A DNA stretch of 64,000 nucleotides, from IMG/VR virus record IMGVR_UViG_3300032293_001310, positions 1-64,000 of that record; one strand, 5' to 3'. This stretch comes from a virus. The notes beneath the pieces were generated by a model. It was not told the origin of the DNA, did no database searches, and worked only from the letters and a program-made list of their open reading frames with translations. Positions 1 through 64,000 of the stretch are shown here, one piece after another (within the stretch, counting starts at the first letter, position 1; each line of letters begins with the position of its first letter). A program made the position numbers and the translations under genes.

Positions 1-220
1 GCGGGTCTAGTGGAACTACAGGGTCTAGCGGAACTACCGGAACTAGCGGCTCTAGTGGAACTAGTGGTACTAGCGGCTCCAGTGGAACTACAGGAAGTAG
101 TGGAACTACAGGAACTAGCGGGTCTAGTGGAACTACAGGGTCTAGCGGAACTACCGGAACTAGCGGCTCTAGTGGAACTAGTGGTACTAGCGGCTCCAGT
201 GGAACTACAGGAAGTAGTGG
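1..220 (+). repeat. 117-bp tandem repeat encoding collagen-like Gly-X-Y triplets
   Basis: Positions 1-117 recur from 118. The copies match exactly until about 220, where the second diverges. 117 bp is 39 codons, or 13 Gly-X-Y triplets with X and Y only Ser or Thr. The array is cut by the left edge, so the copy number is unknown. Such coding repeats expand and contract by recombination or slippage, which would change fibre shaft length. Confidence 0.93.
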
Positions 221-3089
221 TACAAGCGGTACAAGCGGAGCATCTGTGGCAGGAGCCTCACCACACTATATACCAAAAGTAAATGGCGCAGGTACTGGAC
301 TAGAAAACAGTGTGATGTATCAATCCGGTACCAACATCGGAGTAAATAAAACTGCGGCAAATTCTTCGTTTGATATACTTGGAAATCTGATCGTTACAGG
401 ATCTGCATTTATAACAAGTTCATTATTTACTAATAATTTGTATCTTCGTCCGTTAGGAACAACTACAGAAAATCCAAAGATATATTTTTCGGGGAGTACA
501 TCATCATCGATAAAACTTGAAGTATTACCTGATGGCGCAATATCATTCATGGGATCCAGTGGGTCATTGTTTGATATAACAGATAGTCTTGTTGGCAGTT
601 TAATGAGCGTCAACGATGCTTCTGGATTGCCTATTCTAGAAGTATTCAGCGATGATCGTGTGATTGCAGGAACATATAATAGAAATACTTTATATGTTAC
701 AGGAAGCAGTGTCGGTATTAGAAAAGTACCAAATTCAACAGCATCTTTGGATGTAAGCGGTAGTGTATTTATTACTGGATCTGTAAACATCACCGGAAGT
801 ACGACTTTCCGTGGAATTGTAAGTTTTGTAAATAATGCATGGAATTTATCAAATGATAATTTTAGCAGATTCTATTTTGCCACAAATGGTAGAACTTATT
901 TTGGTGCGGGGGCTGGATATGAATGGAGAAGTGCGGCAGATAGTACTTTGGCGGTTTTATCAAATACAGGAGAGTTGTCTATTGGTAAAACTACAGCAAA
1001 TGCAAAATTGGACGTTGTTGGTAATGGTATAATAACCGGATCTTTCTTTGTTAGTGGTAGTACCGGAATGGGTGCGACTTCTGTTGTGCGGGGCGTTTTG
1101 CATGTAAACGGAAGTAATTACGGAGAATCGCCAACAATAAATAAATTAATTGTTGTTTCTGACTCGGCGGATGCAGATAAATACATGATATTGGGGTATC
1201 ATTCTTCTCCAGACTGCGGAGTAATTCAAGGATTGCATACAGGAACTGCGTGGAAAAATATATCCTTAAATCCAAACGGAGGATTTGTTGGAATAAGAAA
1301 AACGTCTCCAAATGCCGAGTTTGATGTTAATGGTAATGCAATAATCACTGGATCACTGACGGTTGGGTCTGATAAATCTATAACAACGTTGTATATGGAT
1401 GGTTTATCCGGTTATGGTAGCCGTACTGCAAAAGAATGGGTTACATATACGGACACGAGCACAACCGGAACATGGACCGGAGGCGTTGCTACTACATTCC
1501 ATAATAACGACACAACAAATGGAAATTGGTCTAGAATTGGATTCTCAACATATGAAGGAGCGGGCGGAAATAATGTTGTGTGTGGTGCTATAGGAACGAC
1601 ATTTACAAATCGAACCATTGGTGCGTGGTGTCGTGGAGATCTTGCATTCTTTACCGCACCTGGAAGCGGAGTTGGCGGCATTATTGAAAGAATGCGCATA
1701 ACATATGATGGAAATGTTGGTATTAACAAAACTACACCAAATGCAAGATTAGATGTCAGCGGAAGTGCAATTATTACCGGATCTTTAACTGTACTCAGTG
1801 GTTCTTTAACTGTAATTGATAATACTGGATTCAGAGTTGTTAGATTATCTAATACGGACCAAGCATTGACAATAACCGGCGGAGATGGAAGTGGAATTGC
1901 ATCAATACGTGCAGCATATCAATTAAATCTGGATTCTAGCAATGCAACATATCCAATGACGTTCCAGATTGGTGGATCGGAAAAAGTTAGAATCACTTCG
2001 GGTGGAGATTTTGCTATCAATAAAACGACAGCAAATGCAAAATTGGATGTTAATGGAAATGTGATTGTTACTGGAAGTATAAATGCAACAAGTACGATAT
2101 TGTCCGGTACTTCAGGAAACACTCGCGTAGAAATGGGTCAAAGCGTGGCTCTCCAAGAATTCTATTTAACAGAAGCAAACCCCAGATGGAAGATAAGTAG
2201 AGACATAATTACGGGGGGAGTTGCTGGTATTGCTTTGGGAGACGCCACAAATACTTTGGCGGCAGGGGGTTCTGCGGTTGCTATTCCAGCAACAAGAACT
2301 TTGGCGTTTTATACCAGCAATGCGACAGCATTAACAGAAAGAGTCAGAATAGACAGCAATGGGAATTTTGGTATAGGAACAACGACACCATTATATAAAT
2401 TACAAGTAAACGGAACTATATTCGCGTCTGGTAGTGGATTCTCCAACCCAGCGTCCGAAACTGGATATAGAATAAAATTCTACGATAATGGTGGAATAAA
2501 CAATGACACTGGTATTGGTTTGGACGGCAGTGCAGGTGCCGAAGTAATGTGGTTTAACGCCTTGTCTGGATTTTATTTCAACGTTGGAACAGGTGGAGAA
2601 AAGGTAAGAATTGATAGCAATGGAAATGTCGCTATTAACAAAACGACAGCAAATGCAAAATTGGATGTTAGTGGAAGTGCAGCAATAACTGGATCATTGA
2701 TTGTTACGGGCTCTGCGGTTATTACAGGGTCTGTTTCTGTAAACGGATTATTTACTGCAACTGCCAAGTCCTTCCTGATTGATCACCCGACACTACCAAA
2801 TAAAAAATTACAATACGGTGTTGCCGAAGGTCCAGAACATAGCGTATTTGTTCGTGGTATATCAACCAGTCCTATAATAACATTGCCAGATTATTGGAAA
2901 AATCTTGTAGATGAAAATACTATTACAGTTCAATTGACACCAATCGGAACTTATCAAACCTTGTTCGTAACATATACAAACTCAGAATATGTGCATATAA
3001 GCAATAATAACGGTGGTAGTAATATATATTGTTATTATCTTGTACAAGCAGAACGTAAAGATATACCAAAACTAATAGTGGAGATATAA
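3..3089 (+). CDS. Long tail fibre: collagen-like shaft, beta repeats, C-terminal knob (5' partial)
   Basis: The frame is open from base 3, so the GTG at 246 is internal and the true start lies upstream; 1,028 residues are visible. Residues 1-80 are Gly-Ser/Thr-Ser/Thr triplets, as in collagen-like phage fibres. A block containing SGSLFDITD and GLPILEVFSDDRV follows, then about eight imperfect repeats of the type NKTTANAKLDVNGN..ITGS spaced 80-130 residues apart, typical of beta-structured fibre shafts. The last 110 residues carry KSFLIDHPTLPNKKLQYG and EGPEHSVFVRG, which I recognise as a C-terminal domain common on phage fibres and surface adhesins, possibly a trimerisation or chaperone knob. 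The 16.3-kb gene shares its middle modules. The role as receptor-contacting fibre is inferred from architecture; the attachment site on the virion is unknown. Confidence 0.85.
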   Translation, partial: GSSGTTGSSGTTGTSGSSGTSGTSGSSGTTGSSGTTGTSGSSGTTGSSGTTGTSGSSGTSGTSGSSGTTGSSGTSGTSGASVAGASPHYIPKVNGAGTGLENSVMYQSGTNIGVNKTAANSSFDILGNLIVTGSAFITSSLFTNNLYLRPLGTTTENPKIYFSGSTSSSIKLEVLPDGAISFMGSSGSLFDITDSLVGSLMSVNDASGLPILEVFSDDRVIAGTYNRNTLYVTGSSVGIRKVPNSTASLDVSGSVFITGSVNITGSTTFRGIVSFVNNAWNLSNDNFSRFYFATNGRTYFGAGAGYEWRSAADSTLAVLSNTGELSIGKTTANAKLDVVGNGIITGSFFVSGSTGMGATSVVRGVLHVNGSNYGESPTINKLIVVSDSADADKYMILGYHSSPDCGVIQGLHTGTAWKNISLNPNGGFVGIRKTSPNAEFDVNGNAIITGSLTVGSDKSITTLYMDGLSGYGSRTAKEWVTYTDTSTTGTWTGGVATTFHNNDTTNGNWSRIGFSTYEGAGGNNVVCGAIGTTFTNRTIGAWCRGDLAFFTAPGSGVGGIIERMRITYDGNVGINKTTPNARLDVSGSAIITGSLTVLSGSLTVIDNTGFRVVRLSNTDQALTITGGDGSGIASIRAAYQLNLDSSNATYPMTFQIGGSEKVRITSGGDFAINKTTANAKLDVNGNVIVTGSINATSTILSGTSGNTRVEMGQSVALQEFYLTEANPRWKISRDIITGGVAGIALGDATNTLAAGGSAVAIPATRTLAFYTSNATALTERVRIDSNGNFGIGTTTPLYKLQVNGTIFASGSGFSNPASETGYRIKFYDNGGINNDTGIGLDGSAGAEVMWFNALSGFYFNVGTGGEKVRIDSNGNVAINKTTANAKLDVSGSAAITGSLIVTGSAVITGSVSVNGLFTATAKSFLIDHPTLPNKKLQYGVAEGPEHSVFVRGISTSPIITLPDYWKNLVDENTITVQLTPIGTYQTLFVTYTNSEYVHISNNNGGSNIYCYYLVQAERKDIPKLIVEI

Positions 3090-3095
3090 AATGTT

Positions 3096-3815
3096 ATGGC
3101 ACTTCGCTATTCACCTAGAATTGTTACTGACGGATTAGTGATGTATATTGATGCGGTTGGTACAAAATCATATCCCGGCAGCGGGACTACGATGAATGAT
3201 TTAAGTGGAAATGGAAATAGCGCAACGTTGACACTTGGTCCAGTTTGGACAGGAACAAACGGAGGGTGTATATCATTTGATAATTCCGATGACTATATAC
3301 AAATAAATAATTTAAATTTAGAAACGTTGGGGGCTACAAGAAATTTTACTATAATGTTTGGTGCAAAGAAAACTGCATACGGAGTTGGAGGAAATAATAC
3401 CGGAGATTCGCGTTTACTGGCTGCATCTGAAAATGGATTTAATCAGGGATGGAGAATCTTCGAAAATAGTACAGGAACTCCCGGCAATGCATTTACTGGT
3501 CCACAAAGTTATACTTTCGGGTCTCCGTCAATAAGTACATCACTGACAGTAGTAGATTCTGCTTCTAATCGGTTTGCTATTTGTGCGTTTTCTCAAAACG
3601 GTACAGCAGCATACGGTTTTTTGAACGGATCATCAAACACCGCGACGTTTGGTACATATGCGGCAGGCACAAACTCGTCCAAAATAGGTCAAGTGGGAAA
3701 TGGAGTTGGTGCATTTGGAGGACTTTTGTCATTTATGCAAATATATAATAGGGCATTATCAACAAAAGAAATACTTCAAAATTACAATGTACTTAAAGGA
3801 AGGTTTGGTTTATGA
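3096..3815 (+). CDS. LamG/concanavalin-like fibre protein, array member 1
   Basis: This 239-residue protein has the array's framework: an N-terminal PRIVTDGLVMYIDA strand, SYPGSGTTMNDLSGNGN, a central FDNSDDYIQ segment and a C-terminal YNRALSTKEILQNYN ending KGRFGL. These are the marks of the LamG_3/concanavalin A-like beta sandwich, usually a carbohydrate- or surface-binding fold. It starts 6 bp after the fibre gene. Its last codons supply an AAAGGAAGG Shine-Dalgarno for the next gene, which overlaps it by 4 bp. No signal peptide is present, as expected for a virion protein. The ligand cannot be read from sequence. Confidence 0.82.
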   Translation: MALRYSPRIVTDGLVMYIDAVGTKSYPGSGTTMNDLSGNGNSATLTLGPVWTGTNGGCISFDNSDDYIQINNLNLETLGATRNFTIMFGAKKTAYGVGGNNTGDSRLLAASENGFNQGWRIFENSTGTPGNAFTGPQSYTFGSPSISTSLTVVDSASNRFAICAFSQNGTAAYGFLNGSSNTATFGTYAAGTNSSKIGQVGNGVGAFGGLLSFMQIYNRALSTKEILQNYNVLKGRFGL

Positions 3816-4534
3816 GTTATAGTGCAGGACCAAGAGCAACTTATAACGGACTAATATGTTCGCTGGATATCCGTAATACAAAAAGTTTTGTTAATGGAAG
3901 CAGCGTGGCGATTGATTTGTCTGGAAATAATAATAACGGAACAACGTACAACGGTCCAATTTTTTTAGAAAATAGTGGTAGTTTACTGTTTGATGGAACA
4001 AACGAATATATTGGAATAACATCTCCCAATGATAAATTTTCGTGGACACCGTCTTCCGGTTCTACGTTGAATTTTATGAGTACAGAAATATGGATAAAAA
4101 CCTTAGATTCTACCGGTAGAATTTTTTCTAAACCTTGGAATGGCAGTGGAGAATATAATTATTGGGTAGATGGTAGTGGATGGAGTGCAACGGTAAGTAG
4201 TTCTGGATATACTTTACCCTGTAGCACATTCGCAACAGGAAAATGGGAGCATTTTATTTATACACTAAGCCCTATTTCGTTGACTGTGTATAAAAACGGG
4301 AAACTGGATGCCGGTCCAACGTCTCACGGAATTACTGGCAACACTCCTGCATATGGAAACAACGGAAATGATTTGGCTGTAATGACTTTATATCCGTATG
4401 GCGCGGGTTCTTGGAATTATCCAACCCATGCTATTAATGGAGAATTGGGGATGTTTAGAGTATATAACCGAGTATTAACTGCCAGCGAAATACTAAAAAA
4501 TTATAGCATAACAAAAGGAAGGTTTGGGTATTGA
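3812..4534 (+). CDS. LamG/concanavalin-like fibre protein, array member 2
   Basis: A 240-residue paralogue of member 1. It has the FDGTNEYIGI core strand and the VYNRVLTASEILKNY C-terminal helix, and ends KGRFGY rather than FGL. Its N-terminus (PRATYNGLICSLDI) is among the more divergent of the array. A Trp/Gly/Tyr-rich central loop around residues 110-130 is the kind of variable region that could hold a binding surface. Start ATG overlaps the previous stop (ATGA). A virion surface role is inferred from the array. Confidence 0.8.
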   Translation: MSYSAGPRATYNGLICSLDIRNTKSFVNGSSVAIDLSGNNNNGTTYNGPIFLENSGSLLFDGTNEYIGITSPNDKFSWTPSSGSTLNFMSTEIWIKTLDSTGRIFSKPWNGSGEYNYWVDGSGWSATVSSSGYTLPCSTFATGKWEHFIYTLSPISLTVYKNGKLDAGPTSHGITGNTPAYGNNGNDLAVMTLYPYGAGSWNYPTHAINGELGMFRVYNRVLTASEILKNYSITKGRFGY

Positions 4535-4535
4535 T

Positions 4536-5768
4536 ATGAGTATCGCGACACCAGGTAGAGGCATAGATTCGGGGTCCGTATTCTTATTTGATACGTACAA
4601 CAATAAAAGTTATAGAGGAGAGCCAACAACAAACCTAGTTCAACAAATTTCTAATTATACGGGTACAAATTACGCCTCCAGCACAGAATGGTCATCCGAT
4701 CCAACAAGATTTTCAAAAACATATAACTCTACAATCGATACTCCGATAGGTACTGGTGCTACTTTGTGCACAGAAAGTGGGACTGCTGGGTTTCATCATT
4801 TAAGTACATTGGGAGGTAGCGGAGAAAATGCGTCACATTCCATATCTTGTTACGTGTGTCCGTTGAGTAGTATTACAAATTTTACTATTGGAATGTTAAA
4901 TGACACTTCAAATCAAGTAACATTTAATTTAAATACCAGAGAAATTACATACGGTGGAGGTATTTCAAATAGAAATGCTTTTTGCAATGAAGTGCCGGGA
5001 TATACAGGATGGTTACGAGTTGGAGCAAATATTGAAGGTCGTTTTGGTGGCTGGGTGGGATGTGTAGGATTATCTACAGGCACTTCATACACTCCATCTA
5101 CACCATATAAATCATTTTATATAACCGGACTACAATACGAATATAAAGATCATTGTACGCCATATGTATTTGGTAGTAGATCAAATACGCAAGGATTGAT
5201 TGATCTGGAATCAAACAAATATTCAATTGACTTAACAAACGCCACTTTCAATAAAAACGCAGAAATAATATTCAACAATAGCAGTTATTACACGGTTTCC
5301 GAGATCGGTGCTCTGACTCGATTTAGTGTAGAAACGTGGTTTAGACCAGCAAATCAACCATCAAATTATGGCGCAATAGTTTCGTCAGTATATCCAGGCA
5401 CCAATTCTTCTGTAAATTTTAAAATCGGCTTCAACGCAAGCAGCGAAATAAATGGGGGTACATATAATGCTACGGATGGTTGGAAAACAACACCATCTAC
5501 TCCTACAACATTACTTGCTTGGCATCATTTCGTTTTTACATATGACGGTGCAAATTTGACATTATATAAAAATGGAGCATCCGTTGGATCGACTGCATAT
5601 ACAGGCACTCCTCAGTCTGGTGGAGATGGTATAAGAATAGGTAGACGATGGGATACTACAGATTATGTATCTGGTAGTATAGATTATGTAAGAATATATA
5701 ATCGCGCATTATCTGGTACAGAAGTGTTAAAGTCGTTTAATCGAGTCAAATCCAGATATGGATTATAG
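4536..5768 (+). CDS. Two-domain fibre protein: N-terminal beta domain plus LamG domain
   Basis: I start it at the ATG at 4536, 1 bp after the previous stop, rather than the in-frame TTG at 4524. At 410 residues it is the longest but one of the array. Roughly residues 1-215 form an extra domain containing TNLVQQISNYTGTNY and a TEWSSDP motif, resembling carbohydrate-binding modules found before LamG domains. From about residue 220 a normal LamG unit follows (TLYKNGASVG, YNRALSGTEVLKSFN) ending KSRYGL. The next gene is 32 bp away, and here the terminal codons do not form a Shine-Dalgarno. Confidence 0.78.
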   Translation: MSIATPGRGIDSGSVFLFDTYNNKSYRGEPTTNLVQQISNYTGTNYASSTEWSSDPTRFSKTYNSTIDTPIGTGATLCTESGTAGFHHLSTLGGSGENASHSISCYVCPLSSITNFTIGMLNDTSNQVTFNLNTREITYGGGISNRNAFCNEVPGYTGWLRVGANIEGRFGGWVGCVGLSTGTSYTPSTPYKSFYITGLQYEYKDHCTPYVFGSRSNTQGLIDLESNKYSIDLTNATFNKNAEIIFNNSSYYTVSEIGALTRFSVETWFRPANQPSNYGAIVSSVYPGTNSSVNFKIGFNASSEINGGTYNATDGWKTTPSTPTTLLAWHHFVFTYDGANLTLYKNGASVGSTAYTGTPQSGGDGIRIGRRWDTTDYVSGSIDYVRIYNRALSGTEVLKSFNRVKSRYGL

Positions 5769-5800
5769 TTATATGTATATAATTAGATTATAATAACTCT

Positions 5801-6598
5801 ATGTCAACGCGATTTGGTCCATTACCAGCATCCGCAAGAAAAGACGGCAGTTCCGCAGCAAATGCCGCTCTTAGTGCACAATCAATACAATATTTTTATC
5901 CAGGTTCGACTGATGGAGTTTATTGGATAAATTTACCTACCGTTGGTCCTACACAAACATATTGTATAATGACAAGTTCGTTTGATGGCGGGGGATGGAT
6001 GCTTGCACTAAAAGCAAATACAGGATCTGTACAGTTCGGTTATACTTCAAGTTATTGGACAGCGTCGAATAATCTTAATACTTCTTCGTTAAACAGGAAT
6101 CCAGGAAATGCCAAATTTGATTGTATGAATTATTTCGGGGCAAAAGATATGATGGCAATTTGGCCAGATATTACAACTGGAACCGGTGGTAGTATACCCG
6201 GTAGAGGCGTATGGACGTGGCTACAAAATGGCTTTTATGGTGGAGCAGAGATTACGCCAACTACTTTTTTCAATACCGTAGATAGATATTTTATAAGAGA
6301 CGCAAAATTATTTTCTGGGTGGGCGAGTGGTATATTTTCCAGCCAAACAGATGTTAGGTTTTATGGATTTAATTATAGAAATAATCCAGGTACGGCACGA
6401 ACTAGGTGGGGATTTGGGTGGAATGAAAATGGAGGAGGACTATATCCCAATGGAAACATGGATAGCGATGATGTTAGTGGCGGAATAGGTATGATGCCGG
6501 GAACGTGGCAAGGTTATTCTGCTGGTGATAGAATTAGTTGTTGTCAGGATTCTACAGGAATAAACAGAGCAGCAAGAGTGGAGATATACATAAGATGA
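5801..6598 (+). CDS. Fibrinogen-like/intelectin-like surface lectin
   Basis: This 265-residue protein is not a LamG paralogue. Residues 32-70 read DGVYWINL..YCIMTS..DGGGWMLA, matching the N-terminal signature of fibrinogen-related domains (DGxYxI, YCxM, GGGW). The C-terminal third, with GFGWNENGGGLYPNG, a CC pair near ISCCQDS and a final AARVEIYIR, resembles intelectins, which bind exocyclic 1,2-diols of microbial glycans through Ca2+ (family knowledge). A receptor-binding role for the phage is inferred. It sits inside the LamG array and overlaps the next small gene by ATGA. Confidence 0.7.
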   Translation: MSTRFGPLPASARKDGSSAANAALSAQSIQYFYPGSTDGVYWINLPTVGPTQTYCIMTSSFDGGGWMLALKANTGSVQFGYTSSYWTASNNLNTSSLNRNPGNAKFDCMNYFGAKDMMAIWPDITTGTGGSIPGRGVWTWLQNGFYGGAEITPTTFFNTVDRYFIRDAKLFSGWASGIFSSQTDVRFYGFNYRNNPGTARTRWGFGWNENGGGLYPNGNMDSDDVSGGIGMMPGTWQGYSAGDRISCCQDSTGINRAARVEIYIR

Positions 6599-6870
6599 TA
6601 TACGATGAGCCAAAATATTTACATTTTGCTAGAAAACTAACCAATTCTAGTTATTCCGAAGTTGCGTCCTTTGCGTCAATTGTTTCAGACAACATTGGAT
6701 TATTATACAATGGAACGCTTACTATGGAACAATTTGATGATGGTATATTTATTGATGTACCGACTGGATTAAGTGAAGAAGAAACTTTAGAGAGAAACAG
6801 TATCAACTATATAAAGCAATGTGTTATATGGGGATTAGCAGCACCGGAGACAAGTTCATATGAGTTATAA
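6595..6870 (+). CDS. Small uncharacterised protein between fibre genes
   Basis: It encodes 91 residues from an ATG overlapping the previous stop; the upstream in-frame TTG at 6538 is rejected because it lies inside the fibrinogen-like gene. The protein is acidic and looks helical, with LTMEQFDDGIF and SEEETLERNSINYIKQ segments, and has no membrane segment or recognised motif. Its last 11 bp overlap the next LamG gene, so the two are probably translated together. A small assembly or chaperone function for the fibres would fit the location but is a guess. Confidence 0.6.
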   Translation: MIYDEPKYLHFARKLTNSSYSEVASFASIVSDNIGLLYNGTLTMEQFDDGIFIDVPTGLSEEETLERNSINYIKQCVIWGLAAPETSSYEL

Positions 6871-7558
6871 TTCAGGAGGCAGAATAGTTTCAGATGGCTT
6901 GGTAATGTACCTTGATGCGGCTAACAGAAAAAGTTTTGTTAGTGGAAGCAGTACTTGGTTTGATTTAAGTAGAAATAACAATTCTGGGTCTCTTAATAAC
7001 ACACCAACCTTTAGTACCGATGCAAAGGGGTCTATTCTATTTGATGGTACCAATGAATCTGTTTCCAGAGCATCGGTAAATGTTTCTTATTTGACAGTAG
7101 ATGTGTGGGCAAAATGGACTCAATTTTTTTCCGATCCAAACGGTCACGCTTTAATTTCTAATTCAGACAGTGATAGTGGCGATCCAATAAATGGTTACTT
7201 GTTGTATCAAGCAACTGGTGCTCCGTACAATAGAGTCCAAGCATTTGTTTATGGAAGTTCATTGACTGTGCTAACTTCTGTTAGTACATTGAGTACTGGT
7301 GTCTGGTATAATATAACTTTCACATATGACGGAAGTGCAACAAGATTATATTTAAATGGAAGGCTAGATACAGGATCTAATGTCGCTGTTGGAACAATTG
7401 CTGCATCTTCTGCAAATTTTCTTATCGGATCTACATATACTGCTGGTAATTCTGCATTTTCTGGCAATGTTTCTAATATAAAATTATACAATCGGGCATT
7501 ATCCGCAACGGAAATACTGAACAACTATAACGTAACAAAGAAAAGGTTTGGATTATGA
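6860..7558 (+). CDS. LamG/concanavalin-like fibre protein, array member 4
   Basis: A 232-residue LamG paralogue: GRIVSDGLVMYLDAANRKS at residues 7-25, FDGTNESVSR, LYLNGRLDTGSN, and YNRALSATEILNNYN ending KKRFGL. It overlaps the small upstream gene by 11 bp, with a GGAG upstream for ribosome binding. Its end (AAGAAAAGG then TTTGGATTATGA) gives a weaker ribosome-binding site for the next overlapping gene. Confidence 0.82.
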   Translation: MSYNSGGRIVSDGLVMYLDAANRKSFVSGSSTWFDLSRNNNSGSLNNTPTFSTDAKGSILFDGTNESVSRASVNVSYLTVDVWAKWTQFFSDPNGHALISNSDSDSGDPINGYLLYQATGAPYNRVQAFVYGSSLTVLTSVSTLSTGVWYNITFTYDGSATRLYLNGRLDTGSNVAVGTIAASSANFLIGSTYTAGNSAFSGNVSNIKLYNRALSATEILNNYNVTKKRFGL

Positions 7559-8334
7559 GTGCATATGGAGTAGCAGCAGGTCTTGGTAGAATATCACAAA
7601 GTGGATTACAACTGTATTTGGACTCAAAAAATACTAAGAGTTATCCAGGCAGCGGCGCTACGTGGGTTGATCTAAGTGGAAACGCGAGAAATTTTACATT
7701 ATCTAATCCATCGTATTATTCATTTGAAACTTCCAGTAAGTCTATAAAATTTTCAAGAACAATGCCACCAACCGCAGAAAATGGTGGATATGCGGATGTT
7801 ACTGTGGCGGGCAGTTTGGCTTCTGGTACTTATTTATATGGAAATCATACAACAGAAATTTGGGCAAAAATAAATAATTCAAGTCCGACAAATCACGATG
7901 CCACGGAAACTTTCAGCGCACTATTAGTTTATCGCGGATATCATTCAATGTTTTTGTATAATACTTCAAGTTTAACTTATACAATATGGAATTCAACATC
8001 CAACGAAGTATTATCTCCAAGCGCATCAATTGGACTGTCAAATACAAATATTATCATCGGTTCTTGGTTTTACGCATCTGTTGTAAGAAGTGGAAATACT
8101 TTAACTACATATATAAATGGAATACCATTAGGGTCTAGTTCATTCACAGCCCCCATCGTCAATACACAAGTAACCAGCAATGTGCGAATAGCAATAGCAA
8201 GCAATATAGGAAATCAATATACAGGAAATGCAGATTGTAATGTTTCTGTTGTGCGAATGTATAATAGAGCACTATCCGCTACAGAAATTTTTCAAAGTTA
8301 TAACGTAGAAAAGAAGCGGTTTGGGCTATCATAA
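7555..8334 (+). CDS. LamG/concanavalin-like fibre protein, array member 5
   Basis: A 259-residue paralogue with a slightly extended N-terminus before SGLQLYLDSKNTKSYPG. It has the usual WVDLSGNARNFTLSNP turn, a TYINGIPLGSS strand and MYNRALSATEIFQSYN, and ends KKRFGLS. It starts by ATGA overlap. The following gene is 28 bp away and not coupled. Here the KKRFGL codons read AAGAAGCGG, no longer a good Shine-Dalgarno. Confidence 0.8.
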   Translation: MSAYGVAAGLGRISQSGLQLYLDSKNTKSYPGSGATWVDLSGNARNFTLSNPSYYSFETSSKSIKFSRTMPPTAENGGYADVTVAGSLASGTYLYGNHTTEIWAKINNSSPTNHDATETFSALLVYRGYHSMFLYNTSSLTYTIWNSTSNEVLSPSASIGLSNTNIIIGSWFYASVVRSGNTLTTYINGIPLGSSSFTAPIVNTQVTSNVRIAIASNIGNQYTGNADCNVSVVRMYNRALSATEIFQSYNVEKKRFGLS

Positions 8335-8362
8335 AAAGTGTATATATACAATAGTTATATAT

Positions 8363-9757
8363 ATGGCAACATTATATGGTCCAAAAGTAAATACCGATAG
8401 TTTGATATTGAATTTTGATCCAGGTGGTCCAAAGTCATATATCACCGGAAGTACTACTGTGTTTAGTCCGATTAGTCCTTTTAATTATAGCGGCTCTTTA
8501 GTAAATGGCGTAGGCTATTCAACATCCAGTAAAGGATATTTTATATTTGACGCAATAGATGATTATATATCCGCCACAACATATACCAACCCATCATCTA
8601 GCATATCATCAAAAACAATAAACGTATGGTTTAGACAAGGTGAAAGAAATACAGCATCGGATCAAAATGCTGGATTATTTTCTATAATGAGCGCATCTGC
8701 CGATCCTCAATTTAGTATAAGAACAAACACAACTTCGTCTACAGTGTCCGGTTCTATGACTGCATTGCCACTTATATATCTTGATACATTTACAAACGGA
8801 CCATCTACGCAATATACAATTTCTTCATCGTTCTTTTATGATAAATGGTATATGGTTACTGGCGTTGAAGATGTGGTGAATAATAGATTGTCATTATATC
8901 TCGATGGTCAATTAGTAAGAACAGGTTCAAGGTCTGGCAGTGCATATCAATATAACGCAGATAGAATACAAATTGGCGCAGAAAAGTTAAGTTCAAACAG
9001 ATATTTTAAAGGAGATATAGGAATATCTAGTTTATACAACACCGCGCTTACTGCCGGTCAGATACAAAACATATATAACTTTGGAAAAGATAGATATTTG
9101 AGCGAACCAAGTGTGTATGCGGATGCGTGGCTTACATTTGAAATACCAGACAACGTAGTAAATACAACAATTTTGGATGCCACAGATAATACCACCGGTT
9201 CTAACTGGACTCTTTCTGGTGCATTTCCGTACATATTTAGCGGATCCAATTTTGCTCAAAACAGAATAAATAAAGTAAACAATAGAACTGTTCGTGGTAG
9301 TAGAAGTATTACATTAAATCCCACTTATGGTGGCGGCATAAATACGTATTTTCAATATAATTTTCCGGCATCAAGTAGAGTATCAATTAGTATGTATACA
9401 AGATTTGCTTCTACTGGCGGTTTTAATTTTGTATACTATGGAGATTTTGGTAGCGATGGAATCTTTATGACTAGACCAGGAAACAACGAACAATATTTGA
9501 TGGGCATACAAGCACTACCAAACACATATTACAGATTAGATATATTGTTTGTTGGTGGTGTAGGATATTATAGAGAACTATATAATGCTACAGGAAGTTT
9601 TGTTGGAAGTTCTTTTGCTGCTACTGCAACTACAACTATATCATATTTTAGAGCGGGGTGGTCAAATCCAAGAAATAATTATGGTCCTTCCGGTAGTTAT
9701 AATTTTGATAATGTAGTAATTGATTGGACTACTGCAAGATTTCCTTCTTTGGCATAA
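8363..9757 (+). CDS. LamG protein with an extra C-terminal beta domain
   Basis: I start at the ATG at 8363 (MATLYGPKVNTDS), matching the starts of other members, and not at the in-frame codon at 8321 that overlaps the previous gene. It has 464 residues, the longest of the array. Residues 1-245 are a LamG unit ending in LYNTALTAGQIQNIYNFGK. Residues 250-464 are a second domain beginning YADAWLTFEIPDN, with alternating aromatic beta strands and a final FDNVVIDW. This is the one member whose C-terminus is not KGRFGL-like, since the second domain follows it. Confidence 0.75.
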   Translation: MATLYGPKVNTDSLILNFDPGGPKSYITGSTTVFSPISPFNYSGSLVNGVGYSTSSKGYFIFDAIDDYISATTYTNPSSSISSKTINVWFRQGERNTASDQNAGLFSIMSASADPQFSIRTNTTSSTVSGSMTALPLIYLDTFTNGPSTQYTISSSFFYDKWYMVTGVEDVVNNRLSLYLDGQLVRTGSRSGSAYQYNADRIQIGAEKLSSNRYFKGDIGISSLYNTALTAGQIQNIYNFGKDRYLSEPSVYADAWLTFEIPDNVVNTTILDATDNTTGSNWTLSGAFPYIFSGSNFAQNRINKVNNRTVRGSRSITLNPTYGGGINTYFQYNFPASSRVSISMYTRFASTGGFNFVYYGDFGSDGIFMTRPGNNEQYLMGIQALPNTYYRLDILFVGGVGYYRELYNATGSFVGSSFAATATTTISYFRAGWSNPRNNYGPSGSYNFDNVVIDWTTARFPSLA

Positions 9758-9770
9758 TATATAATAATGT

Positions 9771-10466
9771 ATGAGCTATAACAACGGCCCAAGAATAGTA
9801 ACAGATGGATTAGTACTGCATCTTGATGCTGGTAATAGCAGGAGTTATCCTGGTACAGGTACAGTGTGGACCGATTTAACAAAACGAGGAAACAACGGAG
9901 ACATTAAATCTGGCGTATCTTTTGTAACAGGCTCTTTAAATTTTACATTAAATTCTTCAAATGAGCTTGTGGATATTGCTCATAGTGCTGACTTGAACTA
10001 TTCATATTTAAATTGGGCATATTCGCTTTGGATGAAGATAAATTTTGATGATAATGGTACTTGGACGCAGTTATTCATGAAAGGAAATGATGGAGGAAAT
10101 AGAAGACCAGGTATTTGGTTTTATTCTGGGCAGACTAGTAGATTTCATTGTACTTGGAGTGGTCCTGGAAATACTCAACAATCTATGGATACAAGCGACC
10201 CGATAACAACACCGATAGGAGAATGGGCAAATTGGGTATTTCAATCAAGAAATGGTACGATGATGGTATACAAAAATACTGTACGTGATAGTGTTACATT
10301 GGCCTTAGCCGACAGAACGGTCAACAGCGAACCATTACACATCGGAGGATATAACTATAGAAGTCCGGGAATAGATTTAGCATCTTTTATGGTATACAAC
10401 AAATCTTTGTCTGACGAAGAAATCCGCCAAAACTATCACGCAACAAAAGGAAGGTTTGGGTTATAA
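9771..10466 (+). CDS. LamG/concanavalin-like fibre protein, array member 7
   Basis: 231 residues with the canonical start GPRIVTDGLVLHLDAGNSR and a short core lacking the usual FDGxNDY strand; ELVDIAHSADLNY takes that place. It ends with MVYNKSLSDEEIRQNYH and KGRFGL. It lies 13 bp downstream of the previous gene. Its AAAGGAAGG terminal codons precede the next start at 10469, which here follows the stop by 2 bp. Confidence 0.81.
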   Translation: MSYNNGPRIVTDGLVLHLDAGNSRSYPGTGTVWTDLTKRGNNGDIKSGVSFVTGSLNFTLNSSNELVDIAHSADLNYSYLNWAYSLWMKINFDDNGTWTQLFMKGNDGGNRRPGIWFYSGQTSRFHCTWSGPGNTQQSMDTSDPITTPIGEWANWVFQSRNGTMMVYKNTVRDSVTLALADRTVNSEPLHIGGYNYRSPGIDLASFMVYNKSLSDEEIRQNYHATKGRFGL

Positions 10467-10468
10467 TC

Positions 10469-11161
10469 ATGGCAACATTATATTCACCAAAAATAGTAAC
10501 GAATGGATTGGTAATGTATCTTGATGCGGGTAATAATAGAAGCTATGCTGGTAGCGGAACAACTTGGAGTGATTTGAGTAGAAATGGAATTACTGGTACA
10601 TTAACTAATGGACCAACGTTTAATAGTGCTAACGGAGGTAGTATTGTATTGGATGGTACAAATGATTATATAGATTGCGCCGATTTAGAAATTTTTAAAA
10701 TTTCCACCACTCTCACGTTAGAAGCATGGTTTAGAATATCTACATATGTTAATTGGGCAGGAATACTTGGAAAAAGTAATGTTGCTACAGGTGTATATGT
10801 CATGCATTTAAGTCCGTTGGCACAAAAAATAAGATTTAGTTACAACAGTTCAACCCCGTGGAATGTTAATGTGATAGATGGAAATTCTACAATCAGTACC
10901 AATCAATGGTATCATTCCGTAATAACATCTAATGGTTCTTTGGTAAATTTTTACTTAAACGGCGCGTTGGATAAAACTCAAAGTATCTCAATTACATTTA
11001 ATACTGGTGCCGGTTTCCCTGTTTCAATAGGTCAAGATCCTCCGGGATCGAATGAATTTTTTAATGGTCGTATAGCATTAGCAAAAATATACAACAGAAC
11101 ATTATCAGCATCAGAAGTATTACAAAACTATCACGCAACAAAAGGGAGATTTGGATTATGA
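10469..11161 (+). CDS. LamG/concanavalin-like fibre protein, array member 8
   Basis: 230 residues and close to the array consensus: PKIVTNGLVMYLDAGNNRS, GSGTTWSDLSRNG, SANGGSIVLDGTNDYIDC, FYLNGALDKTQS, and IYNRTLSASEVLQNYH ending KGRFGL. The start resembles the 8363 member (MATLYSPKI against MATLYGPKV), suggesting a recent duplication or gene conversion at the 5' end. Coupled to the next gene by ATGA. Confidence 0.83.
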   Translation: MATLYSPKIVTNGLVMYLDAGNNRSYAGSGTTWSDLSRNGITGTLTNGPTFNSANGGSIVLDGTNDYIDCADLEIFKISTTLTLEAWFRISTYVNWAGILGKSNVATGVYVMHLSPLAQKIRFSYNSSTPWNVNVIDGNSTISTNQWYHSVITSNGSLVNFYLNGALDKTQSISITFNTGAGFPVSIGQDPPGSNEFFNGRIALAKIYNRTLSASEVLQNYHATKGRFGL

Positions 11162-11859
11162 GTGTAATCGGTGGACCACAACTTCCAACAAGTGGATTAG
11201 TAATGTGCTTAGATGCGGGCAATGGTAAAAGTTTTATCAGCGGTAGTACAATAATGTTCGACTTGAGCGGATTCGGTAATACAGGTTCATTGGTTAGTAC
11301 AGTATCATATACAAGTTCTTTCGGCGGAGGTGTTGTTAACAATAATACAGCAGGATACATACGTGTAGAAGACGCGCCTTCGATTGGGTCAAATATATTG
11401 CGCACAATTTCCATATCTGTCTGGTTTCGTCTTTCTGCCAACAATTCGGATCACTCTGTGTTGGTAAAAATGCAAAGTAGCAATGTTGATAGACAATATT
11501 GTTTTTTTATACAAACCGGAAATAATACATATTTCACTACAAACGACGCCACGGGAGAACAACAATTTGTAGCAACTCCAAATTTTCAAGCGAATACAAT
11601 TTATCATTTTGTAGGGACAATAGACCGAACAAACAGAATAGTAAACCAATATGTGAATGGTGTTTTAGTTGCTTCTTCTACGAATTCGGTAAGACAAACT
11701 GACATGGATTATTTGAATGAACCCGTTCTCATCGGAGGGCATAGAAATACTCCAAGATTTAATGGAGTAATCCATTCTGCTCAAATATACAACAGAGTGT
11801 TGACTGCATCCGAAGTTTTTTCGATGTATCACAATACAAAAGGAAGGTTTGGATTATGA
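11158..11859 (+). CDS. LamG/concanavalin-like fibre protein, array member 9
   Basis: 233 residues. It has the standard SGLVMCLDAGNGKSF start, a NSDHSVLVKMQSSN strand in place of the usual FDG core, QYVNGVLVASS and IYNRVLTASEVFSMYH, and ends KGRFGL. ATGA-coupled at both ends, so translation of this stretch of the array appears to run as one relay. Confidence 0.82.
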   Translation: MSVIGGPQLPTSGLVMCLDAGNGKSFISGSTIMFDLSGFGNTGSLVSTVSYTSSFGGGVVNNNTAGYIRVEDAPSIGSNILRTISISVWFRLSANNSDHSVLVKMQSSNVDRQYCFFIQTGNNTYFTTNDATGEQQFVATPNFQANTIYHFVGTIDRTNRIVNQYVNGVLVASSTNSVRQTDMDYLNEPVLIGGHRNTPRFNGVIHSAQIYNRVLTASEVFSMYHNTKGRFGL

Positions 11860-12578
11860 GTTATAGCAATGGACCAAAAATGATAACAAACGGATTGGTG
11901 TTGTGCCTTGATGCGGCAAATCGGAAGAGTTATCCTGGTAGTGGAACAATATGGAGAGATTTAAGTGCGAATGATTATAGCGGATCGTTGACAGGTGGTC
12001 CTACATTTAACACCACGAATGGCGGTCGTATGGAATTTGATGGTGCCGATGACGTATGCACAACTTCTGTTGTATACTCCAGTGCAGGGATTCCTACTAA
12101 CAATTTTACATATGAAGTCTGGTGTAGACCAGCCGGTACCATTAATTTGGCGACAGAAGCAACTTCTGGTACTACCGCCTTGTCTAGCGAAAGCACTGTG
12201 ATTGGCCCTATTAATTATGGCTCTAATTCTGGTGCCGGTCTTTCGGTTGGAACAAACGGTATATGTGTAATTGAACACGGTAGTGCTTATTTGCCTTCTT
12301 TACTAACCGCCACCGTAACAATTTCTAATACTTTAATATCGCAGATTATTGCTGTGTATACCAATAAACAGCCATCATTGTATATAAACGGTACTTTCAT
12401 AAAGACCGGTTTGACTAGTTTAAAAACTACAGTATATGGCGATTTTAAGCAAGTGGGTAGTGGTCCTTACAGCCCATTTCTTGGATCAATAAGCATCGCA
12501 AAGGTGTACAATCGCGTATTGTCTTTGACGGAAATTAAACAAAACTACGACGCAAATAAAGGAAGGTTTCTACTATGA
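11856..12578 (+). CDS. LamG/concanavalin-like fibre protein, array member 10
   Basis: 240 residues with the consensus N-terminus (SYPGSGTIWRDLSAND, TNGGRMEFDGADDVC) and a Ser/Thr-rich middle. Its end is KGRFLL instead of KGRFGL, yet the AAAGGAAGG codons, and so the Shine-Dalgarno for the next gene, are kept. Coupled to the next gene by ATGA. Confidence 0.82.
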   Translation: MSYSNGPKMITNGLVLCLDAANRKSYPGSGTIWRDLSANDYSGSLTGGPTFNTTNGGRMEFDGADDVCTTSVVYSSAGIPTNNFTYEVWCRPAGTINLATEATSGTTALSSESTVIGPINYGSNSGAGLSVGTNGICVIEHGSAYLPSLLTATVTISNTLISQIIAVYTNKQPSLYINGTFIKTGLTSLKTTVYGDFKQVGSGPYSPFLGSISIAKVYNRVLSLTEIKQNYDANKGRFLL

Positions 12579-13261
12579 GCGTAGAAGGCGGACCAGATAT
12601 TATTACAAACGGTTTGGTATTGTATTTGGACGCTGCCAATAATAGAAGTATTGTTAGTGGCAGTACTACTTGGTTTGATTTGAGCAGAAATGGTAATACA
12701 GGTTCGTTGATAAATGGGCCAACATATAGCAGTGCTAATGGCGGCGTTCTTAGTTTTGATGGCAGCAATGATTATGTAGATTTTTATGCACCAAATTTGG
12801 GAACAACTACGACCGTTGAAGTGTGGTGTAATATCTCTTCAACCGCAAGTAAAATGATTTTTGGATGGCTCAGATATACCCTGTTCTGTTCTTCGGGACA
12901 TATTGGTTTCAACACATACAACAGCGACGTATATGGGATATCATCGACGCAAGTTACTGCGCTTGGATTAGTAAATAATTGGGCACATTACGTGTTTGAA
13001 ATGCGAAGCGACGTATCTTACACCAACAATAAAATATACATAAATGGAATGCCTCAAACATTAGGGCAGCAACTTGCCACCGAAAATAGTGCAAATAGAA
13101 ATTTCAATTCAGGATTTGGTCGCATAGCCATTGCTAGACACGAATTAGTGACATATTTTATGCCAATGAACTGTGGTTCTTTCAAGGTATATAATCGTGC
13201 ACTAACCGCAGCAGAAATCCGCCAAAATTATCATGCCACAAAAGGCCGCTATGGTTTATAA
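12575..13261 (+). CDS. LamG/concanavalin-like fibre protein, array member 11
   Basis: 228 residues: PDIITNGLVLYLDAANNRS, SANGGVLSFDGSNDYVDF, KIYINGMPQT and VYNRALTAAEIRQNYH ending KGRYGL. No gene is coupled downstream, and the terminal Lys-Gly-Arg is written AAA GGC CGC, destroying the Shine-Dalgarno that coupled members carry. It is the last gene before the TATTTATA box at 13271. Confidence 0.82.
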   Translation: MSVEGGPDIITNGLVLYLDAANNRSIVSGSTTWFDLSRNGNTGSLINGPTYSSANGGVLSFDGSNDYVDFYAPNLGTTTTVEVWCNISSTASKMIFGWLRYTLFCSSGHIGFNTYNSDVYGISSTQVTALGLVNNWAHYVFEMRSDVSYTNNKIYINGMPQTLGQQLATENSANRNFNSGFGRIAIARHELVTYFMPMNCGSFKVYNRALTAAEIRQNYHATKGRYGL

Positions 13262-13270
13262 CCTTCTTTA

Positions 13271-13278
13271 TATTTATA
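13271..13278 (+). promoter_or_regulatory. Late-type promoter box TATTTATA
   Basis: Exact TATTTATA 32 bp before the ATG at 13311, in the only noncoding gap of this part of the array. A TTAACAATTA element at 13288-13297 lies between it and the start. Confidence 0.5.
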
Positions 13279-13310
13279 TATACAACCTTAACAATTATAA
13301 TAAATAACAT

Positions 13311-13577
13311 ATGAGCGACATATACGCAAACAGAGAATATCTTATCTTTCCAGTCAGCGAACTAAACAAAGTTGACTTTAGTCAAGTATTAGAAACATCA
13401 GCAGATACAGTACGTAAATCTGTAGATGAAACTAAAACATTTGTAAAATGGAATGGTGAAGCACCAGCATTTGTAGCCACAATGATTGGTACAGAAGGTC
13501 CATATACACATGCTGAAATACTTGAGATACTAAGCACAAGCGAATGGTCTAGTCCAATGACTGGTAGTATTCCGTAA
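13311..13577 (+). CDS. Small uncharacterised virion-associated protein
   Basis: 88 residues, no membrane segment. The C-terminal half reads VKWNGEAPAFV..MIGTEGPYTHAEILEILSTSEW. I believe this is the pattern of a small protein recurring beside tail-fibre genes in T4-like aquatic phages, but no function is known to me. It has its own late-type box and no Shine-Dalgarno. Its job in fibre assembly, if any, is inferred only from place. Confidence 0.65.
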   Translation: MSDIYANREYLIFPVSELNKVDFSQVLETSADTVRKSVDETKTFVKWNGEAPAFVATMIGTEGPYTHAEILEILSTSEWSSPMTGSIP

Positions 13578-13586
13578 TATTTTATT

Positions 13587-14330
13587 ATGCCAGATTATGG
13601 TCCAAGAATAGTTACCGATGGTTTGGTATTGTATCTTGATGCTGCTAATAGAAAGAGTTATCCAGGAAGTGGAGCAACTTGGTATGATTTAACTGGAAAC
13701 GGAAATCACGGTACTATAAACCTAGGCGAGTTTGTTTCAAGTGAAGGATGGTATTTGAGAAATGTCAACAACACCAGTGATTTTTTTTATATTACAATTC
13801 CCGACAGCACGAGTATAAGTAACTGCTTAAATGTGACTTCGGGTGGTTGGACAATAGAAGAAATAATATGGACAAACTCTGTAACTTATCCAGAGGCCGA
13901 CGCTGGTGGAATGGGTTCTGGACCGGCATATGGGATAGGATCGACGGGATTCGACTGGAATCATGGGACAGCAAATACATCATTTAGATTCGGGCAAACG
14001 AGCAATTCCGCAACTGTATATGAAGACGATGTTACATTTTCTGTTGGTAGTCCGTATAATAGTCTCAATGCTTGGAGAATAAGAACAATGATATGGAATA
14101 GAAGTGCCAATTCAAATTTATTATATATTAATGGAAATTATATAAATGCAGTTAGTACTCCTAATACGTCGGGTACTTCAATTTATAACGGAGATGGGCT
14201 GACGTTTGGTACATTGTATGGATGGAAACATTATGGTAGAAGAGCCGCAATTAAAATTTATAATAAAGTATTAACTGATTCCGAAATTCTTCAAAACTAT
14301 ACCGCAATAAAAACAAGGTTTGGATTATGA
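13587..14330 (+). CDS. LamG/concanavalin-like fibre protein, array member 12
   Basis: 247 residues, beginning the second part of the array. N-terminus GPRIVTDGLVLYLDAANRK and WYDLTGNGNHGTINLG are close to consensus. The middle is Trp/Gly rich (TSGGWTIEEIIW, GGMGSGPAYGIG). C-terminus IYNKVLTDSEILQNY is followed by KTRFGL, so codons AAAACAAGG replace AAAGGAAGG and the ribosome site for the overlapping next gene is weaker. Confidence 0.81.
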   Translation: MPDYGPRIVTDGLVLYLDAANRKSYPGSGATWYDLTGNGNHGTINLGEFVSSEGWYLRNVNNTSDFFYITIPDSTSISNCLNVTSGGWTIEEIIWTNSVTYPEADAGGMGSGPAYGIGSTGFDWNHGTANTSFRFGQTSNSATVYEDDVTFSVGSPYNSLNAWRIRTMIWNRSANSNLLYINGNYINAVSTPNTSGTSIYNGDGLTFGTLYGWKHYGRRAAIKIYNKVLTDSEILQNYTAIKTRFGL

Positions 14331-14998
14331 GTTATTACAATGGACCAACTGTGGTTACAGATGGATTGGTACTTTTTGTTGATGTCAAGAATCCAAAAAG
14401 TTGTCCAGCGTCAAATACAGTATTAAATGATTTAGCCGGTAATAGTACATTTACATTATCAAACATAACATATAATGCGGAAGGAAATTTTAGTTTCAAT
14501 GCTTCTACCAGCACAATAATTTCTCCGGAAAATTCGGCATTGAATACACAAACTCCAACGGTTGAGGTTTGGGTAAAAACAAACAATACAAATCAAAATG
14601 GATTTTGGTTTGAAAAAGGACAGGTCAACACGCAATACAGTCTATTTCAGGAAGGGACAGTTATACAATGGCGTATGAATATAGGCGGAGTGACAAATTT
14701 GTCAACCACGACCGCGACATACATGTCAACATCTCAATGGGCACAGGTTGTAGGTACATATACGAGTGGAACCAGAAGATTATATATCAACGGAATGTTG
14801 GTTAATTCCGATGGACAGACCGGTACTATTGCTACAAACACAAACGGGTCTTCTATTGGAGTATATGGCGGATTCAACGGAAGTCGTGGATATTATTACA
14901 ATGGAAGTTTGGCTATATGCAAAGTGTACAACCGAGCACTGTCTCCGGTTGAAGTTCTTCAAAACTATACCGCAATAAAAACGAGATTTGGACTATGA
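14327..14998 (+). CDS. LamG/concanavalin-like fibre protein, array member 13
   Basis: 223 residues, one of the shortest members. It carries TDGLVLFVDVKNPKSCPAS, FSFNASTSTIIS, RLYINGMLVNSDG and YNRALSPVEVLQNY ending KTRFGL. Starts and ends by ATGA overlap. It shares the ATAAAAAC(A/G)(A/G)G end with its neighbour at 14330, pointing to local duplication. Confidence 0.82.
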   Translation: MSYYNGPTVVTDGLVLFVDVKNPKSCPASNTVLNDLAGNSTFTLSNITYNAEGNFSFNASTSTIISPENSALNTQTPTVEVWVKTNNTNQNGFWFEKGQVNTQYSLFQEGTVIQWRMNIGGVTNLSTTTATYMSTSQWAQVVGTYTSGTRRLYINGMLVNSDGQTGTIATNTNGSSIGVYGGFNGSRGYYYNGSLAICKVYNRALSPVEVLQNYTAIKTRFGL

Positions 14999-15648
14999 GC
15001 ATAGAAGCACCAATCAAAACAGTGTCAAATGGTTTAGTATTGCATTTGGATGCGGCAAATAATAAGAGTTATCCGGGTAGTGGAACAAGTTGGAGAGATT
15101 TGAGTAGTAATGGTAATAATGGAACATTAACAGGTGGCCCAACATTTAGTAATTCAAACAGCGGAACTATGGTTTTTGATTATGTTGACGATGCTATTAC
15201 TGGGATGGGTAATTTGGGTTCGCCATCGACATTCACATTGAATGCATGGGTAAGATCCACTAATATATCACAGGCACAAAATATATTTAATGCAAATCCA
15301 CCATTTTTTTTAAGAATAACATCATCAACTATAAGATGCTGTGTTTATACAGGATCTTGGATTTTCGTGAATGGTAGCATAACATTAAGCAGCAATGTAT
15401 GGTATAATCTGGTTTTGACCTATGATCAGTCATATGTGAAAGGATATGTGAATGGAGTATTAGACGTTAATTCGGTAAAAACTGGTGCGCCTGTTTGGGG
15501 AACATTCCAAGGTATAGGGTATACTACCGGAGGAGAGGACGCTCCGTCTGTAACAAATATAGCCGTTGCACAGGTGTACAATCGTGCTTTGTCTGCTGTC
15601 GAAATCCGTCAAAACTACGACTCAACAAGATCACGTTTTGGTTTATAA
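14995..15648 (+). CDS. LamG/concanavalin-like fibre protein, array member 14
   Basis: 217 residues, the last and smallest member: SNGLVLHLDAANNKSYPG, SWRDLSSNGNNGTLTGG, KGYVNGVLDVNS, VYNRALSAVEIRQNYD. The end is RSRFGL with codons AGA TCA CGT, which give no Shine-Dalgarno, and no coupled gene follows. The array therefore ends both in protein and in translation signal. Confidence 0.82.
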   Translation: MSIEAPIKTVSNGLVLHLDAANNKSYPGSGTSWRDLSSNGNNGTLTGGPTFSNSNSGTMVFDYVDDAITGMGNLGSPSTFTLNAWVRSTNISQAQNIFNANPPFFLRITSSTIRCCVYTGSWIFVNGSITLSSNVWYNLVLTYDQSYVKGYVNGVLDVNSVKTGAPVWGTFQGIGYTTGGEDAPSVTNIAVAQVYNRALSAVEIRQNYDSTRSRFGL

Positions 15649-15672
15649 TAACCACAATAATTTATATATCTA

Positions 15673-15680
15673 TATTTATA
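15673..15680 (+). promoter_or_regulatory. Late-type promoter box TATTTATA
   Basis: Exact box in the 43-bp gap after the LamG array, 11 bp before the ATG at 15692. No Shine-Dalgarno follows. Confidence 0.5.
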
Positions 15681-15691
15681 TATAATAAATT

Positions 15692-16405
15692 ATGCCGTCA
15701 GACATTCTTATAGTTCCAAACAGAAGTTCTACCACTACTGCTCCTGTTATACAATTCAGCGGCAGTCAGGCGAATACAATAAGATTAGAAGTATTAACTT
15801 CAGGCAGTATTGCTTTTCTTGGTAAATCTGGAAGTTTGTTTAGCATATCGGACAATCTTTCTGGAAGTTTGATGGCAGTAAGTGATATTTCCGGCTTGCC
15901 TATTTTTGAAGTACTTAGCGACGACAGAGTGGTGATGGGAAGGTATAATACAAACGCACTTGTTGTTACTGGTAGTAAAGTTGGAATAGGAAAATCTGTT
16001 CCAAATATTTCTGTTGCACTGGATGTATCCGGTAGTGCTGTTGTGACGGGGTCTTTAAGTGTGTCTAGAGAATTTTCCAGCAACGCACTGTGGACAAACG
16101 CTTCGTCGATAAGTTATTGGGGCGGATTTCCTACTGCATATGGAGTTCTTACGTGGAATACCGGATATGCGACCGTGGCCGCTAATACAGGAAATAATTT
16201 ATACCTCAGTGCAAATGGCGCAACTTCTACCGGTCATATAACTATTACTACCAACGGCGATATTGGTATAAACAAAACTACGGCAAATGCTAAGTTAGAT
16301 GTAAATGGAAATACAATCATAACCGGTTCTTTGCGTGTAACTGGAGATGTTGTTTCGAGCAATACGTCGAATATATTACATCCATTTTTACTTATGGGAG
16401 CATAA
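15692..16405 (+). CDS. Short tail fibre protein paralogous to the long collagen-like fibre
   Basis: 237 residues. The first 120 repeat a module of the long fibre at the left edge: IRLEVLTSGSIAFLGKSG, SLFSISDNLSGSLMAVSD, GLPIFEVLSDDRVVMG, then a VGIGK..ALDVSGSAVVTGS unit. The end carries another fibre repeat, GINKTTANAKLDVNGNTI. There is no collagen-like part and no C-terminal knob, so it may be an adaptor or a remnant of a duplicated fibre. The two related genes flank the LamG array. Confidence 0.78.
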   Translation: MPSDILIVPNRSSTTTAPVIQFSGSQANTIRLEVLTSGSIAFLGKSGSLFSISDNLSGSLMAVSDISGLPIFEVLSDDRVVMGRYNTNALVVTGSKVGIGKSVPNISVALDVSGSAVVTGSLSVSREFSSNALWTNASSISYWGGFPTAYGVLTWNTGYATVAANTGNNLYLSANGATSTGHITITTNGDIGINKTTANAKLDVNGNTIITGSLRVTGDVVSSNTSNILHPFLLMGA

Positions 16406-16425
16406 ATTTAATATATATTATCAAT

Positions 16426-16755
16426 ATGGCTACAACATACAAATTATTGGGATCATCGGCGCCGGGTACTGCTGGCGCAACATTATATACTGTTCCGACT
16501 GGTTTTCAGGCAGTTGCTTCGTCGTTAGTAATAACAAACTTAAGTTCATCGGCTGCAAATTTTACAGTCGTTGTAAAAACAGGATCGGCGGGTGCTACTC
16601 TGGATAATAATTTTATATCATATCAAACCGCAATACCCGCAAACGATTCTGTTATAATGACACTGGGTCTTGCTCTTTCTTCGAGTTATGTTGTACAAGT
16701 TTCTGGTAGTACTTCAAAAGTAGCGTTTAATTTATTTGGCGCAGAATTAAATTAA
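16426..16755 (+). CDS. Small beta-rich virion surface protein
   Basis: 109 residues of predicted beta sandwich: ATLYTVPTGFQAVASSLVI, a Ser/Ala-rich strand pair, AIPANDSVIMTLGLALSS and a final FNLFGAELN. The pattern of a start with MATTYKLLG, a central ANDS..LTLG and a short hydrophobic end is familiar from small structural proteins next to tail-fibre genes in aquatic T4-like phages. Role (decoration or fibre accessory) is inferred. Confidence 0.6.
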   Translation: MATTYKLLGSSAPGTAGATLYTVPTGFQAVASSLVITNLSSSAANFTVVVKTGSAGATLDNNFISYQTAIPANDSVIMTLGLALSSSYVVQVSGSTSKVAFNLFGAELN

Positions 16756-16756
16756 T

Positions 16757-17167
16757 ATGCCACATTTTGCACAGGTTATAAATGGAACAGTTCAACAGGT
16801 AATTGTTGCTGACATAGATTTTATAAATTCTGGTGTTGTGGGTGATCCTTTGCAATGGATACAAACATCGTACAATTCAAACATACGAAATAAATTTGCA
16901 GGTATAGGAGATATGTACTTACCAGACCCAGATATATTTATTCCACCAAAGCCATACCAGTCTTGGATACTAGAGCAATACGATACAACGGGGTTGGATG
17001 AAAATTACAACGTTTCCGTGTTATCGACTCACTACAGATGGATATCTCCTGTTCCATATCCTTCAACGCCGCCCGCTGAAGGATATGCATGGGTATGGAG
17101 CGAAACAAGTCTAAATTGGGTTCAAGTACCTATATCTCAGTATACATCTACAGGTTTCGCTCCATAG
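16757..17167 (+). CDS. Small virion protein with conserved MPHFAQV start
   Basis: 136 residues. MPHFAQVINGTVQQVIVAD at the start and KFAGIGDMYLPDPDIFIPPKP in the middle are a pattern I associate with a small tail-fibre-adjacent protein of cyanophage-type myoviruses (N-terminal FAQ, central FAGIG then FIPPxPY). The C-terminus is Pro/Trp rich (PYPSTPPAEGYAWVWSE). It follows the previous gene by 1 bp. Function is unknown, but the virion location is likely. Confidence 0.6.
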   Translation: MPHFAQVINGTVQQVIVADIDFINSGVVGDPLQWIQTSYNSNIRNKFAGIGDMYLPDPDIFIPPKPYQSWILEQYDTTGLDENYNVSVLSTHYRWISPVPYPSTPPAEGYAWVWSETSLNWVQVPISQYTSTGFAP

Positions 17168-17198
17168 GTAACTTCCTTTATTTAACCCAAGTTTAATT

Positions 17199-18119
17199 AT
17201 GCCAATAGGTTTATTATCAAACAAAAAATTAACAAAAAGATTCACATCCAGTGGAGAAGTAGTTGTACAGCCAATAACCAGTTCAACGTCTTGGGTTTGT
17301 CCCGCAGGTGTTACTGAGGTGTTTGCTATACTTGTTGGTGGAGGTGGTGGAGGTGGAGGAAATTATTGCGCATCAAATCCTGGATTTGGAGGCGGAGGCG
17401 GAGGCGGTCAAGTAGTCACTGCATCTATTTCTGTTATACCCAGTCAATCTTATTCTATTGTAATCGGTGCCGGTGGGTCGGGTGCAACAAATCCAGCAAC
17501 TACTGGGTATGCCACTAGTGGCGGAGACACATATTTTGCAAAAAGCATATTTTCTGCCGGTGGGGGTGGTGGGGGAGGAAATACCGGAAATCTTTTACCG
17601 GATACTCACAATTATGGAAGACAAGGAGGAAATGGCGGAGGAAATGGATCTGGTACGGGACGCGCAGTGATAGATACCGGAATAAAAATGTCTTCTTCAT
17701 TTATAGCCAATGCCGGCTTTCCAGGATCTAATACCGGAGGTGGTGGGGCGGGCGGGGCACCTGTCAGTAGTACAGCCGGTGCAGGATTGACTGTCCAATT
17801 AGTTACTCCTACTGGTAGATTTTCTGGTTCTTTGGCATCTTCCACTTTTGGTGGTGGCGGTGGAGGTGGCACAGGATATCGTCCCGGTCCTCCTCCCGGA
17901 CGAAGTTTTGGTGGATCTGGAGGAGGCGGTAATGGTGGATATTGGTCATACATATCATCCATATGGGCTCACAATACTCCCACCGCTGGTACAATAAATA
18001 CCGGCGGAGGTGGAGGCGGAGCAGCGTCCAGTGGAGTAGCAAATTCATTCAATTCTGATTCTGGTGCCAACGGTGGATCTGGTGTCGTTTATTTAATATA
18101 TGAAAGAACTACGCTATAA
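17199..18119 (+). CDS. Glycine-rich tail fibre/adhesin-type protein
   Basis: 306 residues. After an N-terminal strand pair (STSWVCPAGVTEVFAILVGG) the protein becomes runs of 6-8 glycines separated by short beta segments (SYSIVIGAGGSG, the Gly-rich domain family). The C-terminus is GGSGVVYLIYERTTL. T-even gp38 adhesins use similar Gly-rich stretches to present loops to host receptors; orthology is not implied. Its stop abuts the minus-strand stop, overlapping that convergent gene by 6 bp. Confidence 0.68.
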   Translation: MPIGLLSNKKLTKRFTSSGEVVVQPITSSTSWVCPAGVTEVFAILVGGGGGGGGNYCASNPGFGGGGGGGQVVTASISVIPSQSYSIVIGAGGSGATNPATTGYATSGGDTYFAKSIFSAGGGGGGGNTGNLLPDTHNYGRQGGNGGGNGSGTGRAVIDTGIKMSSSFIANAGFPGSNTGGGGAGGAPVSSTAGAGLTVQLVTPTGRFSGSLASSTFGGGGGGGTGYRPGPPPGRSFGGSGGGGNGGYWSYISSIWAHNTPTAGTINTGGGGGGAASSGVANSFNSDSGANGGSGVVYLIYERTTL

Positions 18120-18779
18120 AGATATTCTTTCGTACTTAAATTTTTCAAAATCTTCTGTATAGGTTGTGTAAATAAATTCTTCGATCTCGCGAGTATAATG
18201 CATTAAATAATGCGACATTTCTTTTGATTTATTTTTATGCGGCAATATTTTTCCATTACTTAATTTAAATAAATCGTGAACAACATTATTTAAATTTTCA
18301 TATCTATACAGAATATCAACGTCGTTTAAATTTTCGTCTTCGTTTTTTAAAAAACTATATTGAGTTTCCAAGTGACCATCAAATTCATATATTCTTTCCA
18401 ATTTAGTTAAACTTTTGACGTATTGAACATAATTAGAAAAAGACAATTTATGCCAATTACAAGTGTATTTGTATTCAGAAAAAAATCGGTCGTATGGGTT
18501 CCTAACCATTGAAATTTTTTTGTAGCCATAAAATATTTCAGGCTCCAGTATTTTTTCAAGTTCCACTAAAGTAAAATGTTGTGGAGATTTCATGTAACAT
18601 TCTCTGTACTCGATATCTGTAAATTTTTCTTGCGGTATTAATTTTATTGTATTATTAGTTTGCCCCTCGTGGTAAAAATTTTTTAAACAAGACATATCGT
18701 CAAATAAACTGGCGAATGATGTACCCGCACACTTGGGTATATGTACAAAAATAATCTTATGTATATGACTTATTGGCAT
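18114..18779 (-). CDS. Sulfotransferase-like protein
   Basis: 221 residues. HIPKCAGTS at residues 13-21 is the 5'-phosphosulfate-binding loop of PAPS-dependent sulfotransferases (Sulfotransfer_2 type), and SMVRNPYDRFFSEY around 90-103 is the 3'-phosphate-binding segment. The two motifs together make the family call firm. It lacks a signal or membrane anchor, unlike Golgi relatives. Substrate unknown; a glycan on a virion or host-surface polysaccharide would fit the glycosyltransferase it overlaps by 10 bp. This pair is the only minus-strand pair in the window. Confidence 0.8.
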   Translation of the reverse strand: MPISHIHKIIFVHIPKCAGTSFASLFDDMSCLKNFYHEGQTNNTIKLIPQEKFTDIEYRECYMKSPQHFTLVELEKILEPEIFYGYKKISMVRNPYDRFFSEYKYTCNWHKLSFSNYVQYVKSLTKLERIYEFDGHLETQYSFLKNEDENLNDVDILYRYENLNNVVHDLFKLSNGKILPHKNKSKEMSHYLMHYTREIEEFIYTTYTEDFEKFKYERISL

Positions 18780-19774
18780 ATGTTGTATTTTTTTGAATAG
18801 GCTGATATAAACTTATATTTAAAAGAAGGATTTGCGGAACTTCCGGCAAAATGATATAGTTTTTTTTCTTGGGTTGACTCGTATATTGACCAATCTAGTG
18901 TTTTATCAAATATGTTTGGAATACTTTTAGTCAAATTTGTAATCCCATTTAATATTCCATAATTGCATAATTTTTTTATAACAAAATATTGATTTAAAAA
19001 AGATTGTTCAAAAAAATATACGGATGGCCAAACTTTCATCAACCATCTTACATTTTCAAAATGCGATTTCATTTGTTCTGTATTTGTCAGTAAGAATTGC
19101 CCCGCATTGAATACAACAGGATCCTCTTTCTGTATACAATTCCACTCGTCTGGCAAAAAATGACATACGCTGTGAGTAATTGTTGCTGCCGAAATAATTC
19201 TGTAATCGATTGTATTTTCTTGTTTATATAGTTTGTATTGATTGTCCACCGTTTCAAGTTTATAATATACACCATCAAACAAGTGGGATATATCACCCGC
19301 ACAAAGAATATCTGCATCAAGAAACAGAATATTCTTGTATAGATTTATTCGGGGATAATCAAAAATCAACAACTTTGATGCTGACGCTTCTACACAATCT
19401 TCTGGCGTATCTATAATGTAAAAATCGTAAGAAAACTTACTCAATTCGGATATAGAGCGTATTGCCTTGTGATGTAAATTGTCGGTGATTATAAGCAAAT
19501 CAAATTTTTTTGGGTCGTTGTGCTTTATTATACTTTTTATCAAAAGTTCAAAGAGCATAACGAATCCGGCACCAAATACTGAAAAGTATATCAAATTTTT
19601 GTCTCCGATTGGAGTGGTTGGTTTACTGATTGCCGCTGTATATTTTTCATTTAAAATATTTAATATAATATTTTTGTCCTCGGGTATTCCTCTATACTTT
19701 GTATTTTTGTTAAATTTTATATGATTTTTTGATGCATATAAAGCGCGATTGAACAAATCTGTTTCAACATTCAT
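18770..19774 (-). CDS. Glycosyltransferase, GT8-like (GT-A fold)
   Basis: 334 residues. NILFLDADILCAGDISHLF (from residue 148) holds the DxD metal/nucleotide-sugar site at D153 and D155 followed by the GDISxLF segment typical of GT8 enzymes. Upstream are LLIITDNL and SKLLIFDYPRINLYKN, and near the C-terminus YHFAGSSANPSFK provides the usual late His. It would transfer a sugar from a nucleotide-sugar in the host cytoplasm. It is transcribed with the sulfotransferase, so sugar addition followed by sulfation of one product is a reasonable inference. The minus-strand upstream region contains GATAAATA near 19791. Confidence 0.75.
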   Translation of the reverse strand: MNVETDLFNRALYASKNHIKFNKNTKYRGIPEDKNIILNILNEKYTAAISKPTTPIGDKNLIYFSVFGAGFVMLFELLIKSIIKHNDPKKFDLLIITDNLHHKAIRSISELSKFSYDFYIIDTPEDCVEASASKLLIFDYPRINLYKNILFLDADILCAGDISHLFDGVYYKLETVDNQYKLYKQENTIDYRIISAATITHSVCHFLPDEWNCIQKEDPVVFNAGQFLLTNTEQMKSHFENVRWLMKVWPSVYFFEQSFLNQYFVIKKLCNYGILNGITNLTKSIPNIFDKTLDWSIYESTQEKKLYHFAGSSANPSFKYKFISAYSKKYNICQ

Positions 19775-19835
19775 TTTATATATTTTTTTTATTTATCTTC
19801 TATATATATACATATATAAACCGTTATATAACATT

Positions 19836-20126
19836 ATGGAACTAAATCAACCAAATACACAAGTATCATCAAATAGTCCAAAAACTTTTGATGCGTCAGA
19901 ACTACAAGAACTAACTGCTATTCGTGAAGCATATGAACAAACTACTGTTTCACTTGGTCAATTGGAAATGCAAAAGCGTGAATTGGCTAAAACAGAAAAG
20001 CGAGTTAATGAACGATTAACTGCCATAGAAGCACAAGAAAAAGTATTCTTAGATAAGATCGTAGCCAAGTATGGCGAAGGTACGTTCGACATCAATACAG
20101 GAATATTTACACCAAAATCCAAATAA
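19836..20126 (+). CDS. Small coiled-coil protein upstream of the tail sheath
   Basis: I start it at the ATG at 19836; the longer in-frame version from 19749 adds a low-complexity Tyr/Ile stretch that overlaps the minus-strand gene and its promoter. The 96 residues have a Ser/Thr/Asn-rich tail, then about 60 residues of heptad-like helix (ELQELTAIREAYEQTTVSL, KREL, KRVNERLTAIEAQEKV), then KYGEGTFDINTGIFTPKSK. Similar short coiled-coil proteins occur beside tail genes in T4-like phages; function unknown. A terminator follows at once. Confidence 0.65.
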   Translation: MELNQPNTQVSSNSPKTFDASELQELTAIREAYEQTTVSLGQLEMQKRELAKTEKRVNERLTAIEAQEKVFLDKIVAKYGEGTFDINTGIFTPKSK

Positions 20127-20150
20127 TAGATATATTTATTATAATACCCA

Positions 20151-20179
20151 AAATCCTCCATATTAGTGGAGGATTTTTT
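20151..20179 (+). terminator. Intrinsic terminator before the tail sheath
   Basis: Ten-bp stem AAATCCTCCA (20151-20160) with TGGAGGATTT (20167-20176), 6-nt loop, and a T tract to 20179. Separates the coiled-coil gene from the sheath promoter. Confidence 0.9.
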
Positions 20180-20201
20180 ATTGTTTGAAAAATTAGTGTC
20201 A

Positions 20202-20209
20202 TATTTATA
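20202..20209 (+). promoter_or_regulatory. Late-type promoter box TATTTATA for the tail sheath
   Basis: Exact box between terminator and sheath gene, 32 bp before the ATG. A TAGGAG Shine-Dalgarno follows at 20226-20231. Confidence 0.6.
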
Positions 20210-20241
20210 TTTACAACTTTTTATATAGGAGTTAAAAAACT

Positions 20242-23200
20242 ATGGCAATCGAACAAAATGGAAATTATAGCCCTTCAGAACGCATCGTTTCGCCTGGTGT
20301 ATTCACCAGAGAAATAGATCAGTCGTTTCTTGCACAGGGTGTAGCAGCAATCGGCGGTGTGGTAGTCGCTCCGTTCCCAAAAGGACCGGGCTTTTCACCA
20401 ACCGTGATCAATAGTGAAGGTGACTTAACTAGCATATTCGGTGATGCAGATGGTACGCTATACGGACCAATCACTGCACAGCAATATCTTCGTCAACAAG
20501 GACAAGTAACAGTTGTTCGTGTTGGTGGTCTTTCCGGATACAACCAGAAACAGGGACTATTTGTCACCGCACTACCTGGTCAATATGCCAGATTCGTTGA
20601 AACTGGTAGTGTATCTGGATCTTTGCTGGATTCTACACTATATCCAAATTCTTCGGTAGATCACGAATTTTATATCACGGGCAGCGTTAGTGTCACTTTT
20701 GACAGTGGATACTATGAAGGAGAAACGATTGAAATTGGTACCTTGCAAGTAAAAACTTGGAAACGTACTTCCACTATGTTGTATGGAGCATCAACTGCAT
20801 CCGGAGACTGCTTGGATACATTTGTTGCAACCGCTTCATTTGAAAATACTCCAATTACTATCATTGGTTCTGCTCCATGGAACGGTGTAAAAGTTCAACA
20901 ACTCACGATACGTAGAGTACCAGGAGCATGCGACTTTGAATTGGAAATAGAAGCAATTCTTTCTGGTTCATACGGTCCATTCAATCCAAATGCATTTACT
21001 GCTGGCACAATATCCTCGGAAGATGGTTGCGGAAGCGCTTCAGCAATTCCTGCAAGAGACGAAGTTGTATTGGCGGTACTAGCAAATACAGCATACGACC
21101 GTGGCCAAAATCTATACGGATTTAGCGGATCGCTGTTGTATACATCATCCGCAGCGGCAGTTACTACGGATTTTTCTCTCGCGCTAAATACAATCTACAC
21201 CGATGGAAGTGGCAATACCGCAAGTTCGTCTTACGGTACATATCGTTTCTCGTTGGATGAAGAATCGAACAGTTACATCACCAATGTATTTGGTACCGAT
21301 CCAAAGGCTGGATTCGTTCCAGTTGCTGCCGGTCAAAAGATTGAAGCGGCCTACACATACAAGAATTTCAAGAGCCGTACAAAAACGGTGATAAATGAAA
21401 TGCTTGCGTCCGGTAGTTGGAAGATTGCAATTGCTACTCGCAACGCACTTGTGTTTGAAGACGGCATCGAACCAGCAGACGGTACTTCTACGTTCGATCT
21501 TACGAACGCATACACACCGTTCATTCGCTCACAGTTGATCGCTCCTTTCACCGGAAGTGGAGTTTCTTCTAGTGCAGCATATGATCTGTTCAAGGTTCAT
21601 ACACTAACAGACGGTACATCTGCAAATACCGCATATAAGGTTGAAATATCAAACGTTAAATCCGCAGGTTCTATACCGGGAAGTTCGTATGGGTCATTCA
21701 CATTGGCTGTTCGCAGTTATAGCGACACCGACCTGAAGCCTGTATATCTAGAACGCTTTGACAATCTAAGTTTGGATGTCAATAGCGCCAACTACATCGC
21801 TCGTCGTATCGGCGATACATACAACTATATTGACTTCAATGGTAAGATTCTGGAATTCGGAGACTTCCCACAAAAGAGTAAATATATCCGCGTCGAAATG
21901 GCTACTGCTCCATGGCCAGTAGACTCAATCCCATACGGATTTGGTCCATATGCTGCACCAGTTGGTGGAGACTTTGCCCGTCTAGGTAAGGTCACTCCAA
22001 TGCAATACTGTTCCGCGTCTGCATATTTGCTACAACCGGGCAGATATGCTTCTGGAATAGTATTCCAGCCAGCCCCTGCACAAGCCGATGATGAACTAAA
22101 GGCGCTGTATCCAAACGGCTCATCCGTTGGTCCAGAATTGGATAACAAGCAATATTTTGCTCCAATACCTCAAGGTTCTTCTGTGGGTAAGAATGTTGCG
22201 TTCGACTTGGAAACATATTGCGGAGTTTCTCCACTGTATGTCGCTTCTCAAGAAAACACAAACGTAAAGAAACGTCGCTTTGTGCTAGGATTCCAAGGCG
22301 GATTCGATGGTCAATCTCCTTCTGTTCCATTGTTGATTGGTAATGATATATTACCAACAAATCAACAAGGACTAGATTGCGCGACATCGACAAGCCGTGG
22401 TACATATGCATACAGACAAGCAATCGCTGCTCTAAGTAATGCAGATGAGTTTGATTTCAACCTCATCACAACGCCTGGTGTAAATTATCAACATCACGCA
22501 TATATATCATCAGCAATTGTTGATATGTGCGAACGCCGTGGCGATGCATTCTATATCATGGATGTTGCTCCAAACCAAAGTGCTGGTGCATCTTCCATAC
22601 AGAACGCAGTTGATCTCGCTGGTCAGTTTGACACAAACTACGCCGCGACATACTATCCTTGGGTCAAGGTAGTTGAAACAAACAGCAATAAGATTATGCC
22701 GGTTCCTCCTTCGGTCGTAATGATGAGCGTTTATGCAGCAAACGATAAGGTTGCAGCCGAATGGTTTGCTCCAGCAGGTCTAAACCGTGGTGGTATTCCA
22801 ACCGCCGTATCTGTTGCTGACAGATTGACACATACTGAACGTGACACTCTATACGAAGGTCACGTAAACCCAATCGCCGCATTTCCTGGTCAAGGTGTTG
22901 TGGCTTGGGGTCAGAAGACGCTACAACGCAATCCAAGCGCATTGGATCGCGTAAATGTTCGCCGTCTATTGATTGCGTTGAAGAAGTTCATCGCTTCTTC
23001 TTCGAGATTCCTAGTATTCGAACAGAATGTAGCAACAACCCGTCAGCGCTTCCTGAATATCGTAAATCCATATTTGGAAAGCGTACAACAACGTTCTGGC
23101 GTATATGCCTTCAAGGTTGTTATGGATGACAGCAACAATACACCTGATCTAGTTGATCGTGGTATATTGTATGGTCAAATCTATATTCAGCCAACACGTA

Positions 23201-23265
23201 CCGCTGAAATGATTGTATTGGACTTCAATGTACTACCAACTGGTGCTGCATTTCCAGGAGCCTAA
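20242..23265 (+). CDS. Contractile tail sheath protein (T4 gp18-like)
   Basis: At 1,007 residues this is much longer than T4 gp18 (659). The N-terminus IVSPGVFTREIDQSF and the ITAQQYLRQQGQVTVVRVG segment are sheath hallmarks. The C-terminal 350 residues hold the conserved core: CERRGDAFYIMDVAP, AATYYPWVKVVE, VPPSVVMMSVYA, AEWFAPAGLNRGGI, DRVNVRRLLIALKKFI and a final beta strand that inserts into neighbouring subunits. The extra length lies between about residues 110 and 600, probably surface-exposed domains. It contracts around the tube at infection. Strong ribosome site, own promoter and terminator, as expected for one of the most abundant virion proteins. The tube gene is displaced by an inserted block. 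Confidence 0.95.
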   Translation: MAIEQNGNYSPSERIVSPGVFTREIDQSFLAQGVAAIGGVVVAPFPKGPGFSPTVINSEGDLTSIFGDADGTLYGPITAQQYLRQQGQVTVVRVGGLSGYNQKQGLFVTALPGQYARFVETGSVSGSLLDSTLYPNSSVDHEFYITGSVSVTFDSGYYEGETIEIGTLQVKTWKRTSTMLYGASTASGDCLDTFVATASFENTPITIIGSAPWNGVKVQQLTIRRVPGACDFELEIEAILSGSYGPFNPNAFTAGTISSEDGCGSASAIPARDEVVLAVLANTAYDRGQNLYGFSGSLLYTSSAAAVTTDFSLALNTIYTDGSGNTASSSYGTYRFSLDEESNSYITNVFGTDPKAGFVPVAAGQKIEAAYTYKNFKSRTKTVINEMLASGSWKIAIATRNALVFEDGIEPADGTSTFDLTNAYTPFIRSQLIAPFTGSGVSSSAAYDLFKVHTLTDGTSANTAYKVEISNVKSAGSIPGSSYGSFTLAVRSYSDTDLKPVYLERFDNLSLDVNSANYIARRIGDTYNYIDFNGKILEFGDFPQKSKYIRVEMATAPWPVDSIPYGFGPYAAPVGGDFARLGKVTPMQYCSASAYLLQPGRYASGIVFQPAPAQADDELKALYPNGSSVGPELDNKQYFAPIPQGSSVGKNVAFDLETYCGVSPLYVASQENTNVKKRRFVLGFQGGFDGQSPSVPLLIGNDILPTNQQGLDCATSTSRGTYAYRQAIAALSNADEFDFNLITTPGVNYQHHAYISSAIVDMCERRGDAFYIMDVAPNQSAGASSIQNAVDLAGQFDTNYAATYYPWVKVVETNSNKIMPVPPSVVMMSVYAANDKVAAEWFAPAGLNRGGIPTAVSVADRLTHTERDTLYEGHVNPIAAFPGQGVVAWGQKTLQRNPSALDRVNVRRLLIALKKFIASSSRFLVFEQNVATTRQRFLNIVNPYLESVQQRSGVYAFKVVMDDSNNTPDLVDRGILYGQIYIQPTRTAEMIVLDFNVLPTGAAFPGA

Positions 23266-23284
23266 TATATAAAAAGTTAAAATC

Positions 23285-23312
23285 AAAAGCCCACCGAAAG
23301 GTGGGCTTTTTT
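23285..23312 (+). terminator. Intrinsic terminator after the tail sheath
   Basis: Perfect 11-bp stem AAAAGCCCACC/GGTGGGCTTTT around a GAAA tetraloop (23285-23310), running into T6. Confidence 0.95.
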
Positions 23313-23337
23313 ATTGCTATTTGATGAACATCTGCTA

Positions 23338-23345
23338 TATTTATA
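23338..23345 (+). promoter_or_regulatory. Late-type promoter box TATTTATA, 4 bp from a start codon
   Basis: The box ends 4 bp before the ATG at 23350. By analogy with the T4 late box, transcription would start at about the ATG, giving a leaderless mRNA. The same spacing occurs at 37158. Confidence 0.55.
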
Positions 23346-23349
23346 AAAT

Positions 23350-23913
23350 ATGCATATACTCCTAAAAACTCTATTAAAAGAAGTAGAAGAAAAGTCTCCC
23401 TTAAAATATCAAATGTATGTGGATATGGACGGAGTTCTTGTAAATCTTGATAAAGGGTTCAAGGCAGTTTCTGGTGGATTATCTCCAAAGGAATACGAAG
23501 ATAAAAATGGTAAAAACACTTTTTGGAAAGTAGTAAATAAAAATCCCAACTTCTGGCTTGAGTTAGAACCATTACCAGATGCTAAAGTTTTGTGGGACTA
23601 TATAAAAGATACGTTTGAAGATCCTCCTGCGGTTGTGTTGAGTGCTGGACAAGGAAATAAAATAACAGAACAAAAAACTGCGTGGATACGTAAGCATATA
23701 GATCCCAGTGTCAAAGTCATCATAGCAAAATCTGGCATTAAAAAATCGGAATATATTATTGACGGCGCGGGTACTAAACTTACTCATATACTACTTGATG
23801 ATACAGACAAGAATATAACTGCTTGGGAAAATTCCGGTGAAAATAGAATTGCTATTTTACATAAAGATGCGGCGAGCAGCATAAATAAGATTAAACAGAT
23901 TGTGTCTGTATGA
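23350..23913 (+). CDS. HAD-family phosphatase, 5'-nucleotidase-like, with N-terminal tag
   Basis: 187 residues. MYVDMDGVLVNLDKGF (from residue 22) is the HAD motif I nucleophile loop, with D25 and D27; VVLSAGQGNK gives motif II (Ser), and ILLDDTDKNI the acidic motif. Best fit is the 5'(3')-deoxyribonucleotidase-like branch seen in phages, which would hydrolyse nucleoside monophosphates; the precise substrate is uncertain. The first 15 residues, MHILLKTLLKEVEEK, form a helix of the kind shared by the tagged genes at 26.6-31 kb. Coupled by ATGA to the next gene. Confidence 0.72.
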   Translation: MHILLKTLLKEVEEKSPLKYQMYVDMDGVLVNLDKGFKAVSGGLSPKEYEDKNGKNTFWKVVNKNPNFWLELEPLPDAKVLWDYIKDTFEDPPAVVLSAGQGNKITEQKTAWIRKHIDPSVKVIIAKSGIKKSEYIIDGAGTKLTHILLDDTDKNITAWENSGENRIAILHKDAASSINKIKQIVSV

Positions 23914-24158
23914 ATCACGTTTCGCTAAAATCTTTGCTGCTAAAAGAACAATTTCATGTATCCGACATGGTTATGCTTGAAAAGGCGTGCAAGGCTTTTG
24001 CAGACGTATTAATAAAAAACAATATTGTAGCACATCATCATAAAGATCTTACAGCAGCAGATACTCCTATATCTCAATATTCAGAAGATATAGCAGAAGT
24101 TGTTCGCAATGAAGTAATCAAATGGATGGATGTAGCAAACGGACGAGGTGGCAGATGA
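23910..24158 (+). CDS. Small tagged protein, function unknown
   Basis: 82 residues, starting by ATGA overlap. MNHVSLKSLLLKEQF at the start is another copy of the Leu-Lys-rich helical tag (LKE at 11-13). The rest (LEKACKAFADVLIKNNIVA, IAEVVRNEVIKWMDV) looks helical. No known motif. Expressed with the HAD protein and the nucleotidyltransferase. Confidence 0.62.
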   Translation: MNHVSLKSLLLKEQFHVSDMVMLEKACKAFADVLIKNNIVAHHHKDLTAADTPISQYSEDIAEVVRNEVIKWMDVANGRGGR

Positions 24159-25063
24159 ATTATCCTTTATACAACGACAAACTTGCTCCTATATGGAACA
24201 TCAATGAAGATGGCGCGAGACTTGATGATGAAGTAAGAAAATCGCTCATCAAGATTGCGATGGATTTTGTGCAGGATCTAAAAAAGAACCAAGATATAAA
24301 CATCAAGATCGATGACATACTTCTTATTGGTTCTATCACCAATTATAATTGGACGCCATATTCAGATATTGATCTACATATATCAACCGATTTTTCCAAA
24401 CTTGATATGAGCAAAGAAGATGCACAGGCTATGTTTGATGCGATTAAAACTGGTTGGAATAGCAAGCACGACATTGTGATGAAAAACTTTGATGTTGAGT
24501 TATATGTTGAAGATATAGGGGCAGAACAGGTGTCTGCATCGAAGTATAGCGTTCTAAGAAATGAATGGATAAAAGAACCAAAGAAAGAAAGTCCAAACTT
24601 CAATAAGTCGCTTATAAAAAAGAAGTATAAAGAATACTCAAAGAAGATAGATGACTTGATGGATGCAGACAGCGAAAAGCCGCTAAAAGATTTACTCGAA
24701 AAGATATACAAGTTTCGTCAAGCGGGATTAGATAAGGGCGGAGAACTAAGTGAAGAAAATATTGTATTCAAGATACTAAGAGCAAGGGGCAAGTTGGATA
24801 AACTAAAAGACACTATATCAGCGATTTACGACGATAAGATGAGTGTCGATGAAATCGCCATGAACAATAGTTATTATGAGAAGGATGTTCAAGACGCGGC
24901 AGATGATATATATGCGATTGCAAAAGCGTTAAAAGTATATCCAGATATTGAACCATATATCAAAAAGATATCATTAAAATACAAGAAGTATTCGGACGAT
25001 GTGCATATAGACATCGCAAGGGCATTTTCAAAGCTTAGAAAACAACAAATAAAAACATCTTGA
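24155..25063 (+). CDS. Nucleotidyltransferase-fold protein
   Basis: I start at 24155, where the ATG overlaps the previous stop, instead of 24122. 302 residues. ILLIGSITNYNWTPYSDIDL (residues 56-75) is the polymerase-beta-type signature: Gly-Ser (59-60), then Asp-x-Asp (D71, D73) ten residues later, with a third acidic position possible in NFDVELYVED. Such proteins transfer nucleotides to protein, RNA or small molecules; the substrate is not evident. The C-terminal 170 residues are Lys/Glu-rich helices. Its stop codon lies inside the -35 box of the next promoter. Confidence 0.7.
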   Translation: MNYPLYNDKLAPIWNINEDGARLDDEVRKSLIKIAMDFVQDLKKNQDINIKIDDILLIGSITNYNWTPYSDIDLHISTDFSKLDMSKEDAQAMFDAIKTGWNSKHDIVMKNFDVELYVEDIGAEQVSASKYSVLRNEWIKEPKKESPNFNKSLIKKKYKEYSKKIDDLMDADSEKPLKDLLEKIYKFRQAGLDKGGELSEENIVFKILRARGKLDKLKDTISAIYDDKMSVDEIAMNNSYYEKDVQDAADDIYAIAKALKVYPDIEPYIKKISLKYKKYSDDVHIDIARAFSKLRKQQIKTS

Positions 25064-25087
25064 CATAATATATCGGCGTGATAATAT
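25060..25087 (+). promoter_or_regulatory. Sigma70-like promoter TTGACA-16-TAATAT
   Basis: -35 at 25060-25065 and -10 at 25082-25087. The expected transcription start, 7 nt past the -10, is 25094, the A of the next ATG. Confidence 0.65.
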
Positions 25088-25093
25088 GTCGGT

Positions 25094-25783
25094 ATGCTAA
25101 AGAATATTAAGTTTGCCCGGTTTGGCGGGCTTAGTTCAGTCAATCAAAAGGGATATGATTCGAACTGTGATGGCTATCATTCTCCTCCCGCCAAGCGTGG
25201 CTTTTATGCGTTTCTTTGGCCGCATTATGAGTTCTTTCTTCTCAGCGGTGGATTATGGACAAACTATCCTTGGTCAATAGGCACCAAGTTCAGTTACTTG
25301 AAAGACGCAAAGGGTAATATCATTGACGAAAATCATCCTGATCATGAATACTTTTCCAGCACAGGAAAGTATTGGAGCATTCCCACCAAAGAATGGTATT
25401 TTCATCAGAAGAAACATCCTGAATATGAAGACCCCGAATATGATGCTAAGTTGGAGGCACATTGTATTGATTGGGAAACAAATCACGGAGATAAGCCCAA
25501 GTGGGTGTTGGTCCAAAAGCCTTCGCCCAGAATCTTTGAGTACAAAGGAAATATCTGGCATCATTTGACCTGCTATCTTGGACCTTCTGGTGCACTGAAG
25601 CAGAAAGGCGGTTGGACTCTTTCGCCGTTTGACGAATACGCAAAAGCATTACAAAAAAACATGCACGCTGGTCGCAGGACACAGTGCGAATACAGTTCCA
25701 AAAAAGGACTACCGAAGTCCAACAAAAATCCTTATGTGGGAATATCCAAGGATCATTTGGAAGTTTTTATTGAGAAAATTTGA
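25094..25783 (+). CDS. Uncharacterised protein with its own early-type promoter
   Basis: 229 residues, soluble, Trp/Tyr/His rich (GFYAFLWPHYEFFLLSGG, WYFHQKKHPEYEDPEYD, GNIWHHLTCYLGPSG). I do not recognise a family. It is expressed from an apparent sigma70 promoter while lying between sheath and tube genes, so its timing probably differs from its neighbours; an early host- or defence-directed function is possible but unproven. The mRNA would be leaderless. Confidence 0.65.
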   Translation: MLKNIKFARFGGLSSVNQKGYDSNCDGYHSPPAKRGFYAFLWPHYEFFLLSGGLWTNYPWSIGTKFSYLKDAKGNIIDENHPDHEYFSSTGKYWSIPTKEWYFHQKKHPEYEDPEYDAKLEAHCIDWETNHGDKPKWVLVQKPSPRIFEYKGNIWHHLTCYLGPSGALKQKGGWTLSPFDEYAKALQKNMHAGRRTQCEYSSKKGLPKSNKNPYVGISKDHLEVFIEKI

Positions 25784-25795
25784 GTAGTTGGTGTA

Positions 25796-25803
25796 TATTT
25801 ATA
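25796..25803 (+). promoter_or_regulatory. Late-type box TATTTATA, distal copy before the tail tube
   Basis: First of two exact copies in the 143-bp gap before the tail tube (second at 25886). It lies directly against an ATG (25804) opening a 38-codon ORF that I do not call as a gene. Confidence 0.45.
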
Positions 25804-25885
25804 ATGTATATAAAAAGTGAGCATTTGTTGGAATACCTTGTTAAAAAAAAGTACCAAAAAATGCAGCATTTTATATTTTGTGCTA

Positions 25886-25893
25886 TATTTATA
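25886..25893 (+). promoter_or_regulatory. Late-type promoter box TATTTATA for the tail tube
   Basis: Exact box 33 bp before the tube ATG, the same spacing as before the sheath. The overlapping TATAAATA (25890-25897) also matches the T4 late box on the coding strand. Confidence 0.6.
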
Positions 25894-25926
25894 AATAGAA
25901 AAAGAACACTTAACCAATAAAATACT

Positions 25927-26415
25927 ATGGCAGAACTACTAGACCAGAATCAAATATTTTTTACGGCCTTCGAGCCCAAGGTGCAGAACCGTTTCATCAT
26001 GAACATCGATGGAATTCCTGCATACCTGATCAAAGCCGCAGCACGTCCGAACATTAACGTCGGAACAATCACATTGGATCACATTAACTTGAAGCGTAAA
26101 CTCAAGGGTAAGAGTGAATGGCAAGATATTTCAATTACATTGTACGACCCAATCGTTCCATCTGCTGCACAGGCTGCTATGGAATGGGTACGTCTTGCAC
26201 ACGAGTCTGTTACCGGTCGTAACGGCTATGCTGATATGTACAAGAAGGATATTCAAATTCAAGTTCTTGGTCCTGTTGGCGACGTTGTTGAAAAATGGGA
26301 TATCAAAGGTGCGTTTCCCAACTCAGTGAACTTCCAAACCATGGATTGGGCAAATGCAGAAGCAATGACAGTTGAAATAACACTGTCTATGGATTATTGC
26401 ATCCTACAGTTCTAA
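25927..26415 (+). CDS. Tail tube protein (T4 gp19-like)
   Basis: 162 residues, matching T4 gp19 in length (163). NRFIMNIDGIPAYLIKAAA, the GTITLDHINLKRKLKGKSEW strand pair and a final EITLSMDYCILQF are typical of the tube fold shared with Hcp and the gpV family. Hexamers stack inside the sheath to form the DNA conduit. No clear Shine-Dalgarno; the leader has CTTAACCAATAAAATACT. Codon choice is more G+C rich than in the fibre array, as for the sheath, consistent with high expression. Confidence 0.92.
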   Translation: MAELLDQNQIFFTAFEPKVQNRFIMNIDGIPAYLIKAAARPNINVGTITLDHINLKRKLKGKSEWQDISITLYDPIVPSAAQAAMEWVRLAHESVTGRNGYADMYKKDIQIQVLGPVGDVVEKWDIKGAFPNSVNFQTMDWANAEAMTVEITLSMDYCILQF

Positions 26416-26441
26416 TATTATTATTATAGTGTTCTGTATTA

Positions 26442-26471
26442 AACCCTCACCATAAAAAGTGGGGGTTTTTT
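26442..26471 (+). terminator. Intrinsic terminator after the tail tube
   Basis: Stem AACCCTCAC (26442-26450) with GTGGGGGTT (26459-26467), one G-U pair, 8-nt loop, T tract to 26471. Confidence 0.88.
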
Positions 26472-26479
26472 ATTTTATC

Positions 26480-26508
26480 TTGACAAGTTTTCGTCTACCC
26501 CCTATAAC
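26480..26508 (+). promoter_or_regulatory. Sigma70-like promoter TTGACA-17-TATAAC
   Basis: -35 at 26480-26485, -10 at 26503-26508, just after the terminator. The leader to 26590 contains the late box at 26566, so the following operon may be read both early and late. Confidence 0.55.
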
Positions 26509-26565
26509 CCCGGGTATTACCTGAGTGAAACACAACTATATCATACTTTTTTATAGTATAGTTGA

Positions 26566-26573
26566 TATTTATA
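26566..26573 (+). promoter_or_regulatory. Late-type promoter box TATTTATA for the tagged-protein operon
   Basis: Exact box 16 bp before the ATG of the first of four operonic tagged genes. Confidence 0.55.
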
Positions 26574-26589
26574 TATACTTAAAAATATT

Positions 26590-27270
26590 ATGAATAAATC
26601 AGAACTAAAATCTATCATACGTGAAGTAGTTGAGGCAGTAATGAAAGACGACTTTGCTCCATTGGGCGTAGCACAGGAATGGAGATTGGATGAAGCCGGC
26701 CCTCCGGGATTTCCAAAAAAATTAAGAAAGCAGTTGATTACAAAGTATAAAAAGAAATATCCGAATGATGAAAAGCGTGCGATGAAGGCAGCATTTGGTA
26801 CAATGTGGAAGATCTTTTATGCCAAGAAAAAAGGAAACAAAAAAGTAAACGAAATGTGGGAAGCGTGTGAACGTCAAGAGATTGCGGAAATTTCTTTGAC
26901 AGAAAATAATATCAACGAAGCCATACCAGACGAAGATCCAAATGATCCATTGTATGTTGAGTATCTAAGTGATAGACAGGGCGAAGACCCGTTTATGATG
27001 AACGGAACTAAGTGGCAATATGTTAATGCAAAATATCCAAATGGCAAAAAAGATCTTGGTGTGTATTCCTTCGCCGAAGATATGGTTTATGGATACAACG
27101 CTTTTAGAACCAAATTTAATTTAAAAGAAGAAAAAAATGTTAAGGCAAAAAAGCAAGAGCATCCGCACGATGAAACGGACATGAGTAACCCAGAAGAAAA
27201 ACGTGAAGTTGAGTTGGCAAAAAAAGCAAGAGATGCATCTGAAGAAATCTTAAAAATGCACGGAAAATAA
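26590..27270 (+). CDS. Tagged protein with GFPKKL/KAAFGTMWKIF module
   Basis: 226 residues. MNKSELKSIIREVVEAVMK is the clearest copy of the shared N-terminal helix and contains a (V/I)xE-Ala site at E15. Residues 57-100 (PPGFPKKLRKQL, MKAAFGTMWKIFY) form a small module I have seen repeated in giant aquatic myovirus proteins without known function. The rest is charged and probably loosely structured (HPHDETDMSNPEEKREVELA). No enzyme motif. Ends TAATG, overlapping the next start by 1 bp. A capsid-internal role is proposed in the findings. Confidence 0.65.
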   Translation: MNKSELKSIIREVVEAVMKDDFAPLGVAQEWRLDEAGPPGFPKKLRKQLITKYKKKYPNDEKRAMKAAFGTMWKIFYAKKKGNKKVNEMWEACERQEIAEISLTENNINEAIPDEDPNDPLYVEYLSDRQGEDPFMMNGTKWQYVNAKYPNGKKDLGVYSFAEDMVYGYNAFRTKFNLKEEKNVKAKKQEHPHDETDMSNPEEKREVELAKKARDASEEILKMHGK

Positions 27271-27833
27271 TGAATAAGTCTACACTCAAAGAAGTAATTC
27301 AAAATGTGGTTGCTCATAAACTGGCGGAAACCAACGGTGATGCGTCAAAGTATGGATATATTATTTCCGGAAAAGACACCAACGATCCGCACCTTCAGTT
27401 AATAGGTTATGGTAATATGCCAAAAAGTTATTGGCAAAAAAAACTTGACGGATACGCCGACGAGTTGAAGAAGAGAATTAAAGCCGAAGACTGGAATGCG
27501 GCGGTATACTTTATGAAGCAAAGTAGTGTATTCAATCTCGCAGTCAATATGATGAACGAAATATACGAAAAAGATCTTAATGAACTTGATACCACACTCG
27601 ATTCATCTGCTGCTGAAACTGGATTGACTGACGCGGATAAAAAAGAACTAGAGAATCTAAAATCTCAGAGTGACAAACTAACTGCTAATATTAAAAAAAT
27701 AGAAGGCGATATGGCTAAATTGCAACAAACCATTCAGCCAAAGATACAACGGGCAGAACGTGCAAAAGCAAAATTACAAAAGCAACAGTCCGATGTTATT
27801 CGTAAGCAGCAGTCCATACAAGACAGGGCTTGA
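27270..27833 (+). CDS. Tagged coiled-coil protein
   Basis: 187 residues. The tag MNKSTLKEVIQNVVAHKLAE carries an LAE at 18-20. Residues 85-187 are a long coiled coil (ENLKSQSDKLTANIKKIEGD, QRAERAKAKLQKQQSD), Lys/Gln rich. The middle (YWQKKLDGYADELKKRI) is also helical. No catalytic motif. Starts inside the TAATG overlap, so it is made together with the protein before it. Confidence 0.63.
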   Translation: MNKSTLKEVIQNVVAHKLAETNGDASKYGYIISGKDTNDPHLQLIGYGNMPKSYWQKKLDGYADELKKRIKAEDWNAAVYFMKQSSVFNLAVNMMNEIYEKDLNELDTTLDSSAAETGLTDADKKELENLKSQSDKLTANIKKIEGDMAKLQQTIQPKIQRAERAKAKLQKQQSDVIRKQQSIQDRA

Positions 27834-27839
27834 TATGTT

Positions 27840-29624
27840 ATGGACAATATCGAGAAACAACTTCTGGAACTCGAAGAAAACCTACATAAATGGTTCAAGG
27901 AGAAATGGGTAAGATTCGGACCAGATGGTAAGATACGTGGTCAATGTGCCAGAGAAAAATCAAGCGAAGGTAAGCCAAAATGTCGTCCACTAAAGTCTGC
28001 ACAAGCGATGGGAAAGAAAGGTAGAGCAACTGCTGCACGCAGAAAGAGACGTGAAGACCCAAATCCAGATCGTAGCGGCAAAGCAAAAAATGTAAAAACC
28101 GAGGCTGATAAGATGGATGAACTAAAGTGCTGGAAGGGATACTCACGAGTACGTGGTGTGCCTGCTGGTGCACCAGGTAGTTGTAAAAAGAAAACAGAGG
28201 AATCTATAACAGAATCTTCCAATTTCTCTATTGAACAACTGGCAACCATTAGCGATGAAGCACTGGATCAAGCATATGGATATGGTCGCAGCACGACGGG
28301 TAATACTTTTGGTTGGCAGGCTAATGTAATGTCTGCAACATATGCTAAAGAAGTAATTGATATGGGCGTCACTGACATCGAAAAAATTGCGAATGCTATT
28401 CACAAAGGATGGAATGTCACGGCAAAAAAGTTTGTTGAAAATCCGGATCAATTTGATGATACTGAAAAACTACGCCAGTCTGGTAAACTGGATAATAAGA
28501 TACAACAAAGAAAAAAATTGATGAATATTGATTACAACCAACTAAGCGATGCCGAAAAAGAAAAGGATCGTGTTGTAGCTCGTGCTTTGTTGCAATCGTT
28601 GAAAAAAGAATTGAGCGAATCTATAACACCAGAAACCATACATAAACTTGCAGACGACTTAGGTATTGAGTGGGACAACGAGCCAAGCTTTCTTGAACTT
28701 ACAAAAGAGTTGACGGGTAAAGAACACTTGGACGATTTAAATCAAGCAGAGTTGATGAAAGTTAAAAACCATTTAGAAAAACAAAATATAGCAGAAACAG
28801 AGGAATTTACTATGGATAATGTAAATGAAAATCATATGTGCCCTATTTGTGGTGGAGAACTTGTGTCAGAACTATTGATGAACGAAAAGAAAGATGCTTG
28901 TTATTATAAAGTTAAATCGCGCTATAAAGTGTGGCCAAGTGCATATGCTTCTGGTGCATTGGTAAAATGCCGTAAAAAAGGAGCAAAGAACTGGGGAACC
29001 AAGTCAGAAGGCGTTGAAGAACTTGATGAAAAATGGAGTGAAAAATATAAGCGTAGCATTGATTGTAGCCAGCCAAAAGGATTCAGTCAAAAAGCACATT
29101 GCCAAGGAAGAAAAAAGAACGAGGAAACACTTATGAAAGAAGAACAACTAAAGAATATAATCAGAGAAATGGTAGATGAACTGTATAAAGAACAGACCCA
29201 GATGCAGGATGAATGTTGGGAATGTTATGAAGCCGCAATGCAGGAAGGTACCGATGAAGTTTGGGAAGAATGTTATCGCAAGACAAATTGGAACATGGTA
29301 CCAGAAGGTGAAGAACACACCTGCGAAGGTGACACATTTTATGAAGTATACGGGGACCAGAGGTATGAAGCCGATGTAATTGAAGAAGCAGAATATCGTG
29401 GTCGTAAAGTAAAACTCGGAAAGCCAATGAGAGGCGATGTCAAGAAGTTTAAAGTGTATGTTAGAAAACCAAACGGTAAAGTTGTAAAAGTCAATTTCGG
29501 TGACAAGAAGATGCGCATTAAGAAGAGTAATCCGAAACGCCGCAAGAGTTTTAGAGCAAGGCATAATTGTAAAAATCCTGGCCCAAGATGGAAAGCACGT
29601 TATTGGAGTTGCAGAAAGTGGTAA
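27840..29624 (+). CDS. Mosaic of small basic/Cys modules, possibly several proteins in one frame
   Basis: 594 residues built of separate short modules. KWVRFGPDGKIRGQC then KPKCRPLKSAQAMGKKGRA (15-65) resembles the DUF5872-type phage domain. Then: CWKGYSRVRGVPAGAPGSC (about 97-115); a helical ELTKELTGKEHLDDLNQ unit (about 280-296); MCPICGGEL; CYYKVKSRYKVWPSAYASGA (about 350-370); KYKRSIDCSQPKGFSQKAHC (about 400-420); an internal tag MKEEQLKNIIREMVDELYK (from 432); and a strongly basic end with KSFRARHNCK and RYWSCRKW. The end module recurs near head genes of aquatic T4-like phages. ATGs at 28812 and 29133 are in frame and preceded by AGAGGA and GAGGAA, so internal starts are likely. Basic charge suggests DNA contact in the head. 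Confidence 0.68.
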   Translation: MDNIEKQLLELEENLHKWFKEKWVRFGPDGKIRGQCAREKSSEGKPKCRPLKSAQAMGKKGRATAARRKRREDPNPDRSGKAKNVKTEADKMDELKCWKGYSRVRGVPAGAPGSCKKKTEESITESSNFSIEQLATISDEALDQAYGYGRSTTGNTFGWQANVMSATYAKEVIDMGVTDIEKIANAIHKGWNVTAKKFVENPDQFDDTEKLRQSGKLDNKIQQRKKLMNIDYNQLSDAEKEKDRVVARALLQSLKKELSESITPETIHKLADDLGIEWDNEPSFLELTKELTGKEHLDDLNQAELMKVKNHLEKQNIAETEEFTMDNVNENHMCPICGGELVSELLMNEKKDACYYKVKSRYKVWPSAYASGALVKCRKKGAKNWGTKSEGVEELDEKWSEKYKRSIDCSQPKGFSQKAHCQGRKKNEETLMKEEQLKNIIREMVDELYKEQTQMQDECWECYEAAMQEGTDEVWEECYRKTNWNMVPEGEEHTCEGDTFYEVYGDQRYEADVIEEAEYRGRKVKLGKPMRGDVKKFKVYVRKPNGKVVKVNFGDKKMRIKKSNPKRRKSFRARHNCKNPGPRWKARYWSCRKW

Positions 29625-29642
29625 AAATTAGATACTGTTAAT

Positions 29643-30827
29643 ATGAAAAAAACCGAACTAAAACAATTAATAAAAGAAGCGGTCGTCAAAGTATTGTACG
29701 AACAAACGCTACCGCCCGGTATAAGTCCCGATGCCGTGATGACTTTGGATCAGTTTATTAAAGGGTCGATTGAAGAAGCAGAAGGAGATTTTCTTGGTGC
29801 AAGAACCAGACCCATTTCTCCAGAAGAAATGCAGGCGTATCTAGATCGCGTTAAGAGAAAAGAAAAAACCGCAGGCGACAAATATAATCTTCCATATATC
29901 CACGGAAGTAACATAAAAATAAAAAACGAAGAAGGAAAAACTTACGACCAAGAGAGGTTGAAGGATGCCATAAAAACTCGTCCATCACAAATATTAAAAC
30001 AGAATGCCAAGATGGCAAAGAGTTCAGGTCCAAACACTGTGTTTTTTGATATCGGGTTGCCAGCATTAAAGGGGTTGGCAGTAAATGAAAAAACCAACGA
30101 GTTTATAGTCGTTGACACATGTCCGGGCGCAGGACAGTGTAAAATATATTGTTATGCAATGAAAGGTGGATATGTTCAGTGGAAAAGCGTATCGTTATCA
30201 CAAACTCGACTATTGAACTTTCTAATTAACGATCCTCAAGGATTTAAATCTCAATTTCAATCCGAATTGGAGTCTAAAGCAAATTCTGCATTAAAACGCG
30301 GTAAAAAAGTGTTAGTGAGATGGCACGATGCTGGAGACTTCTTTAGTCCACAGTATTTGAACATGGCATTTGATATTGCCCGCAGTTTTCCCGAAATTGA
30401 ATTTTATGCTTACACAAAAATGGCAGATGTTGCTCAGAGCGATAAACCTGCAAATTTTAAGATGAATTTTTCTATGGGGGCAAAACCCGAACAAGAAAAG
30501 CAGATAGATTTTGATAAGACCAAACATTCTACGGTGATACCAAAACCGATGTTTGACAAATATATTTCAAAAAATGAAAAAGGAAAAGCGGTCAGAGACA
30601 AAAAAGGAAGAATGCAATTTAAAGACGACGACGAACTAAATTCTTTTAAGCAAGATTTGGCCGCAAAGTATAGAGTACCAGTTGATAGTATTCTTACATA
30701 TGACGAGATGCTAGATACACCAGAATCCGATGAGCAGAACAAGTACAACGTAATCGTTCGTCCCGGCGATGGAGATGTAAGTGCAAGTCGCGGAGATGTT
30801 AAGGGAACATATTTATTAATCCACTAA
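29643..30827 (+). CDS. Tagged Gene-product-88-like protein
   Basis: 394 residues. The first 21, MKKTELKQLIKEAVVKVLYE, are the tag, with IKE-Ala at 10-13. The core has DTCPGAGQCKIYCYAMKGG (C160, C166, C170) and VRWHDAGDFFSPQYL (R226, H228, D229, D232). This Cys-cluster plus RxHxxGDF pair is the mark of the phage family Gene product 88 (GP88), whose biochemical function is not established; a metal or Fe-S centre is plausible from the cysteines. Insertions of Lys-rich sequence follow. The tag and a 75-residue leader are additions to the usual domain. Confidence 0.7.
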   Translation: MKKTELKQLIKEAVVKVLYEQTLPPGISPDAVMTLDQFIKGSIEEAEGDFLGARTRPISPEEMQAYLDRVKRKEKTAGDKYNLPYIHGSNIKIKNEEGKTYDQERLKDAIKTRPSQILKQNAKMAKSSGPNTVFFDIGLPALKGLAVNEKTNEFIVVDTCPGAGQCKIYCYAMKGGYVQWKSVSLSQTRLLNFLINDPQGFKSQFQSELESKANSALKRGKKVLVRWHDAGDFFSPQYLNMAFDIARSFPEIEFYAYTKMADVAQSDKPANFKMNFSMGAKPEQEKQIDFDKTKHSTVIPKPMFDKYISKNEKGKAVRDKKGRMQFKDDDELNSFKQDLAAKYRVPVDSILTYDEMLDTPESDEQNKYNVIVRPGDGDVSASRGDVKGTYLLIH

Positions 30828-30833
30828 ATTATT

Positions 30834-31478
30834 ATGAAAAAATCAGAACTAAAAACATTAATAAAAACCATAGTCGTAGAGGCTATTTCAGTAAAAGATG
30901 AACTTAGACGCAAGTCCGCAGATGAAAGTTTAAACAAGACGCCATCGAAGATGAACGTAAAAGAAGAAATCTTGAAAATGATTCGTGAAGAAATTCACGA
31001 GATGTCACGTACTGCCGGTTCTATCGGTAATAAATTTAAAGTACAAGATCCAAATTCTCCAACTGGATGGGTAGCCAGTGGCCACCCAAAAACACCAGAT
31101 GGAACGCCAGTACCACCGCCGGGTAAAGCCGCTGGCATCAGCGGTTCCAAACCGACGGGCACCCCCGATTCAGACGAAGACGAAGGAGATGACGAGGATT
31201 CTGGACCAGTCGCCCCAGTCCAAGCAAACTCAAAGGTGTCTATTGTCGTTGATGGAGATGAACTTCCCGCCAAGTTGGATATGAATAAAGTAAAAGGCCC
31301 GATAATGGGCTATCTGAAGTCTGTTCTTAGCGGGTCAAACATAATTATGTACAAAGCCCACCCGTCCGTACAAGAAAAACTAGATCAATTGAGCGATCTA
31401 TATACTGACGATAAGTTACCTCTTGATGCAAAATTGCAACTTTCTATACAGAAAGACGGCACTATATCTGCAATTTGA
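30834..31478 (+). CDS. Double-tagged protein with acidic linker
   Basis: 214 residues. It begins MKKSELKTLIKTIVVEAIS, and at residue 40 a second copy appears, MNVKEEILKMIREEIHEMS, whose ATG (30951) could also act as a start. Residues 60-130 are Gly/Pro/Asp/Glu rich and probably disordered (PDSDEDEGDDEDSGP). The C-terminal 85 residues form a small alpha/beta domain (KVSIVVDGDELPAKLD, LQLSIQKDGTISAI). No recognised family. Last gene of the tagged operon, followed by a terminator. Confidence 0.62.
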   Translation: MKKSELKTLIKTIVVEAISVKDELRRKSADESLNKTPSKMNVKEEILKMIREEIHEMSRTAGSIGNKFKVQDPNSPTGWVASGHPKTPDGTPVPPPGKAAGISGSKPTGTPDSDEDEGDDEDSGPVAPVQANSKVSIVVDGDELPAKLDMNKVKGPIMGYLKSVLSGSNIIMYKAHPSVQEKLDQLSDLYTDDKLPLDAKLQLSIQKDGTISAI

Positions 31479-31501
31479 TATAAGGGTAAACTCGCTTGCT
31501 C

Positions 31502-31532
31502 GTTCTGCCGCTTTTTAGCGGCAGAACTTTTT
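31502..31532 (+). terminator. Intrinsic terminator ending the tagged-protein operon
   Basis: Perfect 11-bp stem GTTCTGCCGCT/AGCGGCAGAAC (31502-31512 and 31517-31527) with a TTTT loop and T5. Confidence 0.95.
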
Positions 31533-31591
31533 ATATATACAAAAAACTATTTTTAGTTCATATATATGAATAAACAAAAGTTATACTAAAT

Positions 31592-32437
31592 ATGGATAAT
31601 ACAATACCAGTTACAAAGCAGAATACATTGACGACATCGTTGGTACAGCCCGCCGAATCTACTAAGCAATCGGCACCAACTATAACAGTAAAACTACCAA
31701 CAAAAGGTTATTTTTATCCCACAAATCATCCATTGTCGAGCGGTACAATTGAACTATATCATGTCACTGCTAAACACGAAGACATTCTTAGTAACAGCAA
31801 TCTTCTAAAGAAAGGAACAGTATTGGATGAATTTTTGAAAGCGTTGATTGCTACACCAGGCGTTGCATTAAACGATATTTTTATTGGAGACAAAAACGCA
31901 TTGTTCATAGAGTCGAGAAAAAATGCATACGGTGAAACATATACCACAAAAATAAAGTGTCCGGAGTGCGGCGAAGAATCTAACGTTGATATAGATATTT
32001 CCGCTGTGGGATCAAGGGCGTTTCCATTTGAAAACTATGTTCGCGGAGAAAATAAGTTTACATTCTTGCTTCCATCGTCGAAAAAGACAGTAACGTGGGG
32101 ATTGTTAACGCACAAGGATGAAAGTGATATAGATCAGGAATTAAAAGCACTTGCTAAATTGGGAACCAGCACATCCGCACCAGAAGTTACCACCCGACTG
32201 AAATATACAATAAAGGCGATAGACGGCGAAACGGACCGCGCAAAGATCAAGAATTTTATTGATACACAAATGGTTGCAAAAGATAGTTTGGCATTCAGGC
32301 GTCACGTTAGAGAAACCACTCCGGATTTAGATATGATGTTTGACTTTAATTGTCCAAAATGTGGGCACACTCAAAAGATGCCGATTCCTTTGGGAGCAAA
32401 CTTTTTCTGGCCAAACTTGACTGACAGAGATATGTGA
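31592..32437 (+). CDS. Baseplate hub assembly protein, T4 gp26-like, zinc-ribbon type
   Basis: 281 residues. KLPTKGYFYPTNHPLSSG, the TAKHEDILSNSNLLKKG helix and the NAYGETYTTKIKCPECG segment match the T4 baseplate family that includes gp26, needed for assembly of the central hub. CPEC (C123, C126) and CPKC (C254, C257) can form one C4 zinc site joining the two ends of the domain. It precedes a paralogue by GTGA overlap and the tape measure, the expected neighbourhood. T4 gp26 is about 208 residues, so this version is longer. Confidence 0.7.
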   Translation: MDNTIPVTKQNTLTTSLVQPAESTKQSAPTITVKLPTKGYFYPTNHPLSSGTIELYHVTAKHEDILSNSNLLKKGTVLDEFLKALIATPGVALNDIFIGDKNALFIESRKNAYGETYTTKIKCPECGEESNVDIDISAVGSRAFPFENYVRGENKFTFLLPSSKKTVTWGLLTHKDESDIDQELKALAKLGTSTSAPEVTTRLKYTIKAIDGETDRAKIKNFIDTQMVAKDSLAFRRHVRETTPDLDMMFDFNCPKCGHTQKMPIPLGANFFWPNLTDRDM

Positions 32438-33348
32438 AATTAAATTCGGAAATAATAGATTTAGCATCCGAAGGATATTTTTACCCAGAAGACAATCCAC
32501 TGTCGTCTGGTAAATTGGGAATATTTCCAATAACCGCTGAATACGAAGAACTGTTAAGTAATTCGAACCTAATTAAACGAAATTTACTTGATCGGCATTT
32601 TTTGACCCACATCGTTGACGGTACATTAGACTACGACAGTTTATTAAATTGTGATCGTGAATCGATATTATTGAATCTTAGAATTGCCAACTATGGTGCT
32701 GCAACAAAGATAAAAGTAAGATGTGAAGAGTGTGAGGCGGATCCTGAGTTTGATATATCCTTTGCTTTCAAGTCGAAACCGTTTGATTTTTCTAAACACA
32801 CGCGAGGAAAAAATAAACTAGAATATAAGTTTAAAAAAACTAATAAAACTTTGTATTTTAAACTTCCTACCGTCAACGAACAGCGGGTATACGTTGAACA
32901 AGGATGGTTGAATTTTCTTAAGCGTATAACTTTGGAAATTGATGGCGTTGACGATATATCAAGTTTTTATGAGTATCATCTACCTGCAAGTGATAGTAGA
33001 GCATTTAGAGTATACTACGAAAACAACACACCGGGATACCAAAACACCGTATCAACTCAATGCCCGTCGTGCAAGAATGTAAAGAATTCAAAATTGGAAA
33101 TAAACGAGGACATTTTCGGTATATCGCCCGAAAGCAAGATGCTTATACACGGCGAAATATTTGACTTGTGTTATTATAGTAACGGTGCATTTACACAAGA
33201 AGGTGTATATAAAATGCCCACAAGTTTACGAAGTTTTTATATAAAAAAGTTGGTTGAGGCAAAAAAGGCGGAAAAAGAAGCAAATGAAGCCGCCGCAAAG
33301 GGGTCTGGAACGGGTAAAATAGCACGCCCACCTACAGTAAAAAGATAA
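32434..33348 (+). CDS. Second gp26-like baseplate hub assembly protein (paralogue)
   Basis: 304 residues from a GTG start that overlaps the previous stop (GTGA); an ATG start is not available nearby. The same framework recurs: EGYFYPEDNPLSSGKLGIF, TAEYEELLSNSNLIKR, NYGAATKIKVRCEEC. The cysteines C97/C100 and C210/C213 keep the C4 site. A Lys/Glu/Ala-rich tail from residue 270 is absent from the partner. The pair probably acts together in hub assembly, an inference from tandem arrangement. Confidence 0.68.
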   Translation: MKLNSEIIDLASEGYFYPEDNPLSSGKLGIFPITAEYEELLSNSNLIKRNLLDRHFLTHIVDGTLDYDSLLNCDRESILLNLRIANYGAATKIKVRCEECEADPEFDISFAFKSKPFDFSKHTRGKNKLEYKFKKTNKTLYFKLPTVNEQRVYVEQGWLNFLKRITLEIDGVDDISSFYEYHLPASDSRAFRVYYENNTPGYQNTVSTQCPSCKNVKNSKLEINEDIFGISPESKMLIHGEIFDLCYYSNGAFTQEGVYKMPTSLRSFYIKKLVEAKKAEKEANEAAAKGSGTGKIARPPTVKR

Positions 33349-33358
33349 GTTCGGGATA

Positions 33359-33366
33359 TATTTATA
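33359..33366 (+). promoter_or_regulatory. Late-type promoter box TATTTATA before the tape measure
   Basis: Exact box 23 bp upstream of the tape-measure ATG; no Shine-Dalgarno in the leader. Confidence 0.55.
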
Positions 33367-33389
33367 ATATAACCTGATATATAATAGAC

Positions 33390-36300
33390 ATGACTGAACA
33401 AGAGAGAAAAAAAATGTTTGAGGACTTTGAAGATTTTAACGAATCTAGGAAAAAGTCCGAAGAGGATTATTATTCTCGATTGGAAGATACATTAAATATT
33501 TCAAAACAAATAAACGATCAATATAGAAACCAGCAACGTAATATTGGCCAAATCAATAGTGATATTTCAAAAACGCTAACAAAAATACAGGCACAGAAAG
33601 TGGCCATAGAAAAAAATCGAGAAGCATATAAAAAAGTCAATACTGAGATAGTGCAAGTTGATCAAACTCTACAAGGATTAGACTCTTTGCGTATACAAAG
33701 TTTGCGAATAATTCAAGAAACTACACAAAAGATCAATCAAAGTGTTGTTGTTCAAAAAGATGCCACCGAAAGAATTATAAAACTTAAACAAGAAGAACAG
33801 CGAACTACGGAAGAAATTGCCAATTTGGAGAAATCGTCTTTAAAAAATAAAGCCGCGCAAGAAATAAACACCAAAGCATTACTTGCTCACAGGAAAGAGC
33901 AAAGACGAGTAGAAGAACAATTACAAGGCGTTGAAGCGGCAATTGTAGAAAAACAAAAAATGGGAATAACGAGCGGAGATGAATATAATAAATTACTGCT
34001 CAGGCGAGACGCTATTGTAACACGCGCAGTAAATATGCGAGTCGAAGAAGCAAAGTTGATGGATGACGGACAAAAATATGCAAAAAGAGAAAGTAATATA
34101 CAACAAGAGATACTAAATAAAAGGCAAAGAGTTAAAGACATTGGGGATGCGATAACAGAAAGTGAAGAAAGATTTGCTGCGGCTGGGTTAGTCATAGACG
34201 CAGCAATGAAAGCGCGTGAAAAGGCGCAAAAAAATGAGGCAGAAATATCGGAGGCTATAAATAAGAAACAAGCACAGCGCAATGCTTTGATCGAAAGGCA
34301 GAAGGTACTCCAAGACCAACATACAACATTGACGAATGCTTTAAAAAAATCAGAAGAATATTTAAATAAACTATACGATCTCAGAACAAAGTATATAGCA
34401 CGATTGAATTTCTGGAAACTTATTAAGATGGCATATGACCGATTTGTTGAACTAGACAAGGCGGCAGAAGAATTCAGAAAATCTACCGGATTTACGAATA
34501 CTCAAATGGTAGAGTTGAGAAAAAACGTTGAACAAGTTAATCGTGAATTTGCGGACATGGGCGTAACAATACAAGAAGCATATAAATCCGCAGAACAACT
34601 TGTAAATGTATTTGAGAGAACGTCGATGGTTTCAAAAGAGGCAGTGCAAAACGTATCACTACTTGCACAAAATTTTGGAGTAGCACAGGAAGTTTCTGCA
34701 CAAGTGCTGGAAACTTTTATGGGAATTGGTAAGTCTTCGGAACAGGCGGCGTTTGATACCATGAAACTCGGTGCTGCACTATCCGAAAAAACGGGAGTCT
34801 CTTTTGCAAAGGTAATGAAAGACATTTCAAGTGCCAGCGAAACTACAATCAACATGATTGGGGCTTCGCCAGCAAAATTAATGAAAGCGGCAATTGCTGC
34901 CAGAGCACTGGGGTTGGATATAAACAAGATCGCTTCGTCTCAAAGAAAACTTTTAGATTTTAGTTCTAGCATAAATGACGAACTTCAATTGAGTGCATTG
35001 TTAGGAAAAAGTATATCTTTCCAAAAAGCGCGTCAACTGGCGTATGAAGGTAAGACGGACGAAGCGTTAAAATCTACACTGGAAACTGTTAAGGCGGCAG
35101 GAGATTTTGAAAAAATGAACGTATACCAGCGCGAACAACTCGCAAAAGCGGCTGGTATGGAACTCAAAGACTTGTCAAAAGCACTGGCAGTAGAAAAGCG
35201 CCGCGAAGAAATATTATATGGTTCAGATGAAGTCGCTAGAAGTAAGTTGCTTGCACAAGAAGAAGAGTTGAAAAAAATGAAAGAAATGACGGAGGCAGAC
35301 GAAAAAGATCTCATCCGTCAAAATGAAAAACTTTTAGCACAGCAAAAAATGCAAGGAGTCATGACAAAGTTGACGAACATCATGAATTCTATGAGCATTG
35401 CGTTTGCGGATATATTTGAACCAGTAATATCTGCACTTGCTGACACAATAGTTCCGTTGTTTAAAGCAATTGTTGCGATACTTAAAGTAACTATAATACC
35501 GTTGTTTAAATTAATGGCGTATCCGTTACAGGTTGTAGGAGGTATAATTTCCGATCTTACTAAAAAATTTCAAGAATTTATGGAGGGACCAGAGTCTACC
35601 AATAAATCTATAGTTTCTATAAAAGAAAGTTTTAAAAGTCTTTTTGAAAAGGTCAGTGAATTCTTTGATACAACCTTTGGAAAGGTAACGAAATTTATCG
35701 CTGGTGGCAGTCTGTTATATATGTATTTGATGGGGAAATTTTCTATGGGAGGGATATTGGGGTTGATAAAAAAACCATTCGATATGCTTGGGTCACTTGC
35801 TTCAAAAGGTATGTCAAAAATTCCAGTGATTGGAAAAATGTTTCAACCCCCATCTTCAGTCGGTGCAACGGGGGCCGCTGCCCAACAAACCGCGCAGGCA
35901 TCAAAAGCGACCCAAGGAGTAAAAAGTGGAACTGGCGTAAAAGACTTTTTAAAGAATTTAGCATCTGGATTAAAAAGTATGGGAAATGCCAGAGTTTTAC
36001 TCGGAGCAATTAATTTAATACCCGCATCAATTGGACTTGTGGCAATGATACCGGGTATATTAGGTGCTAAATTGTTAGAACTTATAAATGGAGAAAAATT
36101 AAAAGATGGCTTAAGTGGATTGGCCGCAGGGTTAAAGAAAATGGGAAATGCCAGTGTATTGTTGGGTGCAATAAATTTGTCATTGGCGGCTGTTGGTTTA
36201 GTAGCAATAATACCCGGCGCAATCGCAGCAGCAACAATGTCTTTGATTGGTAAACCGATAGAAATTGGACTAAAATTTCTAGCACAAGGAATTGGTCACA

Positions 36301-37157
36301 TGGGAAAACCTCAAGTCCTATTAGGCGCAGTCGGTCTTGCTCTGGTAGGCGCATCGTTGATTCCATTTGCATTTGCTATGCAAATGTTCAGTGATGTTGA
36401 CTGGGGCTCGGTTGGAATAGGCACGTTGGCGCTCATTGGGTTCACGGCGGCAGCATTTGGTCTTGGTGCAATACTTATGTCGGGAGTTGGTGCAGCAATA
36501 TTTGGAGCAGGAGTTATAGGAATAGCCGCACTCGGTGCGTCGTTGATACCGTTTTCTTTAGCGGCACTGGCTGCTGGGGCGGGGGTTAAAATGTTGGGAG
36601 AAGGTATATCTACATCGGTAGATCCTATATTAAGACTGTCTACAATCGATTTGACCAGCACCGCACTTGGAATAGGAGCGGTTGGAGTTGCATTGGCAGC
36701 ATTTGGCGCGGGGTCGGCTGGTGCTGGTCTTGGTTCATTCGTAGGAAAATTGTTAGGTGGAGATCCTATAGAAAAAATGGAAAGATTGGCTAATATAGGA
36801 ACTAAGTTATTAGTCACCGCCTCCGCTATAGATACTCTGTCTAGCACATTCTCTAAATTTACTGAAGTAGAAGTTTTTGCAAAATCTATAGATGCGCTTA
36901 CACTGTCGTTGGGACGAATGAATGAGCAACTTGAAAAAACAAGTACAATTAAATTGGCAGCACTTGCTGTTATGTCCGTGAATACGGCAAAATCTTCAGA
37001 TACCGCCAAGGATTCCGCTGCAAAACAAACAGGTGTTGGTGGCGGAGAAGGCGTGATTGCAAAACTTGATGAACTTATTGTATTATTGAAGGAAGGTTCA
37101 ATTGGAGTAAATATGGATGGCGTTAAAGTATCTAAAGCATTAGCCAAGGTGTCTTGA
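33390..37157 (+). CDS. Tail tape measure protein
   Basis: 1,255 residues. About residues 1-370 are continuous Lys/Glu/Gln coiled coil. Residues 370-690 are helical with the EFRKSTGFTNTQMVELRK and FGVAQEVSAQVLETFMGIG pattern of tape measures. Residues 670-730 and 850-1160 are Gly/Ala/Ile-rich hydrophobic helices, including three tandem units of about 54 residues (MGNARVLLGAINL, MGNASVLLGAINL, MGKPQVLLGAVGL). Such segments are thought to enter the host membrane when DNA is ejected. The length sets the tail length; at about 0.15 nm per residue it predicts roughly 190 nm. Between hub genes, as expected. Confidence 0.88.
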   Translation: MTEQERKKMFEDFEDFNESRKKSEEDYYSRLEDTLNISKQINDQYRNQQRNIGQINSDISKTLTKIQAQKVAIEKNREAYKKVNTEIVQVDQTLQGLDSLRIQSLRIIQETTQKINQSVVVQKDATERIIKLKQEEQRTTEEIANLEKSSLKNKAAQEINTKALLAHRKEQRRVEEQLQGVEAAIVEKQKMGITSGDEYNKLLLRRDAIVTRAVNMRVEEAKLMDDGQKYAKRESNIQQEILNKRQRVKDIGDAITESEERFAAAGLVIDAAMKAREKAQKNEAEISEAINKKQAQRNALIERQKVLQDQHTTLTNALKKSEEYLNKLYDLRTKYIARLNFWKLIKMAYDRFVELDKAAEEFRKSTGFTNTQMVELRKNVEQVNREFADMGVTIQEAYKSAEQLVNVFERTSMVSKEAVQNVSLLAQNFGVAQEVSAQVLETFMGIGKSSEQAAFDTMKLGAALSEKTGVSFAKVMKDISSASETTINMIGASPAKLMKAAIAARALGLDINKIASSQRKLLDFSSSINDELQLSALLGKSISFQKARQLAYEGKTDEALKSTLETVKAAGDFEKMNVYQREQLAKAAGMELKDLSKALAVEKRREEILYGSDEVARSKLLAQEEELKKMKEMTEADEKDLIRQNEKLLAQQKMQGVMTKLTNIMNSMSIAFADIFEPVISALADTIVPLFKAIVAILKVTIIPLFKLMAYPLQVVGGIISDLTKKFQEFMEGPESTNKSIVSIKESFKSLFEKVSEFFDTTFGKVTKFIAGGSLLYMYLMGKFSMGGILGLIKKPFDMLGSLASKGMSKIPVIGKMFQPPSSVGATGAAAQQTAQASKATQGVKSGTGVKDFLKNLASGLKSMGNARVLLGAINLIPASIGLVAMIPGILGAKLLELINGEKLKDGLSGLAAGLKKMGNASVLLGAINLSLAAVGLVAIIPGAIAAATMSLIGKPIEIGLKFLAQGIGHMGKPQVLLGAVGLALVGASLIPFAFAMQMFSDVDWGSVGIGTLALIGFTAAAFGLGAILMSGVGAAIFGAGVIGIAALGASLIPFSLAALAAGAGVKMLGEGISTSVDPILRLSTIDLTSTALGIGAVGVALAAFGAGSAGAGLGSFVGKLLGGDPIEKMERLANIGTKLLVTASAIDTLSSTFSKFTEVEVFAKSIDALTLSLGRMNEQLEKTSTIKLAALAVMSVNTAKSSDTAKDSAAKQTGVGGGEGVIAKLDELIVLLKEGSIGVNMDGVKVSKALAKVS

Positions 37158-37165
37158 TATTTATA
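37158..37165 (+). promoter_or_regulatory. Late-type promoter box TATTTATA, 4 bp from a start codon
   Basis: Overlaps the tape-measure stop region and ends 4 bp before the ATG at 37170, the same spacing as at 23338. Confidence 0.5.
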
Positions 37166-37169
37166 GCAT

Positions 37170-39335
37170 ATGGCCGACAACACATTTTTAGCCCCATTAT
37201 CGCCGATACAAAGAAGTACACCTTCTGATCGGTTGCTCACGTTTCAAAAAAACGAAAGGAGCATATATAATAAGTTTAGTCCATACGATCAAGCGGGTGG
37301 AGACATAGGGCCAAATCAGCCATATATATACACCAAACTTACTGATTCAAATTTTCAAAAGAGTTTAACGCGGTATGATACACCAGCATTTCCTGTAGGA
37401 TCTACTGTTAGAGATGTCATAAGAATGACAAAATTTTCGGTTAGCGGTACTGGATTATTATATGCAGGAAAACAACTTCTACTTCAACAGCAAAATGCAT
37501 TTAATGAAACTAGAGTATATAATCCATTAAGTTTGTTGAAAGCAACCGCTCGACCGGGTTCACTTGGACTAATTGATTATCCACAAAGACATTTGGAGAC
37601 AAGTGGCGGCTTATTGAATTTTTTTAAAGACGCATTATATAGCACACTTGGAATTCAGTCAAAAGATACCACAAATGCACCGATAGAAGGAACAGCGACT
37701 GGTGCACAGGGAGGACTTGCTTATTCTCAATATGCCGGAAAACATGGCGGTGCTCGTGCTGGTTTGTTACGATACAAAACTGCGACATCTGCGATGGCTA
37801 CATTTGATACATTTTGGGTAAGTAGTAATACTTCCGGTGGTTCTAGTGGAGGATTTTTGGAAAATCTAGCAAAAGGATTTTTAAACAAACTAAAAAGTCT
37901 AATACCCAGCACTAATCCGATGGGAGCATTTGGTGGGAATACGGGAACAAAATGGGAATTCAGACCAGAATATGGTACGAATTTAAAAGGTATATACTAT
38001 AAATTTCTTGCAGATGGCAATAAGAACTTATCCGTGAATATCTGGCCCGCTCCCGAATTCCGCAACGGAAAAGTGTATGATGCGCAGATAACACGAAAAA
38101 ACGTAACAGCGTTTCATAAATACTCGCCAGAAGAATCCACAAAAATAAGTCCGGCAAACCCATTAGTGATTGATAATGGATATGCAAGCAATCGAGACAT
38201 AGCGCAGAATCGCGTTGGTGAACTTGGAAACAACATACTTGATAAGTATAAAAAAATGATGGATGCGGTGGAAAAGTTTGATATTAATAATCCAATTCAA
38301 CTTAGAGTATCGACTGAGAGATATTGGAATGAAACACAAGATTCAAATGGTGTATTATATTCTTCATATCAAAGTATACCAAACCAAGGCGATGTAAACA
38401 ACACATTTTCAGGCAAAATGGTTGACACCACTAGTGTAGAAAAACGAAAATTTGCAGTAGCATCCAAATACAGTGATATTAAATCCGGAAAAACATCGAC
38501 GAATTCTGGAGACACGTATAATGCCAGTAACGTAATATCTATAAAAGGCAGCAGCAATTCTTCAAAGAAGGGTCAGGACATAGATCCTATAAAAGGAATA
38601 GGAAACGATTCGACGGATATAATATTCTTTTATTTTTACGATTTAATCAACGAAGTATTTATTCCATTCAGAGCAACTCTTGGATCTATTACAGATCAAA
38701 ATAGTCCAGAATGGGAAGATGTAAAATACATGGGTCGAGCAGATAGACTCTTTATATACAGAGGATTTAGTAGAGATGTGAGTTTTAATTTTAAAGTTTA
38801 TGCAAACAGTATAAAAGAATTAATACCTATGTGGGAAAGAGTAAATTATTTGGTAGGATTGACCAGACCTAGCAAATATACAGACAGAGCGGTTGTTACC
38901 GACGAAGAAACTATAAATAGACGAGAAAGTATACAACAAAATCTAGAACTAGCACAACTTACGGGAGATCAAGGAAATATAGATAATTTATCTACGGACT
39001 TGAGCACTTTGAATACAACCGGACGAGAAAGTGGATTTATATATCCTCCGATGATAGAATTCAGAATTGGAGATCTGTATGTAGACCAACCCGCAGTATT
39101 AAGTAGTGTTAGTGTTACTATACCCGACGATGCGCAGTGGGAAATGCTTCGCGCCGACGAGTATCAATATAACTTTGGTGGCCCAGATAAAATAATAAAA
39201 ACTGCCGCAATGTCTAGGCAACTGCCAAACATAATCGACGTTTCCGTACAATTGCGAATGCTTGAAAAATCTAGATCATTGACTTCAAATTATCATTTTG
39301 GACCAAGTGTAACAACCGGATGGAAGTCCTTATAA
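37170..39335 (+). CDS. Baseplate/tail-tube-cap-type structural protein
   Basis: 721 residues. The N-terminal third is irregular and Tyr/Gly rich. The C-terminal 210 residues, with FYFYDLINEVFIPFRATLGS, YRGFSRDVSFNFKVYANS, YPPMIEFRIGDLYVDQPAV and SSVSVTIPDDAQWEM, form a beta domain like those of baseplate tube-initiator proteins (T4 gp48/gp54 and related hub rings). Position directly after the tape measure supports this. Assignment to one T4 gene is not possible by eye; other baseplate inner-ring proteins remain possible. Confidence 0.55.
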   Translation: MADNTFLAPLSPIQRSTPSDRLLTFQKNERSIYNKFSPYDQAGGDIGPNQPYIYTKLTDSNFQKSLTRYDTPAFPVGSTVRDVIRMTKFSVSGTGLLYAGKQLLLQQQNAFNETRVYNPLSLLKATARPGSLGLIDYPQRHLETSGGLLNFFKDALYSTLGIQSKDTTNAPIEGTATGAQGGLAYSQYAGKHGGARAGLLRYKTATSAMATFDTFWVSSNTSGGSSGGFLENLAKGFLNKLKSLIPSTNPMGAFGGNTGTKWEFRPEYGTNLKGIYYKFLADGNKNLSVNIWPAPEFRNGKVYDAQITRKNVTAFHKYSPEESTKISPANPLVIDNGYASNRDIAQNRVGELGNNILDKYKKMMDAVEKFDINNPIQLRVSTERYWNETQDSNGVLYSSYQSIPNQGDVNNTFSGKMVDTTSVEKRKFAVASKYSDIKSGKTSTNSGDTYNASNVISIKGSSNSSKKGQDIDPIKGIGNDSTDIIFFYFYDLINEVFIPFRATLGSITDQNSPEWEDVKYMGRADRLFIYRGFSRDVSFNFKVYANSIKELIPMWERVNYLVGLTRPSKYTDRAVVTDEETINRRESIQQNLELAQLTGDQGNIDNLSTDLSTLNTTGRESGFIYPPMIEFRIGDLYVDQPAVLSSVSVTIPDDAQWEMLRADEYQYNFGGPDKIIKTAAMSRQLPNIIDVSVQLRMLEKSRSLTSNYHFGPSVTTGWKSL

Positions 39336-39337
39336 CT

Positions 39338-39640
39338 ATGAACAGATATCTTCAATCAGATGCCAGTGTGTTTAAACGCTATGATGGTAAAAGGGTATTC
39401 AGAACAACCAGATATCCAAAAATACCTATCGCGATCAATGATATATATATAGTCGCTAATGATACGGATTATCTTGACAGCCTTGCGTATAAGTTTTATA
39501 ATGATGATAGTTTGTGGTGGATTATCGCTCAAGCCAACGGAATAAAGGCTACGTTAAAAGCACCAACTGGAAAACAAATAAGAATTCCACAAAATATAGA
39601 AAATATTGTACAAAGATTCAGAAGAGAAAATAATACATAA
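39338..39640 (+). CDS. Baseplate wedge protein, gp53/LysM-like
   Basis: 100 residues from the ATG at 39338, 2 bp after the previous stop; the upstream in-frame start at 39320 is inside that gene. NDIYIVANDTDYLDSLAYKF then YNDDSLWWIIAQANGI is the LysM-like pattern of T4 gp53-type baseplate wedge proteins (xDxLDxLAYKFY, SLWWxIAxxN). T4 gp53 is about twice as long, so this is a minimal version. It would help lock wedges to the hub. Confidence 0.72.
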   Translation: MNRYLQSDASVFKRYDGKRVFRTTRYPKIPIAINDIYIVANDTDYLDSLAYKFYNDDSLWWIIAQANGIKATLKAPTGKQIRIPQNIENIVQRFRRENNT

Positions 39641-39645
39641 TCGTT

Positions 39646-41991
39646 ATGAGTGATATCGTCACAGTAGTACCGTGGGGCTTACATCCGTTGTCTTCTTGGG
39701 TATTAGAAGAACTAAACAGAAGATCAAATGAGTATGGTCAAAATCCAAACATATCGGAGGACAACCCATATAGTGGACCAAAAACTGCGTGGGTACGAGT
39801 CTTTTCAAATGGAATATCAAAACATCCAGAAGCAAACAACATGGACGGATTTGTTCTCGGAGGAACTTATGGATTCAACGAAAGTTACGGATTTAATCTA
39901 GACGAAAAAATAACAATCGGAGTCGATGCCAAAGGAAATCCGCATAAAATATCAAAAGACACATCAAATACTCTTGACATATACAAAAAGCCAGTTTCTA
40001 GAAAAGATTTCCCGCATCGCCCTCCACCCAGTTTAGAATCCATATCGGTAGAATCTGGTGCAACCAGTCAGACATTTCCCGGATTGTGCAGAAAAATAAC
40101 AATAAATTGGAAATGTCATTCTCTTGCACAACTTAATTACATGACTCCGTATTTTTTGACTCCACGGATAACTTGTCTAGTAGAATGGGGATGGAATCAT
40201 TACGACACAAATGCCTTGGTGGATTTGACCGACTTGGACTGGATAAACAGCATGTTTGTTGATCCAAGTTATACTCTAAAATACATAAAAGAGTCGAACG
40301 GAAATTATGACGCGGGGCTAGGCTTTATCGTGGATTATGGATATAAAATGAATGATTACGGCGGATATGATTGTCATACCACCATAATAAACGCCAACAG
40401 TTTGTTGGCGGGTGAACAAATAAACAACAAAGAAGTTACTGTAAAACAAGGCAATGTACAATTACCAGTAAAGAGTTTTAGAGAGTTTGTAAAAAAAGAT
40501 ATTGAAAATATTGATTTGGACGCAAAAGAATATGTTGAAATGCGAAGACGATACAACTTAACCGGAAACATAAAAGAAAAAGTTTTTAGAGTTTCTAAAG
40601 TATCATCTGGATCGAGTAAGAACGCAGAAGCAATGTGGCTAAGAATGGATCTGGTACAAGACATAATAAATGCGTTTTTTCAAATAACGATGGAAGATCC
40701 AAAAACCGCTACCATAAGAAATTTTGATATAATGCAAACACGAATGGCGGCAAATCCATTCTTGAAATCTGCAAACGAAAATGTATTGGTACCGAATCAA
40801 TATGCACCAAGATTCACATACGAAGAAACATCGAATGTGGCACCAAGTGCAATACCAGAAAATAGTGAATATAATTTGTTATTTAAAGACAAGATTGAAA
40901 TTATATCAAAAAATTACGAAGGAATATCAAATAAGTTTGATAACTTGAAAGAAGTAATAAACAAGGGGGGAGATTCGTTTCCTGTATACTCTCCCATAAA
41001 TTTATATGATTCGGAAGGAAAACTTGCGCAGAAGTTGAGTTCTGGATATTGGGGTAATTTACGGGATCTTTTTATAAACGTAAAATATATTAAAAAGATT
41101 GTAGAAAACAACGATTCCGTTGTAAAAATGATCGAGCAATTGTTACAAGGAATCAATGAAGCCTTGTGTCAAATATGCCAATTGAAGATGATACCCGCAG
41201 AGTATGGAAATTCTAAATATTCGGTGTATGATCAAAATCTACCGGGAATAACTAGAAGTAATGACGCGGAAAGACTTCCCAGAATAACTCTCGGCGCGGT
41301 AGAGTCTTCGTATATAATGTCTGCAACTTTTGATGTAAAATTGAGTCAGGAAATGATGAATCAATTGGTGATGCAAAGCACAAATCCAGAAAAAGACCTC
41401 GATGGATCTACACAAACAACGAACGTCAAGGAAAAGCCGATAATAAGCAGATATTCGGCTGGAGATAGGCTTTATAGAAAAGGAGAATTAAAAACCATCA
41501 CAGACTCGTCCGCCGCGCCGGGATCGCAATCTCCGGAAGAAAAAAAGAAGCAAGCCGAAATGCAAAGAAAAAAGGAAGAAGAACGCCGAAAAGAAGAAGA
41601 AATACAGAGAAAGAAAAAACGACAAATTAGAGGAGAAAACAATAAAGATACATTCTTGGTCTATTATGAAGTCAATAAACAAAATCCAGACATTGTAAAC
41701 AAATACTTTTTATGCGAAAAGAATAAAGACTTTTTAAATTACGTGTTGACCTTACCGAATAAATCTGCACCTTATTTGAATAATGGAATAATGCCCGGAA
41801 CGACTTTGACTATAGAACTACTGGGAATTGCGGGAATTGACTATCTGTCGCAATTTACAATAGATCACGCTCCAGAAGCATACAATTTTACATCCGCTGT
41901 GTGGCAAGTGTCCGATATAAAACAAAACGTAAGCGATAAAAAGTGGATAACAACAATAACAGCCGAAGTAAGACCTCTCACAATATTATGA
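39646..41991 (+). CDS. Large baseplate hub-type structural protein
   Basis: 781 residues. The segments SLESISVESGATSQTFPGLC, RKITINWKCHSLAQLNYMTP and TCLVEWGWNHYDTN resemble large hub/baseplate proteins of big myoviruses, where a beta-barrel region is followed by an EWGW motif. Residues 625-665 are a strongly charged Lys/Glu/Arg helix (EEKKKQAEMQRKKEEERRK), probably a flexible spacer before a C-terminal domain (YLSQFTIDHAPEAYNFTSA) that looks like a tail-hub beta fold. A gp27-type hub role is my inference. Confidence 0.5.
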   Translation: MSDIVTVVPWGLHPLSSWVLEELNRRSNEYGQNPNISEDNPYSGPKTAWVRVFSNGISKHPEANNMDGFVLGGTYGFNESYGFNLDEKITIGVDAKGNPHKISKDTSNTLDIYKKPVSRKDFPHRPPPSLESISVESGATSQTFPGLCRKITINWKCHSLAQLNYMTPYFLTPRITCLVEWGWNHYDTNALVDLTDLDWINSMFVDPSYTLKYIKESNGNYDAGLGFIVDYGYKMNDYGGYDCHTTIINANSLLAGEQINNKEVTVKQGNVQLPVKSFREFVKKDIENIDLDAKEYVEMRRRYNLTGNIKEKVFRVSKVSSGSSKNAEAMWLRMDLVQDIINAFFQITMEDPKTATIRNFDIMQTRMAANPFLKSANENVLVPNQYAPRFTYEETSNVAPSAIPENSEYNLLFKDKIEIISKNYEGISNKFDNLKEVINKGGDSFPVYSPINLYDSEGKLAQKLSSGYWGNLRDLFINVKYIKKIVENNDSVVKMIEQLLQGINEALCQICQLKMIPAEYGNSKYSVYDQNLPGITRSNDAERLPRITLGAVESSYIMSATFDVKLSQEMMNQLVMQSTNPEKDLDGSTQTTNVKEKPIISRYSAGDRLYRKGELKTITDSSAAPGSQSPEEKKKQAEMQRKKEEERRKEEEIQRKKKRQIRGENNKDTFLVYYEVNKQNPDIVNKYFLCEKNKDFLNYVLTLPNKSAPYLNNGIMPGTTLTIELLGIAGIDYLSQFTIDHAPEAYNFTSAVWQVSDIKQNVSDKKWITTITAEVRPLTIL

Positions 41992-42377
41992 TATACAATG
42001 AGACATTACCGATTCAATACGGAACATTTACCGAAATTGGTGCAACCACTAACATATTTATAAAAAAAACAACTCCATCAGCCGCCGACTATGCGCGGGG
42101 ATATGTAATTCGCACATTTGTTAAAAAAATAAACGAAAGTGTCATATACGAAATTGCGTATGTTGATAAGTCTACTATTAATGCAAATTTATATAAAACC
42201 GTACAAGTCAATTGGAAAATTACTGGACCAAAAAATAACATACACAAAGGCAACATTCTTGACAAAGCGGGCGTCATTGATCAAAATACTTTTGAAATAG
42301 ATAGAATAAAAAAAGAAGAAGGTGTGGATTTATCTTCTGTGCTGGCAAACAAACTCGAATACTGGCGAGGCAACTAA
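41988..42377 (+). CDS. Small baseplate-associated protein, unknown
   Basis: 129 residues from the ATG overlapping the hub-gene stop (ATGA), not the longer reading from 41943. Beta-rich: IQYGTFTEIGATTNIFIKK, RGYVIRTFVKKINESVIYEI, TVQVNWKITGP. Not recognised. The same operon as the baseplate genes makes a structural role likely. It is the last gene before the early-type promoter of the polymerase. Confidence 0.6.
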   Translation: MIYNETLPIQYGTFTEIGATTNIFIKKTTPSAADYARGYVIRTFVKKINESVIYEIAYVDKSTINANLYKTVQVNWKITGPKNNIHKGNILDKAGVIDQNTFEIDRIKKEEGVDLSSVLANKLEYWRGN

Positions 42378-42383
42378 AATAAG

Positions 42384-42411
42384 TTGACATTGTTCGCAAA
42401 TATGCCATATT
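42384..42411 (+). promoter_or_regulatory. Sigma70-like promoter TTGACA-16-CATATT for the polymerase
   Basis: -35 at 42384-42389, -10 at 42406-42411. Seven nt further is 42418, the G of the polymerase GTG start. Confidence 0.62.
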
Positions 42412-42417
42412 GCTCAT

Positions 42418-43785
42418 GTGCATATTGTAGAAACAACCGAAGACTATAACAACCTGTGTTCAATCATAAACTCTGAACACGTTTATATCAGTGCTGTTTG
42501 TTTGGATAATCAAAAGCATGTGTCCAACAACAACATATCACTGATATTCTTCTACTTTTATGTCAGCGACGACTATTGGTGTTTGCCTATAGACCACAAC
42601 GAGTGTATCTGCTTGGATAATAGTCTTGAGAACATCAAGGTCGTATTGCGTAATGCCAAGTTCCATAACAAGATAGTTTCAGACAAGAAGAATATTGTTC
42701 AGTTGTTTAGCGAGGATTATAACTTCATAGACATAGATGTGTTTAGATTTCTTGAGAATGGCCAACTGCCGTCTGAAGTTGAGACGACTAACTCGCACAG
42801 TTTCATTGATTTTCATTTCAAGAATATGTTTGATTTGAACAAGTGTGTGCCGGTATATAAGCACGCCAAAGTATTCACAGATAATGTTCAGAAGATAAAG
42901 AACATATACTTGTCTAATATTCGCGAGAAGGGATTTGTATTCACCAACAATGTTATGACTGACTTGTTTGCCAAGTTAGAGTCAAATGGGTTGTGCGTGA
43001 ATGAAGATTTTACTGATATTTTCGGCGAGGAACAAAATCGCCATATCAAGAACAATCTTGTATTCTCTCAATACAACCTGCTTACATCAACTGGTAGACC
43101 TTCTAATAGATTTGGCGGCGTCAATTATGCTGCTCTAAACAAAAATGATGGCAGCAGAAACTGCTTTGTAAGCAGATATGGCGACGATGGTATGCTTGTG
43201 ATGATGGACTATAATGCTTTTCATCCTCGTCTTATTGCTCACTTATCCAACTTCCAAATGGACGCCGCTGAAAATCCATACGCATATCTATCCAAGTATT
43301 ATTTCAACAAGTCCAATATAACCGACGAAGATATTGCCGTCGCTAAAGGATTTACATTTACACAGATATATGGTGGTATTGATAAGAAGTGGATACATAT
43401 TCCATATCTAAAGAAGGTCCAAGAATATATTGACCATCGCTGGAAGTTCTTTGAGGAGAATGGATATATAGAAACGCCAAAGTATGGCAGAAAAATCAAA
43501 CATTGTCATATTCAAGACCCCACTCCCAACAAACTATTCAACTATATACTACAGGCATTTGAGACAGAAATGGCAGTAGATGTGCTTGGCGAACTAATGA
43601 ACTATCTAAGCGATAAACGAACCAAGCCGGTGCTATATACATACGATAGCATATTGTTTGATGCTCATAAAAGCGATAAGATGCCTGTTATAAAAAGAAT
43701 AAAGAGCATAATGGAACGCGACAAGTTTCCGGTAAAAGTGTATGCAGGCAAGAATTATGGTGATATGAAACAGATTGCTCTATAA
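42418..43785 (+). CDS. Divergent family A DNA polymerase
   Basis: 455 residues from a GTG start; the ATG at 42416 is in another frame that stops at once. STGRPSNRFGGVNYAALNK is the family A TxTGRxS...N region. MMDYNAFHPRLIAHLSNF is motif A with catalytic D264, AKGFTFTQIYGG motif B, and YTYDSILFD motif C with catalytic D410. In motif C the usual His-Asp-Glu is Tyr-Asp-Ser. The N-terminal 190 residues could be an exonuclease-like fold, but I see no DxE, so proofreading is probably lost or located elsewhere. It would replace T4's family B gp43 in an otherwise T4-like replisome. It could also be a repair polymerase with the replicase outside the window. Confidence 0.85.
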   Translation: MHIVETTEDYNNLCSIINSEHVYISAVCLDNQKHVSNNNISLIFFYFYVSDDYWCLPIDHNECICLDNSLENIKVVLRNAKFHNKIVSDKKNIVQLFSEDYNFIDIDVFRFLENGQLPSEVETTNSHSFIDFHFKNMFDLNKCVPVYKHAKVFTDNVQKIKNIYLSNIREKGFVFTNNVMTDLFAKLESNGLCVNEDFTDIFGEEQNRHIKNNLVFSQYNLLTSTGRPSNRFGGVNYAALNKNDGSRNCFVSRYGDDGMLVMMDYNAFHPRLIAHLSNFQMDAAENPYAYLSKYYFNKSNITDEDIAVAKGFTFTQIYGGIDKKWIHIPYLKKVQEYIDHRWKFFEENGYIETPKYGRKIKHCHIQDPTPNKLFNYILQAFETEMAVDVLGELMNYLSDKRTKPVLYTYDSILFDAHKSDKMPVIKRIKSIMERDKFPVKVYAGKNYGDMKQIAL

Positions 43786-43793
43786 TATTTATA
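43786..43793 (+). promoter_or_regulatory. Late-type promoter box TATTTATA (first of two)
   Basis: Directly after the polymerase stop. A second exact copy follows at 43820. The pair is the only late-type signal inside the replication block before 52.8 kb. Confidence 0.5.
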
Positions 43794-43819
43794 ATAAGCG
43801 TATAACTCATATATACGAA

Positions 43820-43827
43820 TATTTATA
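43820..43827 (+). promoter_or_regulatory. Late-type promoter box TATTTATA (second of two)
   Basis: Ends 4 bp before the ATG of a 10-codon ORF (43832-43864) whose TGA overlaps the ATG of the tagged gene at 43861. Confidence 0.5.
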
Positions 43828-43860
43828 TATTATGGAAAATTTGATGATTATAGTCACCGT

Positions 43861-44727
43861 ATGAAAAATATTTCTGATTTGATTGATTATGTAATTTCGG
43901 AGGCATCGTTGGATGCTAGAATATCCGACGGTATGCTGAACCTCAGTAATACTGAGCATATAGAAGTTGTAGCAGAAACAATGCATAAAATATGCGACGA
44001 TGACCAGTTGGTAACAGAATTCATAAAAACCATTTTGAACGAAGGGAAATATCCAGACCGTCAGGCATATAATAAAGAGGGTTGGTTGGTTACGTTTCCA
44101 TCCAAAGAGTATCGTGACGCGGCAATAAAAAAGGGAACACATGCCATATCAGACCCAACTCATGGTAGAGGTGGAATGAACTTGTACTATAAACGTAGGG
44201 GGAAACAGAAACGCCAAACTCAGCAAGCAACCACGGCGGTACAACCTCAAACTCAGCCGCAGAAAGCGCCAACTGGATCGTCCACATCGACAGGAGATGT
44301 AACAGCGACAACAGGACCAGACGCGCCAGTTGATCAACCTACCACACCTTCTAGTGCAGGTAAATCGGAAGTACCAGCAACCCCCGTCGGTCAACCGCCA
44401 AAAACACCAGAGAAAGTGCCCGCTATTACCCAGCCATCACCAACAGTCTCTTCCGAAAAACCAGATGATACTTCTACACCGGAAGCACCAAAACCGGTCG
44501 ATGTGCCCGCCGTAGATGTTCCTGTAGTAACAACTCCACCGGAACAATATTCTTCTATATCGAAGAAATTCGCGGACAAAAAAGGATGGAAAGCGGAACC
44601 ATATGGCGAATATAGAGACGCCGAAGGTAATACTGTAGCCGTAGTTGGATTGAGCGGAGAAGTTGTTCCCGTTAAGAGTGTTGACAGAGATGAATATAAA
44701 CTCTTTGCAGAAAAGAACATGATGTAA
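43861..44727 (+). CDS. Tagged protein with Pro/Thr-rich linker
   Basis: 288 residues. MKNISDLIDYVISEASLDA is a tag-like helix with ISE-Ala at 13-15, the T4-type prohead-protease context. Residues 60-115 (KYPDRQAYNKEGWLVTFPS, then EYRDAAIKKGTH) match a small module I recognise from head-linked phage proteins of unknown role. Residues 120-235 are a Pro/Thr/Ser/Gln linker. The C-terminus (KKFADKKGWKAEPYGEY, AVVGLSGEVVPVKSV) is a small beta domain. It is surrounded by replication genes but served by late-type boxes. Confidence 0.62.
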   Translation: MKNISDLIDYVISEASLDARISDGMLNLSNTEHIEVVAETMHKICDDDQLVTEFIKTILNEGKYPDRQAYNKEGWLVTFPSKEYRDAAIKKGTHAISDPTHGRGGMNLYYKRRGKQKRQTQQATTAVQPQTQPQKAPTGSSTSTGDVTATTGPDAPVDQPTTPSSAGKSEVPATPVGQPPKTPEKVPAITQPSPTVSSEKPDDTSTPEAPKPVDVPAVDVPVVTTPPEQYSSISKKFADKKGWKAEPYGEYRDAEGNTVAVVGLSGEVVPVKSVDRDEYKLFAEKNMM

Positions 44728-44728
44728 T

Positions 44729-45127
44729 ATGGCAGGCAGCAACGCACAACTTCTTTGTACTTTCGCAAAGTATAATACATATCAAACCGAAATAGATGCG
44801 TTGTCCGAGTATTACAACATACTTGAAAAGAAAGTGTATGTATTACAAAACGTCGCCAACAAGGACGAAATATTTCTGACATATAATGCCGAAAAGAACG
44901 GCAGTCAGTTTTATACCAATACAATTTCAGTTCATCGTAAAAAAGAACATAATATTATATACAGCATCAATGCTCTGAATGAACTCATAAAAGAGCAGAA
45001 TAATGGTATAGTATCAAATACATTTCAGATAAACTGGGAACAATATAAGAATTCGTTTATTACTGCCAGAGAAGGCAAAGTAAAAGTCACGCCAACACGG
45101 CTGATGAAGATTTATCAGATAAGTTAA
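44729..45127 (+). CDS. Uncharacterised protein between tagged gene and SSB
   Basis: 132 residues, 1 bp after the previous gene. Mixed alpha/beta, Tyr/Asn/Lys rich: FAKYNTYQTEIDALSEYYN, NEIFLTYNAEKNG-like strands, INALNELIKEQNNG, then a basic end (REGKVKVTPTRLMKIYQ). Not recognised. The basic end and place next to the SSB would allow a nucleic-acid or regulatory role; there is no motif to confirm it. Confidence 0.6.
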   Translation: MAGSNAQLLCTFAKYNTYQTEIDALSEYYNILEKKVYVLQNVANKDEIFLTYNAEKNGSQFYTNTISVHRKKEHNIIYSINALNELIKEQNNGIVSNTFQINWEQYKNSFITAREGKVKVTPTRLMKIYQIS

Positions 45128-45128
45128 G

Positions 45129-45148
45129 CATAAACTTTCTTTAGTTTA
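45129..45148 (+). other. AT-rich hairpin after 45127
   Basis: ATAAACT and AGTTTAT pair around a TTCTTT loop two bases after the stop. It has no strong T tract, so it may be a weak terminator or mRNA end-protecting structure. Confidence 0.4.
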
Positions 45149-45213
45149 TAGTTATAGATACTTAACGAATGACTGATTAACCATTGAAAAAATAGCCAAC
45201 GGCTTATTATAGA

Positions 45214-45242
45214 TTGACGATTATCATTTATTGAGTCATAGT
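45214..45242 (+). promoter_or_regulatory. Sigma70-like promoter TTGACG-17-CATAGT for the SSB
   Basis: -35 at 45214-45219, -10 at 45237-45242, predicted start about 45249, giving a 64-nt leader. The same CATAGT -10 is used at 54041. Confidence 0.5.
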
Positions 45243-45250
45243 ATTCAACA

Positions 45251-45300
45251 TTGACCGAGTTGAGTACTTTCAAATTGGTCAAAACACATTAACAATTAAC
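45251..45300 (+). promoter_or_regulatory. Candidate translational operator in the SSB leader
   Basis: TTGACC (45251-45256) pairs with GGTCAA (45277-45282) and, inside it, TTGA (45260-45263) with TCAA (45270-45273). A 30-nt A/U-rich single strand containing ATTAACAATTAAC (45288-45300) then leads to the ATG at 45313. The layout matches the T4 gene 32 autoregulatory leader: a folded nucleation site followed by an unstructured tract. Confidence 0.45.
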
Positions 45301-45312
45301 GAATAAATAATT

Positions 45313-46137
45313 ATGTCATTAGACCTTAACAAAATTAAGTCGCGTCTTGATTCGCTCAAGAGCACACAAAACAAGACCACCGCTGTGTGGAAGCCAACAC
45401 CGGGCAAAAACGTAATCCGAATCGTTCCTTATGCTCACAATCCTGAAAATCCGTTCATTGAACTGCTTTTCCATTACAACATGAACGGTAAGACATATCT
45501 GTCTCCTGCTTCATTCGGTCGTCCCGATCCTATCGTCGAGTTTGCCAATAAACTCAAGAAGAGCGGAGACAAGGAAGAGTGGAAGACTGGTCGCTCGCTC
45601 GAGCCCAAGCTTCGTACATATGTACCTGTTCTCGTTCGTGGAGCAGAACACGAAGGTGTGAAGTTCTGGGGTATGGGCAAGCAGGTTTATCAGGAAATTT
45701 TGAGTATCATTGCTGATGCCGACTATGGCGATATTACTGATCTGCGTGCAGGTCGTGACATCGTTGTAGAATTCAAGACTGCGGAAGAGACCGGAAAGTC
45801 GTTCCCAGAAACCACTATTCGCGTAAAGCCAAATCAGACTCCCGCGTTTGATCCTTCTGATGCTACCATCAAAGAGAAGGTCAAGAATCAGAAGAACGTC
45901 ACAGAACTGTTCCCAGAACTGTCTTACGAAGAACTGGCCACTGTTATGGATACTTGGCTGAACTCCTCACAGGAGGCGGCTGAAGATGGTGAGACTGTTT
46001 CTGCCACTGCTGCTACCACTGAAGCAGAGCCAGCCGATGCTCCTGCACCAAAAAGTGCTACAACCAAGGCTGCTGTCAAGGCTCCATCTAACACAAAAGA
46101 TATTGCCGACGAATTCAACAATTTGTTCAACTCCTAA
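45313..46137 (+). CDS. Single-stranded DNA-binding protein, T4 gp32-like
   Basis: 274 residues. NVIRIVPYAHNPENPFIELL, FHYNMNGKTYLSPASFG and VLVRGAEHEGVKFWGMGKQV follow the order of the gp32 OB-fold core, then QEILSIIADADYGDITDLRAG. A basic N-terminal 25 residues would serve cooperative binding, and the acidic/Ala-rich tail (EAEPADAP.. to DIADEFNNLFNS) partner binding. There are no cysteines at all, so the T4 gp32 zinc site (His-Cys3) is missing; its place is taken by SPASFGRPDPIVEF. It coats ssDNA and works with the UvsX, exonuclease and helicase that follow. Confidence 0.85.
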   Translation: MSLDLNKIKSRLDSLKSTQNKTTAVWKPTPGKNVIRIVPYAHNPENPFIELLFHYNMNGKTYLSPASFGRPDPIVEFANKLKKSGDKEEWKTGRSLEPKLRTYVPVLVRGAEHEGVKFWGMGKQVYQEILSIIADADYGDITDLRAGRDIVVEFKTAEETGKSFPETTIRVKPNQTPAFDPSDATIKEKVKNQKNVTELFPELSYEELATVMDTWLNSSQEAAEDGETVSATAATTEAEPADAPAPKSATTKAAVKAPSNTKDIADEFNNLFNS

Positions 46138-46170
46138 GTTGAACATAGTAGTAGAATAAATGATGAGAAG

Positions 46171-46202
46171 ATGGTGCGCCAGATGGAGTACTGGCGCACC
46201 AT
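46171..46202 (+). terminator. Perfect 12-bp hairpin after the SSB gene
   Basis: ATGGTGCGCCAG (46171-46182) and CTGGCGCACCAT (46191-46202) pair perfectly around an 8-nt loop. There is no T tract, so it may be a rho-type or processing/stability structure, letting SSB be made in excess over UvsX. Confidence 0.6.
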
Positions 46203-46223
46203 TACTCAAATATACTATCATAT

Positions 46224-47444
46224 ATGAAAAAGAAAACTATTGAACACGAGATTGAATCATCTCGCGATGAACTGGCAGAAGCATTGGCTGACTCCATCAA
46301 CAAGAACAGCGACGGTAAAGTTGCTTTCTTCCTTGATGCAGAAGATGATCCTTCGCAAATTACTGACTGGGTTTCTACTGGAAATAGTCTCGTTGACTTG
46401 ACTATTGCCAATCGACCAAATGGTGGATTGCCTGTAGGAAGAATTACTGAACTAACTGGTCTTGAAGCATCTGGTAAGAGCCTTATGGGCGCGCACCTAC
46501 TTGCTGAGACCCAGAAGAAGGGTGGACTGGCAGTATTCATCGACACAGAAACTTCCGTATCTACGGATTTTCTAACAGCCATTGGTGTAGACGTTCCAAA
46601 GATGCTATATATCAATGTTGATACAGTAGAAGATGTTTTTGATAAGGTTGAAGAAATCATCACTCTTGTTCGCAAGAGCAGCAAGAATCGTCTTGTGACT
46701 ATTCTGGTTGACTCTGTTGCCGCTGCTTCTACAAAGAAGGAATTGGCAAGCGATCACGGTGCGGACGGTTTTGCCACCGGCAAAGCCATTGCCATCAGCA
46801 AGGCGATGAGAAAGATTACAGGACTTATTGCCAAACAGCGTGTATGCCTGTGCTTTACCAATCAACTTCGCCAAAAGGTGGGATTTGTTGGACTTGGTGA
46901 TCCTTGGACAACCAGCGGTGGTAAAGCAATTGCGTTTCACGCTTCGCTTCGCCTACGTCTAAAGCAGTTGAATCAAATCAAGAACTCTGATAAACAGACG
47001 GTTGGTATTCGTACCAAGTGCACTGTTGTCAAAAATCGTATGGGACCACCCATGCGAAGCGCTGAGTTTGACATCTACTTTGACCGAGGCATTGACAACT
47101 TCAGCAATTGGTTAGAACATCTCATTGAATGGGATATTGTAACTAATGCTAAGAAGCCAAAGATTGCAGGTGAAAAGAAGACAAAGAAACAGTTGGAAGA
47201 AGAAAAGGAAGAAGATAAGAAGGCAAAGAACCTACAATTCATTATGCCTGTCGAAGGCAAAGAACCCGAGACGGTTGTATTTGAAAAGAAGGACTTGCCT
47301 AAGTTGCTCAAAGACAGACCAGAGTGCAGAGACTATCTTTATAACAAACTTTGCGAAAATTTTGTTATGAAGTATAAGGCTCCAAACTCTGAAATGGCTG
47401 ATGACGTTGAATACGACGAAGCATCGGAAGGAGCAGACGACTAA
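46224..47444 (+). CDS. uvsX: UvsX/RecA-like recombinase
   Basis: 406 residues, near T4 UvsX (391). Walker A GLEASGKS at 79-86, AVFIDTETSVS with the catalytic acid after Walker A, TILVDSVAAASTKKEL as Walker B with the L1 region following, TNQLRQKVGFVG as the Gln-containing sensor/L2, and TTSGGKAIAFHASLRLRL. The C-terminal 80 residues are Lys/Glu rich then acidic (MADDVEYDEASEGADD), as in UvsX. It forms filaments for strand exchange and recombination-dependent replication. A loader (UvsY) is not visible in the window. Confidence 0.95.
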   Translation: MKKKTIEHEIESSRDELAEALADSINKNSDGKVAFFLDAEDDPSQITDWVSTGNSLVDLTIANRPNGGLPVGRITELTGLEASGKSLMGAHLLAETQKKGGLAVFIDTETSVSTDFLTAIGVDVPKMLYINVDTVEDVFDKVEEIITLVRKSSKNRLVTILVDSVAAASTKKELASDHGADGFATGKAIAISKAMRKITGLIAKQRVCLCFTNQLRQKVGFVGLGDPWTTSGGKAIAFHASLRLRLKQLNQIKNSDKQTVGIRTKCTVVKNRMGPPMRSAEFDIYFDRGIDNFSNWLEHLIEWDIVTNAKKPKIAGEKKTKKQLEEEKEEDKKAKNLQFIMPVEGKEPETVVFEKKDLPKLLKDRPECRDYLYNKLCENFVMKYKAPNSEMADDVEYDEASEGADD

Positions 47445-47450
47445 AATGAT

Positions 47451-47476
47451 CGTGTGGAGTGAAATACCTTCACACG
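47451..47476 (+). other. Hairpin in the gap before the exonuclease gene
   Basis: CGTGTGGAG (47451-47459) pairs with CTTCACACG (47468-47476), one G-U, 8-nt loop. It ends 10 bp before the ATG at 47487, where it could modulate initiation. Confidence 0.4.
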
Positions 47477-47486
47477 GTCCATATAA

Positions 47487-48554
47487 ATGCAGGAAGATAC
47501 TAAAAAGAAATTTGCTTCTATATTTTCTCAGATAAAGTCTGAGCACGCCAACTTGCCTGTAAATACCAAGAAGGAAAAGAACAGCGACATACTTGTTGTA
47601 GATGGTACCAATAACTTCATTCGTTGTTGGACTGTTGTTCCTACACTAAGTGATAATGGTGACCACGTTGGTGGAGTAACTGGATTTCTTACCAGTCTTG
47701 GATATGCTATAAAACTTCTTCGTCCTACAAGAGTTATTGTAGTATTTGACGGCAAAGGTGGAAGTCAGCGCCGCCGAGACATATATCCAGAATATAAGAA
47801 CAATCGTAAAGTATCTGTTCGTGTAAATAGAGCATATGAAGAAATGAGCGATCCTAAGACAGAACAGGAAGCGATGATTAATCAAATGGTAAAACTTATT
47901 GATTTTCTTCGCAGCCTGCCTGTAAGTGTCATTTCTATTGATTATATAGAAGCAGACGATGCTATTGCTTATATATCCACACAGATGTATCCAACATCCA
48001 AGATTACCATAATGAGCGGAGATAAGGACTTTATTCAACTTATCAATGATAGAGTATGTATCTGGAGTCCTATCAAAAAGAAGATATATGGCGTACAGGA
48101 TGTAATCAATGAATATGGTGTTCATCCCACTAACTTTATTTACTATCGTATATTAGAAGGCGATACTTCTGATAATATTGATGGCGTCAAAGGAGTTGGA
48201 CTCAAAACTGCCATCAAATGCTTTCCTATGCTTACAGAAAACAAGGAAACTTCAGTCGAAGAACTATTGCTTCGTGCCAAGGACTGTATAAACGAAAAGA
48301 AGATATATTCAAGCATTGTGGAACATTCCAAGATATTGAATAGAAACTATATGCTTATGCAACTAAAGAACCCAAGTTTTGCAGGTTCGTTGCAAATGAA
48401 AATATCTGATGCTGTAGAGAATGTATATGACTACAACAAGTTTCATTTTATACAAAAACTTACAGCACACGGTATGCACTCCACTATACCAAACTATCAC
48501 GTATGGTTGCAGGAAGTATTCTATCCTTTGCACGTTATGGCAAAAACTGAATAA
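47487..48554 (+). CDS. 5'-3' exonuclease / flap endonuclease (T4 RNase H-like)
   Basis: 355 residues. The PIN/FEN acidic residues are in order: VVDGTNNFIRCW (D39), VFDGKGGSQRRRDIYPEYK (D88), IDYIEADDAIAY (E155, D157, D158), MSGDKDFIQL (D179, D181) and LEGDTSDNIDGVKGVGLKTA (D226, D229), the last being the helix-3-turn-helix DNA clamp. It would remove RNA primers and flaps during lagging-strand synthesis. About 30 extra N-terminal Lys-rich residues precede the core. T4 RNase H is 305 residues. Confidence 0.92.
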   Translation: MQEDTKKKFASIFSQIKSEHANLPVNTKKEKNSDILVVDGTNNFIRCWTVVPTLSDNGDHVGGVTGFLTSLGYAIKLLRPTRVIVVFDGKGGSQRRRDIYPEYKNNRKVSVRVNRAYEEMSDPKTEQEAMINQMVKLIDFLRSLPVSVISIDYIEADDAIAYISTQMYPTSKITIMSGDKDFIQLINDRVCIWSPIKKKIYGVQDVINEYGVHPTNFIYYRILEGDTSDNIDGVKGVGLKTAIKCFPMLTENKETSVEELLLRAKDCINEKKIYSSIVEHSKILNRNYMLMQLKNPSFAGSLQMKISDAVENVYDYNKFHFIQKLTAHGMHSTIPNYHVWLQEVFYPLHVMAKTE

Positions 48555-48569
48555 TTTTTCTAAATCAAA

Positions 48570-48598
48570 TTGACGAAACTCCAAATGCGTCGTAATAT
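48570..48598 (+). promoter_or_regulatory. Sigma70-like promoter TTGACG-17-TAATAT for the helicase
   Basis: -35 at 48570-48575, -10 at 48593-48598. Predicted start about 48605, an 11-nt leader without Shine-Dalgarno. Confidence 0.62.
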
Positions 48599-48615
48599 TC
48601 TAAACATCATCATTT

Positions 48616-50013
48616 ATGGCTCCAGTAATCATCGACAACCTACACAAATATGGTCTTGACTTTCAGGTCAAAATCATCGCAAGCATCCTTACGGACAAGA
48701 CGTTTCTTGAACGTGTTGTTGACATCATAGAGATTGATGCCTTTGAAAACGAGGCACATCGCTGGATTGTAAAGGAAATCATTCAATATCACGCGGAATA
48801 TAAGGACTTGCCTACTATGCAAGTTTTCAAGGTGCGTGTTGATACTATTGAAAATGCCGACTTCAAGGCAACGGTGACAGATCACCTGAAGAGTGTTTAT
48901 CTCAAGATCAGTGAAAAGGATCTACAGTTTGTGCGTGAGCAGTTTCTTGAGTTCTGCAAGAACCAGAAACTCAAGAACGCCATCATTGAGTCCGTCGATC
49001 ACCTCAAGACAGGTGAATATGACAAGATCAAGGGTCTTGTTGATAAGGCAATGAAGGCGGGTATGGAACGCAATCTCGGTCATAACTATCACAAGGACGT
49101 TGCTACTCGTATGAGTGAAATGTGCCGCAACACCATTCCTACTGGATGGGATGTTATTGACTCTCTTATGGACGGCGGTCTTGGACCTGGCGAACTGGGC
49201 ATTGTTGTTGCCCCTGCTGGCATTGGCAAGAGTTGGCTGCTGTGCAGTCTCGGTGCCAAGGCAATGAAACGTGGCAAGAACATCGCACACTTCACGCTTG
49301 AACTGAATGAAAACTATGTTGGACTGCGATATGACTGCTGCTTTACACATATTGACTTTCAGGAAATCAAGCATCGCCAAGGCGAAGTTGAAGATATCAT
49401 CAAGAAGATTGACGGTAAGTTGTTTGTGAAGTATTTTCCGCTAAAGACGGTCAGTGCTCAATCGCTCAAGTTTCATATTGAACGTATTCAGGCACTTGAG
49501 AATGTCAAAATCAATGAAATGATTGTTGATTATGCCGATATTCTTCGTCCACAGGAAAAGGAAAAGAACAGCAACAGTTATAGTGAGGCTGGAAATATCT
49601 ATGAAGAACTGCGTCAAGTTGCAGGAGAACTACAGATTCCCGTTTGGACTGCTTCGCAAACAAACCGAAGCGGCGGTCAGGAAGACGTTGTTCAGGCACA
49701 TAATATCGCTGACTCGTATCGTAAGATTATGACCGCAGACTTTGTGTTCAGCGTAACACGAAACGTGCAAGACAAAGCCAACAATACCGCTCGTTGTCAT
49801 GTCATCAAGAACCGCTTTGGTCCTGACGGCATTACTTTGTATGCCAAAATGAATACAGGCAATGGAGATATTGAAATTTACGATGCCAAGTCAAAGGAAG
49901 CAATGGCTATTCAGTCCGGTATGGAAGACGATGAGTCTTCTATGAAGACAATGTTGAAGAATAAATGGAATAGTTCTCGCCAGAATCAAAATGGCGAAAA
50001 CGTTAATTTGTGA
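48616..50013 (+). CDS. Replicative DNA helicase, DnaB/gp41-like
   Basis: 465 residues. An N-terminal helical domain (about 1-150, HRWIVKEIIQYHAEYKDLPT) is followed by a RecA-fold core: IPTGWDVIDSLMDGGLGPGE, Walker A APAGIGKS at 199-206, AHFTLELNENYVGLRYD, MIVDYADILRP as Walker B, and VWTASQTNRSGG with the sensor Gln. The C-terminus FGPDGITLYAKMNTGNGDIE closes the fold. It unwinds the fork as a hexamer. The C-terminal Asn/Ser/Glu tail is probably flexible. No primase is visible in the window. Confidence 0.93.
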   Translation: MAPVIIDNLHKYGLDFQVKIIASILTDKTFLERVVDIIEIDAFENEAHRWIVKEIIQYHAEYKDLPTMQVFKVRVDTIENADFKATVTDHLKSVYLKISEKDLQFVREQFLEFCKNQKLKNAIIESVDHLKTGEYDKIKGLVDKAMKAGMERNLGHNYHKDVATRMSEMCRNTIPTGWDVIDSLMDGGLGPGELGIVVAPAGIGKSWLLCSLGAKAMKRGKNIAHFTLELNENYVGLRYDCCFTHIDFQEIKHRQGEVEDIIKKIDGKLFVKYFPLKTVSAQSLKFHIERIQALENVKINEMIVDYADILRPQEKEKNSNSYSEAGNIYEELRQVAGELQIPVWTASQTNRSGGQEDVVQAHNIADSYRKIMTADFVFSVTRNVQDKANNTARCHVIKNRFGPDGITLYAKMNTGNGDIEIYDAKSKEAMAIQSGMEDDESSMKTMLKNKWNSSRQNQNGENVNL

Positions 50014-50101
50014 GAAAATTTTGTAAAATTTTTTTGCATAATTTATTTTTTATAACACGTATTTATTCTCCACACAATAATACCAAGCGGAGGAAATTTT
50101 T

Positions 50102-51076
50102 ATGACAATCTTTGACGAACAAATCGCTCGTAAGCCAAATCGCTATCCTTGGGCACAAGAATATATTGATGCCATGTGGGCTGGACATTGGACTCCAAAC
50201 GAGTTCACATTCACATCCGACTTACAGCAATACAAAACCGAACTAACTCCGCAAGAGCAGGTCATTATCAAGAATGCTTTGAGTGCAATCGGACAGATAG
50301 AAATATCTGTAAAGAAATTTTGGACGAAACTTGGTGATACACTACCACATCCAGCATTATCTGATCTTGGTATTACTATGGGCAATATTGAAGTTATTCA
50401 TAACAATGCATATGAAAAACTATTGGATGTGCTACAAATGCAGGATGTATTTGAAGAGAACCTCAAGCTTGATATTATTCAAGGCCGTGTAAAGTATCTA
50501 CGCAAGTATCTTGACAAGGTATATACAGACAATCGTAAGCAGTATATATACTCGCTGATTCTTTTTACACTTTATGTAGAAAACGTGTCTCTATTTAGCC
50601 AGTTTTATATTATCAATTGGTTCAATCGTTATAAAGGATTATTGAAGGATACGGCTCAACAAGTCGCATATACGGCAAAGGAAGAAACACTACACGGTCT
50701 GGCCGGTGGAAAGATTGTAAATACTATTCGTCAAGAATTGCCAGAATTGTTTGACGCTGAACTTGAAGAAAAAATTATCCACGAAGCACGGGAATCATAT
50801 AATGCTGAATGCAAACTTATTGATTGGATGATCGGTGATTATGCTGATGAAAAGATTAGTGCAGATATTCTGAAAGGTTATGTTCAGCGTCGTCTAAATG
50901 ATTCACTTGAGATGATTGGCTTCAGAAAAATATTTGATGTGCCGCAAAGCATTATTGAGTTGACTACTTGGATGGATGAGGATGTAATGGGTAATACTAT
51001 GACTGATTTCTTCCATAAGAGGCCGGTCGAATATGCAAAGAAAACACAGTCTATACAAGCAGACGACCTATTTTAA
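50102..51076 (+). CDS. nrdB: Ribonucleotide reductase class I small subunit
   Basis: 324 residues, with an excellent AAGCGGAGG ribosome site. Metal ligands follow the R2 pattern: E67 (QIEISVKKF), E97 and H100 (NIEVIHNNAY), E160 (YVENVSLF), and E195/H198 (AKEETLHGL). The radical tyrosine is Y104, four after H100. The first ligand appears to be Glu where E. coli R2 has Asp84, as in some other R2 branches. It generates the radical for the large subunit, which starts 5 bp later. The Asp-rich end (IQADDLF) is the usual R1-docking tail. Confidence 0.92.
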   Translation: MTIFDEQIARKPNRYPWAQEYIDAMWAGHWTPNEFTFTSDLQQYKTELTPQEQVIIKNALSAIGQIEISVKKFWTKLGDTLPHPALSDLGITMGNIEVIHNNAYEKLLDVLQMQDVFEENLKLDIIQGRVKYLRKYLDKVYTDNRKQYIYSLILFTLYVENVSLFSQFYIINWFNRYKGLLKDTAQQVAYTAKEETLHGLAGGKIVNTIRQELPELFDAELEEKIIHEARESYNAECKLIDWMIGDYADEKISADILKGYVQRRLNDSLEMIGFRKIFDVPQSIIELTTWMDEDVMGNTMTDFFHKRPVEYAKKTQSIQADDLF

Positions 51077-51081
51077 TATAT

Positions 51082-52731
51082 ATGAGTAAGGACATTTATT
51101 GGCTGAACAAGGACAGCATCACATTCCTTGAAAGAGGATATTTGCCTAAAGGGCAGACCGCAGAAGAAAGAATCCACGAGATTTCCAAGGCTGCGGAAAA
51201 AATCCTAAAAAAGAAAGGATTCGCTGAAAAGTTCGAGTCCTATATGCACAAAGGATGGTATTCATTGTCATCTCCTGTTTGGGCAAACTTTGGAAATGGA
51301 CGCGGACTGTCTATTTCTTGCAACGGTTCATATGTGTCTGACACTATGAATGCCATTCTTGAAAAGACCGCTGAAGTTGGTATGCTTACTAAATATGGTG
51401 CTGGCACATCTGGTTATTTTGGCGACCTTCGTAGCAGAGGTACGCCTATTAGCGTAGGTGGTACAAGTTCTGGTCCTGTTCATTTTATGGAAATGTTTGA
51501 TGCGGTTACTCGCGTAGTATCGCAGTCAAATGTACGCCGTGGCAGTTTTGCGGCGTATCTTCCCATTGAACATCCAGATATTATGGAGTTTCTTGGTATT
51601 CGTGAAGAAGGTCATGCGATTCAAGACTTGAGTATTGGCGTTTGCGTCAGTAACAAGTTTATGAAGAAGATGATTGAAGGCGACAAAGATGCTCGTGCTG
51701 TTTGGGCCAAAGTGCTCAAGAAGCGGTTTGAGTCTGGCTATCCATATATTTTCTTCAGCGATAATGTAAATGATAATGCTCCTGATGTATATAAGGACAA
51801 GAAGATGAAGATTCACGCTTCTAATCTATGTTCTGAAATCTGCCTTAGTTCTTCTGCTGAAGAAACATTCGTGTGCAATCTATCTTCTATGAATCTACTT
51901 CATTATGAAGACTGGAAGAGCACGGACGCTGTAGAAACAATGACATACTTCCTTGATGCGGTTATGGAAGATTATATTCAGGCAACTGAAAATATTCCTT
52001 TCCTAAAGGCTGCTCATACATTTGCCAAGAATCAGCGAGCACTCGGCATCGGTGTTCTTGGATGGCATTCATTCCTACAAAGCAAGATGATTCCATTCGA
52101 GAGTATGGAAGCAAAGATGCTGAATACTCAAATCCATAAGGTCATTCGTGACAAGAGTTATGCTGCCAGTAAGGAAATGGCTAAGGAATATGGTGAGCCA
52201 CCGTTGCTGAAGGGATATGGTCGCCGTAATGTTACTACAATGGCGATTGCTCCAACAACAAGCAGTTCATTTATTCTTGGTCAAGTCTCACCAAGTATCG
52301 AGCCGTTGAATAGTAATTATTATACAAAAGATTTGGCCAAAGGTAAGTTTACTTATCGCAATCCATATCTTGAAGCAGTACTTGAAAAGCACGGCAAGAA
52401 CAATGCAGATACTTGGAAAAGCATTCTTCTCAAGGGTGGCTCTGTTCAACATCTTGAGTTCTTGTCAGAACACGAAAAGGATGTATTCAAGACGTTTGGA
52501 GAGATTAGTCAAAAAGAAGTCATTATTCAGGCTTCTGCTCGTCAAAAGTATATTGACCAAGGTCAATCAGTAAATCTAATGATTCATCCTAAGACTCCCG
52601 TCAAAGATGTAAATCAACTGCTTATATTTGCTTGGGAACAGGGTATAAAGTGCCTTTACTACCAGCGTGGCACAAACCCAGCACAAGAACTGGGCAGAAG
52701 CATTCTTGAATGTAAGAGTTGCGAAGCCTAA
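51082..52731 (+). CDS. nrdA: Ribonucleotide reductase class I large subunit without ATP cone
   Basis: 549 residues, far shorter than E. coli NrdA (761). The N-terminal ATP-cone is absent; the protein begins directly in the catalytic barrel. Active-site residues are present: C80 (LSISCNG), N248/C250/E252 (HASNLCSEI), C265 (VCNLSSMNL), the radical-path tyrosines Y526/Y527 (CLYYQRG), and the C-terminal CxxC pair C544/C547 (LECKSCEA). It reduces ribonucleotides to deoxyribonucleotides. Loss of the cone should remove dATP feedback inhibition, useful for a phage raising dNTP pools. Confidence 0.93.
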   Translation: MSKDIYWLNKDSITFLERGYLPKGQTAEERIHEISKAAEKILKKKGFAEKFESYMHKGWYSLSSPVWANFGNGRGLSISCNGSYVSDTMNAILEKTAEVGMLTKYGAGTSGYFGDLRSRGTPISVGGTSSGPVHFMEMFDAVTRVVSQSNVRRGSFAAYLPIEHPDIMEFLGIREEGHAIQDLSIGVCVSNKFMKKMIEGDKDARAVWAKVLKKRFESGYPYIFFSDNVNDNAPDVYKDKKMKIHASNLCSEICLSSSAEETFVCNLSSMNLLHYEDWKSTDAVETMTYFLDAVMEDYIQATENIPFLKAAHTFAKNQRALGIGVLGWHSFLQSKMIPFESMEAKMLNTQIHKVIRDKSYAASKEMAKEYGEPPLLKGYGRRNVTTMAIAPTTSSSFILGQVSPSIEPLNSNYYTKDLAKGKFTYRNPYLEAVLEKHGKNNADTWKSILLKGGSVQHLEFLSEHEKDVFKTFGEISQKEVIIQASARQKYIDQGQSVNLMIHPKTPVKDVNQLLIFAWEQGIKCLYYQRGTNPAQELGRSILECKSCEA

Positions 52732-52749
52732 TATTATAAAAACACACAT

Positions 52750-52775
52750 AACCGCCATTAATACGGCGGTTTTTT
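52750..52775 (+). terminator. Intrinsic terminator after the reductase genes
   Basis: Stem AACCGCC (52750-52756) with GGCGGTT (52765-52771), 8-nt loop, T tract to 52775. Confidence 0.9.
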
Positions 52776-52787
52776 GTTATATAATAC

Positions 52788-52795
52788 TATTTATA
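52788..52795 (+). promoter_or_regulatory. Late-type promoter box TATTTATA
   Basis: Exact box between the terminator and the tagged gene, 25 bp before its ATG. Confidence 0.55.
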
Positions 52796-52820
52796 TATTA
52801 AACCATATATACATCTATTT

Positions 52821-53528
52821 ATGAATCGTGAACTTCTAAAAAAAGCCATCAAAAAGTTAGTATTACAAGAAATCACCAACAATCAGTTTGGTACACCTAT
52901 TCATTCAGATAAGAAGGATTTGACTGGCGAAAAAGCACTGACCAATGCAATGGGCAAGGACGCCAACGTAATGAAAATTCGTGGCACAGGAAAAACCGCA
53001 GGAGTGAAGGGGAATCAAGAAGTTCAACTAAGCAAAAACTGCGATCATTGCTATGATGTAGTATCTGTCACCAACGAGTCAGAAAGAAAGATTGCCCGTG
53101 GTATTTCGCTTGAAGCGGCAATGGAACTTGTAAAGCAGCACGCCGAAAGTTCAGACAAGACATATGTTCAAAGAGCATATGACAAGAGCCTCAAAGGATT
53201 CGGCAAGAAGCCAGCCAAAAAAGAAGAAGCCAATGAAGCCGACAAAATGGACGATGCCGACGAAGAAACGCAACTTGATATTGCCGATGATACTACTGAA
53301 AAGGCGGACGTTAAAGCGGACAAAGACACTTCTCCTATCAATAAAGACATTGCTCCTGCTCTCGGTGGAAATATTGTTGACAAGATTGAAAGGATTGTAG
53401 ATAAGGTATTAAAAGATAAAGCAGACGCCAAGTCGGCATATCTAAAACGAGACAAAAGTACAGAGAGCCCAGACAAACTATCTGTAAAACTAAAAGACAC
53501 TCCTGCTCTAAAAGAAAAAAAACCATAA
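52821..53528 (+). CDS. Tagged charged protein, unknown
   Basis: 235 residues. MNRELLKKAIKKLVLQEIT is a tag-like helix with LQE at 15-17. Residues 65-120 contain KNCDHCYDVVSVTNESERKI (a CxxC) and an ISLEAAMELVKQHAES helix, possibly a small folded domain. The rest is Lys/Asp/Glu rich and probably disordered (ADKMDDADEETQLDIADDTT). No enzyme motif. Late-type box upstream and 1-bp spacing to the next gene. Confidence 0.6.
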   Translation: MNRELLKKAIKKLVLQEITNNQFGTPIHSDKKDLTGEKALTNAMGKDANVMKIRGTGKTAGVKGNQEVQLSKNCDHCYDVVSVTNESERKIARGISLEAAMELVKQHAESSDKTYVQRAYDKSLKGFGKKPAKKEEANEADKMDDADEETQLDIADDTTEKADVKADKDTSPINKDIAPALGGNIVDKIERIVDKVLKDKADAKSAYLKRDKSTESPDKLSVKLKDTPALKEKKP

Positions 53529-53529
53529 T

Positions 53530-53961
53530 ATGAAACAAAAAAGCATTATCAATGACACTTTCGAAAAGCATAAAAAACTGGTGCTTGAGCATTTGAATGA
53601 AAGACGCAGAGTTCCTACAAGAGTAAATACAACATTTGACACGACTGTAAATATAAACCCAAAGAAATTAGGAAAAAATTTACCTGAACAACAGGAAATT
53701 AAAGTTGAAGTATACGCTGAAGGAAAATACGCTGATGCCAGTTTTGACCATGAATTCGGAACATATGATCCGGGAAGTGGTTATGAGATTACCAAGGTAA
53801 TAGTAACCGCAAAAGAAAATACATATGTATTTAATGAAGAAGGAAATCAAACAAATGAGATATTATTTAATGCTGGAGACACTATAGATCAAAACTCCAT
53901 AGTATCTGACATAGACGATGAGATTCGTACAAATCTGGATAGTGCAGGAAGCGATTACTGA
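53530..53961 (+). CDS. Small beta-rich protein paired with the tagged gene
   Basis: 143 residues. The first 27 (KQKSIINDTFEKHKKLVLEH) form a helix vaguely like the tag, with a Leu-x-Glu in it. Then a beta-rich region follows (NTTFDTTVNINPKKLG, IKVEVYAEGKYADASFDHEF, GYEITKVIVTAKENTYVF). Not recognised. A virion or cargo role is inferred only from its co-transcription with the gene before it. Ends at a terminator. Confidence 0.58.
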   Translation: MKQKSIINDTFEKHKKLVLEHLNERRRVPTRVNTTFDTTVNINPKKLGKNLPEQQEIKVEVYAEGKYADASFDHEFGTYDPGSGYEITKVIVTAKENTYVFNEEGNQTNEILFNAGDTIDQNSIVSDIDDEIRTNLDSAGSDY

Positions 53962-53989
53962 TAATTATTAATAATCAACAACTTAAAGA

Positions 53990-54016
53990 CCCCACACAAA
54001 AAATGTGGGGTTTTTT
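53990..54016 (+). terminator. Intrinsic terminator before the MoxR gene
   Basis: CCCCACA (53990-53996) pairs with TGTGGGG (54004-54010), 7-nt A-rich loop, T6. The next -35 box begins two bases later. Confidence 0.9.
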
Positions 54017-54017
54017 A

Positions 54018-54046
54018 TTGACTTCATATAAAAAGTGTACCATAGT
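54018..54046 (+). promoter_or_regulatory. Sigma70-like promoter TTGACT-17-CATAGT for the MoxR operon
   Basis: -35 at 54018-54023 and -10 at 54041-54046. Predicted start about 54053, two bases before the ATG at 54055. Confidence 0.58.
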
Positions 54047-54054
54047 ACATAAAT

Positions 54055-55002
54055 ATGAATAAGATTAAAAAGAATATGCCCACCGACACCAAGACGTTTA
54101 TTGACCAGTCTGCCGACATCAAACCCAGCAAACTGTACATGAAGGATATCAAGTGGAAGTATCTCGTTCGCAGTGCTTTGCGGGGCAAAAACATTCTTAT
54201 CGTTGGTCCTTCTGGTCACGGCAAGACGTTTGCCATTCAATGCCTCGTCGATGCCCTTGGTCGCCGCGACAACTATTTCTACATCAATATGGGTGCCACT
54301 CAAGACCCCCGTGCGTCTTTGATCGGTAATACTCACTTCAACAAGGAGTCTGGTACTCTGTTTGACGAGTCTCCCTTTATCAAGGCTATTCGTACTCCCA
54401 ATACCATCATTCATCTCGATGAACTTTCCCGAGCCCACCCCGATGCTTGGAACATTTTGCTCACTCCGCTCGATTACATCCAACGTTATGTTCGTTTGGA
54501 TGAAAAACTTGGCAGTGAAAAGGTGCAGGTCGCCGACGGCGTGTGCTTTATTGCTACAGCGAACGTGGGCAACGAATATACTGCTACCCGCGTGATGGAC
54601 AAGGCTTTGCTTGATCGTTTCACCGTCAAGATTGAGGTTGACATTCTCTCGCAGAATACAGAGATGGAACTCATCAAGACCCACTGCCCCGATGCCAATA
54701 TGAACACGATGTTGGCAGTCACGGAGATTGCTGCTGCTACCCGTGAGTTTGCTTCGCAAGGCAAGTTGAGCAAGTTCATCTCTACTCGTAGTGTCAAGGA
54801 AATGGCTGAACTTACTGTTGACGGATTCAACCTTACCGAACTTGCTGATATGGTTATTTATCCAGATTATCCAGACGACGGCGGACTTGATTCTGAACGT
54901 ACTCTGGTAAAACAGGTTGTGCAAAAGTATATCAGCACCGAGACCAACAACAATCTTTATACCGCTACTGCCAATACTGTTGACGGCAGCACCCCCTTCT
55001 AA
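54055..55002 (+). CDS. MoxR/CobS-like AAA+ ATPase
   Basis: 315 residues. Walker A GPSGHGKT at 51-58, Walker B TIIHLDELSRAH around 117-127, sensor 1 CFIATANVGNEY (N170) and arginine finger ALLDRF (R188) define the MoxR branch, which includes CobS. Such ATPases remodel proteins together with a VWA partner; the partner gene follows 2 bp downstream. Cyanophages carry a related cobS, but with no cobaltochelatase substrate subunit here I do not claim a role in cobalamin synthesis. Codons are G+C rich relative to the fibre genes. Confidence 0.88.
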   Translation: MNKIKKNMPTDTKTFIDQSADIKPSKLYMKDIKWKYLVRSALRGKNILIVGPSGHGKTFAIQCLVDALGRRDNYFYINMGATQDPRASLIGNTHFNKESGTLFDESPFIKAIRTPNTIIHLDELSRAHPDAWNILLTPLDYIQRYVRLDEKLGSEKVQVADGVCFIATANVGNEYTATRVMDKALLDRFTVKIEVDILSQNTEMELIKTHCPDANMNTMLAVTEIAAATREFASQGKLSKFISTRSVKEMAELTVDGFNLTELADMVIYPDYPDDGGLDSERTLVKQVVQKYISTETNNNLYTATANTVDGSTPF

Positions 55003-55004
55003 TA

Positions 55005-57068
55005 ATGAAAAAGAAATACGCAGAGTATTCTAAGTTCTGGCTTGGTGAAGACTTTTCCAAAGAAAAGTTGGATGTAGATACTACATACGGACTTATCAAG
55101 TTGTCTGAATACCGCCGTGCTGTCAGTAACTTTGTGTATATTCTTACCGGCAAGAACATTCCCGTTCGTTTTGCCGAGAAGAGTACGTCAATGACTGACG
55201 GTAAGGTTGTGTATATTGGCGGTGAAATCTCCAAGGGTGAATTTGATCCTACGGTCGGCATTGCTCTGCACGAAGCCGCACATATCGTAAAGTCTGACTT
55301 TTCTCTTATCAAGACACTATGGGGCAAGATTCCCAACAATCTCGTCAAATCGGCCAATGGGTTGATGAACCACAATGATATTGGCGAACTTTGTAAGTAT
55401 ATTCTCAACGTCGTTGAAGATAGATACATCGATGCTTGGGCATATCAGATTGCTCCTGGCTATCGTGGTTATTATCATGCTCTGTATGATAGATATTTCA
55501 ATCTTCCCGAGATTGGTCAGGCCATCCAGTCCGACAACTATCGTACTCCTACTCTTGCCAACTATAAGTTTCATTTTACAAACCTTGTAAATAAGAACTA
55601 CGATCCAGATGCTTTGCCTGGTCTTCGCAAGATTACGGAGATGCTGGATGTTAAGAACATTCTTAGAAATGAACTTTCTACTGCTGTGAGCAGGCGAGAT
55701 CTTTCTATGGAGATCGTCGAAGAGATTATCAAGAATGTGATTGATGGTCACAATAACTCCAATTCTTCTCAAAAGAATAGCACCAAGTCAGAAGACGGTG
55801 ATGATTCTTCTTCTGATTTCCTTGGCGGAACTGAGGATTCGGTGGATAGTATTCCAGATTCCGATGATTCGGGGGACGGCGATGACGCTAATGGCGAAGA
55901 CGACTCGGATGATGCCGACAATACTGGCGATGGAGACAAAGAGGATACGGATAATGAAAAGTCCGATAAGCCTGCCAAGGCAGAGAAAAAAGTTTTGACC
56001 GATAAGAAGATGGCTGCTATTGAAAAAATTATCAAGAAGCAAGAGTCTTTTATCAACAGAACCGCTGCTGTGTCTCCTTTCAAGAGCAAGGTTATCAGTA
56101 AGTTGAATACTCTTGAAAAGAGTGGCGTCAATATCGAAGTCGTTGGCGGAGAAGATGGTATTCCTCCCGTCGAGTGTATCGTTGTTACTAATCTTACAAA
56201 GGAACTTATGAACTCCAACGAGTTTCCGTATACCAACGGCTATACGTCCTTACAAGAAAATATGATGGGGACTCGCGGAGTGCGTAGTGGAATTGCTATT
56301 GGTACAATGCTTGGTCGCCGCCTACAAATCCGAAACGAAGTCAAGACTACAAAGTTTACCCGACAGGATAGTGGTAGAATTGACAAGCGACTGATTGCTT
56401 CTATTGGCTATCAGAACGAAAACCTGTTCTATCAGACCAGCGTAGATAAGTACAAGAATGTTCATCTACATATTTCTGTTGATGCCTCTAGTTCAATGAG
56501 CAGCAAGTGGGAAAACACAATCTCTACCCTCGTCGCTATTGCCAAGGCTGCTAGTATGATCAACAACGTCTCTGTATCTATTTCTTTTAGAAGTGGAGTC
56601 AGACTAAGCACCAGACAAAGTGAACTTCCTTATGTGGTAATCGCATATGATTCCAGAAAAGACAATTTTACCAAGATCACCAGCCTATTCCCGCTTCTTT
56701 TTCCTTCGGGTTCTACTCCAGAAGGTCTGGCGTTTCAGGCTATTCTGGAGCATATTCCGCAATCTACATATGAATCTGACTCGTACTTTGTGAATATTTC
56801 CGACGGTGAGCCTGCGTTCAATATTGGCAATATTGTTTATGTTGATACAATTGCATCCAACCATACACGCAAGCAAGTTCGCAAGATGATGGAGAAGGGC
56901 ACAGAAGTAATCAGTTATTATGTTGAAGCGGATAAATATAATACGGATAATAATGTAAAGAATTTCAAGAGCATGTACGGCAAAGATTCGCATTTCATTG
57001 ATGTAAAGAATGTTGTGCAGATTGCTCATACGCTCAACAAGAAGTTTTTGTCTAAAGCAACTGCCTAA
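55005..57068 (+). CDS. Metallopeptidase-like plus VWA domain protein (CobT-like layout)
   Basis: 687 residues in three parts. Residues 1-250 include VGIALHEAAHIVKSDF (HEAAH at 89-93), a zincin HExxH in a putative metallopeptidase domain, and LNVVEDRYIDAWAYQI, which may give the third ligand. About 250-325 is a very acidic Asp/Glu/Ser linker. From about 485 a VWA domain carries MIDAS D493-x-S495-x-S497 (ISVDASSSMSS), SGSTPEGLAF with the MIDAS Thr, and ISDGEP with the last Asp. The acidic-linker/VWA order is that of CobT; the protease-like domain is not part of classical CobT. Probable partner and substrate recruiter of the MoxR ATPase. Confidence 0.82.
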   Translation: MKKKYAEYSKFWLGEDFSKEKLDVDTTYGLIKLSEYRRAVSNFVYILTGKNIPVRFAEKSTSMTDGKVVYIGGEISKGEFDPTVGIALHEAAHIVKSDFSLIKTLWGKIPNNLVKSANGLMNHNDIGELCKYILNVVEDRYIDAWAYQIAPGYRGYYHALYDRYFNLPEIGQAIQSDNYRTPTLANYKFHFTNLVNKNYDPDALPGLRKITEMLDVKNILRNELSTAVSRRDLSMEIVEEIIKNVIDGHNNSNSSQKNSTKSEDGDDSSSDFLGGTEDSVDSIPDSDDSGDGDDANGEDDSDDADNTGDGDKEDTDNEKSDKPAKAEKKVLTDKKMAAIEKIIKKQESFINRTAAVSPFKSKVISKLNTLEKSGVNIEVVGGEDGIPPVECIVVTNLTKELMNSNEFPYTNGYTSLQENMMGTRGVRSGIAIGTMLGRRLQIRNEVKTTKFTRQDSGRIDKRLIASIGYQNENLFYQTSVDKYKNVHLHISVDASSSMSSKWENTISTLVAIAKAASMINNVSVSISFRSGVRLSTRQSELPYVVIAYDSRKDNFTKITSLFPLLFPSGSTPEGLAFQAILEHIPQSTYESDSYFVNISDGEPAFNIGNIVYVDTIASNHTRKQVRKMMEKGTEVISYYVEADKYNTDNNVKNFKSMYGKDSHFIDVKNVVQIAHTLNKKFLSKATA

Positions 57069-57086
57069 TGTTATAATAAAAAGTAT

Positions 57087-57114
57087 TTGACTTTATATAT
57101 TATGTCTCCATAAT
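57087..57114 (+). promoter_or_regulatory. Sigma70-like promoter TTGACT-16-CATAAT for rIIA
   Basis: -35 at 57087-57092, -10 at 57109-57114; a leader of about 17 nt without Shine-Dalgarno leads to the ATG at 57138. Confidence 0.58.
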
Positions 57115-57137
57115 AGGTACATAATTAAGCAATACCT

Positions 57138-59342
57138 ATGATTATCAACGAAGCCGTATCTTCTCCTGTTCTTAGCAATGTTCTTGCTGCGCCCAGCCGC
57201 TTCAAGATCAAGGCTAGTGCCAAGGCGTTCAAGATCCTCTCTGGATTCTATAGCGAGCCTATTCTTGCTATTCCGCGTGAACTTGGTGCTAATGCTTGGG
57301 ATAGCCACGTAAAGGCTAGTAATACAAACAAGATGTTTGAGGTTCATGCTCCTAACACGCTGGAGCCTTGGTTTGCTATTCGTGATTATGGCACGGGGCT
57401 TAGTGCGGATGATATTGACTCTATCTATACTACCTACTTTGAGTCCACCAAGACTGGTGATAATGACAGCGATGGTTGCATGGGACTGGGCAGCAAGACT
57501 CCCTTCAACTATACCGACAACTTCAATGTTGTTTCTTGGCATAAGGGCAAGAAGCATGTATATAACTGCTTTATTGATGAAACTGGCTCGCCCAACATCA
57601 TGCACATTTCTACTCAAGACAGCAATGAGCATAGCGGTCTTGAAGTCAAGTTCTCTGTAAAGATTGCCGACATCAATATGTGGCACACCAATATTCAGCG
57701 TGCATATAGCGTCTTTCGCTATCGCCCTGTTATTGTTGGTGCTAATATCCAGTATACTGAGCACCAGTATATTATTCGCAATAACTATTGGGCACTTAGA
57801 AAGGTTGATCGTGGCTATAGTTACGGAAATCCGTGTAATGCTTATATGGGTAACTATTCTTATCCCATCAGTGCAGATGTTATCACCCGAGCCGCGTCTA
57901 ATAGTAATCTGATTTCGTCTGCTGTTGCAAGGCGTATGCTCGACACTGGTGCCATTGATTTGTATTTTGATATTGGTGAACTGGAGGTTGCTCCCAACAA
58001 GGAACAACTTCAGTATGATGACACTAATAGCAAGACCGCTAATGCTATTCTGCACGCACTTCGTCGTATGTTTGTCGAAATGTCGGAGTATGTAAAAAAG
58101 AATATGGAAGTCCCCGTTTCTTTTTGGGATGCTATGTGTACTTATAACAAGTACAATTCGCACACCAGCGAGCATAAAGTTTTGACCAATATTCTTGGCG
58201 ACATTGAAGTTTCTTATAACGGAAATTCTGTAAATTCTAGCAACGATAACGCTCGTAGAATTATCAATAATGCTTTCAAGAACGACGATGCATCTAAAAA
58301 TTTCAAGATGTATAGTGTAAATTATACAAAGTCGGCTATTTGGAAGGTTGTTAGCGATGCGAATACAATCGCATTGTCTGGTAGGAAGTTGTATGTATTT
58401 CATACCACAAAGAATATATTCAACAAGTCCAAGGTCTTGGATTATCTCAACAAACTTGACGATGATACCAAGAAGAACTGCACGGTGTTTGCTATTGTTG
58501 ATAATACTGCTGGCAAGAAGGTATATTCCACTTTGGTCAGTTATTTTGGATGGGACAAGACGCCATATGCGACGTTGGTCGATATTGATGCTATGCCGCG
58601 TGTTGTTGCTGCTCGCAAGGCCATTACAACTGCCCGCACCGATGAAGTTCATATTGCCAACATTTCTCGCGCCTCTAAGACAAATAGAGTGAATGTTTCT
58701 TGGAGCCGTACCGCGCATGATTTTGATCCCAACAATACTTACTATTATTTCAATTTTCATTACAATACTCCCAGCATTGTAAATAATGGTGGTGAGCCGC
58801 AGGACATTTCTATACACGTTGATGAACTTGTAGATATTCTAATCCAGAACAATGTGAATCTGGGAACCCATATCTATGGAATCAACGTCAAGAACAAGCA
58901 TATGCTTTCTGTTGGTACGTGGATCAATATCGTTGATGCCGCTAAGAGTGTTGTGGCCAATGATATTGCTACATACGAGCATAAGCGTTATTTGAACGGA
59001 GAGATGGAAAGTTATCAAGTACTCCAGAATTTACACGCAAAACTGTCCGCACATCCATCAATCATTCAAAATATCAAGAATGAAAAAACTCGTGATATGC
59101 TTATGACGTTTGTTCGTACATATACCAATCTTCATAAGATGTATAATACATCGCCTTCCCCATCATTTCTTCATTTCCTCGGAGTCAAGAAAAAGCAGCA
59201 CGCTGCTATGCCAATGAATCTTGAAGAGTTCAAGACTGTCATCAATGACAAGTATTTCAATATCCTTGATGCTATTCCGGCTTATTCTAACCAAATCGCG
59301 ACTTTATATAATATCATCAACTTTATTGATGAAAAGTCATAA
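57138..59342 (+). CDS. rIIA: rIIA-like protein (GHKL ATPase fold)
   Basis: 734 residues, close to T4 rIIA (725). The Bergerat fold is clear: AIPRELGANAWDSHV (E48, N52, D55), FAIRDYGTGLSADDI (D83, G85, G87) and GCMGLGSKTPFNYTD (from 113). ELEVAPNKEQLQYDD follows about where the transducer domain would end. In T4 rIIA is membrane-associated and affects lysis timing and exclusion by lambda Rex; the biochemical mechanism is unknown. Next to rIIB, as in T4, but with a separate promoter for each gene. Confidence 0.9.
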   Translation: MIINEAVSSPVLSNVLAAPSRFKIKASAKAFKILSGFYSEPILAIPRELGANAWDSHVKASNTNKMFEVHAPNTLEPWFAIRDYGTGLSADDIDSIYTTYFESTKTGDNDSDGCMGLGSKTPFNYTDNFNVVSWHKGKKHVYNCFIDETGSPNIMHISTQDSNEHSGLEVKFSVKIADINMWHTNIQRAYSVFRYRPVIVGANIQYTEHQYIIRNNYWALRKVDRGYSYGNPCNAYMGNYSYPISADVITRAASNSNLISSAVARRMLDTGAIDLYFDIGELEVAPNKEQLQYDDTNSKTANAILHALRRMFVEMSEYVKKNMEVPVSFWDAMCTYNKYNSHTSEHKVLTNILGDIEVSYNGNSVNSSNDNARRIINNAFKNDDASKNFKMYSVNYTKSAIWKVVSDANTIALSGRKLYVFHTTKNIFNKSKVLDYLNKLDDDTKKNCTVFAIVDNTAGKKVYSTLVSYFGWDKTPYATLVDIDAMPRVVAARKAITTARTDEVHIANISRASKTNRVNVSWSRTAHDFDPNNTYYYFNFHYNTPSIVNNGGEPQDISIHVDELVDILIQNNVNLGTHIYGINVKNKHMLSVGTWINIVDAAKSVVANDIATYEHKRYLNGEMESYQVLQNLHAKLSAHPSIIQNIKNEKTRDMLMTFVRTYTNLHKMYNTSPSPSFLHFLGVKKKQHAAMPMNLEEFKTVINDKYFNILDAIPAYSNQIATLYNIINFIDEKS

Positions 59343-59348
59343 TATCTA

Positions 59349-59377
59349 TTGACAAAATAATAAAATCCACATAATAT
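59349..59377 (+). promoter_or_regulatory. Sigma70-like promoter TTGACA-17-TAATAT for rIIB
   Basis: -35 at 59349-59354, -10 at 59372-59377; an alternative TATAAT at 59375 has a 20-bp spacer. Leader about 18 nt, no Shine-Dalgarno. Confidence 0.65.
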
Positions 59378-59401
59378 AATATCCGTTAAATAAAAACTAT
59401 C

Positions 59402-60445
59402 ATGAGTACTACTACCAATACTACTATTCCATATGTCATCAAGACAAATGGCTCCGTGACACTTTATCTAAACAATGAGTGTCTGACCGTTGCTACTGAC
59501 CATCCCAACTATAATAAGATCATTGAGAGCATCAAGGCTGGTGATTTTTCTAATATTGATAATCTTGTCAATATTGCCAAGGCTATAGTTTCTTTTACTT
59601 ATGGCCAATCCGTCTCGGTGGTGAATGGCGAGATTTTCTATAATGGCTTTGCTATTCATAATACACTTACCACTCGCATCCTCAAGATGATGACAGATGG
59701 GTTTAAGTTTGACCATATGGTCAAGTTCCTTGACAACCTGATGCAAAATCCCAGCAAGCGTGCGGTGGATGAAACATACTGGTTCCTTGAGAACTATGGT
59801 CTGCCTATCACCGACGATGGTTGCTTCCTTGCCTATAAGGCGGTTCGTAATAACTACACAGATATTTATAGCGGCAAGTTCAACAATGGCATTGGTGCTG
59901 TTGTGTCTATGCCTCGTAATATGGTGGACGACAACTATGGTTTGGATTGTAGCAATGGTCTGCACGTTGGTGCTCTTGACTATGTTGTTCAGTATGGACA
60001 CTTCAAGAAGGGCGAGGCTCCTGTTGCTGGTGGTAATCGCCTGCTTATCGTCAAGGTTAATCCCAAGGACGTAGTCAGCGTTCCTAAGTACGAGGGCCAT
60101 ACCAAGATGCGTGTGTGTGAATACACTGTCGTGTCGGAAATCAACGACGTAATCAAAGAACTGGACAAGGTTGTTTATACCAGCAAGGCTGAAGAAATCC
60201 AGCCCGACAATGATCATGACTATGATGAAGATTACAGCGATTCTAACGATGACCTGTGCGACAATAGTGCGTGCAGTTGCTCTTCTGAGCAGAATGATTG
60301 CGACATTGTTGAGCAAGAGTATATTGCTGGAACCAACGACGGAAAGAATGATCGTTCTGCTGGTCTTGACTATGGCACAAATATGCGTTCTGAATCCAGC
60401 ATGGATTATCACAACGGATATTTTGACGAGTATTATATGAGATAA
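59402..60445 (+). CDS. rIIB: rIIB-like protein
   Basis: 347 residues (T4 rIIB 312). Recognised from DDGCFLAYKAVRNNYTDIYS, VVSMPRNMVDDNYGLDCSNG, LHVGALDYVVQYGHF and RLLIVKVNPKDVVSVPK, the conserved C-terminal core of rIIB-type phage proteins. It is extended by a 95-residue acidic, Asn/Asp/Cys-rich tail (DEDYSDSNDDLCDNSACSCS) absent from T4. Function as for rIIA: a lysis/exclusion phenotype in T4, mechanism unknown. Confidence 0.9.
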   Translation: MSTTTNTTIPYVIKTNGSVTLYLNNECLTVATDHPNYNKIIESIKAGDFSNIDNLVNIAKAIVSFTYGQSVSVVNGEIFYNGFAIHNTLTTRILKMMTDGFKFDHMVKFLDNLMQNPSKRAVDETYWFLENYGLPITDDGCFLAYKAVRNNYTDIYSGKFNNGIGAVVSMPRNMVDDNYGLDCSNGLHVGALDYVVQYGHFKKGEAPVAGGNRLLIVKVNPKDVVSVPKYEGHTKMRVCEYTVVSEINDVIKELDKVVYTSKAEEIQPDNDHDYDEDYSDSNDDLCDNSACSCSSEQNDCDIVEQEYIAGTNDGKNDRSAGLDYGTNMRSESSMDYHNGYFDEYYMR

Positions 60446-60483
60446 AATTTGGTAAGGTAAACTAACTAAAAACAAATAACATA

Positions 60484-60496
60484 ATTAACAATTAAC
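60484..60496 (+). promoter_or_regulatory. ATTAACAATTAAC leader element shared with the SSB gene
   Basis: The same 13-mer occurs at 45288-45300. It lies 11 bp before the ATG at 60508, and 12 bp before the SSB ATG. Neither leader has a Shine-Dalgarno. Confidence 0.4.
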
Positions 60497-60507
60497 ATAT
60501 TAAACTT

Positions 60508-60870
60508 ATGTCTAATAAAAAGAAGAATACAATAAACATCGAGTGGCCCACAAATCGCCACTTTACTATCGACGACATCCAGAACATGTATCCGGATGCT
60601 GTGAACATCACTCTTCGTTTCAGAGTGAACAAGGCGGTTGAAAGCAAGCAGATCGTTGCTATCGGCAAGATTAAACCTGCTATTGGTCGTCCTAAGATGG
60701 TGTTTGCTTCGGCAAATCCTTCTAAGGAAGTCCTTGATGCCGCCAAGACTGCTGGCGTCATCTTCAACGACGAACCCAAGGCTGCTATTACTGTTGCCGA
60801 GGTCAAGTCCGAAAAGAAGGCTAAGGCCACCCCAGCCTCTGTGCCTGCGGTTAATGTTGCCGCTAGTTAA
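60508..60870 (+). CDS. Small basic protein after rIIB
   Basis: 120 residues. FTIDDIQNMYPDAVNITLRF, then RVNKAVESKQIVAIGKIKPA, looks like a small helix-turn-strand unit of the kind seen in winged-helix DNA-binding proteins (a (S/T)xxDIxxxxPD..ITLR helix followed by IxxIGxI). The C-terminal 40 residues are Lys/Ala/Pro/Val rich. No assignment. The leader shares a 13-mer with the SSB gene, and a terminator follows, so it is probably an abundant early product. Confidence 0.62.
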   Translation: MSNKKKNTINIEWPTNRHFTIDDIQNMYPDAVNITLRFRVNKAVESKQIVAIGKIKPAIGRPKMVFASANPSKEVLDAAKTAGVIFNDEPKAAITVAEVKSEKKAKATPASVPAVNVAAS

Positions 60871-60894
60871 TAAATAACAAAGGTTATATGCGAG

Positions 60895-60926
60895 AACCGT
60901 TGAGGCAAAAAACCTCAACGGTTTTC
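60895..60926 (+). terminator. Intrinsic terminator after the rII region
   Basis: Perfect 11-bp stem AACCGTTGAGG (60895-60905) with CCTCAACGGTT (60913-60923), 7-nt A-rich loop, short T tract. Confidence 0.9.
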
Positions 60927-60934
60927 TATTTATA
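60927..60934 (+). promoter_or_regulatory. Late-type promoter box TATTTATA
   Basis: Overlaps the end of the terminator, 50 bp before the ATG at 60985. Marks a return to late-type expression at the right end. Confidence 0.45.
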
Positions 60935-60984
60935 TGTACAAAAGACTGGTCAAAGGTAATTTTGATCTTTAATATAGGTTGTAT

Positions 60985-61191
60985 ATGATAGACGCAATAA
61001 CAGAAATAATTAAATCTTGGCACGGTGCTTGGCAGTTTGTGTTCTTATTCGGCACAGCATTCTTGTTTATGGTAGTGAATGTATCGCTGATAGATGCTAT
61101 ATCTACGTTTTTTAATAATACATTACCAATACTGTTGAGAGGATATCCTCCTTCACATATGAAAAAGGACACAGAGAAAGACGATGACTAA
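60985..61191 (+). CDS. Small membrane protein, holin-like candidate
   Basis: 68 residues from the ATG at 60985; the TTG at 60979 would add two residues. One hydrophobic segment (WQFVFLFGTAFLFMVVNVSL, about 18-37) is followed by a moderately hydrophobic stretch and a charged tail ([10 protein letters not shown]). The small size, membrane segment, charged end and late-type box fit a holin or other lysis protein, but no endolysin is seen in the window and no motif settles it. It overlaps the next gene by 8 bp. Confidence 0.5.
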   Translation: MIDAITEIIKSWHGAWQFVFLFGTAFLFMVVNVSLIDAISTFFNNTLPILLRGYPPSHMKKDTEKDDD

Positions 61192-61432
61192 ACTCATCAT
61201 AAATTCCGGGAATGTATGTTTGGCTAAATATATAGATAAGCCTTATATTTCATCGTCGCCACTTATACAAGTGGAGGTAACGTGTGGAAGTTGTAATTTA
61301 ACATTTGCTACAAATAACTATATACCAGACAAAAACAGATATATATCAAATTGTCCTCATTGCGGTAAATGGAATAGGCTAAATTTGTATACTATGGGGG
61401 TAAAAGAACGGCGTTTTTTGACTACCTTCTGA
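61184..61432 (+). CDS. Small zinc-ribbon protein
   Basis: 82 residues. [12 protein letters not shown] and [14 protein letters not shown] give two CxxC knuckles 24 residues apart, a C4 zinc ribbon. The flanks are beta strands. Such ribbons bind nucleic acid or proteins; nothing further can be said. Overlap with the small membrane gene suggests joint translation. Confidence 0.62.
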
Positions 61433-61451
61433 TAGTTATAATAATACAAGA

Positions 61452-62219
61452 ATGAGCCTATTTATAAAAAGAAGCCCACCGGCTGACGGCAATCCTGACG
61501 GCATTATATATGCTCCGCAAGGCGCGCTCTTTTTTAAGACTGGGTCTTTTTACAAAGTTAATTATTCTGGGTCAAACCACGGTGGCAGTTGGGAAAATGT
61601 ATTTTTTCAACCAACCAAGTTATCTTTTATATTACAAACGATTAGAGATATAAGTTTATTAAACAAACCTTTGTCCGGACCATATTTGTATATAAAGACG
61701 ACCGGAAATATATCTAATACGGGATGGAAATATTTGGGAAACCGAAATCCATTTATCCCGCTTCCAACTCCAACTCCATCAGTAACTCGGACGGTGACTC
61801 CAACAATTACTCCAACACCAACGATCACTCCGACAATTACTCCAACACCAACCACAAGTGTAACGGTTACCCCGACTATTACACCCACAAGAACTTTAAC
61901 CAAAACTCCAACTCCCACTAAGACGCCAACTAAGACGCCAACCAAGACGCCAACTTCAACTCCTACCAGAACACCCGACGGGTATATTACACCGACTCCT
62001 ACCAGAACTCCGGATGGCTACATCACTCCGACACCAACTAACAGTATTACGCCAACAATTACACCGACACTCTCGTCCACTCCAACAAAGACGCCAACGG
62101 CGACACCGACAAAAACACCGACCATAACGCCTACAAAAACACCAACAGTGACGCCAACAGTGACGCCAACAGTGACGACAACGATGACACCGACAGAAAG
62201 TCCTCCATATAGTATTTAA
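61452..62219 (+). CDS. Protein with Thr/Pro-repeat C-terminal half
   Basis: 255 residues. The first 100 form a compact domain ([24 protein letters not shown]-type strands, [20 protein letters not shown]) that begins like a surface module. From about 107 to 250 the protein is Thr-Pro repeats ([30 protein letters not shown]) with two copies of [12 protein letters not shown]. Such low-complexity segments act as extended stalks and are targets for O-glycosylation in other systems. It is followed 1 bp later by glycosyltransferase genes. A virion surface stalk is the likely role. Confidence 0.65.
61770..62205 (+). repeat. Thr-Pro codon repeat (coding)
   Basis: Degenerate short repeats of ACN-CCN with synonymous variation. 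Two 48-bp units encoding the RTPDGYITP segment lie at about 61964-62035. Prone to length change by slippage. Confidence 0.75.
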
Positions 62220-62220
62220 T

Positions 62221-62982
62221 ATGTTTAAATGGTTACATAATGTTATAAAAAAAAGATACGAGGTATCAATCGTAATTCCTACCTACAAAAATACAAAATT
62301 TTTGGAGGAATGTGTTAGGTCTGTGATCAAGTCTGCTAAAAAATGCAGCAATTTTGAGATATTACTCGGCATAGACAGTTGTAGAGAGACATTAAATTTT
62401 GTATCCAACAATAGGTTGTTTCTTCATAAAAACATAAAAGTACTATTTTTTTCAAAGAATTTGGGTCCATATATAATAAGAAATACATTAACAACAATGT
62501 CGTCGTATGAAAATATATTATTCTTCGATTCAGACGACGTGATGATGGAAAATACAATAGAAACTTTACTTGAAAAATTTCAAGATAAAGATATTTTAAA
62601 ATGTAAGTTTTATAATTTTTATGACGGAAAAGACTATAAAAATATTGAAAACCTTGAAATATCAAGTATGTTTTCTCACGGCGCGTTTTTGATAAATAAA
62701 AATAAATTTTTGGAAATGAACGGGTTTTTTGGTTGGAAGTTTGGGGCAGACGCGGAGTTCGAAGAGCGATGCATTGGAAACAACCATCCAGTTCTAAGAT
62801 TAGAAATTCCATTGTATTATAGAAGATATCATAACCACAATTTAACTAGGAGACCGGACACGGGAATTGGTTCTAAACTGAGAAATAAATATAGTAAAAT
62901 TATTTTGGAACGACGAGAATTTAAAAACTGGACAAACCCGAAAATTATGGATACATTTAATGCTATTCGTATAATACTATGA
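62221..62982 (+). CDS. Glycosyltransferase family 2
   Basis: 253 residues. YEVSIVIPTYKNTKFLEECV at 13-32 is the GT2 nucleotide-binding start. The acceptor-side LGPYIIRNTLTTMSS is followed by ENILFFDSDDVMMENTIETL, whose SDD is the DxD-type metal site. GAFLINKNKFLEMNGFFGWK gives the usual late Gly-Phe region, and AEFEERC the catalytic-base region (ED-like). Cytoplasmic transferase from a nucleotide-sugar; acceptor unknown. Coupled to the next gene by ATGA. Confidence 0.85.
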   Translation: MFKWLHNVIKKRYEVSIVIPTYKNTKFLEECVRSVIKSAKKCSNFEILLGIDSCRETLNFVSNNRLFLHKNIKVLFFSKNLGPYIIRNTLTTMSSYENILFFDSDDVMMENTIETLLEKFQDKDILKCKFYNFYDGKDYKNIENLEISSMFSHGAFLINKNKFLEMNGFFGWKFGADAEFEERCIGNNHPVLRLEIPLYYRRYHNHNLTRRPDTGIGSKLRNKYSKIILERREFKNWTNPKIMDTFNAIRIIL

Positions 62983-63824
62983 ACGAGTGCGATTTAAACG
63001 AAGATATTCATCAATATCCAATTCGGCCTTCCGAAAATACATTTAATTGCCATGGAAATAGAGAACAACTCTACGAAGCAGAAGTATTGAAAACAGTTGT
63101 ACCCGAAATTGTAGTATATACTTGTATATCCGGCGATTATGATGAATTAAGAGAAGTATCACGTCCGGAAAAAGATATAAAATACGTCTGTTTTACAGAT
63201 CAAAAAATAGAAAGCAAAACTTGGAAAGTTTGTCCAATACCTAAATTTCTAAATTCACTCGAACCCACAAAGATTGCAAGATGCATAAAAATACTTCCTC
63301 ACTTATTTTTATCCGAATATAATATTTCCGTGTGGGTCGATGGAAATATTCAAGTCTTGGGAAATATAAAAGAATTGGTGAATAGCAATTTAAAAAATTA
63401 TTTTGCCATACCAAAGCATCCCGACCGGATATGTTTATATCAAGAAGCCGAGACAGTAATTAAATTAAAAAAAGATACGGAATATAATGTAAACAAACAA
63501 TTACAGATATATAGAGATAAAAACTATCCAAAAAACAACGGAATGGTTCAAAGTAATATCATAATCAGAAAACATAATGATTCTCGCTGTATTAAAATTT
63601 GCAATCTTTGGTGGAATGAAGTGCGACAGTTTTCCAGAAGAGATCAATTGTCATTCAACTATGTAATATGGAAAAAAAATGTCATCATAGATATAATGAA
63701 TCCAAATTTGGTAGTGAGCAAACACTTACAGATATGGAAACATATTTCTAAGGGAAATCAAAAGTCTTATTTAAGAAAAGGGTATGGTGATTTAAAAAAT
63801 TATATAAACGGAACTGAAGTATGA
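62979..63824 (+). CDS. DUF616/TOD1-type glycosyltransferase
   Basis: 281 residues. VVYTCISGDYDELREVSRPE, DIKYVCFTDQK, ARCIKILPHLFLSEYNISVW and VDGNIQVLG follow the DUF616 (TOD1/MUCI70-like) family closely, with VDGN at the metal/sugar site and NNGMVQSNIIIRKHND plus WWNEV..FSRRDQLSFNYV further on. Members are putative or demonstrated glycosyltransferases in plants and occur in bacterial surface-polysaccharide clusters. The acceptor could be the neighbouring Thr/Pro-rich protein or a host glycan, both inferences. The first 35 residues are an unrelated extension. Confidence 0.8.
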   Translation: MNECDLNEDIHQYPIRPSENTFNCHGNREQLYEAEVLKTVVPEIVVYTCISGDYDELREVSRPEKDIKYVCFTDQKIESKTWKVCPIPKFLNSLEPTKIARCIKILPHLFLSEYNISVWVDGNIQVLGNIKELVNSNLKNYFAIPKHPDRICLYQEAETVIKLKKDTEYNVNKQLQIYRDKNYPKNNGMVQSNIIIRKHNDSRCIKICNLWWNEVRQFSRRDQLSFNYVIWKKNVIIDIMNPNLVVSKHLQIWKHISKGNQKSYLRKGYGDLKNYINGTEV

Positions 63825-64000
63825 TATATTATTGCATACCATATAGTATAGAAAAAAATTTGGCAAAAGCGTATAATGAATTTGTTAATTTATTACCATC
63901 CGACGACGACTATGCCTGTTTTGTTGATGGTGATACTATATTTACAACTTCCGATTATGGGCATACGATAGATAGTGCCGTGAGAGCATATCCGGACATC
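63821..64000 (+). CDS. Glycosyltransferase-type gene, 3' cut by window edge
   Basis: Starts by ATGA overlap with the DUF616 gene and stays open to the edge (60 codons). MIYYCIPYSIEKNLAKAYNE is followed by LLPSDDDYACFVDGDTIFTT, the hydrophobic-FVDGD pattern that places a DxD metal site on a GT-A-type beta strand. Too short to name a family. Confidence 0.6.
   Translation, partial: MIYYCIPYSIEKNLAKAYNEFVNLLPSDDDYACFVDGDTIFTTSDYGHTIDSAVRAYPDI

Follow-up and report, generated by a model that had tools for sequence, protein, structure and literature searches.

Phage T4 sends its internal proteins IPI, IPII and IPIII into the head by a capsid-targeting sequence (Mullaney and Black), a short N-terminal signal carried by unrelated cargo. 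Genetic analysis of IPIII assigns targeting to residues 4 and 7 (Y4, F7) and processing to residues 8 and 10 (I8, E10) (PMC9026906). In phage P1, the N-terminal 30 residues of DarB are enough for head loading of cargo (PMC9024508), while in the giant phages SPN3US and phiKZ the prohead protease cuts N-terminal propeptides after glutamate (PMC5694885). Packaging and injection have been proposed for the polyvalent proteins of phages and conjugative elements, which combine several domains in modular fashion; the sections of that work drawn on here describe them by domain architectures and give no common address tag (PMC5512222).

Here, we examine a 64,000-nucleotide window (positions 1-64,000 of the 81-kb IMG/VR record IMGVR_UViG_3300032293_001310) in which four genes open with a near-identical sequence, MKKSELKxLIxE, and two further copies lie inside proteins. 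This start is quite probably a T4-type capsid-targeting signal, by which cargo would be loaded into the head, relieved of its tag and injected with the DNA. With the T4 internal proteins it shares the short N-terminal format on unrelated cargo, the hxxh(I/L)xE register, a cleavage-type junction and a gp21 (S77) protease in the same lineage. It differs from them in running two residues longer ahead of the first hydrophobic position, in its almost uniform MKKSELK beginning, in often carrying a second LxE at 18-20, and in its reach: more than 100 candidate cargo families against a handful in T4. Some tagged cargo looks enzymatic, a point of likeness to the head-packaged ADP-ribosyltransferase Alt of T4, whose start (MELITELFDED) is nevertheless unlike the tag. 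T4 gp67, gp68 and the scaffold gp22 are also processed by gp21, and genes at the same position in several relatives have tag-like starts; these T4 proteins are structural, however, and the likeness to gp67/68 is one of gene position. Unlike tagged proteins, the P1 Dar proteins have no consensus in common, and the SPN3US and phiKZ propeptides are found on few proteins, with several longer than 100 residues and an AxE cleavage motif in SPN3US. The literature that we searched, with incomplete coverage, contained no description of the MKKSELKxLIxE tag; it yielded neither mass-spectrometric analyses of virions nor packaging assays for tagged proteins, and no virion proteomics for a tagged isolate.

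Results

Canonical, short and intermediate tags in the window

The original prediction had placed a shared amphipathic helix at eight gene starts and two internal sites. All ten coordinates translate as claimed, and we scored them with a position matrix trained exclusively on other contigs. By these scores the eight starts do not form one motif: four are canonical, three are short and T4-like, and one is intermediate. The window features given here with coordinates all lie on the + strand.

The canonical tags fall downstream of a T4 gp19-like tail tube gene (25927..26415; phrog_4542, E = 1.1e-27), which also served to gather relatives. A 226-aa modular protein (26590-27270) opens with MNKSELKSIIREVVEAVMKD (26590..26649; score 38.1), a coiled-coil protein (27270-27833) with MNKSTLKEVIQNVVAHKLAE (27270..27329; 17.2), a GP88-family protein (29643-30827; GP88 E = 6.5e-33) with MKKTELKQLIKEAVVKVLYE (29643..29702; 39.1) and an acidic protein (30834-31478) with MKKSELKTLIKTIVVEAISV (30834..30893; 29.9). 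The acidic protein carries a second, internal copy, MNVKEEILKMIREEIHEMSR (30951..31010; score 15.8). The other internal copy, MKEEQLKNIIREMVDELYKEQ (29133..29195; score 19.2), lies within a 594-aa modular protein (27840..29624; phrog_727, weak DUF5872) whose C-terminal module is elsewhere part of N-terminally tagged proteins.

The remaining starts are not copies of this tag, since the matrix scored 23350, 23910 and 43861 strongly negative and 52821 at 3.1. Both 23350 and 43861 fit the shorter motif hxxh(I/L)xE. The first is MHILLKTLLKE/V (23350..23382; a slash marks the candidate cleavage point) on a 5'-deoxynucleotidase of the HAD type (23350-23913; phrog_2643, E = 1.8e-22), and relatives retain an (L/I)xE start upstream of the catalytic DMDGV. 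The second is MKNISDLIDYVISE/A (43861..43902), on a 288-aa protein upstream of an SSB gene; some orthologues keep (L/I)xE (IITE/A, ILLE/S) and others do not. An 82-aa protein opens with the short tag MNHVSLKSLLLKE/Q (23910..23948), for which SLLLxE or SLILxE is conserved among relatives, and a 235-aa protein with the intermediate tag MNRELLKKAIKKLVLQE/I (52821..52871), for which LVLQE, LIIQE or LVLKE is conserved and a tandem duplicate occurs in one relative (L098:9687). The (L/I)xE is conserved in orthologues of 23350, 23910 and 52821.

The tag recurs on unrelated payloads and follows the T4 register

Across IMG/VR, the MKKSELKxLIxE start is found on 119 unrelated payload clusters, obtained from 287 tagged proteins at all loci; downstream similarity between clusters was undetectable, in agreement with the earlier view that the payloads are unrelated. 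A search of 264 Gb of cellular genomes turned up virtually no copies of it. When 98 tagged proteins were aligned, conservation of at least 90% was limited to M1, L6 and I10, and the helix was amphipathic on average, though not exceptionally so. Short-peptide tblastn of the tag against cultured phages gave no matches because the query is too short, and a search of one full-length tagged protein against cultured phages likewise returned none.

The hxxh(I/L)xE spacing of the tag is the register of T4 IPII/IPIII (MKTYQEFIAE/A), so that residues 6, 9, 10 and 12 of the tag are the counterparts of IPIII residues 4, 7, 8 and 10; a short tag in another contig, MIKLTQLLKE/A (L095), has these residues at exactly the T4 numbers. 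When the T4 genome was used as a control, 13 of its 252 genes matched hxxh(I/L)xE, including ipII, ipIII, gp68 and gp24.

Candidate cleavage sites are conserved at the boundary between tag and payload. In the 226-aa protein, [LIM]xE immediately precedes the payload in 12 of 13 aligned relatives, with the window's own candidate site being LDE/A at residues 33-35 (26686..26694), and E35 is at least 90% conserved although its distance from the start ranges from 20 to 35 residues. The expectation that (I/L)xE at residues 10-12 would be the conserved site held in part. Residue-12 E is absent from the 27270 and 30834 tags, and the coiled-coil family of 27270, which has it in some members only, instead conserves (L/M)xE at 18-20, in all relatives listed (LAE/T in the window). 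The GP88 protein carries both IKE/A and LYE/Q as candidate sites. Over all families, [ILVM]xE occupied residue 20 in 34%, compared with ~2% downstream, a position that the search did not impose.

Tagged genes are linked to the prohead protease and head genes

A gp21-type (S77) protease was present in 23 of 37 tag contigs longer than 30 kb versus 5 of 32 neutral contigs (P = 9e-5); above 60 kb, the counts were 13/15 and 4/9. In 12 of 23 contigs, where 2.3 were expected, no more than 2 kb separated S77 from the nearest tag, and this proximity was weak (5/15, P = 0.013) once the family directly adjoining S77 was left out. In Flavobacterium phage immuto, the tag or short motif occurs in 13 of 31 head-module genes versus 8 of 167 genes elsewhere (P = 2.5e-7). 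One tagged gene upstream of the protease (L320:2639-3406) is of the gp67/68-position type, with a signature, TxGxxxGYxTPxAF, common to relatives' genes between portal and protease.

The matrix gave zero matches in ten S77-negative contigs (989 genes). The canonical tag was also absent from three S77-positive neutral contigs. The 14 tag contigs negative for S77 look like fragments, because an HK97-type capsid gene (PF05065) is missing from all of them and gp23 from all but one, which has a partial copy. The window's 81-kb record is a fragment without a head module, in which we found neither S77 nor a gp23 capsid gene; the protease link for this phage therefore rests on relatives, such as one whose tail tube is 90% identical to the window's and which has S77 (G005). 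As S77 also marks the T4-like lineage, the association alone could reflect shared ancestry.

Predicted cargo of the tag

Profile searches named a function for only a few cargo families. One tagged protein (in L145) gave a weak Tox-ART-HYD1 match (E = 6e-4, below Pfam's cut-off), and defence-system profiles gave marginal single matches only. GP88 homologues have long or short tags at the same place, interchangeably. The AlphaFold model of the GP88 protein is moderate (pLDDT 67) and places a helix, at low confidence, at residues 3-21; the model had no significant match in the PDB, and a sequence search found no solved relative.

Discussion

The tag is common to unrelated payloads, lies in the T4 register, is linked to S77 and head genes, and has conserved junctions. 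From these sequence features we infer docking, cleavage, packaging and ejection of the tagged proteins. Late in infection, L6 and L9 of the amphipathic helix at the N terminus would hold a tagged protein to the scaffold core of the prohead, and the docked protein would become enclosed as the shell forms. Cleavage by the gp21-type protease after (I/L)xE would then remove the tag, at residue 12, at the conserved junction (L/M)xE or at both, and the protein thus released would pass with the DNA into the next host. As a prediction, T4-type capsid targeting with gp21-type cleavage is supported by the register, the protease association, the gene neighbourhood and the junction conservation, and also by tag swapping, the near-absence of the tag from cells and its absence from the ten protease-negative contigs.

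Tail placement would favour reading the tag otherwise, as a helix that docks onto a different late structure of the virion, such as the tail tube lumen, baseplate or neck, so that tagged proteins would belong to the virion without being carried in the head: the window's tagged block sits between tail tube and baseplate-hub genes, and one immuto tagged gene lies ahead of baseplate genes. We consider this unlikely, as tags flank the prohead protease in other phages, the residue register fits the T4 head signal, and tail assembly is not known to involve a conserved junction (I/L)xE. A lysine/glutamate-rich, amphipathic tag with tandem and internal copies would suit a portable helix that self-associates or regulates, that recombination has spread from one late gene to another and that plays no part in packaging; this reading is improbable to a similar degree, leaving the N-terminal position, T4 register, junction (L/I)xE and S77 link unexplained.

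Conservation at the nucleotide level, for example of a translation enhancer or recombination site across the first codons of late genes, is very improbable. The first codons are near-uniform in these AT-rich phages, but all six serine codons are used at position 4 and all six leucine codons at position 6, so selection acts on the peptide; the tag also occurs inside proteins, and reversed-pattern controls gave zero matches. This codon variation and the empty controls contradict a nucleotide-level signal. Chance or mere paralogy has next to no probability. Short Leu/Glu motifs are common and, as was cautioned at the outset, weak by themselves: plain (I/L)xE is uninformative, with N-terminal enrichment ratios of 1.26 in S77-positive and 1.23 in S77-negative contigs. 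The full tag, however, exceeds by more than 100-fold the ~0.03 N-terminal matrix matches expected by chance in the record, which rules out a chance origin, and the 119 clusters without detectable downstream similarity rule out simple paralogy.

The tag system would best be classed as a new version of T4 capsid targeting, a known process, that stands out for its uniformity and wide spread; it is no new principle. Tentatively, and as something close to an even call, the near-uniform portable sequence may mark out a very large set of effectors, so far unrecognised, that environmental T4-like phages package in their heads, with one phage combining several tag classes (LKxLIKE, MKKQILSEQFxRMQKLAGIITE and FDLKKFLVENKLT), perhaps for different parts of the core. 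Anti-defence and host-takeover factors are expected among head-carried proteins, with T4 IPI and Alt as precedents. If capsid targeting is right, inspecting the first 20 residues would show which of the many uncharacterised phage proteins ride in the head and are the first into the host, the packaged proteome of uncultivated phages would become readable from sequence, and the tag would offer a ready means of loading proteins for delivery by non-model phages.

A conserved N-terminal tag on unrelated phage proteins

The window covers bases 1-64000 of an IMG/VR record of 81,403 bases, which represents part of the genome of a T4-like phage with a contractile tail. The window carries genes for tail sheath (20242), tail tube (25927), two baseplate-hub proteins (31592 and 32434), UvsX, a DnaB-type helicase, ribonucleotide reductase and RIIA, and DNA polymerase, clamp and clamp-loader-like genes, assigned by reading, lie past its end. 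Because neither an S77 (gp21-type prohead) protease nor a gp23 capsid gene was found in the 81,403 bases, we place the head module outside the fragment. The motif GLVLYLDAANxKSYPGSGTxWxDLSxNGNxG recurs in about 12 adjacent genes between 3096 and 15648, which appear to be LamG-like tail-fibre or receptor paralogues arranged in tandem.

All gene starts were scored with a 19-position matrix built from tagged proteins of other contigs. The original prediction had placed every tag site correctly, and the tag recurs beyond chance, with four strong N-terminal matches in the record (26590, 27270, 29643 and 30834) compared with 0.03 expected from internal windows; two internal copies (29133 and 30951) scored likewise highly. 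The proposal of one common motif held for these four starts but not for those at 23350, 23910, 43861 and 52821, which are shorter (LLKE, LLLKE, ISE) or intermediate (LVLQE); the (L/I)xE of 23350, 23910 and 52821 is nevertheless kept in relatives.

IMG/VR and cellular contigs were both searched with a degenerate nucleotide pattern encoding M(K/N)K(S/T)(E/Q)LKx..(K/R)E. It matched at least 110 IMG/VR stretches, almost all exactly at open-reading-frame starts, and 11 sites in the bacterial and archaeal contigs, which total 264 Gb. Inspection of gene starts indicated that five of these 11 are tagged and sit in phage-like contigs of metagenome bins, while most others match by chance within or at cellular genes, SecA being one. 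The payloads are otherwise unrelated, as had been claimed: tagged proteins form at least 119 payload clusters among the matches listed, and 98 aligned representatives have a mean column identity of 6%, with conservation of at least 90% only at M1, L6 and I10. Codon usage over the tag varies freely, and therefore what is conserved is the peptide.

Two further start classes were observed. MKKQILSEQFxRMQKLAGIITES, which also ends in (I/L)xE, occurs at L234:13675 and L232:25061 of Flavobacterium phage immuto and in L421-L427, its exact form being found in 7 IMG/VR stretches. M(E/A)xxF(D/N)L(K/R)(K/S)FL(V/T)EN(K/R)LTxN begins four immuto genes (L232:1803, L234:5806, 19631 and 20632), three of them upstream of terminase.

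Association with the prohead protease and head genes

Among contigs longer than 30 kb, the S77 profile matched 23 of 37 tag contigs versus 5 of 32 neutral contigs chosen by an AT-rich start pattern (Fisher p = 9e-5), and above 60 kb 13 of 15 versus 4 of 9, the contigs being partly non-independent (G076, G077 and G078 seem to come from a single virus). The tag matrix gave no match among 989 genes of ten S77-negative contigs. Three neutral S77-positive contigs also had no long tag by matrix, so not every S77-positive phage uses one; G086, an S77-positive neutral contig, has many short tags. The 14 tag contigs without S77, in which no HK97-type capsid gene was found, look like fragments missing the head module. 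The protease is present in G005, a virus whose tail tube is 90% identical to that of the window. This closest protease-bearing relative (L085-L089) appears to have many broken reading frames, probably sequencing errors, and its genes were left out of counts for that reason. In another record (G055, ~122.0-123.5 kb; L332, L333), the two parts of the S77 profile match lie ~1 kb apart in a single 559-aa reading frame, suggesting that an intein or another in-frame insertion interrupts this protease.

In 12 of 23 S77-positive tag contigs, versus 2.3 expected, the nearest tag lay no more than 2 kb from the protease; after removal of one family encoded directly beside S77 the count was 5 of 15 (p = 0.013). 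Three tagged genes stand in a row upstream of the protease in L333, and in L320 the protease has a gene starting MKKSELKQIIKEELKKALQKEMSTTGDVAGFETPNAF upstream of it. This L320 gene shares the signature TxGxxxGYxTPxAF with relatives' genes between portal and protease, the gene position of T4 gp67/gp68. Near-protease starts in two window relatives (G023 and G037) are MSKDNARQLLRELVQEVLDE, MKLITIYKSIINED, MIKLTQLLKEA, MIKLTDLLNES and MIKLSDILNEG. In the cultured phage immuto, 13 of 31 head-module genes have a tag or short motif versus 8 of 167 elsewhere (p = 2.5e-7).

Candidate cleavage sites and the T4 register

E12 is imposed by the search pattern, and its frequency is therefore no evidence. 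A peak of (I/L/V/M)xE that the pattern did not force lies at residue 20, where 34% of families have it versus ~2% further on. The coiled-coil family of 27270 keeps a junction (L/M)xE throughout, residue 12 often being N or S; in the modular family of 26590, the [LIM]xE glutamate directly precedes the xPP payload in 12 of 13 sequences, 20 to 35 residues from the start. Homologous GP88 payloads bear the long tag or short tags (SIIKLKQLLFE-S, HIKLKSILAE-S) in the same place, and one 52821 homologue has two tags in tandem. An AlphaFold model of 29643 shows residues 3-21 as a helix and the segment after it as poorly ordered (low confidence).

T4 IPII and IPIII start with MKTYQEFIAE-A, in which genetics assigned residues 4 and 7 to targeting and 8 and 10 to processing (PMC9026906). 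This spacing equals positions 6, 9, 10 and 12 of the tag, and short tags such as MIKLTQLLKE-A coincide exactly with the T4 numbering. N-terminal hxxh(I/L)xE occurred in 95 of 1688 genes of S77-positive genomes (3.8x the internal rate) versus 20 of 898 in S77-negative ones (1.5x; p = 3e-5). On T4 it found 13 of 252 genes, including ipII, ipIII, gp68 and gp24; because ipI and Alt were missed among these 252, the motif is neither complete nor specific.

The tag has the sequence-level features of the T4 capsid-targeting family, and a system of that type, as originally proposed, is quite probably its explanation and the likeliest one, with loading, cleavage and ejection predicted here.

Cargo

Few cargoes can be named: a 5'-deoxynucleotidase, GP88, a serine hydrolase and, short-tagged in relatives, a SAM-lyase-family protein (Mel-JY01) and, close to the head genes, cytidylyltransferase/acetyltransferase proteins. 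A weak match to ADP-ribosyltransferase was seen in one long-tagged protein. Large cytidylyltransferase-like proteins with CTS-like starts lie near the head module in three phages (L228:11243; L095:12864, which also has an acetyltransferase domain; and L342:17631, assigned by reading only). Among T4 precedents, IPI is injected and inhibits restriction (PMC3012670), and Alt is an ADP-ribosyltransferase that is likewise injected (PMC9026906); by inference, the tagged cargoes would act in the next host. What is new is that the tag is so uniform and is found on more than 100 cargo families of uncultivated phages, that it has a second LxE site, and that one phage uses several tag classes.
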